Assembly: GCA_016183815.1 (NCBI GenBank)
Contig: JACPDW010000033.1
Location: forward strand, 1-38,929
Source of the DNA: Flavobacteriia bacterium
Lineage (GTDB): Bacteria > Bacteroidota > Bacteroidia > Flavobacteriales_D > Crocinitomicaceae
Length of the DNA stretch: 38,929 nt
Direction of reading: 5' to 3'
A model generated the notes under the pieces. It did no database searches. It was not told the origin of the DNA and worked only from the letters and a program-made list of their open reading frames with translations. Both the position numbers and the translations under genes were made by a program. Position 1 is the first letter of the stretch, and every line of letters begins with the position of its first letter. Of this stretch, positions 1 through 38,929 are shown piece after piece.

Positions 1-1
1 A

Positions 2-289
2 TACATTTGGAAATCACTTTTATATAGAAAACAACTCGGAGTAGGGTTTAAAAGACAAAGACCGATATTAAATTTTATAGTTGATTTTTTTTCTGCAGAA
101 ATAGGGTTGATTATTGAAATTGATGGAAGTTCACATATCAACAAAGGGGAATACGATTTTTATCGTGAAAAAAAATTAAGAGAGAATGGCTTTAAAATGC
201 TTAGATTTGAAGAAGGTCAAGTATTACATAATATAGATGAAGTACGTTTAAAATTAATATATACAATAGCATGCTTGAAAGAAAAATAA
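2..289 (+). CDS. DUF559 (Vsr-like) endonuclease-domain protein, 5' end outside window
   Basis: The reading frame is open from base 2, so the gene starts upstream of the window; about 95 residues are visible. Visible motifs fit the DUF559 family, which has the Vsr/very-short-patch-repair endonuclease fold: an N-terminal YIWKSLLYRKQLGVGFKRQR, then IVDFF, then the acidic core IEIDGSSH followed by the Y-D-F-YREKKLRENGF stretch and the L-R-F-E-E segment. Family members are about 110-125 residues, so only about 20-25 residues are missing. The biological role of stand-alone DUF559 proteins is not well established; a DNA nuclease is inferred from the fold. A GC-rich hairpin element follows directly after the stop codon. 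Confidence 0.85.
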   Translation, partial: YIWKSLLYRKQLGVGFKRQRPILNFIVDFFSAEIGLIIEIDGSSHINKGEYDFYREKKLRENGFKMLRFEEGQVLHNIDEVRLKLIYTIACLKEK

Positions 290-302
290 ATTTTATTAGT
301 CC

Positions 303-330
303 TCCCCCTTTGTCCCCCTCCAATGGGGGA
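303..330. repeat. GC-rich hairpin/REP-like element next to the DUF559 gene
   Basis: In very AT-rich surroundings there are two direct copies of TCCCCCT (303-309 and 313-319), and the second forms a perfect 6-bp stem with GGGGGA (TCCCCC 313-318, loop TCCAAT 319-324, GGGGGA 325-330). It sits between the DUF559 stop codon and the 3' end of the convergent T9SS gene, so it could act as a terminator or be a copy of a dispersed repeat. Only one copy was noticed in this window. Confidence 0.6.
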
Positions 331-344
331 AATCGGAACTGCCA

Positions 345-3300
345 TTAATTTTCTATAAGCAACTTATAATTCCATATAGTTTTTTCTGATTGGAGATTTA
401 ATAGATATGTGCCTGATTTTATGTTTTTAGGAATATTAATTCCATTTAAAACCTTGTTTTGTTGATAAAGTACTTTTCCATTTATATCAAGGAGTCTAAT
501 TTTTAGATTATTATCATTAATGTTATTGATATTTAACCAGTTCCCACTACAAATTGGATTTGGGAAAATTGTTGGATTTAAAGATTTTAACGTTTTATTT
601 ATTTTTAATGAGTTGGTAATATTAATGTTATCCAAATACAATACATTTCCATATCTTCCTATATTTCTGAATAAAATTTGCACATTACCTTCTATATGAT
701 CTAAGTTTATTGTTTCAGTTCGCCACTGGGAAGAGGTCGGTACAAAATACTCTTGAAAATCTGGTGAGGTAGCCAAATCTGTTCCTCCTTTTAAATAGGC
801 GTTGGTATAAGATTGTCCACAATTGTTAGTGTAAAGAATTTCTAATGTATCAGAATTTGCACCACCCCAGCGAGCATAAGCTACATCAAAATTAATCTCT
901 ACATCTGTTTCAGTGGGTAAACTTAAATTAACAATTAAATCATTTTTATCACCTTCTCCATAAATGTTATAATTATCAAATAGTGCTGATTTTTGTGAAG
1001 TTCCATATCCACCTACATTTTCAGAAACACTCCAAAAACCAGTATTATTTTCTCCTTGTTGCCATCCTGTTGGTAAAAAATCATTCTCAAATCCTTCTTC
1101 AATTTGTGACGCAGAATTAGTAAAATTTAAATTAACGGTAATAGTGTCGTAATCAAATTGACCAGCTTGATTTGTGATTTTTAGTATCGCTAAATGAGTT
1201 CCTTCTTGAGTAAATAAAACACTAGGATTACGTAAATTAGATGAACTAGGACTACCAGTTGGAAAAGTCCATTCCCAAGTTGCTCCAATGTGTTTTAGAA
1301 ATGAGTAATCATCGAAATAAAAAGAATCAATTTTGCAAAATGAATTTTGCTCTAAAGAGTTGACCATTATTCGGGCAATAGGTAAGCTATTGTTATCAAA
1401 TAAATTACCTTCCCATATTCCTTTTCCATAAGTGGCAATTCTAATTTTCCCTTCTTTATAAAAAGGTTTAATTATATTCACACTTGTATATTTAGGTAAA
1501 TTTTGATTATCTAAAACCCAAGACATATTTTCATTTCGATAAAAAATATTAGTGTTTGTACCAACATATACACCTCCATTTGTTCCTGCAATGTATTGAA
1601 TTGCTTGAATATTTTCTCCGTTTAAAGTTTCGTCAGAATAGATTGTCCAACTCGTTCCGCCGTTTGTAGTTTTAAATACTTTATTTCCATCATAAACATC
1701 AGGGAATGCAATATATAATTCGTTTGCATTGGATGGATTAACAGAAAGTAATATTCTTCTACTTTGACCCGAAGGTAAGGTGATGGAAGTCCAACTTATA
1801 CCACCATCGATAGATTTCCAAAGTGAACCTGTATTTCCACTTGATGGTTGTTGATTTAGATAAATAATATCGGGATTATCTGAAGAAATTTCAATGTATT
1901 TTACTTGATTATTAGTATTTATGCCAAAAGTATAAAGCAAATTAAAAGTTGCACCTCCATCAATAGTTTTCCAAAGTTTATTTTCATTACCTAAATAAGC
2001 AATGTTATAACAATTTGGGTGAAATTCCATTTCACTAGATTCAGCAGCCCAGTAACTCTCATTCGGACTCATTCCAAAACCAAAAGATAAGATTGGGTCA
2101 TTAAGGTTGAAGGGTAAAACTTTTCCACCAATATCAGAGAAATATGTTTTAAGTGAGTTGCCAGGGTTAACGTAACCTGTCGGAGCTTCACCTCCACCCA
2201 ATTCGAGAAAATTTCCTTGTCCATAATTGCTGAAATGGGCTATATTTCCATTATGGTATAAGCCGCCAACGACAACGTCATCGTTCCACCCAGAACCAAA
2301 GCCCCAAAAATCGGAACTATTGATGCCTTTCATTTTAAAATCAGGTTGAATTTCCAATAGGTTTGTTGAATGATAAATACCCCCATCTGTTGTAAACCAA
2401 TATTGACCGTCGATTACTCTAAAATCTTGATTATCCACGTGTAAACTTAAAGGACCACCAATATATCCACTTACTCCTTGAAAAGTAATTCCTCCATCAC
2501 TTGATTTCCAAATGTTTAATCCGCCAACAATAATCTCATCTGGATTGTTTTCTGAACATAAAATGGCACAATTATAAAATCCTTGATGGTAAGTCCAATC
2601 GGGGCTTCCAATTGCTAAATTTGGATGTTCAGTAGTGTAAGGACCTCCTGTTGGAGCATTGGGTAATGACCAACTTCCACCAGCATCATCACTTTTAAAT
2701 ACTCCAATAAACCCAAAATCATCGGCTTTACTTTCTCCAATTAAATAAGCATATACTCTATTTGGGTCGGCTGGCGTTACAGCTAATCGTCCACCTCCAT
2801 CATTTCTTGCTGGGTCATTAGAAGAATACCATCCAGAAGATTGAATATTCCATGAACTACCACTATCCTCTGATTTATAGAATTCACAAATGGATAAAGT
2901 TGGATTGTTTTGAAGACAAAAAATAATGGAGGAATTGTCGGTTTTTTCTTTTATATCATACGCTTTTCTGTTATTAATCTCATTCCAATTTAAACCTCCG
3001 TCTAATGATTGAAACAAACCTTTATCAGTTGCTGCAAAGACAATGTTTTCATTGCCAGAATTAATTAAAATCTCATTCACTCCGAAATTACTGTTTACTA
3101 AAACATTTTCCCAATTTAATCCACCATCAATTGAACGAAAAATACCGTTATTTCCACCGGCAAAAACCAAATTTGGATTAGTAGGACTGACTTCAACGGC
3201 TGTAACTCCACTTCCAAAATCTTCATTTAGTGAAACAATAAACCAATTTTCACCCCCATCTTCGCTTTTATACACTTCACCTGGTTCTGTTCCACAGTAC

Positions 3301-3734
3301 AAAATATTCATATCGCTTTTACATTGATCCAAAGAATACACATTGGATTGCCCAGAGCCTTGTTGACCGGATTCTTGAAAATTTTGAATTGGACCAACTA
3401 AAGACCAACTTGTGTTTCTGAGAGAATTAGTTTGATTGAATTTTTTTTTAATGATTGGATAGGAGACAATGTATCCCTCATGGTTTATTTTATTGATATT
3501 TTGTTTTTTCCATCTTTTGTAATATTGCGTATGGTAGGATTTTACAAAAGGATTTACTTTGTAATAATTATTAAATAATTCATCTACTTCCCAAACATTT
3601 GGATTATCATCGTACATTTTTTGAGCCCAAAGAGGACATGTTTGAATCTCAAAATTTGATGGTTTTTGAAGGTTTTGTGAATATATAAGATGTTCAAATA
3701 AAAAAACAAACAATACAAAATAGGACAGTTTCAT
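345..3734 (-). CDS. T9SS-exported Asp-box beta-propeller protein with PKD-like domain and type A sorting domain
   Basis: A 1129-residue secreted protein. The start is taken at ATG 3734 because a hydrophobic signal peptide (MKLSYFVLFVFLF...SQN) begins there and a TAnnTTTG promoter motif lies just upstream. Roughly residues 140-800 carry at least nine Asp-box-type repeats (SEDGGENW, SIDGGLNW, SLDGGLNW, SEDSGSSW, SIDGGISW, TTNGGTSW and others), as in sortilin/VPS10-like and BNR propellers. Next come a PKD-like segment (WEWTFPTGSP ... HLAILKITNQAG) and a jelly-roll-like domain with FDVAYARWGG and LYLDNINI. The last 75 or so residues match a T9SS type A sorting domain (IFPNP, LLDINGKVLYQQ, SGTYLLNL), which directs outer-membrane translocation. 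The substrate is unknown. Asp-box propellers bind glycans or proteins; no sialidase catalytic set was identified, so a binding or structural role is as likely as enzymatic. Confidence 0.9.
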   Translation of the reverse strand: MKLSYFVLFVFLFEHLIYSQNLQKPSNFEIQTCPLWAQKMYDDNPNVWEVDELFNNYYKVNPFVKSYHTQYYKRWKKQNINKINHEGYIVSYPIIKKKFNQTNSLRNTSWSLVGPIQNFQESGQQGSGQSNVYSLDQCKSDMNILYCGTEPGEVYKSEDGGENWFIVSLNEDFGSGVTAVEVSPTNPNLVFAGGNNGIFRSIDGGLNWENVLVNSNFGVNEILINSGNENIVFAATDKGLFQSLDGGLNWNEINNRKAYDIKEKTDNSSIIFCLQNNPTLSICEFYKSEDSGSSWNIQSSGWYSSNDPARNDGGGRLAVTPADPNRVYAYLIGESKADDFGFIGVFKSDDAGGSWSLPNAPTGGPYTTEHPNLAIGSPDWTYHQGFYNCAILCSENNPDEIIVGGLNIWKSSDGGITFQGVSGYIGGPLSLHVDNQDFRVIDGQYWFTTDGGIYHSTNLLEIQPDFKMKGINSSDFWGFGSGWNDDVVVGGLYHNGNIAHFSNYGQGNFLELGGGEAPTGYVNPGNSLKTYFSDIGGKVLPFNLNDPILSFGFGMSPNESYWAAESSEMEFHPNCYNIAYLGNENKLWKTIDGGATFNLLYTFGINTNNQVKYIEISSDNPDIIYLNQQPSSGNTGSLWKSIDGGISWTSITLPSGQSRRILLSVNPSNANELYIAFPDVYDGNKVFKTTNGGTSWTIYSDETLNGENIQAIQYIAGTNGGVYVGTNTNIFYRNENMSWVLDNQNLPKYTSVNIIKPFYKEGKIRIATYGKGIWEGNLFDNNSLPIARIMVNSLEQNSFCKIDSFYFDDYSFLKHIGATWEWTFPTGSPSSSNLRNPSVLFTQEGTHLAILKITNQAGQFDYDTITVNLNFTNSASQIEEGFENDFLPTGWQQGENNTGFWSVSENVGGYGTSQKSALFDNYNIYGEGDKNDLIVNLSLPTETDVEINFDVAYARWGGANSDTLEILYTNNCGQSYTNAYLKGGTDLATSPDFQEYFVPTSSQWRTETINLDHIEGNVQILFRNIGRYGNVLYLDNINITNSLKINKTLKSLNPTIFPNPICSGNWLNINNINDNNLKIRLLDINGKVLYQQNKVLNGINIPKNIKSGTYLLNLQSEKTIWNYKLLIEN

Positions 3735-3749
3735 ATAAAAATTTTGCCA

Positions 3750-3757
3750 CAAAAATA
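3750..3757 (-). promoter_or_regulatory. TAnnTTTG -7 promoter element for the T9SS protein gene
   Basis: On the minus strand the sequence reads TATTTTTG, matching the Bacteroidota -7 consensus TAnnTTTG, 15 bases before the ATG at 3734. No clear -33 TTG is at the right distance. The TTG inside the motif makes a spurious upstream start, supporting the downstream ATG. Confidence 0.55.
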
Positions 3758-3922
3758 AATTAGTTTTAAAGGGATTTTTTTCTAAAATAGCTTGTAAATT
3801 GTATTGCTAAATTTAAAAAAAAAGGAAAGTAAAAAATCTAAGATTTAATTATAATTTAATTTATTGAAAAATAAACGATTATGAATTGAAAAAGATTTTT
3901 TCTAAATTAAAGTTAAAAAAAC

Positions 3923-3953
3923 TTGTAGAATTATAACTTTTTAATTAATTTTG
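3923..3953 (+). promoter_or_regulatory. Bacteroidota-type promoter for the SPFH gene
   Basis: TTG (3923-3925) and TAATTTTG (3946-3953) are separated by 20 bases, the classical -33/-7 arrangement of Bacteroidota sigma-ABfr promoters. The ATG follows 20 bases after the -7 element. Confidence 0.65.
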
Positions 3954-3972
3954 ATATTAAAATGATATTATT

Positions 3973-4827
3973 ATGAATAATTTAGAAAAAGAAAAAACAG
4001 CAATAAATGGATATTTAATGTTGTTTGTATTATTAGGTATTGTGCTGATTTGCATAAAATTTATTGTTGAAAAAGAGCTTGTTTTATTGATACCAATAAT
4101 TTTTATTTCACTTTTTATGTTGATAGGACTGACAATTGTCAATCCAAATGATTCAAGGGTTTTGGTTTTATTTGGAAAATATAAAGGCACATTAAAATCA
4201 AATGGTTTTAAATGGGTAAACCCTTTTATGGCAAGAAAAAAGGTTACTCTAAAAGCAAGGAATTTTGACAGTACACCAATAAAAGTGAATGACAAACTTG
4301 GGAATCCAATAATGATTGGGATGGTTTTAGTTTGGAAAGTTCAGGACACTTTTAAAGCTTTGTTTGAAGTTGACCAATATGAAACTTTTGTAAAAATTCA
4401 AAGTGAATCTGCTTTAAGAAAACTTGCAGGCATCTATCCTTATGACAATATGGATCACGAGCATGAAATTTCTTTAAGATCTGGAGGCGAGGAAGTTAAT
4501 CATCAACTTGAAAATGAACTTAGAGAACGATTAGAGATAGCTGGAATTGAGGTTTTGGAAGCTAGAATTAGTAGTTTAGCTTATTCTTCTGAAATTGCTG
4601 GAGCAATGCTTCAAAGACAACAAGCAATTGCTGTTGTTTCCGCACGGCAAAAAATTGTTGAAGGTGCTGTGGGAATGGTTGAAATGGCTTTAAATCAACT
4701 TTCGGAAAAACAAATCATTGAATTAGACGACGATAAAAAAGCAGCCATGGTAAGTAATTTAATGGTTGTATTGTGTTCAGATAAATCGGCTTCACCAGTA
4801 ATCAATACGGGTACTTTACATCAATAA
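3973..4827 (+). CDS. SPFH/band-7 (stomatin-prohibitin) membrane protein
   Basis: A 284-residue protein with two adjacent hydrophobic segments at about residues 13-30 and 34-54, then an SPFH domain beginning NPNDSRVLVLFGKYKGT and GFKWVNPF. A charged, probably helical region follows (ENELRERLEIAGIEVLEARI ... QRQQAIAVVSARQKIVEG). SPFH proteins form ring-like membrane oligomers that organise membrane microdomains or regulate proteases; the partner here is unknown. The gene lies 6 bases before a small Arc-like gene, and this pairing recurs in Bacteroidota. A consensus promoter precedes it. Confidence 0.9.
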   Translation: MNNLEKEKTAINGYLMLFVLLGIVLICIKFIVEKELVLLIPIIFISLFMLIGLTIVNPNDSRVLVLFGKYKGTLKSNGFKWVNPFMARKKVTLKARNFDSTPIKVNDKLGNPIMIGMVLVWKVQDTFKALFEVDQYETFVKIQSESALRKLAGIYPYDNMDHEHEISLRSGGEEVNHQLENELRERLEIAGIEVLEARISSLAYSSEIAGAMLQRQQAIAVVSARQKIVEGAVGMVEMALNQLSEKQIIELDDDKKAAMVSNLMVVLCSDKSASPVINTGTLHQ

Positions 4828-4833
4828 TTAGCG

Positions 4834-5019
4834 ATGTCTAAAAAAAAAGCATTTATATTGAGAATTAATGAAGATTTATTAAAAGCCATTGAAAAATGGT
4901 CAGAAGATGAATTTAGATCAACGAATGCTCAAATTGAATATCTTTTACATCAATCTGTTTTAAAAGCCAAAAGACTAAGTAAAAAAACTATTGAACAACA
5001 GAATAAAGAAAAAAAGTGA
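4834..5019 (+). CDS. Small Arc-like ribbon-helix-helix protein
   Basis: A 61-residue, lysine-rich protein. The segment KKKAFILRINEDLLKAIEKW followed by the helix SEDEFRSTNAQIEYLLHQSV matches the beta-strand plus two-helix pattern of Arc/MetJ-type ribbon-helix-helix DNA-binding proteins. The tail (KRLSKKTIEQQNKEKK) is basic. It starts 6 bases after the SPFH stop codon and is presumably co-transcribed. It may be a regulator or nucleic-acid-binding partner; its targets are not visible. Confidence 0.8.
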   Translation: MSKKKAFILRINEDLLKAIEKWSEDEFRSTNAQIEYLLHQSVLKAKRLSKKTIEQQNKEKK

Positions 5020-5133
5020 TTCATATACTTTTATAACTCTAATTTTCTTAATTTGATTGCAAAATATGTACTTCAATTTTCATTCTATTTGTGTTATAGA
5101 AAATAAAATTTCAACCCTTTAATGAATTCTTTC

Positions 5134-5141
5134 TATTTTTG
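5134..5141 (+). promoter_or_regulatory. TAnnTTTG element immediately before the acyl-CoA reductase start
   Basis: TATTTTTG ends 4 bases before the ATG at 5146, so a transcript starting at the usual distance would have almost no leader. No convincing -33 TTG is seen at 19-21 bases upstream. The motif argues against the in-frame ATG at 5122, which would overlap the promoter. Confidence 0.45.
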
Positions 5142-5145
5142 TAAT

Positions 5146-6180
5146 ATGTCATTTTCTGAACCAAAAAAAGTAGAATCTTTAGAAAAATTAGGAAATTTAT
5201 TTTCTTTTTTAAGCACTAATGAAGCAAAACAAGATCAAACTATATCCGATGATAAAATTATACTTTGGAAAAATACTATACAAAAAGCCACACAAATAAA
5301 TCCATGGTTTACTAAAAAAAATATTCTTTTTGCATTAAAGACGTGGTCAGATTTGCTAAGAAAAGATCGTTTAAATGATTGGTTAACACAATATGATTTT
5401 ACTTCAAAAAGAAAAAATGTTGCTATAATCATGGCTGGAAATATTCCTTTTGTTGGTTTTCATGATTTTATTTGTGTTTGGCTTAGCGGAAATATACCTA
5501 TTGTTAAAACTAGTTCGGACGACCCTTTGTTTTTCCCTTTAATAATTCAGTTTTTAGTAGATTTGGGTCATGATAAAATTGAAATTACAAGCAGTAAAAT
5601 AAGTAACTTTGATGCTGTGATTGCTACTGGAAGCAATAATTCGTCCTTGTATTTTGAACAATATTTTAGTAAATATCCACATATATTTAGAAAAAGTAAA
5701 ACCTCTATCGCAATTTTAGATGGAAGTGAGAAAAACGAAGAACTTATCGCTTTGGCTTTGGATATTTTTAGTTATTTTGGTTTGGGGTGTCGAAATGTAA
5801 CCCATTTATTAATCCCTGAAAATTATGATTTAAATACATTTTTTGGACAAATAATTCAACATTCAGAAATTGTTAATCATCATAAATACGCAAATAACTA
5901 CGACTACCACAAAGCTATTTTTTTGTTAAATAGAGAACCTTTTTTAGATAATGGTTTTGTTTTGTTAAGAGAGCACAAAGAAATTTTTTCTCCCGTTTCA
6001 GTACTTCATTATTCTAGATACAGAAATGAAGAACAAAAAGAACATTTTTTACTTGAAAATAAAGAAAACATACAAGCAATAATAGGAAAAAATTATATTC
6101 CTTTTGGAAATGCTCAACTTCCTTCTTTATTTGAGTACGCAGATGGAATAGATACCTTAAAATGGTTAAGTGAATTATGA
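5146..6180 (+). CDS. LuxC-family acyl-CoA reductase
   Basis: A 344-residue protein of the LuxC family, which reduces acyl-CoA (or an acyl-enzyme) to the aldehyde with NADPH. Recognisable features are VAIIMAGNIPFVGFHDFICV, then LSGNIPIVKTSSDDP (nucleotide/CoA region), and GLGCRNVTHLLIP containing the probable nucleophilic cysteine. Family members in Bacteroidota are stand-alone and about this length. The start at 5146 (MSFSEPKK) is preferred over ATG 5122 because of the overlapping promoter motif and because homologues begin near here. In many Flavobacteriales this gene adjoins a 2[4Fe-4S] ferredoxin gene; here that ferredoxin lies some 21 kb away. The physiological substrate is unknown. Confidence 0.88.
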   Translation: MSFSEPKKVESLEKLGNLFSFLSTNEAKQDQTISDDKIILWKNTIQKATQINPWFTKKNILFALKTWSDLLRKDRLNDWLTQYDFTSKRKNVAIIMAGNIPFVGFHDFICVWLSGNIPIVKTSSDDPLFFPLIIQFLVDLGHDKIEITSSKISNFDAVIATGSNNSSLYFEQYFSKYPHIFRKSKTSIAILDGSEKNEELIALALDIFSYFGLGCRNVTHLLIPENYDLNTFFGQIIQHSEIVNHHKYANNYDYHKAIFLLNREPFLDNGFVLLREHKEIFSPVSVLHYSRYRNEEQKEHFLLENKENIQAIIGKNYIPFGNAQLPSLFEYADGIDTLKWLSEL

Positions 6181-6230
6181 AAACTTTTATTTTCAAACAT
6201 AAGGATAAAATAAGTTAAATGCAATAGAAA

Positions 6231-7376
6231 ATGAATATTATTTTACATGACGCAGGTAAACATTTAGAGTTAGCTCCACTCACTTTAGCGAAGCCAGTAG
6301 CCGAACTAAGGATGGGAATTTTAACTATTAAAGAAAGATGGCAAAAAATCCTTCCTACAGCTCAGTATTTTTATGAAACAGAAGACTATTTAGCTGAAAA
6401 ATTTCCAAACACATCAAAGTTTGATTTAGTAATTAACGCATCAGCAATAATATACCCTGATACTTTGAAAGAAATTCTACTTTTAAAAGAAGGCGATGTT
6501 TTATTTTCAAAAGACAATTGGATTGCTAAAAAAGGTTTTGATATTACCAATAAAGTGGAAAGCAAAAATGAAGTGTTGGTAATAAATCACCTTTGGGACT
6601 TGTTTTCATTTAATCATAGTGCAGTTGAAAGAGATTTTGAATTGCTGACTAAAAATCGAAAAAGTTCAAAAATTTCCGAATCAAACACTATTATTGGAAA
6701 TCCATTACACATATTTTTAGAAGAAGGTGCTCATGTTGAAGCAACAATTTTTAATACCAAATCAGGTCCAATTTATATAGACAAAGATGCTGAGATTATG
6801 GAAGGTTCTATGATTAGAGGTCCTTTTACACTTGGTAGAGGTTCTTGCGTAAAAATGGGTGCCAAAATTTATGGAGCTACAACAATTGGTCCATATTGTA
6901 AAGTTGGTGGAGAAATATCCAACTCTATTTTTCAATCTTTTTCAAATAAGGGTCATGATGGATTTATCGGAAATTCTGTTATTGGTGAATGGTGTAATTT
7001 AGGAGCAGACACCAATTCCTCTAATTTAAAAAACAATTACAGTAAAGTAAATATTTATTCGTATGCCAAAAAAGAAATAATAAAAACAGATGTTCAGTTT
7101 TTAGGATTAATTATGGGCGATCATAGTAAATCAGGTATTAATACAATGTTTAATACATCAACAGTTGTTGGGTTTTCAGCAAATATTTTTGGAGGCAATT
7201 TTCCTTCAAAACACATTCCGTCTTTTTCTTGGGGTGGTGCAGATGGTTTTGTGAAATTTGATTTGATAAAAGCTGTGGAAGTGGCAAAAGCAATGATGTC
7301 AAGAAGAAATGTCCAATTTTCTGAACTTGATTTAAAGATTTTTGAGTTTTTATATGAAAAGTACAATTTAGAATAA
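6231..7376 (+). CDS. GlmU-like putative sugar-nucleotidyltransferase with left-handed beta-helix
   Basis: A 381-residue protein of the Bacteroidota GlmU-like family. The N-terminal half (MNIILHDAGKHLELAPLTLAKPVAELRMG) resembles a nucleotidyltransferase but lacks the canonical GxGTRM signature. From about residue 150 onward, hexapeptide-type repeats (GPIYIDKDAEIMEGSMIRGP, GAKIYGATTIGPYCKVGGEI) predict a left-handed beta-helix, usual in acyl/acetyl-transferases and in GlmU C-domains. A role in cell-envelope sugar-nucleotide metabolism is inferred from the family, not shown. It lies 50 bases downstream of the LuxC gene on the same strand. Confidence 0.85.
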   Translation: MNIILHDAGKHLELAPLTLAKPVAELRMGILTIKERWQKILPTAQYFYETEDYLAEKFPNTSKFDLVINASAIIYPDTLKEILLLKEGDVLFSKDNWIAKKGFDITNKVESKNEVLVINHLWDLFSFNHSAVERDFELLTKNRKSSKISESNTIIGNPLHIFLEEGAHVEATIFNTKSGPIYIDKDAEIMEGSMIRGPFTLGRGSCVKMGAKIYGATTIGPYCKVGGEISNSIFQSFSNKGHDGFIGNSVIGEWCNLGADTNSSNLKNNYSKVNIYSYAKKEIIKTDVQFLGLIMGDHSKSGINTMFNTSTVVGFSANIFGGNFPSKHIPSFSWGGADGFVKFDLIKAVEVAKAMMSRRNVQFSELDLKIFEFLYEKYNLE

Positions 7377-7405
7377 AATAATCTAGATAATTTTTAAAAT
7401 CTTCT

Positions 7406-7413
7406 TAATTTTG
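7406..7413 (+). promoter_or_regulatory. TAnnTTTG -7 element for carA
   Basis: TAATTTTG ends 12 bases before the ATG at 7426. The TTG within the motif would be a false in-frame start at 7411; the ATG downstream fits CarA better. The -33 element is not obvious. Confidence 0.5.
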
Positions 7414-7425
7414 CATAAATTTCAA

Positions 7426-9841
<2,416 letters not shown>

Positions 9842-10702
9842 ATGAAACTACACGTTATTGAAACAGGAAATTTTATGCTTGATGGAGGAGCTATGTTTGG
9901 AGTTGTTCCAAAATCCATTTGGCAAAAAACAAATCCTGCTGATGAAAATAATATGTGTACTTGGTCTTTAAGATGTTTGCTTGTTGAAAATGGCAAACAA
10001 TTGATTTTGATTGATACAGGAATTGGTGACAAACAATCTGAGAAATTTTTTTCATATTATTTTTTATTTAATACCGTTTCTATTGAGGAAGCATTAGTTA
10101 AAAAAGGATTCCACCCAGACCAAATCACAGATGTTTTATTGACTCACTTACACTTTGATCATTGTGGAGGTTCAATTAAAAGAAAAAAAAATAGAGAGGG
10201 TTTTGAACCAGTATTTAAAAACGCAAACTATTGGAGTTGTGCAACCCATTGGCAATGGGCAACTGAGCCAAATCCAAGAGAAAAAGCATCTTTTTTAAAA
10301 GAAAATATTTTACCGATACAAGAAAGTGGACAATTGAAATTTATTAATAGAAATCAATCATTTACTGCTAATGCTTTTCCTGATATTGACATTTTATTTG
10401 TCGATGGTCACACCGAAAGCATGATGATTCCTCATATTTCTTTTCAAGGTAAAAAAATTGTTTATATGGCAGATTTATTGCCAAGTGTTGGACATATACC
10501 TTTGCCTTATGTGATGGGTTATGATACACGTCCACTTATTACATTAGAAGAAAAAGAAAAATTCTTGATTAATGCTGTAAAAAATGAATACATTTTGTTT
10601 TTTGAACACGATTCAGTTAACGAGTGTTGTACTTTAAAACAAACGGATAACGGAATCAGATTAGATGAAAGTTTTCAATTATCTAACTATTTTTCTAAAT
10701 AG
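9842..10702 (+). CDS. Metallo-beta-lactamase-fold hydrolase
   Basis: A 286-residue MBL-fold protein whose ATG abuts the eno stop codon with no gap. The metal-binding set is present: [11 protein letters not shown] (HxHxDH), the histidine in [11 protein letters not shown], the aspartate in [11 protein letters not shown] and the late histidine in FFEHDS. The fold includes lactonases, glyoxalase II and RNases. The [20 protein letters not shown]-terminal region places it among small-molecule or lactone hydrolases, but the substrate cannot be inferred. Its 3' end overlaps the convergent purL gene by 16 bases. Confidence 0.9.
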
Positions 10703-12924
10703 ATTTCAAGAGAATTTTCATAAATATCTTTTAGTTCTTCACAAAAACCATAATGTTGTTCATCTATCATGAATTTCCCTTTTGTAACATGTCCTAACAA
10801 AGTAAAATTCACTTCAGAATTAGACATCCATTCAATAAACATTTCTTCTTGTTCTTCACTTACAGAAATTACCACACGACTTTGAGCTTCTCCAAACAAA
10901 AAGGCATCTTCTCTTATTTCTGAATCAGTAACAATATCAAAACCTAAATTTCCAGCAAAAGCCATTTCAGCTAATGTAACAAACAAACCACCATCTGAAC
11001 AATCATGACAAGCATTTATCAATTTATTTTGTATTAAATCTTTGATACAATTTTGAACTTTAAATTCTTTATCTAAATCAAAGTAGGGAGCAGGTGATGC
11101 AACAACATTATGAAATGAATATAAATATTCAGAGCTAGAAATATCATTGACACTATCTCCAATTAGAAAAATTAAATCTCCTTTTTGTTTAAAAGACATC
11201 GACATAAAATTTTCTTTAGATTGAAGAATCCCAATCATTCCAATTGTAGGAGTAGGAAATACAGGCACTTCAACCCCATTTAGTACAGATTGGTTGTAAA
11301 AGGATACATTACCTCCTGTAACAGGAGTATTAAATTTTTCACAAGCTTTGGACATACCTTTTATTGCACCTACAAATTGCCAATACGATTCTGGGTTGTA
11401 AGGGTTGCCAAAATTTAAACAGTTGGTCACAGCACTTGGCTCTGCACCACTACAAACAATATTTCGTGCTGCTTCTGCTACTGCGATAGATGTCCCTTTT
11501 TCTGGGTCGGCATGAACATATCTTGAATTACAATCCACTGTCATTGCAACTGCTTTATTTGTTCCTTTAATAAAAACAACCCCAGCGTCACTAGGTGCAT
11601 TGCTTGTCATTGTTTTTGTGCCAACCATTGAGTCGTATTGTTCATAAATCCATTTTTTTGAAGCAATATTAGGATGTTGAAGTAAAAATAAAGCAACTTC
11701 TCTTAAATCTTCTGGCTGAGAAATAGAATCGATAGTAAACTTTTGAAAATCTTTAAAATAAGCTGGTTCTGAATAAGTTCTTTGGTATTGAGGAGCACCT
11801 CCGCCTAAAACTAAAGATTCTGCAGGAACATCACCAACCAATTCATTATTCATAAAATATCTTACTCGTTTACTTTGAGTTACTTCTCCAATTTCTACTG
11901 CATGTAAATCCCATTTTTCAAAAATATTTTTGACAATATCTTCTTTACCTTTTTTAACAACAACCAACATTCTTTCTTGTGATTCAGACAAAAGAATTTC
12001 ATATGGTAACATATTCTCTTGTCGAGTGGGAACTTTATCTAGATAGATATCCATTCCAACACCACCGCCAGCACTCATCTCACAAGTAGAACAAGTGATA
12101 CCAGCAGCACCCATATCTTGCATCCCAACAACAGCATCAGTTTGAGCCAATTCCATTGTTGCTTCCAATAACAATTTTTCTTGAAAAGGGTCGCCAACTT
12201 GAACTGAAGGCAAATCGTTAGCTGAATCAGCCGTAATATCTTTGGAAGCGAAAGCAGCACCAGCAATTCCGTCTTTACCAGTTGATGAGCCGACAATATA
12301 TACTGGATTTCCTGGTCCTTTAGCTTTAGAAGAAATAATTTTTTTACTATCAATTATACCGGCAGAAAAAGCATTAACTAATGGATTTTGTTCGAAGGAG
12401 GAATCAAAAAATACTTCACCTCCTATAACAGGAATTCCGAATGCATTACCATAGTCTCCAATTCCTTTTACCACACCTTTAACAAGCCATTTAGTACGAT
12501 TTGTGAGGATGTTTCCAAAACGCAACGAATTTAATTGTGCTATTGGTCTGGCTCCCATTGTAAAAATATCTCTGTTAATTCCACCGACGCCAGTGGCAGC
12601 ACCTTGATAGGGTTCGAGGGCACTTGGGTGGTTATGCGATTCAATTTTGAAAGCTACACCTAAACCATCACCTATATCAACAATTCCTGCATTTTCCTCG
12701 CCTGCTTTAACTAGTAGATGAGGACCTTCTTTTGGAAGTTGTTTGAGCCAAAAAATGGAATTTTTATAGGAACAATGTTCAGACCACATTACAGAATATA
12801 CGCTCAATTCAGTAAAATTTGGAGTGCGACCTAAAATATTTATTATTTCATTAAATTCAGACTCTAATAATCCTAATTCTTTTGCTTGTTCTAAACTTGC
12901 TTCCTTATGTAAACTATTTACCAT
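10687..12924 (-). CDS. purL: Phosphoribosylformylglycinamidine synthase, short-form PurL
   Basis: A 745-residue PurL of the small type that works with separate PurS and PurQ: it converts FGAR to FGAM using ATP and ammonia from PurQ. Signature stretches include [50 protein letters not shown] and [14 protein letters not shown], followed by the duplicated second AIRS half ([29 protein letters not shown]). The start is placed at ATG 12924 because the more upstream in-frame TTG (12945) lies inside a TAnnTTTG promoter motif. No purS or purQ is visible in the window. The gene runs convergently into the MBL hydrolase, overlapping 16 bases. Confidence 0.95.
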
Positions 12925-12942
12925 ACGAGTAATTATAAAGCA

Positions 12943-12950
12943 CAAATTTA
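12943..12950 (-). promoter_or_regulatory. TAnnTTTG -7 element for purL
   Basis: The minus strand reads TAAATTTG, ending 18 bases before the purL ATG at 12924. No -33 TTG is seen at the expected spacing. Confidence 0.5.
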
Positions 12951-13038
12951 GAAATTAAAGAGCAATTTAGATGAAGAATAATTATTTTTACAAACAATAA
13001 AATTAAGATTTAATCTGACGGATAATTTTTAATAAAAA

Positions 13039-14064
13039 TTGAATAAAGAAAAATCATATTTTCAGTTTATAGATGTTTTAAGAATAATAGCCATTATTAT
13101 CTCATTTTTACATCATTCTGCATTAATTTTTTTTCTACATGGACATACATTCTTTTTCTTTTTATCTGGATTTCTATTGACATACAGATTTCAACAAGAG
13201 TTAAATAAAAATTCATATTTTGATTTATGGGCTTTTACGATAAAAAGAATGTTTAGAATACTACCTATCTATTTATTAATTGTATTTTTTGTTTATTATT
13301 TTCTTCCATTTTTTACTGAAAAACATTTTAAAACTATACCTATTTATCAATATCTACTTTTGATTTCAAATTATTCAACTGTTAAACACGTATTTATTTT
13401 AATGATTCTGTGGTCAGTGGCTGTACAAGAACAGTTTTACATATTTATTTCAATAGTTTATAAGTTTTTTAGTCGATATTTAATTGAAATTGCCATAGGA
13501 ATGATTATTTTTTCAACTTTTTATAAAATGTTTTTATATAATCAAAAAATTAATTTTTATATTCATACTTTAAGTCATTTTTCATCTTTTGGTTTTGGTA
13601 TAATATATTCTTTAAAATACAAAGAATTAAATAGTTATATTAAAAATAAGTGGAGAAATTTGTTGTTTATTTTTTCAATTCTATTGTTAATATATTTACC
13701 ATATAAATTAAAAGATAATTATTTTTGGGTAATGTTAGATAATGTTGTAGTTTGTTGTTTTTTTATAGTCATGTTTAATTTTTTTATCAATAAAAATTAT
13801 ATTCAAATAAAAAATAAAATCATATTATTCTTTTTAAAACTATATTACGATTTGTATTGTTATCAAGGAGTAGTATTAACTTTTACAAATTTTGTTTTAT
13901 TATCAAAATATCCAAATCTAACTTACATGTCAATAATTGTAATTAATTTGATTTTATTATTTATTATCTCATCAATTAGTTATGTCTTAATAGAAAATCC
14001 AATGATATTTCTTTCAAAAAAAATAATCAACACAAAATTTAAGAAAAATTCTAAATTAAAATAA
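13039..14064 (+). CDS. Acyltransferase family 3 membrane protein
   Basis: A 341-residue polytopic membrane protein. The N-terminus IDVLRIIAIIISFLHHSALIFF matches the acyltransferase-3 (OafA/NodX-like) family, with the paired histidines in the first membrane helix, then FFFFLSGFLLTYRF and the K-R-M-F-R-I-L-P-I-Y motif, followed by ILWSVAVQEQFY. About ten hydrophobic segments follow. Such enzymes O-acylate surface sugars. The start is TTG 13039, since no in-frame ATG precedes the conserved N-terminus. The next gene, also a membrane protein, begins 28 bases downstream with its own promoter-like motif. Confidence 0.85.
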   Translation: MNKEKSYFQFIDVLRIIAIIISFLHHSALIFFLHGHTFFFFLSGFLLTYRFQQELNKNSYFDLWAFTIKRMFRILPIYLLIVFFVYYFLPFFTEKHFKTIPIYQYLLLISNYSTVKHVFILMILWSVAVQEQFYIFISIVYKFFSRYLIEIAIGMIIFSTFYKMFLYNQKINFYIHTLSHFSSFGFGIIYSLKYKELNSYIKNKWRNLLFIFSILLLIYLPYKLKDNYFWVMLDNVVVCCFFIVMFNFFINKNYIQIKNKIILFFLKLYYDLYCYQGVVLTFTNFVLLSKYPNLTYMSIIVINLILLFIISSISYVLIENPMIFLSKKIINTKFKKNSKLK

Positions 14065-14077
14065 TCGGTATTTTATA

Positions 14078-14085
14078 TACTTTTG
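14078..14085 (+). promoter_or_regulatory. TAnnTTTG -7 element, very close to the start codon
   Basis: TACTTTTG ends 7 bases before ATG 14093, implying a leader of only a few bases for the membrane-protein/SDR/amidohydrolase operon. Confidence 0.45.
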
Positions 14086-14092
14086 TTTCAAT

Positions 14093-15583
14093 ATGTTTAT
14101 TCAAGTATTTTACCCAATAATTTTCTCTCTTGTACTTATTATAATTATTAGATTTCAAAAATTATTTCATATTCCCGGATTAAAAAAATGGGATTTAAAT
14201 CTTGCGTTTTTAATTAAAATTTCATCGAGCTTATTTTATTTATTTGTATTTGATGTATTATTTGGAAAAGGAATGTTAGCTTTTGATTCTTTACAATATT
14301 TTATCGATGGAAAAATTTTAAATGAAGTATTTTATAAATCACCTAAGTCTTATTTTCATATTTTAACAGGTTTTGGTGAAAGTTTAGAAATGGTTGAATA
14401 TTATCTTAATGAAACTGGGAAATGGTTTTATAGTGTTACTTTTTTTTTAGATGATTCGAAAAACATCATAAGAATTTGTTCTCTAATTGAATTTTTTGCA
14501 AGGAATTCCTTTTTTATTTATTTCATTGTTTTTGATATTATTTCTTTGCTTGGAATATATTATTTGACTAAAACTATTTATAAACTAACAACCTTAAACG
14601 TAAGGTTTGTCTTTTTTGGAATTTTGCTCCTTCCGAATTTATTGTTTTGGTCGAGTGGAATATTAAAAGAATCTCCATTAATCTTAGGTTTTGCTTTGTT
14701 TTTTTATTCTTTATATTTCTTAAAAAAAAATAATTTTAAACGAATATTTCTTTTTGTTTTATCTTTATTTCTTTTAATTGCATTCAAACCATATTTACTT
14801 TTAATTTTAATAATTGCTTTAATAATTTTTGCCATTAAAGAATTTGGAAAAATGTCCTATTTATTAAGTGTTTTTCTTTTTTTAACTTCCTTTATTTTAC
14901 TTAATCTTTTTCAACCTGAAATAAGAAAAAAAATAACAAGAACTATTTCTTTCAAACAACATGATTTTATAAATATCGGTAGAGGTGGAATTTATTGTCG
15001 TGACACCAATACAAATGTAGCATTCAATATTGCCCCAAAATATTATTCTTATTTTACAACGGACAGTATGCAAAATATAAAAATTAACAAAAAAATTCAT
15101 ATTTTTCAATTAAATAGATATCAAAAAATTATAGATCCAATTACAATTGATACAAACTCTACTATTAAACTTAAAGTTTGTAGTTTCTATGTAAAATCAA
15201 ATAGTTATATTAAAGTTACCCCCATTTCATCTTCTTTTAAACAATTAATGTTAAATATTCCAGAAGCTTTTATTAATGCTAATTTCCGACCTTTTCCCTT
15301 TGATGTTGGAAAAAAATTTAGAATTCCAGCATTTATTGAGACATTTTTACTCTTTTCTTTTTTATTTATTTCAATTTATTTCCGTAAAAAATTAAATACT
15401 AAAGAAAAGAATATTGTTTTTATTTTATCCATTTTTGCTGTCTTTCTTTCAATTTTAATTGGTTGGACAACGCCCGTTTTAGGAGCAATTATTAGATATA
15501 GAATTCCTGTTTACCTATCAATATTGTTAATTTCATTCATTTTAATAGACAAAAACAAACTATGGAAAAAAAATATATCTTAA
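14093..15583 (+). CDS. Polytopic membrane protein of unknown function
   Basis: A 496-residue protein with many hydrophobic segments, about 8-10 before residue 280 and several after 415. They flank a non-membrane region at roughly residues 280-390 (from KKITRTISFKQHDFINIGRG through SNSYIKVTPIS). The first extramembrane loop has KGMLAFDSLQYFIDG and a later one has LPNLLFWSSGILKESPLILG. The two-block topology with F-W-S-S-G-I-x-K-E resembles polysaccharide polymerase or lipid-linked glycosyltransferase-type proteins, but no family was firmly recognised. It follows an acyltransferase and its 3' end overlaps the SDR start by 22 bases. An envelope-glycan role is inference. Confidence 0.75.
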   Translation: MFIQVFYPIIFSLVLIIIIRFQKLFHIPGLKKWDLNLAFLIKISSSLFYLFVFDVLFGKGMLAFDSLQYFIDGKILNEVFYKSPKSYFHILTGFGESLEMVEYYLNETGKWFYSVTFFLDDSKNIIRICSLIEFFARNSFFIYFIVFDIISLLGIYYLTKTIYKLTTLNVRFVFFGILLLPNLLFWSSGILKESPLILGFALFFYSLYFLKKNNFKRIFLFVLSLFLLIAFKPYLLLILIIALIIFAIKEFGKMSYLLSVFLFLTSFILLNLFQPEIRKKITRTISFKQHDFINIGRGGIYCRDTNTNVAFNIAPKYYSYFTTDSMQNIKINKKIHIFQLNRYQKIIDPITIDTNSTIKLKVCSFYVKSNSYIKVTPISSSFKQLMLNIPEAFINANFRPFPFDVGKKFRIPAFIETFLLFSFLFISIYFRKKLNTKEKNIVFILSIFAVFLSILIGWTTPVLGAIIRYRIPVYLSILLISFILIDKNKLWKKNIS

Positions 15584-16332
15584 TCTCAGGAGCCAGTTCA
15601 GGAATAGGAAAAGCTTGTGCTCAAATTTTTGCAAAAAATGGGTTTTCATTAATCTTATTTGCAAGAAGAATAAAAAAATTAGAACAACTTCAAAATGAAT
15701 TAAAAAGTTTATATCCTGAAATTGAGGTGCATTCCTTTCAAGTTGACGTTAGAAATCCTAAAGAAATTGAAAATGCAATTAATCAATTTTCACTCGGATT
15801 AAAAAACAATATTCATATATTACTAAACAATGCTGGTCTTGCTTTAGACAGAAGTACAATAGATAAAGGCATAATCGAAGATTGGGATCAAATGATTGAT
15901 ACTAATTTGAAAGGATTATTGTATTTATCAAAAAAAATCATTCCTATTATGATAGAAAACAAAAAAGGCCACATTATCAATATGGGAAGTATTGCCGGCA
16001 AAGAAGTTTATCCTGAAGGAAACGTGTATTGTGCTTCAAAAGCTGCTGTTGATTCGATTTCTAAAGCTATGAGAATTGACCTTCTTCCTCATGGTATTAA
16101 GGTGAGTCAGATTTCACCTGGAGCAGTTGAAACAGAGTTTTCTTTAGTTCGTTATAAAGGAAATGTTGATCTTGCTAAAAATGTTTATAATGGCTTTATT
16201 CCTTTGAAAGCTGAAGACATCGCTGAATCAATTTTTTTCCTTGCTAATCAACCCGAGCATGTTTGTATAAATGACATTATTATCACTCCAACAGCTCAAG
16301 CAAATTCGGTTTTTTTTAATAAAATTTTATAA
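15562..16332 (+). CDS. Short-chain dehydrogenase/reductase (YdfG-like)
   Basis: A 256-residue classical SDR. The NAD(P) motif is SGASSGIGKACA, an arginine-rich ARRIKKLE follows beta-2 (NADP preference), and LLNNAGLAL is the NNAG motif. The catalytic Ser-Tyr-Lys appear in INMGSIAGKEVYPEGNVYCASK. It resembles the YdfG/serine 3-dehydrogenase group, which oxidises 3-hydroxy acids, but the substrate is not determined. It overlaps the upstream membrane-protein gene by 22 bases, and its stop codon shares a base with the next start (TAATG), indicating translational coupling. Confidence 0.92.
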   Translation: MEKKYILISGASSGIGKACAQIFAKNGFSLILFARRIKKLEQLQNELKSLYPEIEVHSFQVDVRNPKEIENAINQFSLGLKNNIHILLNNAGLALDRSTIDKGIIEDWDQMIDTNLKGLLYLSKKIIPIMIENKKGHIINMGSIAGKEVYPEGNVYCASKAAVDSISKAMRIDLLPHGIKVSQISPGAVETEFSLVRYKGNVDLAKNVYNGFIPLKAEDIAESIFFLANQPEHVCINDIIITPTAQANSVFFNKIL

Positions 16333-17957
16333 TGAAAAAAGTACTCTTTTTGTTTTTTCTTAGTGTTACCCTTCTTTCATGTATGAAAGAAAAAAACGCT
16401 GATATAATTGTTCATAATGCCAAAATTTTTACAATTGATAGTCAATATACTATACATGATGCTATGGCAATTAAAAATGGTAAAATTATTGAAGTGGGTG
16501 CTGAACACCAAATTTTAAATAAATACAATGCAAAAGAATGGATTAATGCCCAACAAAGAGAAGTTTATCCTGGATTTACTGATGCACATGGACATTTAAT
16601 TAGTATGATGCACCAAAAATTAAACATAGATTTACGAAACACAAATTCTTTTGAAGAGATTATACAAATTCTATCAAAATTCAAACATAAGAAAAAATTT
16701 ATTTTAGCAAGAGGTTGGGATCAGTCTTTATGGAAAAATACTAAATTCCCATCCAATCAAGAGTTAAATATTCTGTTTCCAAACATTCCTGTTTTATTAA
16801 TTAGGGTTGATGGTCATGCGGCTTTGGCAAATGAATTTTTACTCAAAAAAGCTAAAATTGATTTAAATACAAAGATTGATGGTGGAAAAATAATAGTTGA
16901 AAATGGTAAAATGACTGGTTTAGTTTTAGATAATGTGATAAACGAATTATTAAAACATCTCCCTTCTTATAGCATAACAGAAAAAATGGATGTGTTAACT
17001 AATATTGAAACCGAATTATTGTCTTATGGTATAACAGAAGTTCATGAAGCGGGTATTGAAAGAGATGAAATTGATTTATTTAAAAAAATGTATAAGCAAA
17101 AAGGATTTGTTTTGAGTGTATATGCTATGTTAATGCCTACTCCTCAAAATATTGATTTTGTTAAAAAAAATGGAAAAGTTTCATATAAAAATTTGCACAT
17201 TAGAAGTTTTAAAATTGTAGGTGATGGTTCTTTAGGGTCGAGAGGTGCTTGTTTAAAAAGACCTTATCATGATGAAAATCATTTATTTGGACATTTATTA
17301 TTCAAGTCAAATGAAATTGAAAAAATTCTAAAAATGGCTAAAAAGTATGATTATCAAGTAAATACTCATGCAATAGGTGATTCAACAAATAAGTTATTAC
17401 TTAATTTAATTGCAGCTACTTTTCCTGATAACAAAAACCATAGATGTAGAATGGAACATGCACAAGTTCTTGATGAGAATGATTTTTCTCTTTTTTCCAA
17501 ACATGGAGTAATTCCTTCCGTTCAACCTACTCATGCCGTTTCTGATATGAGATGGGCTGAAGATAGATTGGGAAAAAAAAGACTTCAAGGTGGTGCTTAT
17601 GCTTATGCTCGTTTGCTTAAAGAATGTGGAATTATTGTGTTTGGTACAGATTTTCCAGTTGAATTGTTTAATCCATTTTTGACTATACATGCTGCTGTTG
17701 AGAGGAAAAATAAGTCCAATGAACCTGAAATGGGATTTCTACCTGAACAAAAAATTAGTTTAAAAGATTGTATTAAAGCCATGACAATTTGGCCTGCTTT
17801 CGCTTCATTTCAAGAAAATAAAAAAGGTTCACTTGAAAAAGGTAAAGAAGCTACATTTTTTATTGCTTATTATCCTATTGAAACAAACAAAAAATTTAAG
17901 GAAAACTATTCTTATATGACTTTTATTAAAGGAAAAAAGGTTTATTCTGCTGAATAA
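16332..17957 (+). CDS. Amidohydrolase family 3 (YtcJ-like) lipoprotein
   Basis: A 541-residue metal-dependent amidohydrolase with a lipoprotein signal peptide (FFLSVTLLSC, lipobox LLSC at about residues 14-17), so it is predicted to sit in the periplasm or outer membrane. Metal-site motifs are GFTDAHGHLISM (HxH), the histidine in VNTHAIGDST, RMEHAQVL, and the late aspartate in IVFGTDFPVE. The family hydrolyses N-acyl, formyl or cyclic amide bonds; the substrate is unknown. It is coupled to the SDR by a TAATG overlap. A hairpin covers its final codons. Confidence 0.92.
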   Translation: MKKVLFLFFLSVTLLSCMKEKNADIIVHNAKIFTIDSQYTIHDAMAIKNGKIIEVGAEHQILNKYNAKEWINAQQREVYPGFTDAHGHLISMMHQKLNIDLRNTNSFEEIIQILSKFKHKKKFILARGWDQSLWKNTKFPSNQELNILFPNIPVLLIRVDGHAALANEFLLKKAKIDLNTKIDGGKIIVENGKMTGLVLDNVINELLKHLPSYSITEKMDVLTNIETELLSYGITEVHEAGIERDEIDLFKKMYKQKGFVLSVYAMLMPTPQNIDFVKKNGKVSYKNLHIRSFKIVGDGSLGSRGACLKRPYHDENHLFGHLLFKSNEIEKILKMAKKYDYQVNTHAIGDSTNKLLLNLIAATFPDNKNHRCRMEHAQVLDENDFSLFSKHGVIPSVQPTHAVSDMRWAEDRLGKKRLQGGAYAYARLLKECGIIVFGTDFPVELFNPFLTIHAAVERKNKSNEPEMGFLPEQKISLKDCIKAMTIWPAFASFQENKKGSLEKGKEATFFIAYYPIETNKKFKENYSYMTFIKGKKVYSAE

Positions 17958-17964
17958 ACCTTTT
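17935..17964 (+). terminator. Hairpin terminator overlapping the amidohydrolase stop codon
   Basis: A perfect 13-bp stem (AAAAGGTTTATTC 17935-17947 with GAATAAACCTTTT 17952-17964) encloses a 4-base loop. The TAA stop at 17955-17957 lies within the 3' arm. The T run is part of the stem, so this is an L-shaped or bidirectional-type terminator. Confidence 0.65.
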
Positions 17965-18330
17965 AATCAAAAACTGCTTGTCGAAAAACCAGAAAATACG
18001 ACAAAACATAAACCTTAAACCTTTAAAAATCTTTAATAAATACTGCAAGATATTTTTTAAAAACTTTTATAGCATAAACTACATTACAAATGTAAATCAG
18101 ATTTTTATTTTTATTTCGATAAATGAACATTTCTTTTCTTTGAATGAATAAATCTGTGTTTTGAATGAAAATTGTATTTTGAATTTAAAAATCTTAATTA
18201 TAAAGTTAAAATCATTGTCGGACAGAAAATCAAACAGGATGATTTATGTTCCTAATAAAATTTTCTAAAAATAAATCTTTTTTCTAAATATATTAAAAAA
18301 TAACTATTTTAGTAACCAAATTTAAAAAAT
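17965..18330. other. 366-bp AT-rich intergenic region
   Basis: No open reading frame, RNA gene or strong promoter was recognised. A small inverted repeat TTGTCG/CGACAA (17978-17983 and 17999-18004, 15-base loop) is present. TATTTTAG shortly before the transporter gene differs from the -7 consensus by one base and may be its promoter. Confidence 0.5.
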
Positions 18331-19839
18331 ATGTCGAGTACATCGGAAGCAGGTTGGGGTTCAAGAATTGGTCTTGTGTTGGCCATGGCAGGTAATTCAG
18401 TTGGATTAGGAAATTTTCTACGTTTTCCAGCACAAGCCATAGACAATGGTGGTGGAGCGTTTATAATACCTTATTTAGTTTGTTTTTTACTTATGGGTAT
18501 TCCTTTATTGTTTGTTGAATGGTCTATGGGTAGATTTGGAGGTAGATATGGTTATCATAGTACTCCATTTATTTTTCAGTCTTTTCATAAAGCACCCTAT
18601 TGGAAATATTTTGGAGTTTTTGGTATATTCACCAATTTAGCTGTTGCTACTTTTTATTGTTATTTGGAATCATGGGCATTATCGTGGGCTTATTATTCAG
18701 TAACTGGTGAATTTACAGGTATGAATCAACAAGAAGTGAAACAGTTTTTTACTGATTATATTGCTTTAGGCACCAACCAACCTATTATATTTTGGCTAAT
18801 TTGTTTAGTCATAAATACCTATATTTTATCAAGAGGATTATCAGGTGGTGTTGAAAAAGTTGCTAAGATTGGTATGCCTTTGTTACTGTTATTTGGAATA
18901 ATTTTAGCCGTAAGTGGGATAACAATACAAGCTGGAAATAGTGGTGCAATAAATGATGGTATTGTAGGTCTCAATTATTTATGGACACCAGATTTTTCTT
19001 CAATTTGGAATTTTGATGTTTGGGTCGCAGCAGCGGGTCAGATCTTTTTTACCTTATCTTTAGGCATGGGAAGTATCCATTGTTATGCTTCTTATGTGAA
19101 AAGTAAAGACGATATCGCTTTAAATTCAATGTCTGCTGGCTGGATGAATGGTTTTGTTGAAATTGTATTAGGATCTGCAATCATTATCCCCATCGCAATC
19201 GGTTATTTAGGTATTCCAATGGTTGAAGAGATGACATCAGGAGGATCTGGATTAGGAATTGGATTTGCTGTTTTACCTTCTCTATTTAGTAATTGGGGTG
19301 CATTTGGAATCGTAGCTGGTGTAATGTGGTTTGGTTTACTTTTTTTCGCGGGTATAACTTCTTCATTAGCAATGGGAACTCCAGTAATGGCTTTTATGGA
19401 AGATCATTTTTCATGGAAAAGAGTGCCCGCTGCACTTTTATTTGGAGTTATGATTCTACTTTTTGGTATCCCATGTGTTTTGTCTCAAGATGCTTTTAAT
19501 GAGTTTGATTACTGGGCAGGAACCGTTGCTTTAGTCATTTTTGCACTTATAGAAATTATTTTATTTGCTTGGGTTTTTGGAATGGATAAAGGATGGAAAG
19601 AAATTAATTTAGGAGCAGACATCAAAGTACCGATGATATTTAAATTTATAATTAAATATGTTTCCCCATTATTTTTACTAATTGTTTTTATTGGTGGGGC
19701 TCCTGCTATTTGGGAAAATGCGACCAAAGATTCCTCTTTTTATGGAATATTAGCAAGAATTTTATTATTATTTTTATTTATTTTTATATCCATTTTTGTA
19801 TATATTGCTTCCAAAAAAATTAAATCTGAAAAATTATGA
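18331..19839 (+). CDS. Sodium-dependent NSS-family amino-acid symporter (MetP-like large subunit)
   Basis: A 502-residue neurotransmitter:sodium symporter homologue with about 12 membrane helices. TM1 carries GLVLAMAGNSVGLGNFLRFP and IDNGGGAFIIPYLVCF, the unwound Na+/substrate-binding region typical of the family. Bacterial NSS members (LeuT, MhsT, MetP) import amino acids with Na+; the substrate here is not inferable, though the small-subunit neighbour suggests the methionine/alanine MetPS type. The stop codon overlaps the start of a 50-residue gene (ATGA), so both are probably translated together. Confidence 0.93.
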   Translation: MSSTSEAGWGSRIGLVLAMAGNSVGLGNFLRFPAQAIDNGGGAFIIPYLVCFLLMGIPLLFVEWSMGRFGGRYGYHSTPFIFQSFHKAPYWKYFGVFGIFTNLAVATFYCYLESWALSWAYYSVTGEFTGMNQQEVKQFFTDYIALGTNQPIIFWLICLVINTYILSRGLSGGVEKVAKIGMPLLLLFGIILAVSGITIQAGNSGAINDGIVGLNYLWTPDFSSIWNFDVWVAAAGQIFFTLSLGMGSIHCYASYVKSKDDIALNSMSAGWMNGFVEIVLGSAIIIPIAIGYLGIPMVEEMTSGGSGLGIGFAVLPSLFSNWGAFGIVAGVMWFGLLFFAGITSSLAMGTPVMAFMEDHFSWKRVPAALLFGVMILLFGIPCVLSQDAFNEFDYWAGTVALVIFALIEIILFAWVFGMDKGWKEINLGADIKVPMIFKFIIKYVSPLFLLIVFIGGAPAIWENATKDSSFYGILARILLLFLFIFISIFVYIASKKIKSEKL

Positions 19840-19988
19840 GTACTAGTGCATTAATATTAATTATTATAGTTTGGACTTTAGTAACCCTTATTACTGGATA
19901 TTTTTTTTATAAAATTTTAACTATTAAACCTAATCCTGAACCAGATTCCTATCTAGATAATGATCAGGAGGAACATTTGAAAAATTAA
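19836..19988 (+). CDS. MetS-family NSS transporter small subunit
   Basis: A 50-residue protein with one membrane helix (ALILIIIVWTLVTLITGYFF) followed by a short polar tail rich in Pro, Asp and Glu (KPNPEPDSYLDNDQEE). It overlaps the NSS symporter stop codon by an ATGA junction. In Corynebacterium MetPS, a comparable small membrane protein (MetS) is required together with the NSS permease for methionine/alanine import, and this fits in size, topology and position. It is easily missed because of its length. Confidence 0.82.
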   Translation: MSTSALILIIIVWTLVTLITGYFFYKILTIKPNPEPDSYLDNDQEEHLKN

Positions 19989-19996
19989 AGTGTATT

Positions 19997-20878
19997 ATGG
20001 AAAATCCTATTGAGTTTTCCAAAAGGAATAGAAGGGCAATTATGCTTTTTGTTGTCTTAATTTTTATACTAGTTTTTATACCCAGAATATATTCTTTTTT
20101 TATTGTCAATGAACCATTAACACTTGAACAAGAAGAATTTCAAACCAAAGAATTTTATAAAAACAAAAAAGTTACTACTAAAAAAACATATTTTAAAAAA
20201 TTCAAAAAAAGACAAAAATTTAAAACACCAGTAAAAGCATTTAATCCCAACACTTACTCTCAAAAAGAATGGATGAAAATTGGGCTAACAGAAAAACAAG
20301 CTTTTTGGGTTCTAAAATATGCAGAAAAAGGTTTTTATTCACATGAGGATTTAAAAAAATGTTTTGTAATTTCTGAAGAATTATTCTCCATAATTAAGGA
20401 TTCGCTTTTATATCCAATTAAACCTCAGAAAAGTTATGCTATAGATATAAATTTAAATAAAAAGGAAAATATTAAAAAATCAAAAATTGAAATCAATTCG
20501 GCATTAGAAGAAGACTTATTAAAAATTAAAGGTATTGGTTCTTTTTTTGCAAAAAATATTATCAAAAGGAGGGAGGCTTTAGGAGGTTTTGTTCATAAAT
20601 CTCAATTGTTAGAAGTCTGGAAAATGGACGAACAAAAATTAAAAGATATTGAGGAATTTATCCAAATTGATGTACAAAATGTTAAAAAAATTCCAATTAA
20701 TTCTATCACTGTAGAAGAATTGAAAAAACATCCTTATTTTTCGTGGAATATTGCGAATTCTATCGTAAAATTAAGGCAACAAATTGGAGGATATCAAAAT
20801 GTGGAAGATTTAAAACGTTCCATTTTAGTTGATGACATACTTTTTGAAAAAATTAAACCATATATAGAAATAAAATAA
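19997..20878 (+). CDS. Membrane-anchored helix-hairpin-helix (ComEA-like) protein
   Basis: A 293-residue protein with one N-terminal membrane segment (RRAIMLFVVLIFILVFIPRI) and a basic linker. Repeated helix-hairpin-helix units follow: KIEINSALEEDLLKIKGIGS followed by AKNIIKRREALGGF, then a second set ending KLRQQIGGYQNVEDLK. These resemble the ComEA DNA-binding HhH fold. Family knowledge suggests non-specific DNA binding; the cellular side depends on topology, which is not resolved. It lies 8 bases after the MetS-like gene and ends directly before apt (TAA followed by ATG), so apt probably shares its transcript. Confidence 0.85.
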   Translation: MENPIEFSKRNRRAIMLFVVLIFILVFIPRIYSFFIVNEPLTLEQEEFQTKEFYKNKKVTTKKTYFKKFKKRQKFKTPVKAFNPNTYSQKEWMKIGLTEKQAFWVLKYAEKGFYSHEDLKKCFVISEELFSIIKDSLLYPIKPQKSYAIDINLNKKENIKKSKIEINSALEEDLLKIKGIGSFFAKNIIKRREALGGFVHKSQLLEVWKMDEQKLKDIEEFIQIDVQNVKKIPINSITVEELKKHPYFSWNIANSIVKLRQQIGGYQNVEDLKRSILVDDILFEKIKPYIEIK

Positions 20879-21412
20879 ATGATTATGTTAACTCAAAAAT
20901 TAAAAAGCAACATTCGTGATGTTGTTGATTTTCCTAAAAAAGGTATTGTATTTAAAGACATTACTCCAATAATGATGAATCCTTTGCTTTCAAAAGAAAT
21001 ACTCCACGAATTGGTTAAATTTTATGAAGAAAAAAACATAACTAAAATCGTTGGGATAGAAAGTCGAGGTTTTTTATTTGGCTTCCCTTTGGCAATTGAA
21101 TTAGGTATTCCTTTTGTATTAATCAGAAAAAAAGGAAAATTACCGTATAATAAAACTTCATTTGATTATGAATTAGAATACGGTGTTTCAACAATAGAAA
21201 TGCATACTGATGCCATTACTTCTGATGATCATGTATTGATTCACGATGATTTATTGGCAACAGGTGGGTCAGCGGCTGCAGCAGCTTCTTTAATTGAACA
21301 AGCAGGTGGAAAAGTATTTGGATTTAGTTTTTTAGTCGAATTGGATTTTTTAGAGGGTAGAAAAAAAATTACACCATTTAATGAACAAGTTCATTCATTA
21401 GTTCATTTTTAA
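20879..21412 (+). CDS. apt: Adenine phosphoribosyltransferase
   Basis: A 177-residue Apt salvaging adenine to AMP with PRPP. Motifs: FPKKGIVFKDITP at the N-terminus, VGIESRGFLFGFPLA, IRKKGKLPYNK and the PRPP-binding loop VLIHDDLLATGGSAAAA. Length is normal. The ATG at 20879 directly abuts the preceding stop codon; an alternative ATG at 20885 would remove two residues. A hairpin with a run of nine T follows. Confidence 0.96.
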   Translation: MIMLTQKLKSNIRDVVDFPKKGIVFKDITPIMMNPLLSKEILHELVKFYEEKNITKIVGIESRGFLFGFPLAIELGIPFVLIRKKGKLPYNKTSFDYELEYGVSTIEMHTDAITSDDHVLIHDDLLATGGSAAAAASLIEQAGGKVFGFSFLVELDFLEGRKKITPFNEQVHSLVHF

Positions 21413-21417
21413 ACTCA

Positions 21418-21450
21418 GTTCGATTTTACATTTGAACCGAATTTTTTTTT
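21418..21450 (+). terminator. Probable rho-independent terminator after apt
   Basis: GTTC (21418-21421) pairs with GAAC (21434-21437), extendable by two pairs including a G-T, followed by nine T (21442-21450). The stem is short, so the call rests mainly on position and the T run. It lies between convergent genes. Confidence 0.4.
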
Positions 21451-22600
21451 ATTTCATTGTAGAAAATACGATTCTATAATGGGTACCTTTTTCATCTTCA
21501 ATTTTTGTGATAGTACCATCAATTTGTTGTATTAAGCTGTGAATCAATTGAAATCCAAGGGTTGAAGAATCTTCAACAAACAATTCAGGGTCATATCCTT
21601 TACCATTATCGCCAATTTCAATGATTTTTTGAGGAGGAGTGTCTTTTATTTTAATGTATAATCTATTTTCACTTGAGTTTGTTTCAAAAGCATATTTAAC
21701 TGCATTGGTAATAATTTCATTTATAATCAAACCAACAGGAATAGCAAATTCTATACTTAGCATTACCTCATCACCAGTAATTGAGTATTCAATTAAAGTT
21801 TTGTTGGAGGAAAGTATAATGTTTTCTAATAAATTATTTAGGTAAGTAGTAAATGAAATTGAACTCAAATTCTCAACACCATACATCATTTCATGTATTT
21901 TGCACATAGAATCAATTCGATTTTTACATTGCATACATAAAGTTTGAAATTTATCGTCATCAATATACTCACTTTGTAAATTCAATAAACTTGAAACTAT
22001 TTGAAAATTATTTTTTACTCTATGGTGTATTTCTTTAACTAAAATTTCTTTTTCTTTAATATTTTTTAAAATTATTTCTTCTTTCTTCTTTATTTCAGTT
22101 AAATCTCTCCAAATGGTGTTTATAACTGTTCTTCCTCCATATTCAACAGCTGAAAGCCAAACTTCTACAGGGAAATTTTCACCGTTTGATCTTATATGTA
22201 CCCATTCAAATTTATGTATGCCTTTTTCTAAAGCTAAATTCATCATTTCTTCAGCTTTTTCAAAAGAATATCTTCCATCGGGTTGTTTTTCTGGAGAAAG
22301 GGCAGAGGGGTGTGTGTTTAAAAACTCGTCTTTAGTTTTGTAACCTAACATATTTAATACCGCTTGGTTACACTCCACAAATCTTCCTTTTTCAATTATC
22401 AAAATGGCATCAGAGGATAGTTCAAATATAGATTTGTAACGAATTTCATTTTCTTTGCAAAGCTCAAGTTTAGATTCTTTATCTTTTAATTGTTCTCTTA
22501 TATTTTTTTGCTCTTTAAAGTATAATTGAATAGAATTAACTAACTCGTCTTTTGAAAGTGTCATTAAGTCCTCAATATTCAATTTGTCTTGATTAAACAT
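21449..22600 (-). CDS. PAS-domain sensor histidine kinase (HisKA_2 type)
   Basis: A 383-residue soluble kinase without membrane segments. Domains in order: an N-terminal coiled-coil-like region to about residue 50; a PAS/PAC domain (RYKSIFELSSDAILIIEKGR ... WVHIRSNGENFPVEVWLSAV) to about 170; a HisKA_2 dimerisation domain with the phospho-acceptor in EIHHRVKNNFQIVSSLLNLQ near residue 190; and a HATPase domain with NEIITNAVKYAF (N box), EIGDNGKGYD (G1) and TLGFQLIHSLIQQIDG (G2). No response regulator is adjacent, so the cognate partner is unknown. The start at ATG 22600 is the only reasonable choice. Confidence 0.92.
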   Translation of the reverse strand: MFNQDKLNIEDLMTLSKDELVNSIQLYFKEQKNIREQLKDKESKLELCKENEIRYKSIFELSSDAILIIEKGRFVECNQAVLNMLGYKTKDEFLNTHPSALSPEKQPDGRYSFEKAEEMMNLALEKGIHKFEWVHIRSNGENFPVEVWLSAVEYGGRTVINTIWRDLTEIKKKEEIILKNIKEKEILVKEIHHRVKNNFQIVSSLLNLQSEYIDDDKFQTLCMQCKNRIDSMCKIHEMMYGVENLSSISFTTYLNNLLENIILSSNKTLIEYSITGDEVMLSIEFAIPVGLIINEIITNAVKYAFETNSSENRLYIKIKDTPPQKIIEIGDNGKGYDPELFVEDSSTLGFQLIHSLIQQIDGTITKIEDEKGTHYRIVFSTMK

Positions 22601-22746
22601 TTAAAAAGTTAAAAAAAGTGAAAAAATAAATACGAACACAATTTGAAAATAAATTTTTTACAACCTTTACTTTATATAAAAGTATAAAAAAAAATGAAAC
22701 TGTTTCATTTTTTTTAAAAAAAATTAAAAAAATTAGTAAATCGATG

Positions 22747-22754
22747 TACCTTTG
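22747..22754 (+). promoter_or_regulatory. TAnnTTTG -7 element for the TPR-like gene
   Basis: TACCTTTG ends 20 bases before ATG 22775, a typical spacing. No -33 TTG is seen in the A-rich stretch upstream. Confidence 0.5.
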
Positions 22755-22774
22755 TATTTATTTAATCAAACAAA

Positions 22775-23356
22775 ATGTTAGGATTTATCATTCGTGTCAT
22801 TATCACTTTAAGTGTTCTTTTTTTTAATATTTATTTATTTTATACTGGTTTCTGGGGGTGGGGAATCAGTTTAATTTTTGTCTTAGCTTTACTAATTCTT
22901 TCTTTTTTCCGAAATGAAAATATGATTTTAGCTTTAAATCAAATGAGAGTTGGCAATCAAGATAAAGCCAAAAAGTATATAAATCGTATTTCACGCCCTG
23001 ATTTAATGCCTAAAAAACAACATGCTTATGTTTTATTTTTAAAAGCTATGTTAAATGCACAAGAACTTGGATTTGCAAAAAGTGAACAATTGTTAAGAAA
23101 AGCATTATCTATAGGATTACGAACCGCTCAAGACAACGCTTTAGCTAAAATGCATTTAGCTGGAGTTTGTGCTCAAACTGGACGAAAAAATGAAGCAACA
23201 GCTTTGCTTTCTGAAGCCAAAAAATTAGATAAAAATGGAGTTATGAAAGAACAAATCTCTATGATGCAAAAACAACTTTCTATGGCTGCATCAAAAAATC
23301 AGATGAGAATGGTCATGATGAATAAAGGTCGTCAAAAAACACCAAAAATGCGTTGA
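22775..23356 (+). CDS. Membrane protein with TPR-like domain
   Basis: A 193-residue protein with two adjacent N-terminal hydrophobic segments (about residues 3-24 and 27-45; FWGWGISLIFVLALLILSFF), as in DUF2892-like Bacteroidota proteins. A helical region follows (MILALNQMRVGNQDKAKKYI, then AMLNAQELGFAKSEQLLRKA and LAKMHLAGVCAQTGRKNEAT), resembling two or three degenerate tetratricopeptide repeats. The C-terminus is methionine- and lysine-rich. A protein-interaction scaffold at the inner membrane is inferred; the function is not known. Confidence 0.8.
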   Translation: MLGFIIRVIITLSVLFFNIYLFYTGFWGWGISLIFVLALLILSFFRNENMILALNQMRVGNQDKAKKYINRISRPDLMPKKQHAYVLFLKAMLNAQELGFAKSEQLLRKALSIGLRTAQDNALAKMHLAGVCAQTGRKNEATALLSEAKKLDKNGVMKEQISMMQKQLSMAASKNQMRMVMMNKGRQKTPKMR

Positions 23357-23430
23357 TTGTTACAGAACAAATTTCGACAATCTCTTTTCTTTAAGTTTAT
23401 CTCAATTAATTATCAAATTTTTCCTATAAA

Positions 23431-24273
23431 ATGAACAAGCATTATTCTCGAAAATATTCAAGCAATTGGAAAGATTATGAATTGTTAGATGCAGGAGGTG
23501 GAAAAAAATTAGAAAGATTTGGAGAAATAATATGCATTCGACCTGAAATTCAATGTTATTTTCAATCCGTTTTACCTTTTACTGAATGGGAAAAAATTGC
23601 CCATGCTGAATTTGTAGAAAAAAAGAAAAAATGGGTTTTTTATAAAAAATGTTCGCCTCAATGGGAAATATTTGTGGATAATATTCAAGTAAAATTACTA
23701 TTTACTGCATTCAAACATATCGGTATATTTCCTGAACAGTATGATAATTGGTGCTTTTTAAAAGAACATCTACTTGAAAATCAAAGTTTTATAAATCTTT
23801 TTGCCTACACAGGTTTAGCTTCAGTTTTTGCAGCTAAAAATAAAGCTAAAGTCGTTCATGTTGACTCAATCAAAAACATAATTGATTGGGCAAATGAAAA
23901 CAAAAATATCAATCAACTAGAAAATTTTTCATTAGTATTAGAAGATGCTTTAACTTTCGCAAATAGAGAAGTTAAAAGAAAAAAGAAGTACAACATGATT
24001 TGGATGGATCCTCCTGCTTTTGGTTTCGGAAAAAACAATAAAAAATGGATACTTGAACAAAAAATTGAAGAATTAATTTACACCTCCTCTTTGCTTTTAT
24101 CTAATAATGGGAAAGTTATTGTAAATACTTATTCCACAAAACTGGAGCTTAAAACACTTCATGAAATGGTTAAAATTTATTTTCCAAATAAAAAAATAGA
24201 AGCATTTGAACTCTGGAAAAAATCAAATACAGAAAAAGAAGTCTATTTCGGAAATTGTATTAGGATTTATTGA
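23431..24273 (+). CDS. Class I SAM-dependent methyltransferase (RlmI-like)
   Basis: A 280-residue methyltransferase. The SAM-binding motif I region is QSFINLFAYTGLASVFAAKN, the acidic end of beta-2 is VVHVDSIKN, motif IV is IWMDPPAFGFGKNNKKW, and YTSSLLLSNNGKVIVNTYST follows. The D-P-P-A-F motif places it with the RlmI/RlmK rRNA cytosine-C5 methyltransferase-like group, but it lacks the N-terminal PUA domain of RlmI. Its RNA target is therefore uncertain. It stands alone on the plus strand with modest intergenic gaps on both sides. Confidence 0.87.
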   Translation: MNKHYSRKYSSNWKDYELLDAGGGKKLERFGEIICIRPEIQCYFQSVLPFTEWEKIAHAEFVEKKKKWVFYKKCSPQWEIFVDNIQVKLLFTAFKHIGIFPEQYDNWCFLKEHLLENQSFINLFAYTGLASVFAAKNKAKVVHVDSIKNIIDWANENKNINQLENFSLVLEDALTFANREVKRKKKYNMIWMDPPAFGFGKNNKKWILEQKIEELIYTSSLLLSNNGKVIVNTYSTKLELKTLHEMVKIYFPNKKIEAFELWKKSNTEKEVYFGNCIRIY

Positions 24274-24375
24274 TTTTTTTTAAAATGTCCAAAATTTTTA
24301 ATTTATTTTCATAATAAACTATTAAAAAGTACATTTTTATTTAATTTCGTAGGAATTTATTTTACTTTTTTTTAA

Positions 24376-25767
24376 ATGAAAAAAACTCAAGAATATTTAC
24401 AAAATGAAAAAAATCGTTTTTTAAATGATTTGTTTGAATTATTAAGAATTCCTTCTATCTCAGCCGATCCAAGTTATAAAACTGATGTAGCTAAATGTGC
24501 AGAAAAAGTAGAATATTTTCTTAAAAATGCTGGTTGTGAACTTACACAAATTTTTCCTACTAATGGACATCCAATTGTTTATGGTGAAAAGATTATTGAT
24601 AAAGAACTACCCACTGTAATCGTTTACGGACATTATGATGTACAACCTGCAGATCCTATTGAATTATGGGAGAATCCTGCCTTTGAACCCATAATTAAAA
24701 AAACAGAAATTCACCCTGATGGAGCGATTTTTGCTCGTGGTTCTTGTGATGATAAAGGACAGTTTTTTATGCACGTTAATGCTTTTGAAGCGATGTCCAA
24801 GTCAAACGAACTTCCTTGTAATGTGAAATTTATGATTGAGGGGGAAGAGGAAGTGGGAAGCGAACATTTAGGTCAGTTTTTACAAGAAAATAAAGTATTG
24901 TTAACTGGTGATATTATTTTAGTCTCGGATACAGGAATGTTAGCTAATGATACACCTTCAATTACAACTGGTTTAAGAGGTTTAAGTTATATGGAAGTTG
25001 AAGTAACAGGTCCAAATAGAGACTTACATTCTGGATTATATGGTGGTTGTGTAGCCAATCCAATCAATATTTTATGTTCGATGATTTCTTCTTTACACGA
25101 TGAAAATCAACATATAACTATTCCAGGATTTTATGATCAAGTTTTAGAAATTTCTGATGAAGAGCGCAAGGAAATGGCAAAAGCTCCTTTTTCAATCGAT
25201 CATTATAAAAAAGCACTTGATATTAATGAAGTACATGGTGAAAAGGGTTTTAGTACAATGGAAAGAGCTTCTATTCGACCAACTTTAGATGTAAATGGTA
25301 TCTGGGGTGGATATACTGGAGAAGGAGCAAAAACAGTTATTCCTTCTAAAGCGTATGCAAAAATCTCTATGCGTTTGGTTCCAAATCAAGATCCAGAAAC
25401 AATTAGTGCTTTGTTTCAAAAACATTTTGAATCGATTGCTCCAAAAAGTGTAAAAGTGAAAGTAACTGCTCACCATGGTGGATATCCTGTGCTTACACCA
25501 ATTGATTCTATTGCTTATCAAGCGGCTTCCTTTGCTTATGAAAAAGCTTTTAATAAAAAACCAATTCCTGTTAGAAGTGGTGGAAGCATACCAATAATAG
25601 CACTTTTTGAGAAAGTTTTAGGAGTAAAAACTATTATGATGGGTTTTGGTTTAGACAGCGATGCTATACATTCTCCAAACGAACATTATGGTCTGTTTAA
25701 TTATTATAAAGGAATGGAAACAATTCCATATTTTTACCATAAATTTGTTGAATTATGCAAAAAATAG
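24376..25767 (+). CDS. M20-family dipeptidase (carnosinase/PepV-like)
   Basis: A 463-residue zinc peptidase of family M20. Metal-binding and catalytic motifs are VIVYGHYDVQPADP, FARGSCDDKGQFFMHVNA, MIEGEEEVGSEHLG (catalytic Glu and Zn ligand), ILVSDTGM and the last Zn histidine in HSPNEHYGL. The lid/dimerisation domain occupies the middle (GPNRDLHSGLYGG ... IWGGYTGEGAKTVIPSKA). It probably hydrolyses dipeptides or acylated amino acids in the cytoplasm, since no signal peptide is seen. TAATTTCG at 24342-24349 differs from the -7 consensus by one base. Its 3' end overlaps the next gene by 13 bases. Confidence 0.94.
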   Translation: MKKTQEYLQNEKNRFLNDLFELLRIPSISADPSYKTDVAKCAEKVEYFLKNAGCELTQIFPTNGHPIVYGEKIIDKELPTVIVYGHYDVQPADPIELWENPAFEPIIKKTEIHPDGAIFARGSCDDKGQFFMHVNAFEAMSKSNELPCNVKFMIEGEEEVGSEHLGQFLQENKVLLTGDIILVSDTGMLANDTPSITTGLRGLSYMEVEVTGPNRDLHSGLYGGCVANPINILCSMISSLHDENQHITIPGFYDQVLEISDEERKEMAKAPFSIDHYKKALDINEVHGEKGFSTMERASIRPTLDVNGIWGGYTGEGAKTVIPSKAYAKISMRLVPNQDPETISALFQKHFESIAPKSVKVKVTAHHGGYPVLTPIDSIAYQAASFAYEKAFNKKPIPVRSGGSIPIIALFEKVLGVKTIMMGFGLDSDAIHSPNEHYGLFNYYKGMETIPYFYHKFVELCKK

Positions 25768-26225
25768 CAGGAAAATATTTATTGATATTTGCTTTATTTC
25801 TAAATAGTTGCACTCTAAAAGAGGTGACTTATACTGGTGTAGATGGATTTAAAGCTGGAAAATTTCAAAATAAAGAATTAGATTTTTCTATAAATCTTAA
25901 AATTAAAAATGACAATGGTTTTAACATTAAAATTAAACCTGGACATTTAGATGTTTTACTAGAAGACCATAAAATAGCTGATTTGTACCTTGAAAACAAA
26001 TTAAAATTCAAAGGGAATTCAGAAGAAAGTCATTTTACGCAGTGGAGAGTTAAATTGGCTGATGGAGCGATGATGTCATTACTGAAAATTAGACCTGGAA
26101 ATAAAATAGATTTACGTTTTAAAGGAACAATAAAAGCAAAAGCAATGGGTTTTGGAAAAAACATTGAAATTGATGAAAAACAAAACCTTGATTTGAGTTT
26201 GCTCAAACTCTTAAAGATATTTTAA
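25755..26225 (+). CDS. LEA14-like (WHy domain) lipoprotein
   Basis: A 156-residue lipoprotein: the signal peptide KYLLIFALFLNSC ends in a lipobox cysteine at about residue 19. The remaining 135 residues look like a single LEA14/WHy-type beta-sandwich (LDFSINLKIKNDNGFNIKIK, DLYLENKLKFKGNSEES). In this family the domain is associated with desiccation or envelope stress, though its mechanism is unclear. It starts within the last 13 bases of the dipeptidase gene, so it is co-transcribed. Confidence 0.8.
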   Translation: MQKIAGKYLLIFALFLNSCTLKEVTYTGVDGFKAGKFQNKELDFSINLKIKNDNGFNIKIKPGHLDVLLEDHKIADLYLENKLKFKGNSEESHFTQWRVKLADGAMMSLLKIRPGNKIDLRFKGTIKAKAMGFGKNIEIDEKQNLDLSLLKLLKIF

Positions 26226-26286
26226 CAAAATGAGTGCAAAAGAATTTATAAAAAAGTAAATTTGTTTTTGAAGAGATAAAAAAAAA

Positions 26287-27381
26287 CTACTTTCTTTTTA
26301 CTTTTTTCAAATAAGGATTCATAGAAAACTCATTTTTCTTGTATCGTTTTCTACCCGTTTTTTCTTTTTCTTGAGGTTTGTTTTCTTTTGAATTAATTTC
26401 TTTGATGTGTTCAGGTAATTGTGCAACATGAACACTAGACCCAGCAGGATTTTGGTCGTCTGACGGATTAATCCATTTATCTTTAATTTCTTTTTTTACT
26501 ATTGTTTGTTCACCTTTTGAGTTTACATTGGCATATTGAATGGTTTTAGTCTTCTCTTTATTTGGATTATTTATTCCAATAACATCTTCTCTTAAATTCC
26601 ATTTGTTATTTTTAAAAACCATGTCGTCATAAGACAAGTCAGGAACATAATACTCTCTAAATCCTTCTAAGTTAGGCGATTCTGGAGAAAGGTGGTCCAT
26701 TACTATTCTTTGTCCTTTTTCATCATAATTTAATGACATAAAAGCACGTTTAGAATATTCAAAACACAAACGTTTAAATGAGTTGTTTTTTACTTTAAAA
26801 ATTGAAGAACCAAAACGAGCATGTTCTCCCTGAAAACTCAAAGCATCAATCAATTTGATGTTACTGACAGTAGAATTTCCGTCCCAACCAAGTAAAGTAT
26901 AAATATTTTTACCATTTTTTTCAGTTGGAATTATTTTGTAATACAAACAACCATACCAAGAGTTTTCATCAACAATCTGGTCTTGAACTAAATGCAAGTC
27001 TGATTTATCTTTAAGTTCGATGATTTTATATTTTTTCTTTTTTTCATCGTATTTAAGTATGTAACAAAAAAACTGATTTGAACGGTCATCCATCTCTACA
27101 TTCCAATTAAATAATCGAAAAGTATTGTCAGGACTTTTAATAGTTCCTAAAGTTTTTAGTGAAGAAAATGGATATGAAAAAACATCTTTCGTCAACAATG
27201 TTTCCTTTAGTAAAAGCTGAAATTCATTGTTGTATTTTTCTTTCTCTTGATTGTTTTCTGCTTTTCTTAATTTGTCCAAACTGTTTTTTAGCTGAACTTC
27301 TTTATGATACAATACGCTGTCTTGTTGTGCTTCTAAGAAGAATACAAACATAATCAATACACACGAAATGATACACTTCAT
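26287..27381 (-). CDS. Secreted protein of unknown function
   Basis: A 364-residue exported protein. The start is ATG 27381, which begins a clear signal peptide (MKCIISCVLIMFVFFLEAQQ); the upstream in-frame TTG is rejected. The body is rich in Tyr, Trp, Asn and Lys (RLFNWNVEMDDRSNQFFCYI, GKNIYTLLGWDGNSTVSNIK, FEYSKRAFMSLNYDEKGQRI), suggesting a beta-rich extracytoplasmic domain. A low-complexity, highly basic tail (EKEKTGRKRYKKNEF ... KKVKRK) ends it. It resembles uncharacterised Flavobacteriales proteins; no enzymatic motif is recognised. It has its own consensus promoter. Confidence 0.8.
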   Translation of the reverse strand: MKCIISCVLIMFVFFLEAQQDSVLYHKEVQLKNSLDKLRKAENNQEKEKYNNEFQLLLKETLLTKDVFSYPFSSLKTLGTIKSPDNTFRLFNWNVEMDDRSNQFFCYILKYDEKKKKYKIIELKDKSDLHLVQDQIVDENSWYGCLYYKIIPTEKNGKNIYTLLGWDGNSTVSNIKLIDALSFQGEHARFGSSIFKVKNNSFKRLCFEYSKRAFMSLNYDEKGQRIVMDHLSPESPNLEGFREYYVPDLSYDDMVFKNNKWNLREDVIGINNPNKEKTKTIQYANVNSKGEQTIVKKEIKDKWINPSDDQNPAGSSVHVAQLPEHIKEINSKENKPQEKEKTGRKRYKKNEFSMNPYLKKVKRK

Positions 27382-27407
27382 CAACTAATTGAACGTATTT
27401 TTTTTAA

Positions 27408-27439
27408 CAAAGTTACAACTTCACAGTCAATTATACAAA
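27408..27439 (-). promoter_or_regulatory. Consensus Bacteroidota promoter for the secreted protein gene
   Basis: On the minus strand, TTTG (27439-27436) and TAACTTTG (27415-27408) are separated by exactly 20 bases, an excellent -33/-7 pair. The ATG lies 26 bases beyond the -7 element. Confidence 0.7.
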
Positions 27440-27459
27440 TATGAAATAAAAAAATTAGA

Positions 27460-27807
27460 CTAAGCGTGTAAAAAATCCTTTTTAGCTTTTAATTCATCCT
27501 CTGATTCTCTAAAATCAGGATCATCAACACAACAATCTACCGGACAAACGGCTGCACATTGTGGTTCGTCATGAAAACCAACACATTCAGTGCATTTATC
27601 AGTAACAATAAAATAGATATCCATGTTGATTGGTTCAAAAGACTTATCGGCATCTACTTGATTACCTTTTAAAGTACTAATCATTCCACTAAGTGTTGTT
27701 CCGTCAGCATATCTCCATTCTGCTCCTCCTTCGTAAATTGCGTTGTTTGGACATTCAGGTTCGCAAGCACCACAGTTGATGCATTCGTCCGTTATCATTA
27801 TTGCCAT
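27460..27807 (-). CDS. 2[4Fe-4S] ferredoxin, Allochromatium type
   Basis: A 115-residue ferredoxin. The first cluster motif is [13 protein letters not shown] (CxxCxxCxxxCP) near the N-terminus. The second is CTEC, eight residues, C, AAV, CP: the extended CxxC-x8-CxxxC spacing of Alvin-type ferredoxins. A 40-residue insertion lies between them. It is a low-potential electron carrier in the cytoplasm. In many Flavobacteriales this gene is adjacent to the LuxC-type acyl-CoA reductase gene; here they are about 21 kb apart. Confidence 0.93.
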
Positions 27808-27830
27808 AATACTTACATTAAATATTTTTG

Positions 27831-27838
27831 CAAAATTA
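27831..27838 (-). promoter_or_regulatory. TAnnTTTG -7 element for the ferredoxin gene
   Basis: The minus strand reads TAATTTTG, ending 23 bases before ATG 27807. A TTTTG lies 13 bases further upstream, shorter than the ideal spacing. Confidence 0.55.
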
Positions 27839-27930
27839 ATATATAATTTGTCAAAATAATTTAGAATGAGTTTATTTTATTAAAACTATTGAGATTTTTT
27901 GATTAAAACTACAAAAATAAAATATTTTAT

Positions 27931-27938
27931 TAATTTTG
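27931..27938 (+). promoter_or_regulatory. TAnnTTTG -7 element for the Tudor-like gene
   Basis: TAATTTTG ends 17 bases before ATG 27956. Together with the divergent ferredoxin promoter it leaves about 90 bp of shared upstream DNA. Confidence 0.5.
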
Positions 27939-27955
27939 AAACTAAAAATTTAATT

Positions 27956-28330
27956 ATGAAAATAAAATTTAGCGTTTTAGTATTATTCTTTGTTTTCAAT
28001 TCTAATGCCCAAAAGATTGGCGATAAGATTGAAGTTTTGTGGAATGGATCGTATTTTCCTGCAACAGTTAAAAATGTCAATGAAAAAGAAAAAAAATGGT
28101 TTATCGGATACGATACCTATGCTGATACATGGGACGAGTGGATAACTGCTGATAGAATAAAATCAGCTTACAAAATTGGCGATAAAATTGAAGTGGACTG
28201 GAATGCATCATGGTACGAAGCCAAAATTATTGACATTAAAGATCAAAAATACAAAATCAGTTATGTCGGATACGACAGTAATTGGGATGAATGGGTGGAT
28301 TTAAAAAGAATGAGAAGACCAAAAAAATAA
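27956..28330 (+). CDS. Small secreted protein with two Tudor/chromo-barrel-like repeats
   Basis: A 124-residue protein with a signal peptide (KIKFSVLVLFFVFNSNAQ) followed by two homologous units of about 50 residues. Unit 1 is KIGDKIEVLWNGSYFPATV ... GYDTYADTWDEWITADRIK. Unit 2 is KIGDKIEVDWNASWYEAKI ... GYDSNWDEWVDLKRMR. The pattern G-D-x-I-E-V-x-W...W/Y-x-A-x-V...Y-x-x-x-W-D-E-W-V is that of Tudor-knot/agenet/MBT-type small barrels, which in eukaryotes read methylated histones. The start at 27956 is chosen because it begins the signal peptide. The ligand of an exported bacterial version is unknown. Confidence 0.85.
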   Translation: MKIKFSVLVLFFVFNSNAQKIGDKIEVLWNGSYFPATVKNVNEKEKKWFIGYDTYADTWDEWITADRIKSAYKIGDKIEVDWNASWYEAKIIDIKDQKYKISYVGYDSNWDEWVDLKRMRRPKK

Positions 28331-28580
28331 ATAGTTTCTGTAATAAAATACATTCTTTTTTTGAGTTTCTAATTTGATAACACCTTTTAAGTTGTTGAAT
28401 TTGCGAATTTTACTAAAGCAAATGACTGATTCTAAAAATAGAAATCAGAATTTTATGTAGTTTTTTAGCATAGACTAAATTGTTTGTTATTATCAAAAAG
28501 CTATTTAAAACTATCAATTATATTTTCACAAATAAATTGAAACTTCAAAAATTACTTTTAATTTTACAAAAAGCTTTTAT

Positions 28581-29228
28581 ATGATTCACGAAATTGCTAA
28601 TACCAATTCCATCTTTCTTACTTTTTTAAGTGAACTTAGAGACATTCACATCCAAAAAGACAGTATGCGTTTTAGAAAAAACTTAGAGCGTATATCGGAA
28701 GTTATGGCCTATGAAATTTCAAAATCTCTTAAATATGTGCCCCATCAAGTAACCACACCACTAGGAATTGATGAGACAATGAAACTTGAAGATGAAGTGG
28801 TTTTGGCTTCTATTTTGCGAGCTGGACTTCCAATGCATCAAGGTTTTTTAAACTATTTTGACAAAGCAGAAAACGCTTTTGTTTCAGCATATCGAAAACA
28901 TACAACCGCAGAAGAATTTGAAGTTTTTGTAGAATATATGGCGGCACCAAAAATTGATAAAAAAACACTAATAATAATTGATCCGATGTTAGCAACAGGC
29001 AGTTCTATGGTTTTGGTATATAAGGCATTATTAAAACAAGGAACACCATCAAAAATCATTATCGCTAGTGCAATTGCAGCACCTGAAGCTCTTCTATTTA
29101 TAAAAAAACACCTTCCAGATAATGTTTCAATTTATGTTGGAGCTAAAGACAAAGAACTGACTGCTCAATCGTATATTGTTCCTGGATTAGGTGATGCTGG
29201 AGATTTAGCTTATGGAGATAAATATTAG
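28581..29228 (+). CDS. upp: Uracil phosphoribosyltransferase
   Basis: A 215-residue Upp making UMP from uracil and PRPP. Key regions: VVLASILRAGLPMHQGFLNYF, AFVSAYRKHTT and the PRPP loop LIIIDPMLATGSSMVLVYKA, with a YIVPGLGDAGDLAYG C-terminal uracil-binding segment. Length is normal. TTG 19 bases before TAATTTTA (one mismatch to the -7 consensus) precedes the gene. It is followed closely by a small membrane protein and a YjjG-like nucleotidase, a plausible pyrimidine-salvage grouping. Confidence 0.95.
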   Translation: MIHEIANTNSIFLTFLSELRDIHIQKDSMRFRKNLERISEVMAYEISKSLKYVPHQVTTPLGIDETMKLEDEVVLASILRAGLPMHQGFLNYFDKAENAFVSAYRKHTTAEEFEVFVEYMAAPKIDKKTLIIIDPMLATGSSMVLVYKALLKQGTPSKIIIASAIAAPEALLFIKKHLPDNVSIYVGAKDKELTAQSYIVPGLGDAGDLAYGDKY

Positions 29229-29232
29229 TTAA

Positions 29233-29706
29233 ATGGGAAATACCACGTTGTATTTGAGTTTTTTTCTATTATCTACTATAAAATTTTTGTTTACACCATT
29301 TGCTGGTCCCGCGGCAGGTTTAAATTTTTGGGAAACCTATTTTTCCTGTGTATTAGGTGGTTTATTTAGTGCTTTCTTTTTTTTTTATTTTAGTTCATTT
29401 TTTATGAAAAGATATCAAGAGAAAAAAAGAAACAAAATAGAACAAGCTCTGAAAGAAGGTAAAACTCTTATTCCAAAAAAAACTTTTACCAAAACCAATA
29501 AGTTGATAGTCAGATTAAAAAGAAAATTTGGAATTGTCGGAATTTCATTTTATGCACCCTTATTTTTATCTGTACCAATCGGAAGCATCATTACGGCTAA
29601 ATTTTTTCGTCACGACAAACGCACTTTTCCACTTGTAATATTAGGTATGTTTAAAAATGGGCTGATTACAACTGGTATTACCTACTTATTCACTTCACTT
29701 TTTTAA
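29233..29706 (+). CDS. Small integral membrane protein of unknown function
   Basis: A 157-residue protein with two hydrophobic N-terminal segments, the first containing FTPFAGPAAGLNFWETYF, then a basic cytoplasmic-type stretch (KRYQEKKRNKIEQALKEGKT). The C-terminal half is hydrophobic and glycine-rich (GIVGISFYAPLFLSVPIGSI). The pattern vaguely recalls the small-multidrug-export/COG2426 proteins, but this is weak. It starts 4 bases after upp and ends 1 base before the next gene, so it is co-transcribed. Confidence 0.7.
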   Translation: MGNTTLYLSFFLLSTIKFLFTPFAGPAAGLNFWETYFSCVLGGLFSAFFFFYFSSFFMKRYQEKKRNKIEQALKEGKTLIPKKTFTKTNKLIVRLKRKFGIVGISFYAPLFLSVPIGSIITAKFFRHDKRTFPLVILGMFKNGLITTGITYLFTSLF

Positions 29707-29707
29707 A

Positions 29708-30400
29708 TTGAAAAAAACACATCTTTTTTTTGACTTAGACAGAACACTATGGGATTTTGAAAACAATTCAAAAAATGCCCTTAATAAAATTTACGAAGCA
29801 GAACAATTAAACCAATATTTTGAACATTTTTTAGAGTTTTTATCTTTATATAAGAATATTAATAAAAAACTTTGGCAGGCCTATTCTAAACACCAAATTA
29901 CCAAAAATCAGTTAAGAGATAGAAGATTTATTGAATGTTTTGAAAAAAAAAATATTAAAAATGAACAATTAGCCAAAAAAATCAGTGATTTATATATTGA
30001 AATTTCACCACAACAAACCAAACTCTTTCCAAACACTTTAGAAACTTTATCCTATTTAAAAAAAAGCAATTACACATTACATATAATTACCAATGGATTT
30101 GAAGAAGTTCAATTTAAGAAATTAAAAAATAGTAAGCTAGAAGACTATTTTACAAATGTAATTTGTTCAGAACAAGTTGGATTTAACAAACCTGATAAAA
30201 GAATTTTTTTACATGCTTTAAATGTTGCTAAAACTGAATCAAATAAAGCGGTAATGATTGGTGACGATTTAAAAGTTGATATATTAGGAGCCAATCAGTT
30301 AGGCATTGAAACCATTCTTTTTGATCCAAATAATGAATATGGTACAGTATTTGATACTCATAAAATTCAAAATTTAATTGAACTTAAAAAAAGGTTTTAA
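29708..30400 (+). CDS. YjjG-family noncanonical pyrimidine nucleotidase (HAD)
   Basis: A 230-residue HAD-superfamily phosphatase. Motif I is LFFDLDRTLWDFENNSKNAL, motif II is IITNGFEEVQFKKL, motif III the lysine in GFNKPDKRIFLHAL, and motif IV MIGDDLKVDILGANQLGIET. The W-D-F-E-x-N cap signature fits YjjG/YfnB enzymes, which dephosphorylate aberrant pyrimidine nucleotides. The start is TTG 29708, one base after the upstream stop codon; no better start is available. Proximity to upp fits pyrimidine salvage. Confidence 0.87.
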   Translation: MKKTHLFFDLDRTLWDFENNSKNALNKIYEAEQLNQYFEHFLEFLSLYKNINKKLWQAYSKHQITKNQLRDRRFIECFEKKNIKNEQLAKKISDLYIEISPQQTKLFPNTLETLSYLKKSNYTLHIITNGFEEVQFKKLKNSKLEDYFTNVICSEQVGFNKPDKRIFLHALNVAKTESNKAVMIGDDLKVDILGANQLGIETILFDPNNEYGTVFDTHKIQNLIELKKRF

Positions 30401-30421
30401 AAAAATTTTAATTTTATTTAT

Positions 30422-30449
30422 TTTGGTTTTAAAAAAAAAATTATATTTG
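30422..30449 (+). promoter_or_regulatory. Promoter for the four-gene secreted-protein cluster
   Basis: TTTG (30422-30425) and TATATTTG (30442-30449) with a 16-base A-rich spacer, slightly short of the ideal 19-21. The leader to ATG 30541 would be about 85-90 bases, the longest implied in the window. Confidence 0.5.
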
Positions 30450-30540
30450 TCCTGTTTATTTCTTCAGTTTACTGATTATCTTAAATGGTGTTTGCCGAAA
30501 AACCAAAGAGTAGGTGTTCTTTAAATTTAATTTCTATTAT

Positions 30541-32304
30541 ATGAAAAAAATTGTTTATTGTTTATTGTTTACTTGTATTGTATTTCAATCATTTTTCTTT
30601 TCACAGGAAACGAAATATCGCAGAAGTTCACTACATACTATGATTCTTGAAACGGATAAATTCCCAAATAAGGAAGTGGTTTTTTCCGCTTTTAACAAAG
30701 CTCCATTTCCTGATAAGTATAATGACCATACTATTAAGGAAAAAACTTTTGATCCAAAAAAATATAAATTAACTCAAGCTGAAAAAGCAGGTTTATACAA
30801 AACTTCTAAAATGAGTAAACTTGCTGGTGAAGCAGTAGAAGTTGATTCTGCTTCAAGAGAGTTACCTTTAGTGATTGAAAAGTATTTTAAACAAGAAAAA
30901 GTGGCTAACCAACTGGTTGCTAAATGGTTTAACAGACAAGCAGACGGTACTTTTGACGATTTACTTATTTCAGAAAGAGGTATTTTTAATGCATCTTTTT
31001 TAGATCAGAAAAAAGCTATGTCAGCAAGCGATGGCGTTGCGTTACTTAAAACTGCAGGGTTTGAATTGATTGATAACACTTTTGTTGTTGTGAATCGATT
31101 TAATTTTGTCAGTAATGAAATCGTTGCACGTGGTGTACGTGATGTCGCTAAAGCAGAAGCACAGAATATCAAAATACCTACAGCAAAAGAGGCGGCTTTA
31201 AAAGCAGCTGATGCAACTTATGAAAAAACTAAAGAAGGTTATACTGTATGGGCTACCTCATTTTTATACAAATTGGTATGGAACGATTCTGTAGCAGCTG
31301 TTTTTTATACTGATATGTGGATTGATAAATCAAACCCAGATCCAAAGAAAAAAGAAGCATTTGATAATTCAAATATGTTTAGACTTGAATTTGTTGGTGA
31401 CGAAAAAGCATCATCTTTGGTTACTTTTTCACTTAAAGAAAAAAGAACAGAAGCACAAATTATTGAATTAGCTACAATTAGAACTATTGATGCAGTTTAT
31501 TCTAAATTACAAAGAAAATACGATGTATTTAAAACTAAAACACCTTTATTTACTGGCGAACCACCAACTGCAAAAATTGGATTAAAAGAAGGTATTGAAG
31601 CAGGAGATAAATTTGAAGTACTTGAAGCAGTTATGGATCCAAAAACAGGAGTTGTTACCTATAAAAGTAAAGCTAAAATTTCTGTTGACGGTGATTTAAT
31701 TTGGGATAATAGATATAGCGATGGAATGGAAAATCCAGATGAAACAGCTGCCAAAAAGAATATTGACAGAACAACATTTAAAGGTGGTAAAAATTTATAT
31801 TCAGGATTATTAATGTTTTTCCTTTTTATAGGATTACAAGGATTAGTATTTTCTCAAGCGAGAAAAAAAGCAGATAAAGACACCGAAGAGTGGAGATATG
31901 AATTGGAAGCAGTTCAACAGGGTGTTCAAGGCACCTATTTAATCAAAGTTTGGTCTTATTCTAAAAAACCAAATGTTGCAATTGAACAAGCCAAAAAAAA
32001 TGCAGTACATGGTATAATTTTTAAAGGATATACTGGTACTTCATCAGTATCTGGACAAAAACCTTTGACAAATAATGTGAATCTTGAGCAAGAAAAAGCA
32101 GACTTTTTTGAGCCGTTTTTTGCTGATGGAGGTAAATATATGAAATATGTTTCCATGTCTAATGATGGTGCTATTGCGGCCGAAGATCGTATGAAAGTAG
32201 GAAAAGAATATAAAGTGGGTGTTGTTGTTTCTGTTAGCGTAAGTACTTTGAGAAAAGATTTAGAAGATGCAGGAATAATCAAATCACTTAATAGTGGATT
32301 TTAA
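30541..32304 (+). CDS. Exported protein, apparent in-frame fusion of an unknown domain to a LPP20/FlgT-like paralogue
   Basis: A 587-residue protein beginning with a signal peptide (KKIVYCLLFTCIVFQSFFFS). Residues about 25-415 form one unknown extracytoplasmic region (ASRELPLVIEKYFKQEKVAN, TVWATSFLYKLVWNDSVAAV). At about residue 415-440 a second hydrophobic, signal-peptide-like stretch occurs (LYSGLLMFFLFIGLQGLVFS followed by QARKK). The remaining 150 residues (GTYLIKVWSYSKKPN, EQAKKNAVHGIIFKG, LRKDLEDAGIIK) are clearly similar to the next gene product. This looks like two genes joined without a stop codon; an in-frame ATG at 31813 would give a 163-residue exported protein. Whether the fusion is real or a sequence error cannot be told here. 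Confidence 0.8.
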   Translation: MKKIVYCLLFTCIVFQSFFFSQETKYRRSSLHTMILETDKFPNKEVVFSAFNKAPFPDKYNDHTIKEKTFDPKKYKLTQAEKAGLYKTSKMSKLAGEAVEVDSASRELPLVIEKYFKQEKVANQLVAKWFNRQADGTFDDLLISERGIFNASFLDQKKAMSASDGVALLKTAGFELIDNTFVVVNRFNFVSNEIVARGVRDVAKAEAQNIKIPTAKEAALKAADATYEKTKEGYTVWATSFLYKLVWNDSVAAVFYTDMWIDKSNPDPKKKEAFDNSNMFRLEFVGDEKASSLVTFSLKEKRTEAQIIELATIRTIDAVYSKLQRKYDVFKTKTPLFTGEPPTAKIGLKEGIEAGDKFEVLEAVMDPKTGVVTYKSKAKISVDGDLIWDNRYSDGMENPDETAAKKNIDRTTFKGGKNLYSGLLMFFLFIGLQGLVFSQARKKADKDTEEWRYELEAVQQGVQGTYLIKVWSYSKKPNVAIEQAKKNAVHGIIFKGYTGTSSVSGQKPLTNNVNLEQEKADFFEPFFADGGKYMKYVSMSNDGAIAAEDRMKVGKEYKVGVVVSVSVSTLRKDLEDAGIIKSLNSGF

Positions 32305-32315
32305 TACTTAAAATT

Positions 32316-32765
32316 ATGAAAAAGAATTTTTTCTCAATCTTACTTGTTTTGTTTTTGTTTTCTTGTTCAAATACAAAAAACAGCAACATTACTAAATACA
32401 CTAACGAAACAGAATGTGTTAAAGATAATTTTGATGGCACATACGTTATTAAAGCTTGGGGAACGGGCATGAATATTAAAGACCAAATCATAAGTGCTCA
32501 AAAAAAAGCTCTTAATGATATTCTTTTTGTAGGTCTCACTTATGGAAAAGGTGAATGTGGCGGAGCTCCAGTAGTTGCTGAACCAAATGCTCGTAAAAAA
32601 TATGAAGATTACTTCAATACTTTTTTTTCAGAAAATGGTGATTTCAAAAAATATATTGAAGTTTTGCCTGGTGCAAATGTCTATAAAAATCAAGTGGTTA
32701 CTCTAGTAGTTAAAAAAAGTGACCTTAAACAAAAATTAATTAAAGAAGGTATAATTAAACAATAA
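32316..32765 (+). CDS. Lipoprotein paralogous to the C-terminal half of the upstream protein
   Basis: A 149-residue lipoprotein with lipobox LFLFSC at about residues 12-17. The body aligns by eye with the end of the preceding protein: GTYVIKAWGTGMNIKDQII with GTYLIKVWSYSKKPNVAIE, YEDYFNTFFSENGDFKKYIE with the F-F-E-P-F-F-A-D-G-G-K-Y-M-K-Y-V segment, and LKQKLIKEGIIKQ with LRKDLEDAGIIK. The A-Q-K-K-A-L-N-D-I-L helix recalls the LPP20/FlgT N-terminal type of fold, but this is only a resemblance. It starts 11 bases after the upstream gene. Confidence 0.8.
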   Translation: MKKNFFSILLVLFLFSCSNTKNSNITKYTNETECVKDNFDGTYVIKAWGTGMNIKDQIISAQKKALNDILFVGLTYGKGECGGAPVVAEPNARKKYEDYFNTFFSENGDFKKYIEVLPGANVYKNQVVTLVVKKSDLKQKLIKEGIIKQ

Positions 32766-32771
32766 AAAAAT

Positions 32772-33719
32772 ATGAAAAAAAGAATAAATAGTATCGTTTT
32801 TCTAAGTCTTTTAGTAACAGGTTTTGCTTTTTCACAAGCAAAAAAACCAACATTAATGGTTGTTCCAAGTGACGTGTGGTGTAATCAAAATGGATATATG
32901 TTAGAGTTTGATAATCAAGGAACAAAAGTCAAAGTTCCCGATTATAAAAGAGCTTTTCAAGAAAATTCTGATTTGGTAAATGCAATAGCAGAAATAAATA
33001 CAATGATGTCTGAACGTGGGTTTCCGTTAAAAAATATGGAAGATGCCATAAAAACTCAAGAAAGTGAATCTGCTGAAAATTCTATGATGACTGGTAAAGA
33101 TGGTTCAGGAGTTAGCGAAAGTCCAGTTGATAAATTGAAAAAAACGGCTAAAGCGGATATCTGGATAAAAATGACTTGGACAGTGAACACAATGGGTCCA
33201 AAAAAATCTGTTACTTTTAACTTACAAGGTATCGATGCATATACTGATAAACAAGTTGCTGGTTCTCAAGGTACAGGAAATGAATTAATTGGTGCAGCAT
33301 TGCCAGTTATGCTTAAAACAGCTGTTTTATCTCATATTGATAATTTTAATACACAACTTCAAGCTCATTTTGATGATTTATTCAAAAATGGTAGAGAAAT
33401 TATTTTAAGAATTAAAAAATGGGATTCGTTTGATGGTGATTTAGAAAGTGAGTATGGAGGTGAAGAATTAGGTTCACAAATAGAAAAATGGGTTTCATCA
33501 AACACTGTAGCTGGTAGATTTAATACTACTGATGCAACTGAAAATATGATGTTGTTTGAACAAGTAAGAATTCCACTTTATGACCCAAATAATAAAGCAA
33601 TTGATGCACGTGGATGGGCTAAAGGATTACAAAAATACCTTAAAGACACTTATCAAATTGATTCAAAATTGATGATGAAAGGTTTAGGTCAAGCGGTAAT
33701 CGTAATTGGAAGTAAATAA
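32772..33719 (+). CDS. DUF6175-family exported protein
   Basis: A 315-residue protein with signal peptide (RINSIVFLSLLVTGFAFSQA). The mature start KKPTLMVVPSDVWCNQNGYM, with DYKRAFQENSDLVNAIAEIN and MMSERGFPLKNMEDAIKTQE, is what I recognise as DUF6175, a Bacteroidota-specific family. The sequence KADIWIKMTWTVNTMGPKKS and later GWAKGLQKYLKDTYQIDSKL resemble the alternating strand/helix pattern of CsgG/LpoB-like periplasmic proteins, an inference without search support. It starts 6 bases after the lipoprotein gene. Confidence 0.78.
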   Translation: MKKRINSIVFLSLLVTGFAFSQAKKPTLMVVPSDVWCNQNGYMLEFDNQGTKVKVPDYKRAFQENSDLVNAIAEINTMMSERGFPLKNMEDAIKTQESESAENSMMTGKDGSGVSESPVDKLKKTAKADIWIKMTWTVNTMGPKKSVTFNLQGIDAYTDKQVAGSQGTGNELIGAALPVMLKTAVLSHIDNFNTQLQAHFDDLFKNGREIILRIKKWDSFDGDLESEYGGEELGSQIEKWVSSNTVAGRFNTTDATENMMLFEQVRIPLYDPNNKAIDARGWAKGLQKYLKDTYQIDSKLMMKGLGQAVIVIGSK

Positions 33720-33738
33720 GAATAATAAATTTAAATAA

Positions 33739-34698
33739 ATGAAAAATATAGTTTTTTTAACATGTCTATTCGCCATGATAATGGTAAACGGACAGAACAC
33801 AACTACTAAATCTGAAGATATGGGGAGAATTGTTTTGGCTCCTTATGTACCTCAGCAAATAGATAACATGCCTGTTGCGGCAAGATCAATGTTGGCTAAT
33901 AAAATAAATCAAATAGTTTCCCAAAATGGTTTAGGTGGAAGTGCGGTAAATCAACGTTTTATATTTACTGCAAATGTAGTGGTAATGAGTAAAGACATTA
34001 CAGCAACAGCACCTCCAATGCAGGCCTATTCATTAGATGTAACATTTTATATTGGTGACGGTGTAGATGGGACAAAATTTGCAAGCCATTCAGTTTCTTT
34101 AAAGGGAGTTGGTGAAAATGAAACTAAAGCATACATTGCTGCTTTAAAAAACATTAAGACTAATGATCCAATGTATAAGTCCTTCCTTGAAACAGGAAAA
34201 ACAAAAATTATTGATTACTACAACAGCAAATGTGATTTTATAATCAAACAAGCTGAAACAATGGCTAATCAAAAAGATTTTGATGGGGCTATTTATACTT
34301 TGGTGTCTGTTCCAGAAGTGTGTAAAGCTTGTTTTGATAAATGTATGAGCAAAAGTAATGAAATCTTTAAGAAAAAAATCGAATTTGATTGCAAAACTAA
34401 ACTAAATGAAGCGACAAATGCATGGAATGCCAATCAAAGCTGGGATGGAGCTCAAATTGCTGGTGATTTAATTTCACAAATCGATCCAGATGCAAGCTGT
34501 TATAAAGATGCAAAAGCATTAGGTCAAAAAATCGCTGCAAAAATTAAAGAAGTAGATAAAAGAGAATGGGATATGAAATGGGAACAAGAAGTTGGTCTTC
34601 AACGTGATATGATTAAAGCATATCGTGATGTAGGTGTAGCTTATGGAAACAATCAACCTAATACAATTACAACTTACAATATTAGTGGTTGGTGGTAA
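33739..34698 (+). CDS. Exported protein of unknown function, last gene of the cluster
   Basis: A 319-residue protein with signal peptide ending near VNGQ. The first half (GRIVLAPYVPQQIDNMPVAA, then ANKINQIVSQNGLGGSAVNQ, FIFTANVVVMSKDITATAPP) has the look of a CsgG/LpoB-like alpha/beta domain. The second half is helical, with two short units each containing paired cysteines (VPEVCKACFDKCMSKSNEIF; IDPDASCYKDAKALGQKIAA), suggestive of TPR-like helices. It ends in a short tail, TITTYNISGWW. It begins 19 bases after DUF6175 and is followed by a strong terminator. Confidence 0.78.
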   Translation: MKNIVFLTCLFAMIMVNGQNTTTKSEDMGRIVLAPYVPQQIDNMPVAARSMLANKINQIVSQNGLGGSAVNQRFIFTANVVVMSKDITATAPPMQAYSLDVTFYIGDGVDGTKFASHSVSLKGVGENETKAYIAALKNIKTNDPMYKSFLETGKTKIIDYYNSKCDFIIKQAETMANQKDFDGAIYTLVSVPEVCKACFDKCMSKSNEIFKKKIEFDCKTKLNEATNAWNANQSWDGAQIAGDLISQIDPDASCYKDAKALGQKIAAKIKEVDKREWDMKWEQEVGLQRDMIKAYRDVGVAYGNNQPNTITTYNISGWW

Positions 34699-34718
34699 AA
34701 TGTAAATTTTTATAAAAT

Positions 34719-34752
34719 AAAAAAAGTCCATTTCATCGAAATGGACTTTTTT
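34719..34752. terminator. Strong bidirectional rho-independent terminator
   Basis: GTCCATTTC (34726-34734) and GAAATGGAC (34738-34746) form a perfect 9-bp stem with loop ATC, extended by an A run (34719-34725) pairing with six T (34747-34752). The A/T flanks let it work on both strands. It separates the secreted-protein cluster from the convergent ATPase gene. Confidence 0.88.
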
Positions 34753-34798
34753 ATTGAAAAAATTATTATTTTTAGTATAATTTATCCAACATATTTAC

Positions 34799-35992
34799 TC
34801 AGTACATAAACCCAAACAACCACAATGGAATAGATTTTTGATAGCCAAATTCAATTTCATCTTTAGCTAAAAACGAGTTGATTTTCCCTTTAATTTGATC
34901 TTGAGATTTATTTTTACCTCCAATTTCAAATGTAAATTTTTTATTGATTAAAAAATCACCTGTTTTGTTGTAGTTTACTTTATGACCAGCACTTTCAAGT
35001 TGATTGATGAAAAATGTTTCTCTAACTGTTCCTATTTCAGGTTTATGTTGACATAAAGCATACATTAAATTGGAGTTGTGTAAATAAATTTTTTCAGGTT
35101 TATTTAGAAGAGTGCTATTGTTAGCACCACTATACAAACCATAAGTTAAACGAGCTGCTTCCAACATTTTAATCATTTCATATAATTTTGGACGCGAACA
35201 CCCTACCTGTTCAGCAAGTTTACTGATATTTGGTGTGAAAGGTACAGCTTGTGATATGATGAACAATAATTTTTTTAATTGATGTAAAGTATTAAATTCG
35301 ACTGAAATAGAATTGGGTAAATCGACATCAATAATTAGATTTATCGTTTGTTTAAGACGCAAATGAACCATTGTACTCTCTTTAAAAATAGGGTAAGCTC
35401 CCCATTCTAAATATTGTTTAAAATAAAAAAGCGGTTTTGGAAGTTTATCAAATAATTCTTTTACAATTTTTTCATGTTTAGAAATAATATCGTCTAATGA
35501 ATAAATCGGTAAAATAATCTTGTATTTTATGGCTAAAAACTCTCTAAAAGACAATTCGGTTAATTTAAAATTCAATACTCTTCTACTTAAATCAGCACCA
35601 GAACGTTGGAGTTCAAGGATTGAAGACCCTGTAATTAACAATTTTACATCAGGAATTAAATCGTAAATATTTTTGACTTCCCTGCTCCAGTCTGAGTATT
35701 TATGAACTTCATCTAAAACTAGTAGTTTACCGTTGTTTTGTGAAAATTTTCGGGCTGTTTCTACTAAAGTATTATTCCTGAAATAAATATCGTCCAATGT
35801 TACATACAATGCTTCCGATACTTTGTAATTTTTTTTAAGGTGTTGCAAAAATAATGTAGTTTTACCTGATCCTCTTGCACCAAAAAGCATTATGGCTCTT
35901 TCTTTCCATGGAATCTTGTAAAGCATCGAACGTTCAAAATCATTCTTTAGATTGTTGAGTAAAACTTGTTGTGTTTGAAATAATTCTTCCAT
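34799..35992 (-). CDS. AAA ATPase of the AAA_14/DUF4143 type
   Basis: A 397-residue ATPase. Walker A is GARGSGKTT at residues 38-46, Walker B LLVLDEVHKY near residues 90-99 and sensor-1-like LLITGSSILELQRSG. L-S-F-R-E-F-L marks the family switch region, followed by a winged-helix-like segment (KLAEQVGCSRPKLYEMIKML) and a C-terminal PD-(D/E)XK-like DUF4143 region (FLINKKFTFEIGGKNKSQDQ). Cellular roles of these ATPases are poorly known. The start is ATG 35992; the upstream in-frame TTG at 36013 lies in the promoter motif. The phased repeat array lies immediately upstream. Confidence 0.9.
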   Translation of the reverse strand: MEELFQTQQVLLNNLKNDFERSMLYKIPWKERAIMLFGARGSGKTTLFLQHLKKNYKVSEALYVTLDDIYFRNNTLVETARKFSQNNGKLLVLDEVHKYSDWSREVKNIYDLIPDVKLLITGSSILELQRSGADLSRRVLNFKLTELSFREFLAIKYKIILPIYSLDDIISKHEKIVKELFDKLPKPLFYFKQYLEWGAYPIFKESTMVHLRLKQTINLIIDVDLPNSISVEFNTLHQLKKLLFIISQAVPFTPNISKLAEQVGCSRPKLYEMIKMLEAARLTYGLYSGANNSTLLNKPEKIYLHNSNLMYALCQHKPEIGTVRETFFINQLESAGHKVNYNKTGDFLINKKFTFEIGGKNKSQDQIKGKINSFLAKDEIEFGYQKSIPLWLFGFMY

Positions 35993-36010
35993 AACAAAAT
36001 ATTTTAAGCA

Positions 36011-36018
36011 CAAAGATA
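36011..36018 (-). promoter_or_regulatory. TAnnTTTG -7 element for the AAA ATPase gene
   Basis: The minus strand reads TATCTTTG, ending 18 bases before ATG 35992. The -33 position falls inside the first dyad of the repeat array, so a protein bound there would be expected to affect this promoter. Confidence 0.6.
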
Positions 36019-36026
36019 CTAATTAT

Positions 36027-36191
36027 TGTAATATATATATTACATATTAAATATTTTTATGTAAATTAAATATATTATTATACTTATATTTATGTATATT
36101 TAATATTACATATATAAACTTATATTGTAATGACTATATTACATTATATATTTATATATGTATTATAGATTTTACAATATTAAAAATTATA
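36027..36191. repeat. Array of five 33-bp phased units with TGTA-N10-TACA dyads
   Basis: TGTA begins at 36027, 36060, 36093, 36126 and 36159, exactly 33 bases apart. Four of the five units (all but the second) have TACA 14 bases after the TGTA start, giving 18-bp dyads at 36027-36044 (perfect palindrome TGTAATATATATATTACA), 36093-36110, 36126-36143 (TGTAAT-N6-ATTACA) and 36159-36176. Between 36021 and 36200 there are only 7 G and 7 C; 5 of the G and 4 of the C are the phased TGTA/TACA bases. This is an iteron- or operator-like protein-binding array, of about three helical turns per unit. Confidence 0.75.
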
Positions 36192-36303
36192 AATTAAAAT
36201 TTTCAACTTGGATTTCTATTAAAAAAATTACGAATTGATTTGTAACTAAAAACAATATATAGTAATATTTTTTTCACTCGGTCATATTTTGACTTCTTCT
36301 GTT

Positions 36304-37037
36304 ATGAAATTTGAAGAAATATTAAATATGGAAACAAAAAATCTAATTAAAACAAACATCCATCTTTTTGATGATAAAATCAAACTTATTAAGGAAAGCG
36401 ATTTAGTATTATTTGCATCTTATCATTCTATTTGGAACACACAACTTTTTATCAATCTAGCTTTGGAAATAGCTAAAACAACAGAAGTAATGTTTTTTTC
36501 ATGTAAATATGAAATGGAAACTATTGAAAAGTTTTTTACCAAAACATTGCTCAAACAAAAAATGCACGATTACACACTTCCATTTGATAAAAGTGAGCAA
36601 CTAAAAGCACTATTAGAATTGTGTAATTTAAAATTGAAAATTCAAGCTTCAAAAAAAATCAATTACCACAAAATTTGGAATGAAAGTATTGAAGAAAGGG
36701 ATGGGATTTAGAAAGGAATCTAAAAAAGTTAGCTAAATATGCAAAAATTGAAAATATTTGTATTGTAGTCAACGGAAAAATTCCATTTCCAAAAAAAATA
36801 AAAATGCAAAAACTTTATGATCTGAATTTTCTAAAAAGAATGACTATTCAATATGCTTATTTTGACAAAATTATTGCCATACATAAAGAAGCGTATTTTG
36901 GTATAAATGAAGATGTTTCAGGCAAATCAACTCAAGGTAAATTAGAATTAAAGGTTTTATTTTCAAGAGATGAATCGGAAAAAAATTATTATGGACACGT
37001 TGGAACAAACTGGAAAATAGATTTTGAAAAATTTTAG
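36304..37037 (+). pseudogene. DnaB-helicase-like gene, frameshifted and catalytically degenerate
   Basis: Two adjacent frames together resemble the RecA-like C-terminal domain of DnaB. Frame 1 (36304-36711) has SDLVLFASYHSIWNTQLFIN, then EVMFFSCKYEME, matching the Walker A neighbourhood and the F-S-L-E-M motif of DnaB. Frame 2 (36693-37037) has WDLERNLKKLAKYAKIENIC, FDKIIAIHKEAYFG and GKLELKVLFSRDES, matching L-K-x-L-A-K, A-D-x-x-x-x-x-x-R and the K-x-R-N-G finger. The frame change must lie in 36693-36708. The Walker A lysine (G-K-T becomes W-N-T), the Q-L-N-R motif and the arginine finger are all altered. It is either a relic or a helicase-derived non-enzymatic protein with a sequence error. 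No N-terminal primase-binding domain is present. Confidence 0.62.
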
Positions 37038-37070
37038 GTAATCTCTATTAACTAGTTTTTAGAGATTACC
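37037..37070 (+). terminator. Hairpin starting at the stop codon of the DnaB-like gene
   Basis: GGTAATCTCTA (37037-37047) pairs perfectly with TAGAGATTACC (37060-37070), an 11-bp stem around a 12-base loop. The first G belongs to the TAG stop codon. No long T run follows, so efficiency is uncertain. Confidence 0.55.
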
Positions 37071-37131
37071 TTAATTGAAATTTTAAAAACATTCTAAGTT
37101 GAACAAGACACGATTTGGCTTAGTCTAATTC

Positions 37132-37139
37132 TAAATTTG
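37132..37139 (+). promoter_or_regulatory. TAnnTTTG -7 element upstream of the next gene
   Basis: TAAATTTG ends 15 bases before ATG 37155; the TTG within it would be a false start at 37137. The nearest TTTG upstream (37114-37117) is only 14 bases away from the motif. Confidence 0.5.
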
Positions 37140-37154
37140 AATAAAACTTTTAAT

Positions 37155-37623
37155 ATGAAACAGCGATTTAAACCAACACAGGTACTTGAAATGGATTTGA
37201 TGAAATCTTTACTTCAAGACATTAAAAAATTAAAACGCACAATAGCTGATGAAATTGTGGAAGATTTTTGGATAAACCAACAGAATAGAGCTTTATATTT
37301 AATTCTGAAAGAAGAATTGCAGAAAAAGCAAGAGGTAAATGCGTTCCATTTTTATGTTAATACTTTAAATATTGCAGAAAAAACAATTCCAGATTTTGAT
37401 GAAACTGTTTATGAAGAACTCTTTGAACTTAATTTTGATTTTCAAGAAACTTTTTTAGAAATACTTACACTATTTTAAATGTAAAAAGATTGCAAGTATT
37501 TTCCGAAAATTGAGCGAACGGGTTGATAGTACTGATTTCGTTTATGAAGATGTTTTGATTGAATTAGAAAAAGTAAAAAATATAATGAAAATTATTTTAA
37601 GAGGTAAAATAGGAATGCCATGA
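37155..37623 (+). pseudogene. Unknown helical protein gene with a frameshift
   Basis: Frame 1 (37155-37478) encodes 107 residues (KQRFKPTQVLEMDLMKSLLQ ... FELNFDFQETFLEILTLF). Another frame then continues open from 37459 to 37623 with comparable composition (CKKIASIFRKLSERVDSTDF, VLIELEKVKNIMKIILRGKI) and ends in an ATGA overlap with the next gene. The overlap implies that the second part is normally translated, so the original gene was about 155 residues. The shift lies within 37459-37475, near a TTTT run. The family is not recognised. It could be a mutation or a sequencing error. Confidence 0.55.
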
Positions 37624-38258
37624 AACAAAAGTACATCCGAATTTCAAGAACAAACAAAAGCAATGCTGAAGATATAAAAATTGCTTTGGTCGCATTATGT
37701 AAGTACAAAGTGATGTCTTATAATCGGTTTGGTAATTCAATTGGAATTCTGAATGAACCTGCATTCATATACGGATATAATTCAGAGAAAATCGTACTTC
37801 AAACTTTAAATATAAATGAAGATCAAGATTTTTTTGAGTTGAGAAATCACCAATTAACTATCCTTGAAAAAATCCCTGTTGATGAAATTAATATTTCAGA
37901 ATTATTGGGAGAAGCATTTGATGAAAACCCATTGTATATTTTTGATGAACCTTCCGAAGAAAATTATCAAACTTGTTTAACAGAAATTAAAAGTGATAGA
38001 GAAAAATCCAGTCTCATAATTGAACAACTTTGCCATCAACACAATGCTCTTATTCTAAAAATAGCAAAAACGTATAAGATTCCATTTCAAGTTTTACAAG
38101 ATAGTTTTTCTAAGAATAGTTTTATACAACAGATTTTTTCTTCTTTAAGAAAACGAATTAACATTGATATAGAGCATGATAGTAGAAGTTTATTGGAAAT
38201 AGGGAATTGGATTATTAGGCAGGAAATAATTAGATTAAAAAATGGACACACTTTATAA
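37620..38258 (+). CDS. Protein of unknown function in the mobile-element-like region
   Basis: A 212-residue, probably cytoplasmic protein. The N-terminal half is mixed alpha/beta (KYIRISRTNKSNAEDIKIAL, VMSYNRFGNSIGILNEPAFI). An acidic linker follows (DENPLYIFDEPSEENYQTCL), and the C-terminal third is helical (IIEQLCHQHNALILKIAKTY, FIQQIFSSLRKRINIDIEHD). No domain was recognised. Its ATG overlaps the stop of the preceding frameshifted gene (ATGA), so the two were translationally coupled. Confidence 0.68.
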   Translation: MKQKYIRISRTNKSNAEDIKIALVALCKYKVMSYNRFGNSIGILNEPAFIYGYNSEKIVLQTLNINEDQDFFELRNHQLTILEKIPVDEINISELLGEAFDENPLYIFDEPSEENYQTCLTEIKSDREKSSLIIEQLCHQHNALILKIAKTYKIPFQVLQDSFSKNSFIQQIFSSLRKRINIDIEHDSRSLLEIGNWIIRQEIIRLKNGHTL

Positions 38259-38424
38259 ATTTGGTGAAAAATCATCCTATGCGAAACTATGAGTGAGTAT
38301 ATTTTTGAATATTTTCAAAATTTAGAACATTTAAAAAAATATTTTGCTTTTCTCATACACGATGGACATATTTTGTCTATCACTTGTTTCAACTTTGTAG
38401 TATAAATTTAAAAAACATAAAATT

Positions 38425-38658
38425 ATGGCACTATTTAAAATTACAGTAAAACAAACGCAAGTTTCAAACGGTATCCGTTTAGAAAAAGGAATGAGTGTTC
38501 AAGTGGCTTCCAAGTATTCATCTAATCCGATGATGATAAACGGAGGACAAGAAGTTCAAGATGCTTTCATGCGAATGTATGGTATCGATTTACGCAAGTT
38601 TGGTGGTGGAAATATTGCTAATTCTGCTTCGAGAATGGAGGTAGTGAAGATTTCTTAG
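38425..38658 (+). CDS. DUF6140-family small protein
   Basis: A 77-residue protein (ALFKITVKQTQVSNGIRLEK, GMSVQVASKYSSNPMMINGG, QEVQDAFMRMYGIDLRKFGG) that I recognise as DUF6140, a small Bacteroidota family often seen in integrated mobile elements. The function is unknown. CAACTTTG at 38390-38397, one base off the -7 consensus, lies 27 bases upstream. Confidence 0.72.
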   Translation: MALFKITVKQTQVSNGIRLEKGMSVQVASKYSSNPMMINGGQEVQDAFMRMYGIDLRKFGGGNIANSASRMEVVKIS

Positions 38659-38739
38659 GGAGGAAAATAATTGAAACACCAAATTTCAATGACTCAAATA
38701 AAAAACTTAATAAAGTACATTTAGATTAAAATATCCATC

Positions 38740-38929
38740 ATGAAAACACCGGAACAATTATTACAAGAATTAGATGACCGTTTTGAAATATTAATAAAGC
38801 ATCATGCTAAAAATATTGATGATTTAAATAATCTTTCAAAAATGGAAATGAAACCAATTATCATTAGTAAAATCGAATATCAAAAAGAATTTGAACACGA
38901 TGAGTTTTTAAATATGGCTATAGGAAGAG
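38740..38929 (+). CDS. Partial gene of unknown function running off the right edge
   Basis: The ATG at 38740 opens a frame that stays open to the end of the window (63 codons). The protein begins KTPEQLLQELDDRFEILIKH and continues with a charged helical segment (MKPIIISKIEYQKEFEHDEF). No family was recognised. It follows the DUF6140 gene by 81 bases on the same strand, consistent with the same accessory region. Confidence 0.65.
   Translation, partial: MKTPEQLLQELDDRFEILIKHHAKNIDDLNNLSKMEMKPIIISKIEYQKEFEHDEFLNMAIGR

What the first reader, a model, noticed from the sequence alone, without database searches (positions are those of the whole stretch)
36027..36191. Five-unit, 33-bp phased dyad array in a nearly GC-free intergenic region
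TGTA recurs at exactly 33-base steps five times (36027, 36060, 36093, 36126, 36159), and four units carry TACA at the same offset, forming 18-bp dyads. In 36021-36200 there are 14 G or C bases in total, and 9 of them are the phased TGTA/TACA bases, while the rest has drifted to A/T. Such selective retention points to a bound protein: an iteron set of a replicon, a partition site, or a multimeric operator for the divergent flanking genes.
Basis: partly seen in the sequence, partly recalled or inferred. Interest (0 to 1): 0.8.

Follow-up and report, generated by a model that had tools for sequence, protein, structure and literature searches.

The report
Self-binding switch of a bacterial ATPase
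A row of evenly spaced, mirror-symmetric DNA sites lies in front of a gene for a DNA-binding ATPase, and most of 200 related genes examined carry such a row in a sequence of their own, which suggests that each of these proteins binds its own sites to control its own gene.

Summary
All five TGTA words of 36021-36200 lie in one 33-bp phase and all four TACA words at +14; none of 3000 shuffles reaches four in phase. The array belongs to the minus-strand gene 34799-35992, an AAA+ ATPase with a helix-turn-helix and a PD-(D/E)XK-like end. Of 159 homologs, 103 have paired upstream dyads that beat all 100 shuffles, 102 of these at 29, 32 or 33 bp. Of 159 control regions 9 do so, four of them being ATPase arrays seen from the neighbour. 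Dyads pile up at fixed distances from the ATPase start, often sharing bases with the -7 box. Dyad sequence differs between homologs and covaries with the recognition helix: residue 268 ranks first of 313 columns in a tree-corrected test. The window's helix type and its TGTA-N10-TACA dyad go together in three separate lineages. In 41 unseen homologs the array prediction held (28); the one-residue code reached 17 of 23, below my preset 80%. Best reading: each ATPase represses its own promoter through private phased dyads. The family resembles PDC-S01, an abundant phage-defence candidate. No binding was measured.

The parts
34799..35992 (-). Gene of the AAA+ ATPase (P0001, 397 aa) controlled by and presumed to bind the array
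   Evidence: translation; Pfam AAA_14 E 1e-27, 97.2 bits over cut-off 27; 158 homologs collected
36026..36045 (.). Dyad 1 (core TGTA-N10-TACA at 36027-36044), centre -43 from the ATPase start
   Evidence: 9 of 10 arm positions symmetric
36059..36078 (.). Dyad 2, right arm degenerate (core 36060-36077), centre -76
   Evidence: in phase; 4 of 10 arm positions symmetric
36092..36111 (.). Dyad 3 (core 36093-36110), centre -109
   Evidence: 7 of 10 arm positions symmetric
36125..36144 (.). Dyad 4 (core 36126-36143), centre -142
   Evidence: 6 of 10 arm positions symmetric
36158..36177 (.). Dyad 5 (core 36159-36176), centre -175
   Evidence: 6 of 10 arm positions symmetric
36011..36018 (-). Putative -7 box of the ATPase promoter, TATCTTTG on the minus strand, its T at -26
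   Evidence: sequence and position; TAnnTTTG at a median -26 in 83 of 103 homologs with arrays, 12.8 expected; consensus of flavobacterial sigma-A promoters from passages of PMC9723704
35858..35881 (-). Walker A motif of the ATPase (residues 38-45, GARGSGKT)
   Evidence: G38, R40, G41, G43 and K44 in 159 of 159 aligned proteins
35156..35227 (-). Helix-turn-helix (residues 256-279); recognition helix 267-279 at 35156-35194
   Evidence: AlphaFold2 model, pLDDT 94.1, pTM 0.91, helices 256-263 and 267-279; covariation with the dyads
34913..34957 (-). PD-(D/E)XK-like motif (D346 ... E356-x-G-x-K360)
   Evidence: D346 in 159 of 159, E356 in 158, K360 in 126 of 159

Best explanation
The five 33-bp-spaced dyads are the operator of the ATPase gene 34799-35992, and the protein that binds them is that ATPase. 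Dimers would read a dyad with the helix-turn-helix at residues 256-279; copies three helical turns apart lie on nearly one face of the DNA, so that neighbours can touch and bind together. The dyads stand over the region upstream of and at the -7 box, so binding should block RNA polymerase: cooperative autorepression that keeps a potentially harmful AAA+ nuclease-like protein at a low level. Homologs carry the same layout in different letters, each matched to its own recognition helix. Shown: the array; its family-wide recurrence at 29, 32 and 33 bp; its register with the ATPase start and the -7 box; covariation with the recognition helix. Inferred: direct binding, dimers, cooperativity, the sign (repression), and what releases it.
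For: Array far beyond chance. Of 159 homologs (42-69% or so identical to P0001), 103 beat all 100 shuffles, with lags 33 (50), 32 (38), 29 (14), 28 (1), out of 24 lags allowed; 159 control upstream regions of other ORFs give 9, of which 4 are the ATPase arrays read from the neighbouring gene. Dyad centres cluster at about -11, -44 and -76 from the ATPase start (35, 57 and 28 of 206 centres in the 8-bp bins from -16, -48 and -80). TAnnTTTG within 90 bp in 83 of 103 (12.8 expected), its TTG coinciding with the left edge of a dyad in 54 of the 82 with lags 29, 32 or 33. Half-site positions 4-7 covary most with the recognition helix 263-276: mean z 3.47 against 1.08 elsewhere, p 6e-6; partial Mantel r 0.28, p 0.001; window 261-274 is the best of 54. 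N268 goes with TTGC, other residues mostly with TTGT: 31 N with C, 4 N without, 3 non-N with C, 33 without; tree-corrected likelihood ratio 33.2, p 1e-6, residue 268 first of 313 columns. The helix type xR[PTA]x[LM]YE goes with TGTA-N10-TACA in 17 of 18 genes against 12 of 182 others and arises at three places of a tree built without those columns. Unseen set: 28 of 41 significant, 27 of the 28 at 32 or 33 bp; TAnnTTTG in 26 of 28; N268 has C in 11 of 15, other residues in 0 of 8, p 0.0013. Genes with R267L (L292, L301) have lost the TTG core and carry ATCAAT...ATTGAT.
Against: No binding or expression was measured. 56 of 159 homologs have no significant pair; 7 of these have a significant single dyad. 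My preset accuracy of 80% for the one-residue code failed in the unseen set (17 of 23), and exceptions exist (N268 with TTGT in L054, L091, L110, L112; H267 with an intact TTG core in L123). For half-site position 5 the tree-corrected scan put no helix column in its top 15. Among nearest-neighbour pairs the helix (rho 0.52) is not more predictive than many other windows (best 0.60, median 0.45). The window array lacks the dyad at -11 that many homologs have. 29 bp is not a whole number of turns, so same-face contact cannot be the whole story. The sign of regulation is inferred from position only.
Confidence: 0.75

Rival explanations
1. The dyads are an assembly or activation platform rather than a repressor site: the ATPase polymerises on the phased array, which switches its ATPase or nuclease on, or marks the host chromosome as self.
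For: Regular spacing, up to four or five copies, and dyads far upstream of the promoter (centres at -109 to -175 here) exceed what simple blocking needs; the model resembles oligomerising STAND/NLR-type ATPases as well as archaeal AAA+ ATPases (CED-4 Z 13.8, 2fna Z 15.7).
Against: The dyads keep register with the -7 box and the start codon, which an assembly site would not need; 60 of 94 scored arrays have only two in-phase dyads.
Confidence: 0.2
2. Iterons or a centromere of a replicon or mobile element: the ATPase is an initiator- or partition-like protein and the array its origin or partition site.
For: AAA+ followed by a winged-helix-like domain is also the build of Orc/Cdc6 initiators (1w5t Z 12.5); 27 plasmid records hold a homolog.
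Against: Six close paralogs in this one genome, each with its own half-site where scored; dyads aligned to the ATPase promoter; a conserved D...E-x-G-x-K nuclease motif has no place in this reading.
Confidence: 0.05
3. Another regulator, encoded elsewhere, binds the dyads.
For: Covariation is correlational, and linked genes share history; nearest-pair tests are not specific to the helix.
Against: Residue 268 is first of 313 columns in the tree-corrected test; helix type and dyad recur together in three lineages; dyads differ between paralogs of one genome, so one outside regulator could not serve them.
Confidence: 0.06
4. Chance periodicity or slippage in AT-rich DNA.
For: The region is 92% A+T and the units look like a decayed tandem repeat.
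Against: Shuffles, the ortholog L036 with the same phase and the homologs.
Confidence: 0.01

Closest known systems
PDC-S01, a single-gene phage-defence candidate (PADLOC)
   Same: P0001 matches its models (best E 4.9e-25 over residues 29-346); an ATPase joined to a PD-(D/E)XK domain, as PMC12988326 describes PDC-S01 (passages)
   Different: Whether P0001 passes PADLOC's own cut-offs was not shown by the call; no promoter array is mentioned in the passages seen
AAA_14 (PF13173) / DUF4143 (PF13635), COG1373-type predicted ATPases (the COG name is recalled)
   Same: AAA_14 over its cut-off; DUF4143 seen weakly
   Different: DUF4143 below its curated cut-off (18.9 bits against 28.1)
Archaeal AAA+ ATPases of known structure (2fna, 2qen)
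   Same: Best structural matches: Z 15.7, rmsd 4.0, 257 aligned; Z 15.4, rmsd 4.5, 263 aligned
   Different: 17% and 14% identity; the C-terminal part beyond about residue 315 is not covered
Self-repressing regulators with multiple operators (plasmid Rep iterons, ParA promoters, HspR; from recall and search listing)
   Same: A protein binding repeated dyads at its own promoter, as proposed here
   Different: Here the presumed regulator is an AAA+ nuclease-like enzyme and the dyad letters differ from paralog to paralog at a conserved spacing

Membership tests
AAA_14 (PF13173) ATPase | Match over the curated cut-off; Walker A and B | tested here: met
   97.2 bits against 27; Walker A and D94-E95 in 159 of 159
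DUF4143 (PF13635) | Match over the curated cut-off | tested here: not met
   18.9 bits against 28.1; 20.4 bits, not over the cut-off
PDC-S01 phage-defence candidate | Match to the PADLOC models | tested here: inconclusive
   Seven PDC-S01 models match, best E 4.9e-25, but PADLOC's own cut-offs are not given
PDC-S01 phage-defence candidate | Protection against phage | not testable with these tools
   No assay; [quoted passage not shown]
PD-(D/E)XK nuclease | D ... (D/E)-x-K motif | tested here: met
   D346 159 of 159, E356 158 of 159, K360 126 of 159; spacing E-x-G-x-K as read from the sequence; no nuclease fold match was sought for this part alone
Autoregulated multi-dyad operator | Dyads in register with the gene's own promoter | tested here: met
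Autoregulated multi-dyad operator | Binding and regulation by the gene's own product | not testable with these tools
   Only covariation
Replicon iterons or partition site | Array needed for replication or partition of a replicon | not testable with these tools
   Chromosome-borne paralogs argue against it; 27 plasmid records with homologs

The most novel reading that the evidence does not exclude
A very widespread class of AAA+ / helix-turn-helix / PD-(D/E)XK proteins, related to the abundant defence candidate PDC-S01, uses private, helically spaced dyad arrays as combined operator, copy sensor and assembly platform: each paralog owns a DNA 'address' written by a short stretch of its recognition helix, so that several such modules can coexist in one cell without cross-talk, and invading or damaged DNA would release or nucleate the enzyme. 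More distant DUF4143-type relatives show the same 32-33 bp rule with unrelated letters (8 of 14), so the rule may hold for the whole class.
Probability: 0.25. Interest if true: 0.92.

Novelty: new variant of a known kind. Interest (0 to 1): 0.82.

Why it matters
PDC-S01-like ATPases are counted among the commonest putative defence genes (fourth across prokaryotes according to PMC12988326, passage seen), yet neither their trigger nor their control is known to me. A conserved array in front of the gene, with a partly readable protein-DNA code, gives a direct handle: it names the binding site, the binding residues and a prediction for each paralog, and it offers a natural series of helix-turn-helix proteins with matched sites for the study of how DNA specificity diverges. 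My ten literature searches showed no report of such arrays; the library lacks most subscription papers and all preprints, and several of these searches were narrow or swamped by unrelated papers.

Tried and rejected
Chance periodicity: rejected. A replicon or partition site, an outside regulator and an assembly platform: see the rivals. Operator of the plus-strand genes to the right: rejected because the register follows the ATPase start, whatever the orientation of the upstream neighbour. A nearest-pair test of helix against dyad did not single out the helix, and insulation of paralogs is suggestive only: 0 of 32 same-genome pairs share half-site positions 4-7, against 361 of 4950 of all pairs, where about 2 would be expected. 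The one-residue code failed its preset threshold. Sequence search of solved structures gave nothing below E 0.01. NCBIfam gave no family over its cut-off. Direct-repeat scan of distant relatives: 11 of 23 beat all 200 shuffles, 9 of these at 32 or 33 bp, against 11 of 159 controls at 100 shuffles with scattered lags. Absences in the structure lists say nothing, as warns.

Corrections to my notes: the entry written gives the distant-relative lags wrongly; one search shows nine of 14 beating all shuffles, seven at 32, one at 33, one at 45. The entry written gives the covariation set as 71, which includes the window gene added by hand.

Full report
What is there. The five TGTA words of 36021-36200 stand exactly 33 bp apart and four units carry TACA at +14; no other TGTA or TACA lies in that stretch, and shuffles do not reproduce it. 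Single TGTA-N10-TACA words are at chance level in the genome (75 against 82 for the reversed control), whereas tandem pairs occur only here. The window is a whole contig of a 3.24-Mb genome in 44 contigs. The nearest named ortholog lies in Flavobacterium branchiophilum, 69% identical.

The gene. Directly downstream on the minus strand lies a 397-residue protein: AAA_14 over its cut-off, DUF4143 below it. Walker A and B are invariant in 159 aligned proteins, as is D346; E356 is kept in 158 and K360 in 126, which looks like a PD-(D/E)XK nuclease site. AlphaFold2 on an alignment of 82 sequences gives pLDDT 94.1 and pTM 0.91, with helices 256-263 and 267-279 followed by a strand, a helix-turn-helix. 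The best structural matches are archaeal AAA+ ATPases 2fna and 2qen (Z 15.7 and 15.4), then CED-4, plant NLR and Orc-type proteins. PADLOC's PDC-S01 models match with E down to 4.9e-25.

The array is a family trait. I collected 158 homologs with upstream DNA. A scan for two dyads that share one half-site, at any lag from 22 to 45, gave 103 of 159 (window gene included) that beat all 100 of their own dinucleotide shuffles; the lags were 33 (50), 32 (38), 29 (14) and 28 (1). The same scan on 159 upstream regions of other ORFs gave 9, four of them the same ATPase arrays seen from the neighbouring gene. An earlier pass on 125 gave 85 with the same lags and one at 23. The window array itself, at 92% A+T, is not among the 103 (1 of 100 shuffles reaches its score); its significance comes. 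The dyads are mostly 20 bp (74 of 103) or 19 bp (20 of 103) long, of the form TTG-N14-CAA or TTG-N13-CAA, with a nearly constant G at position 3 and variable positions 4-7. In 94 arrays scored, 60 have two, 27 three and 7 four in-phase dyads. The 69% ortholog keeps the phase: dyads centred at -45, -78 and -111 and a further TACA in phase at -139, against -43, -76, -109, -142 and -175 in the window.

It sits on the ATPase promoter. TAnnTTTG, the flavobacterial -7 box (PMC9723704, passages), occurs within 90 bp in 83 of 103 against 12.8 expected, with its first base at a median -26, which is also its place in the window. In 54 of 82 cases its TTG falls on the left edge of a dyad. Dyad centres cluster near -11, -44 and -76. 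The nearest upstream ORF is on the same strand in 47 and divergent in 25 of 72 loci with arrays, so the array follows the ATPase, not the neighbour.

Who binds it. Half-site positions 4-7 covary with the recognition helix more than with the rest of the protein (71 proteins under 75% identical; mean z 3.47 against 1.08, p 6e-6; partial Mantel r 0.28, p 0.001; window 261-274 the best of 54). N268 goes with TTGC, other residues mostly with TTGT, and D268 with TTGA in 3 of 6. On a tree built without the helix-turn-helix, dependent evolution of N268 and C at position 4 is favoured with a likelihood ratio of 33.2, p 1e-6, and residue 268 ranks first of 313 columns (31.5, next 22.2). R267 is nearly invariant (154 of 159); two unseen homologs with L267 have lost the TTG core, one with K267 has GGTTA...TAACC, while one with H267 keeps TTG. 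The window's helix, SRPKLYE, recurs in Campylobacterota loci that are 43-44% identical, and its wider class goes with TGTA-N10-TACA in 17 of 18 genes against 12 of 182; on a tree without these columns the class falls into three separate groups. I read this as strong, indirect evidence that the ATPase binds its own array.

Test on unseen genes. I wrote predictions down first, then took 43 new loci, of which 41 remained. 28 beat all shuffles, 27 of them at 32 or 33 bp; TAnnTTTG in 26 of 28: both as predicted. The one-residue code was right in 17 of 23, short of the 80% set beforehand; still, C occurred with N268 in 11 of 15 and with other residues in 0 of 8.

What speaks against it. 56 of 159 homologs lack a significant pair, 7 of which have a significant single dyad. 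The tree-corrected scan for position 5 did not pick the helix, and nearest pairs did not single it out. Binding, cooperativity and the sign of regulation are inferred.

How wide it is. More distant relatives (second-tier matches) show the rule with unrelated dyads: 9 of 14 beat all shuffles, seven at 32, one at 33, one at 45 bp. In this genome 14 DUF4143 matches were found; of nine distant ones tested with the dyad scan one beat all shuffles, at 32 bp, and with the direct-repeat scan four of nine did, at 37, 32, 23 and 33 bp. P0001 homologs at E <= 1e-70 were found in 56 of 240 genomes of the family, 66 of 399 of the order, 56 of 395 of the class and 53 of 395 of the phylum (these sets overlap), in 27 plasmid records and, at E <= 1e-5, in one phage record.

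Verdict. A real, functional-looking operator array, most likely bound by the ATPase it precedes, and one example of a family-wide design in which spacing is conserved and letters are private. Autoregulation by dyads is a known kind; the enzyme class, the fixed 32-33 (or 29) bp spacing and the diversified code make it a new variant. The link to defence rests on similarity to PDC-S01 only.

Noticed in passing
window 36289-37038 (+): A DnaB-C-like helicase ORF (Pfam E 7e-5, below its cut-off) ends early at 36711 and its likely remainder continues in another frame; it looks like a broken gene, perhaps the edge of a mobile element. Described only.
   Followed up: partly
window 37137-38929 (+): Small ORFs with weak (Rad10-like) or no family matches up to the contig end; one begins MALFKITVKQ near 38426.
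   Followed up: no
L027, L029, L030 upstream regions: Distant ATPase relatives have 32-bp direct repeats in which the spacer between dyads is also repeated exactly or nearly so, as if recently copied.
   Followed up: partly
own genome, L253 (G000:C43): A DUF4143 gene with direct repeats at 23 bp rather than 32.
   Followed up: no
L136-L142 upstream regions: A group without paired dyads shows TTGCTGGT and ACCAGCAA far apart on either side of the -7 box, perhaps one wide dyad (sequences).
   Followed up: no
L146-L149, L151, L158, L159, L226-L228: Homologs with helix SRPRLYE that mostly have one strong dyad TTGTAA-N8-TTACAA at the promoter instead of an array.
   Followed up: partly
window 345-3752 (-): Large protein whose end resembles a type IX secretion sorting domain (recalled resemblance, not searched).
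   Followed up: no
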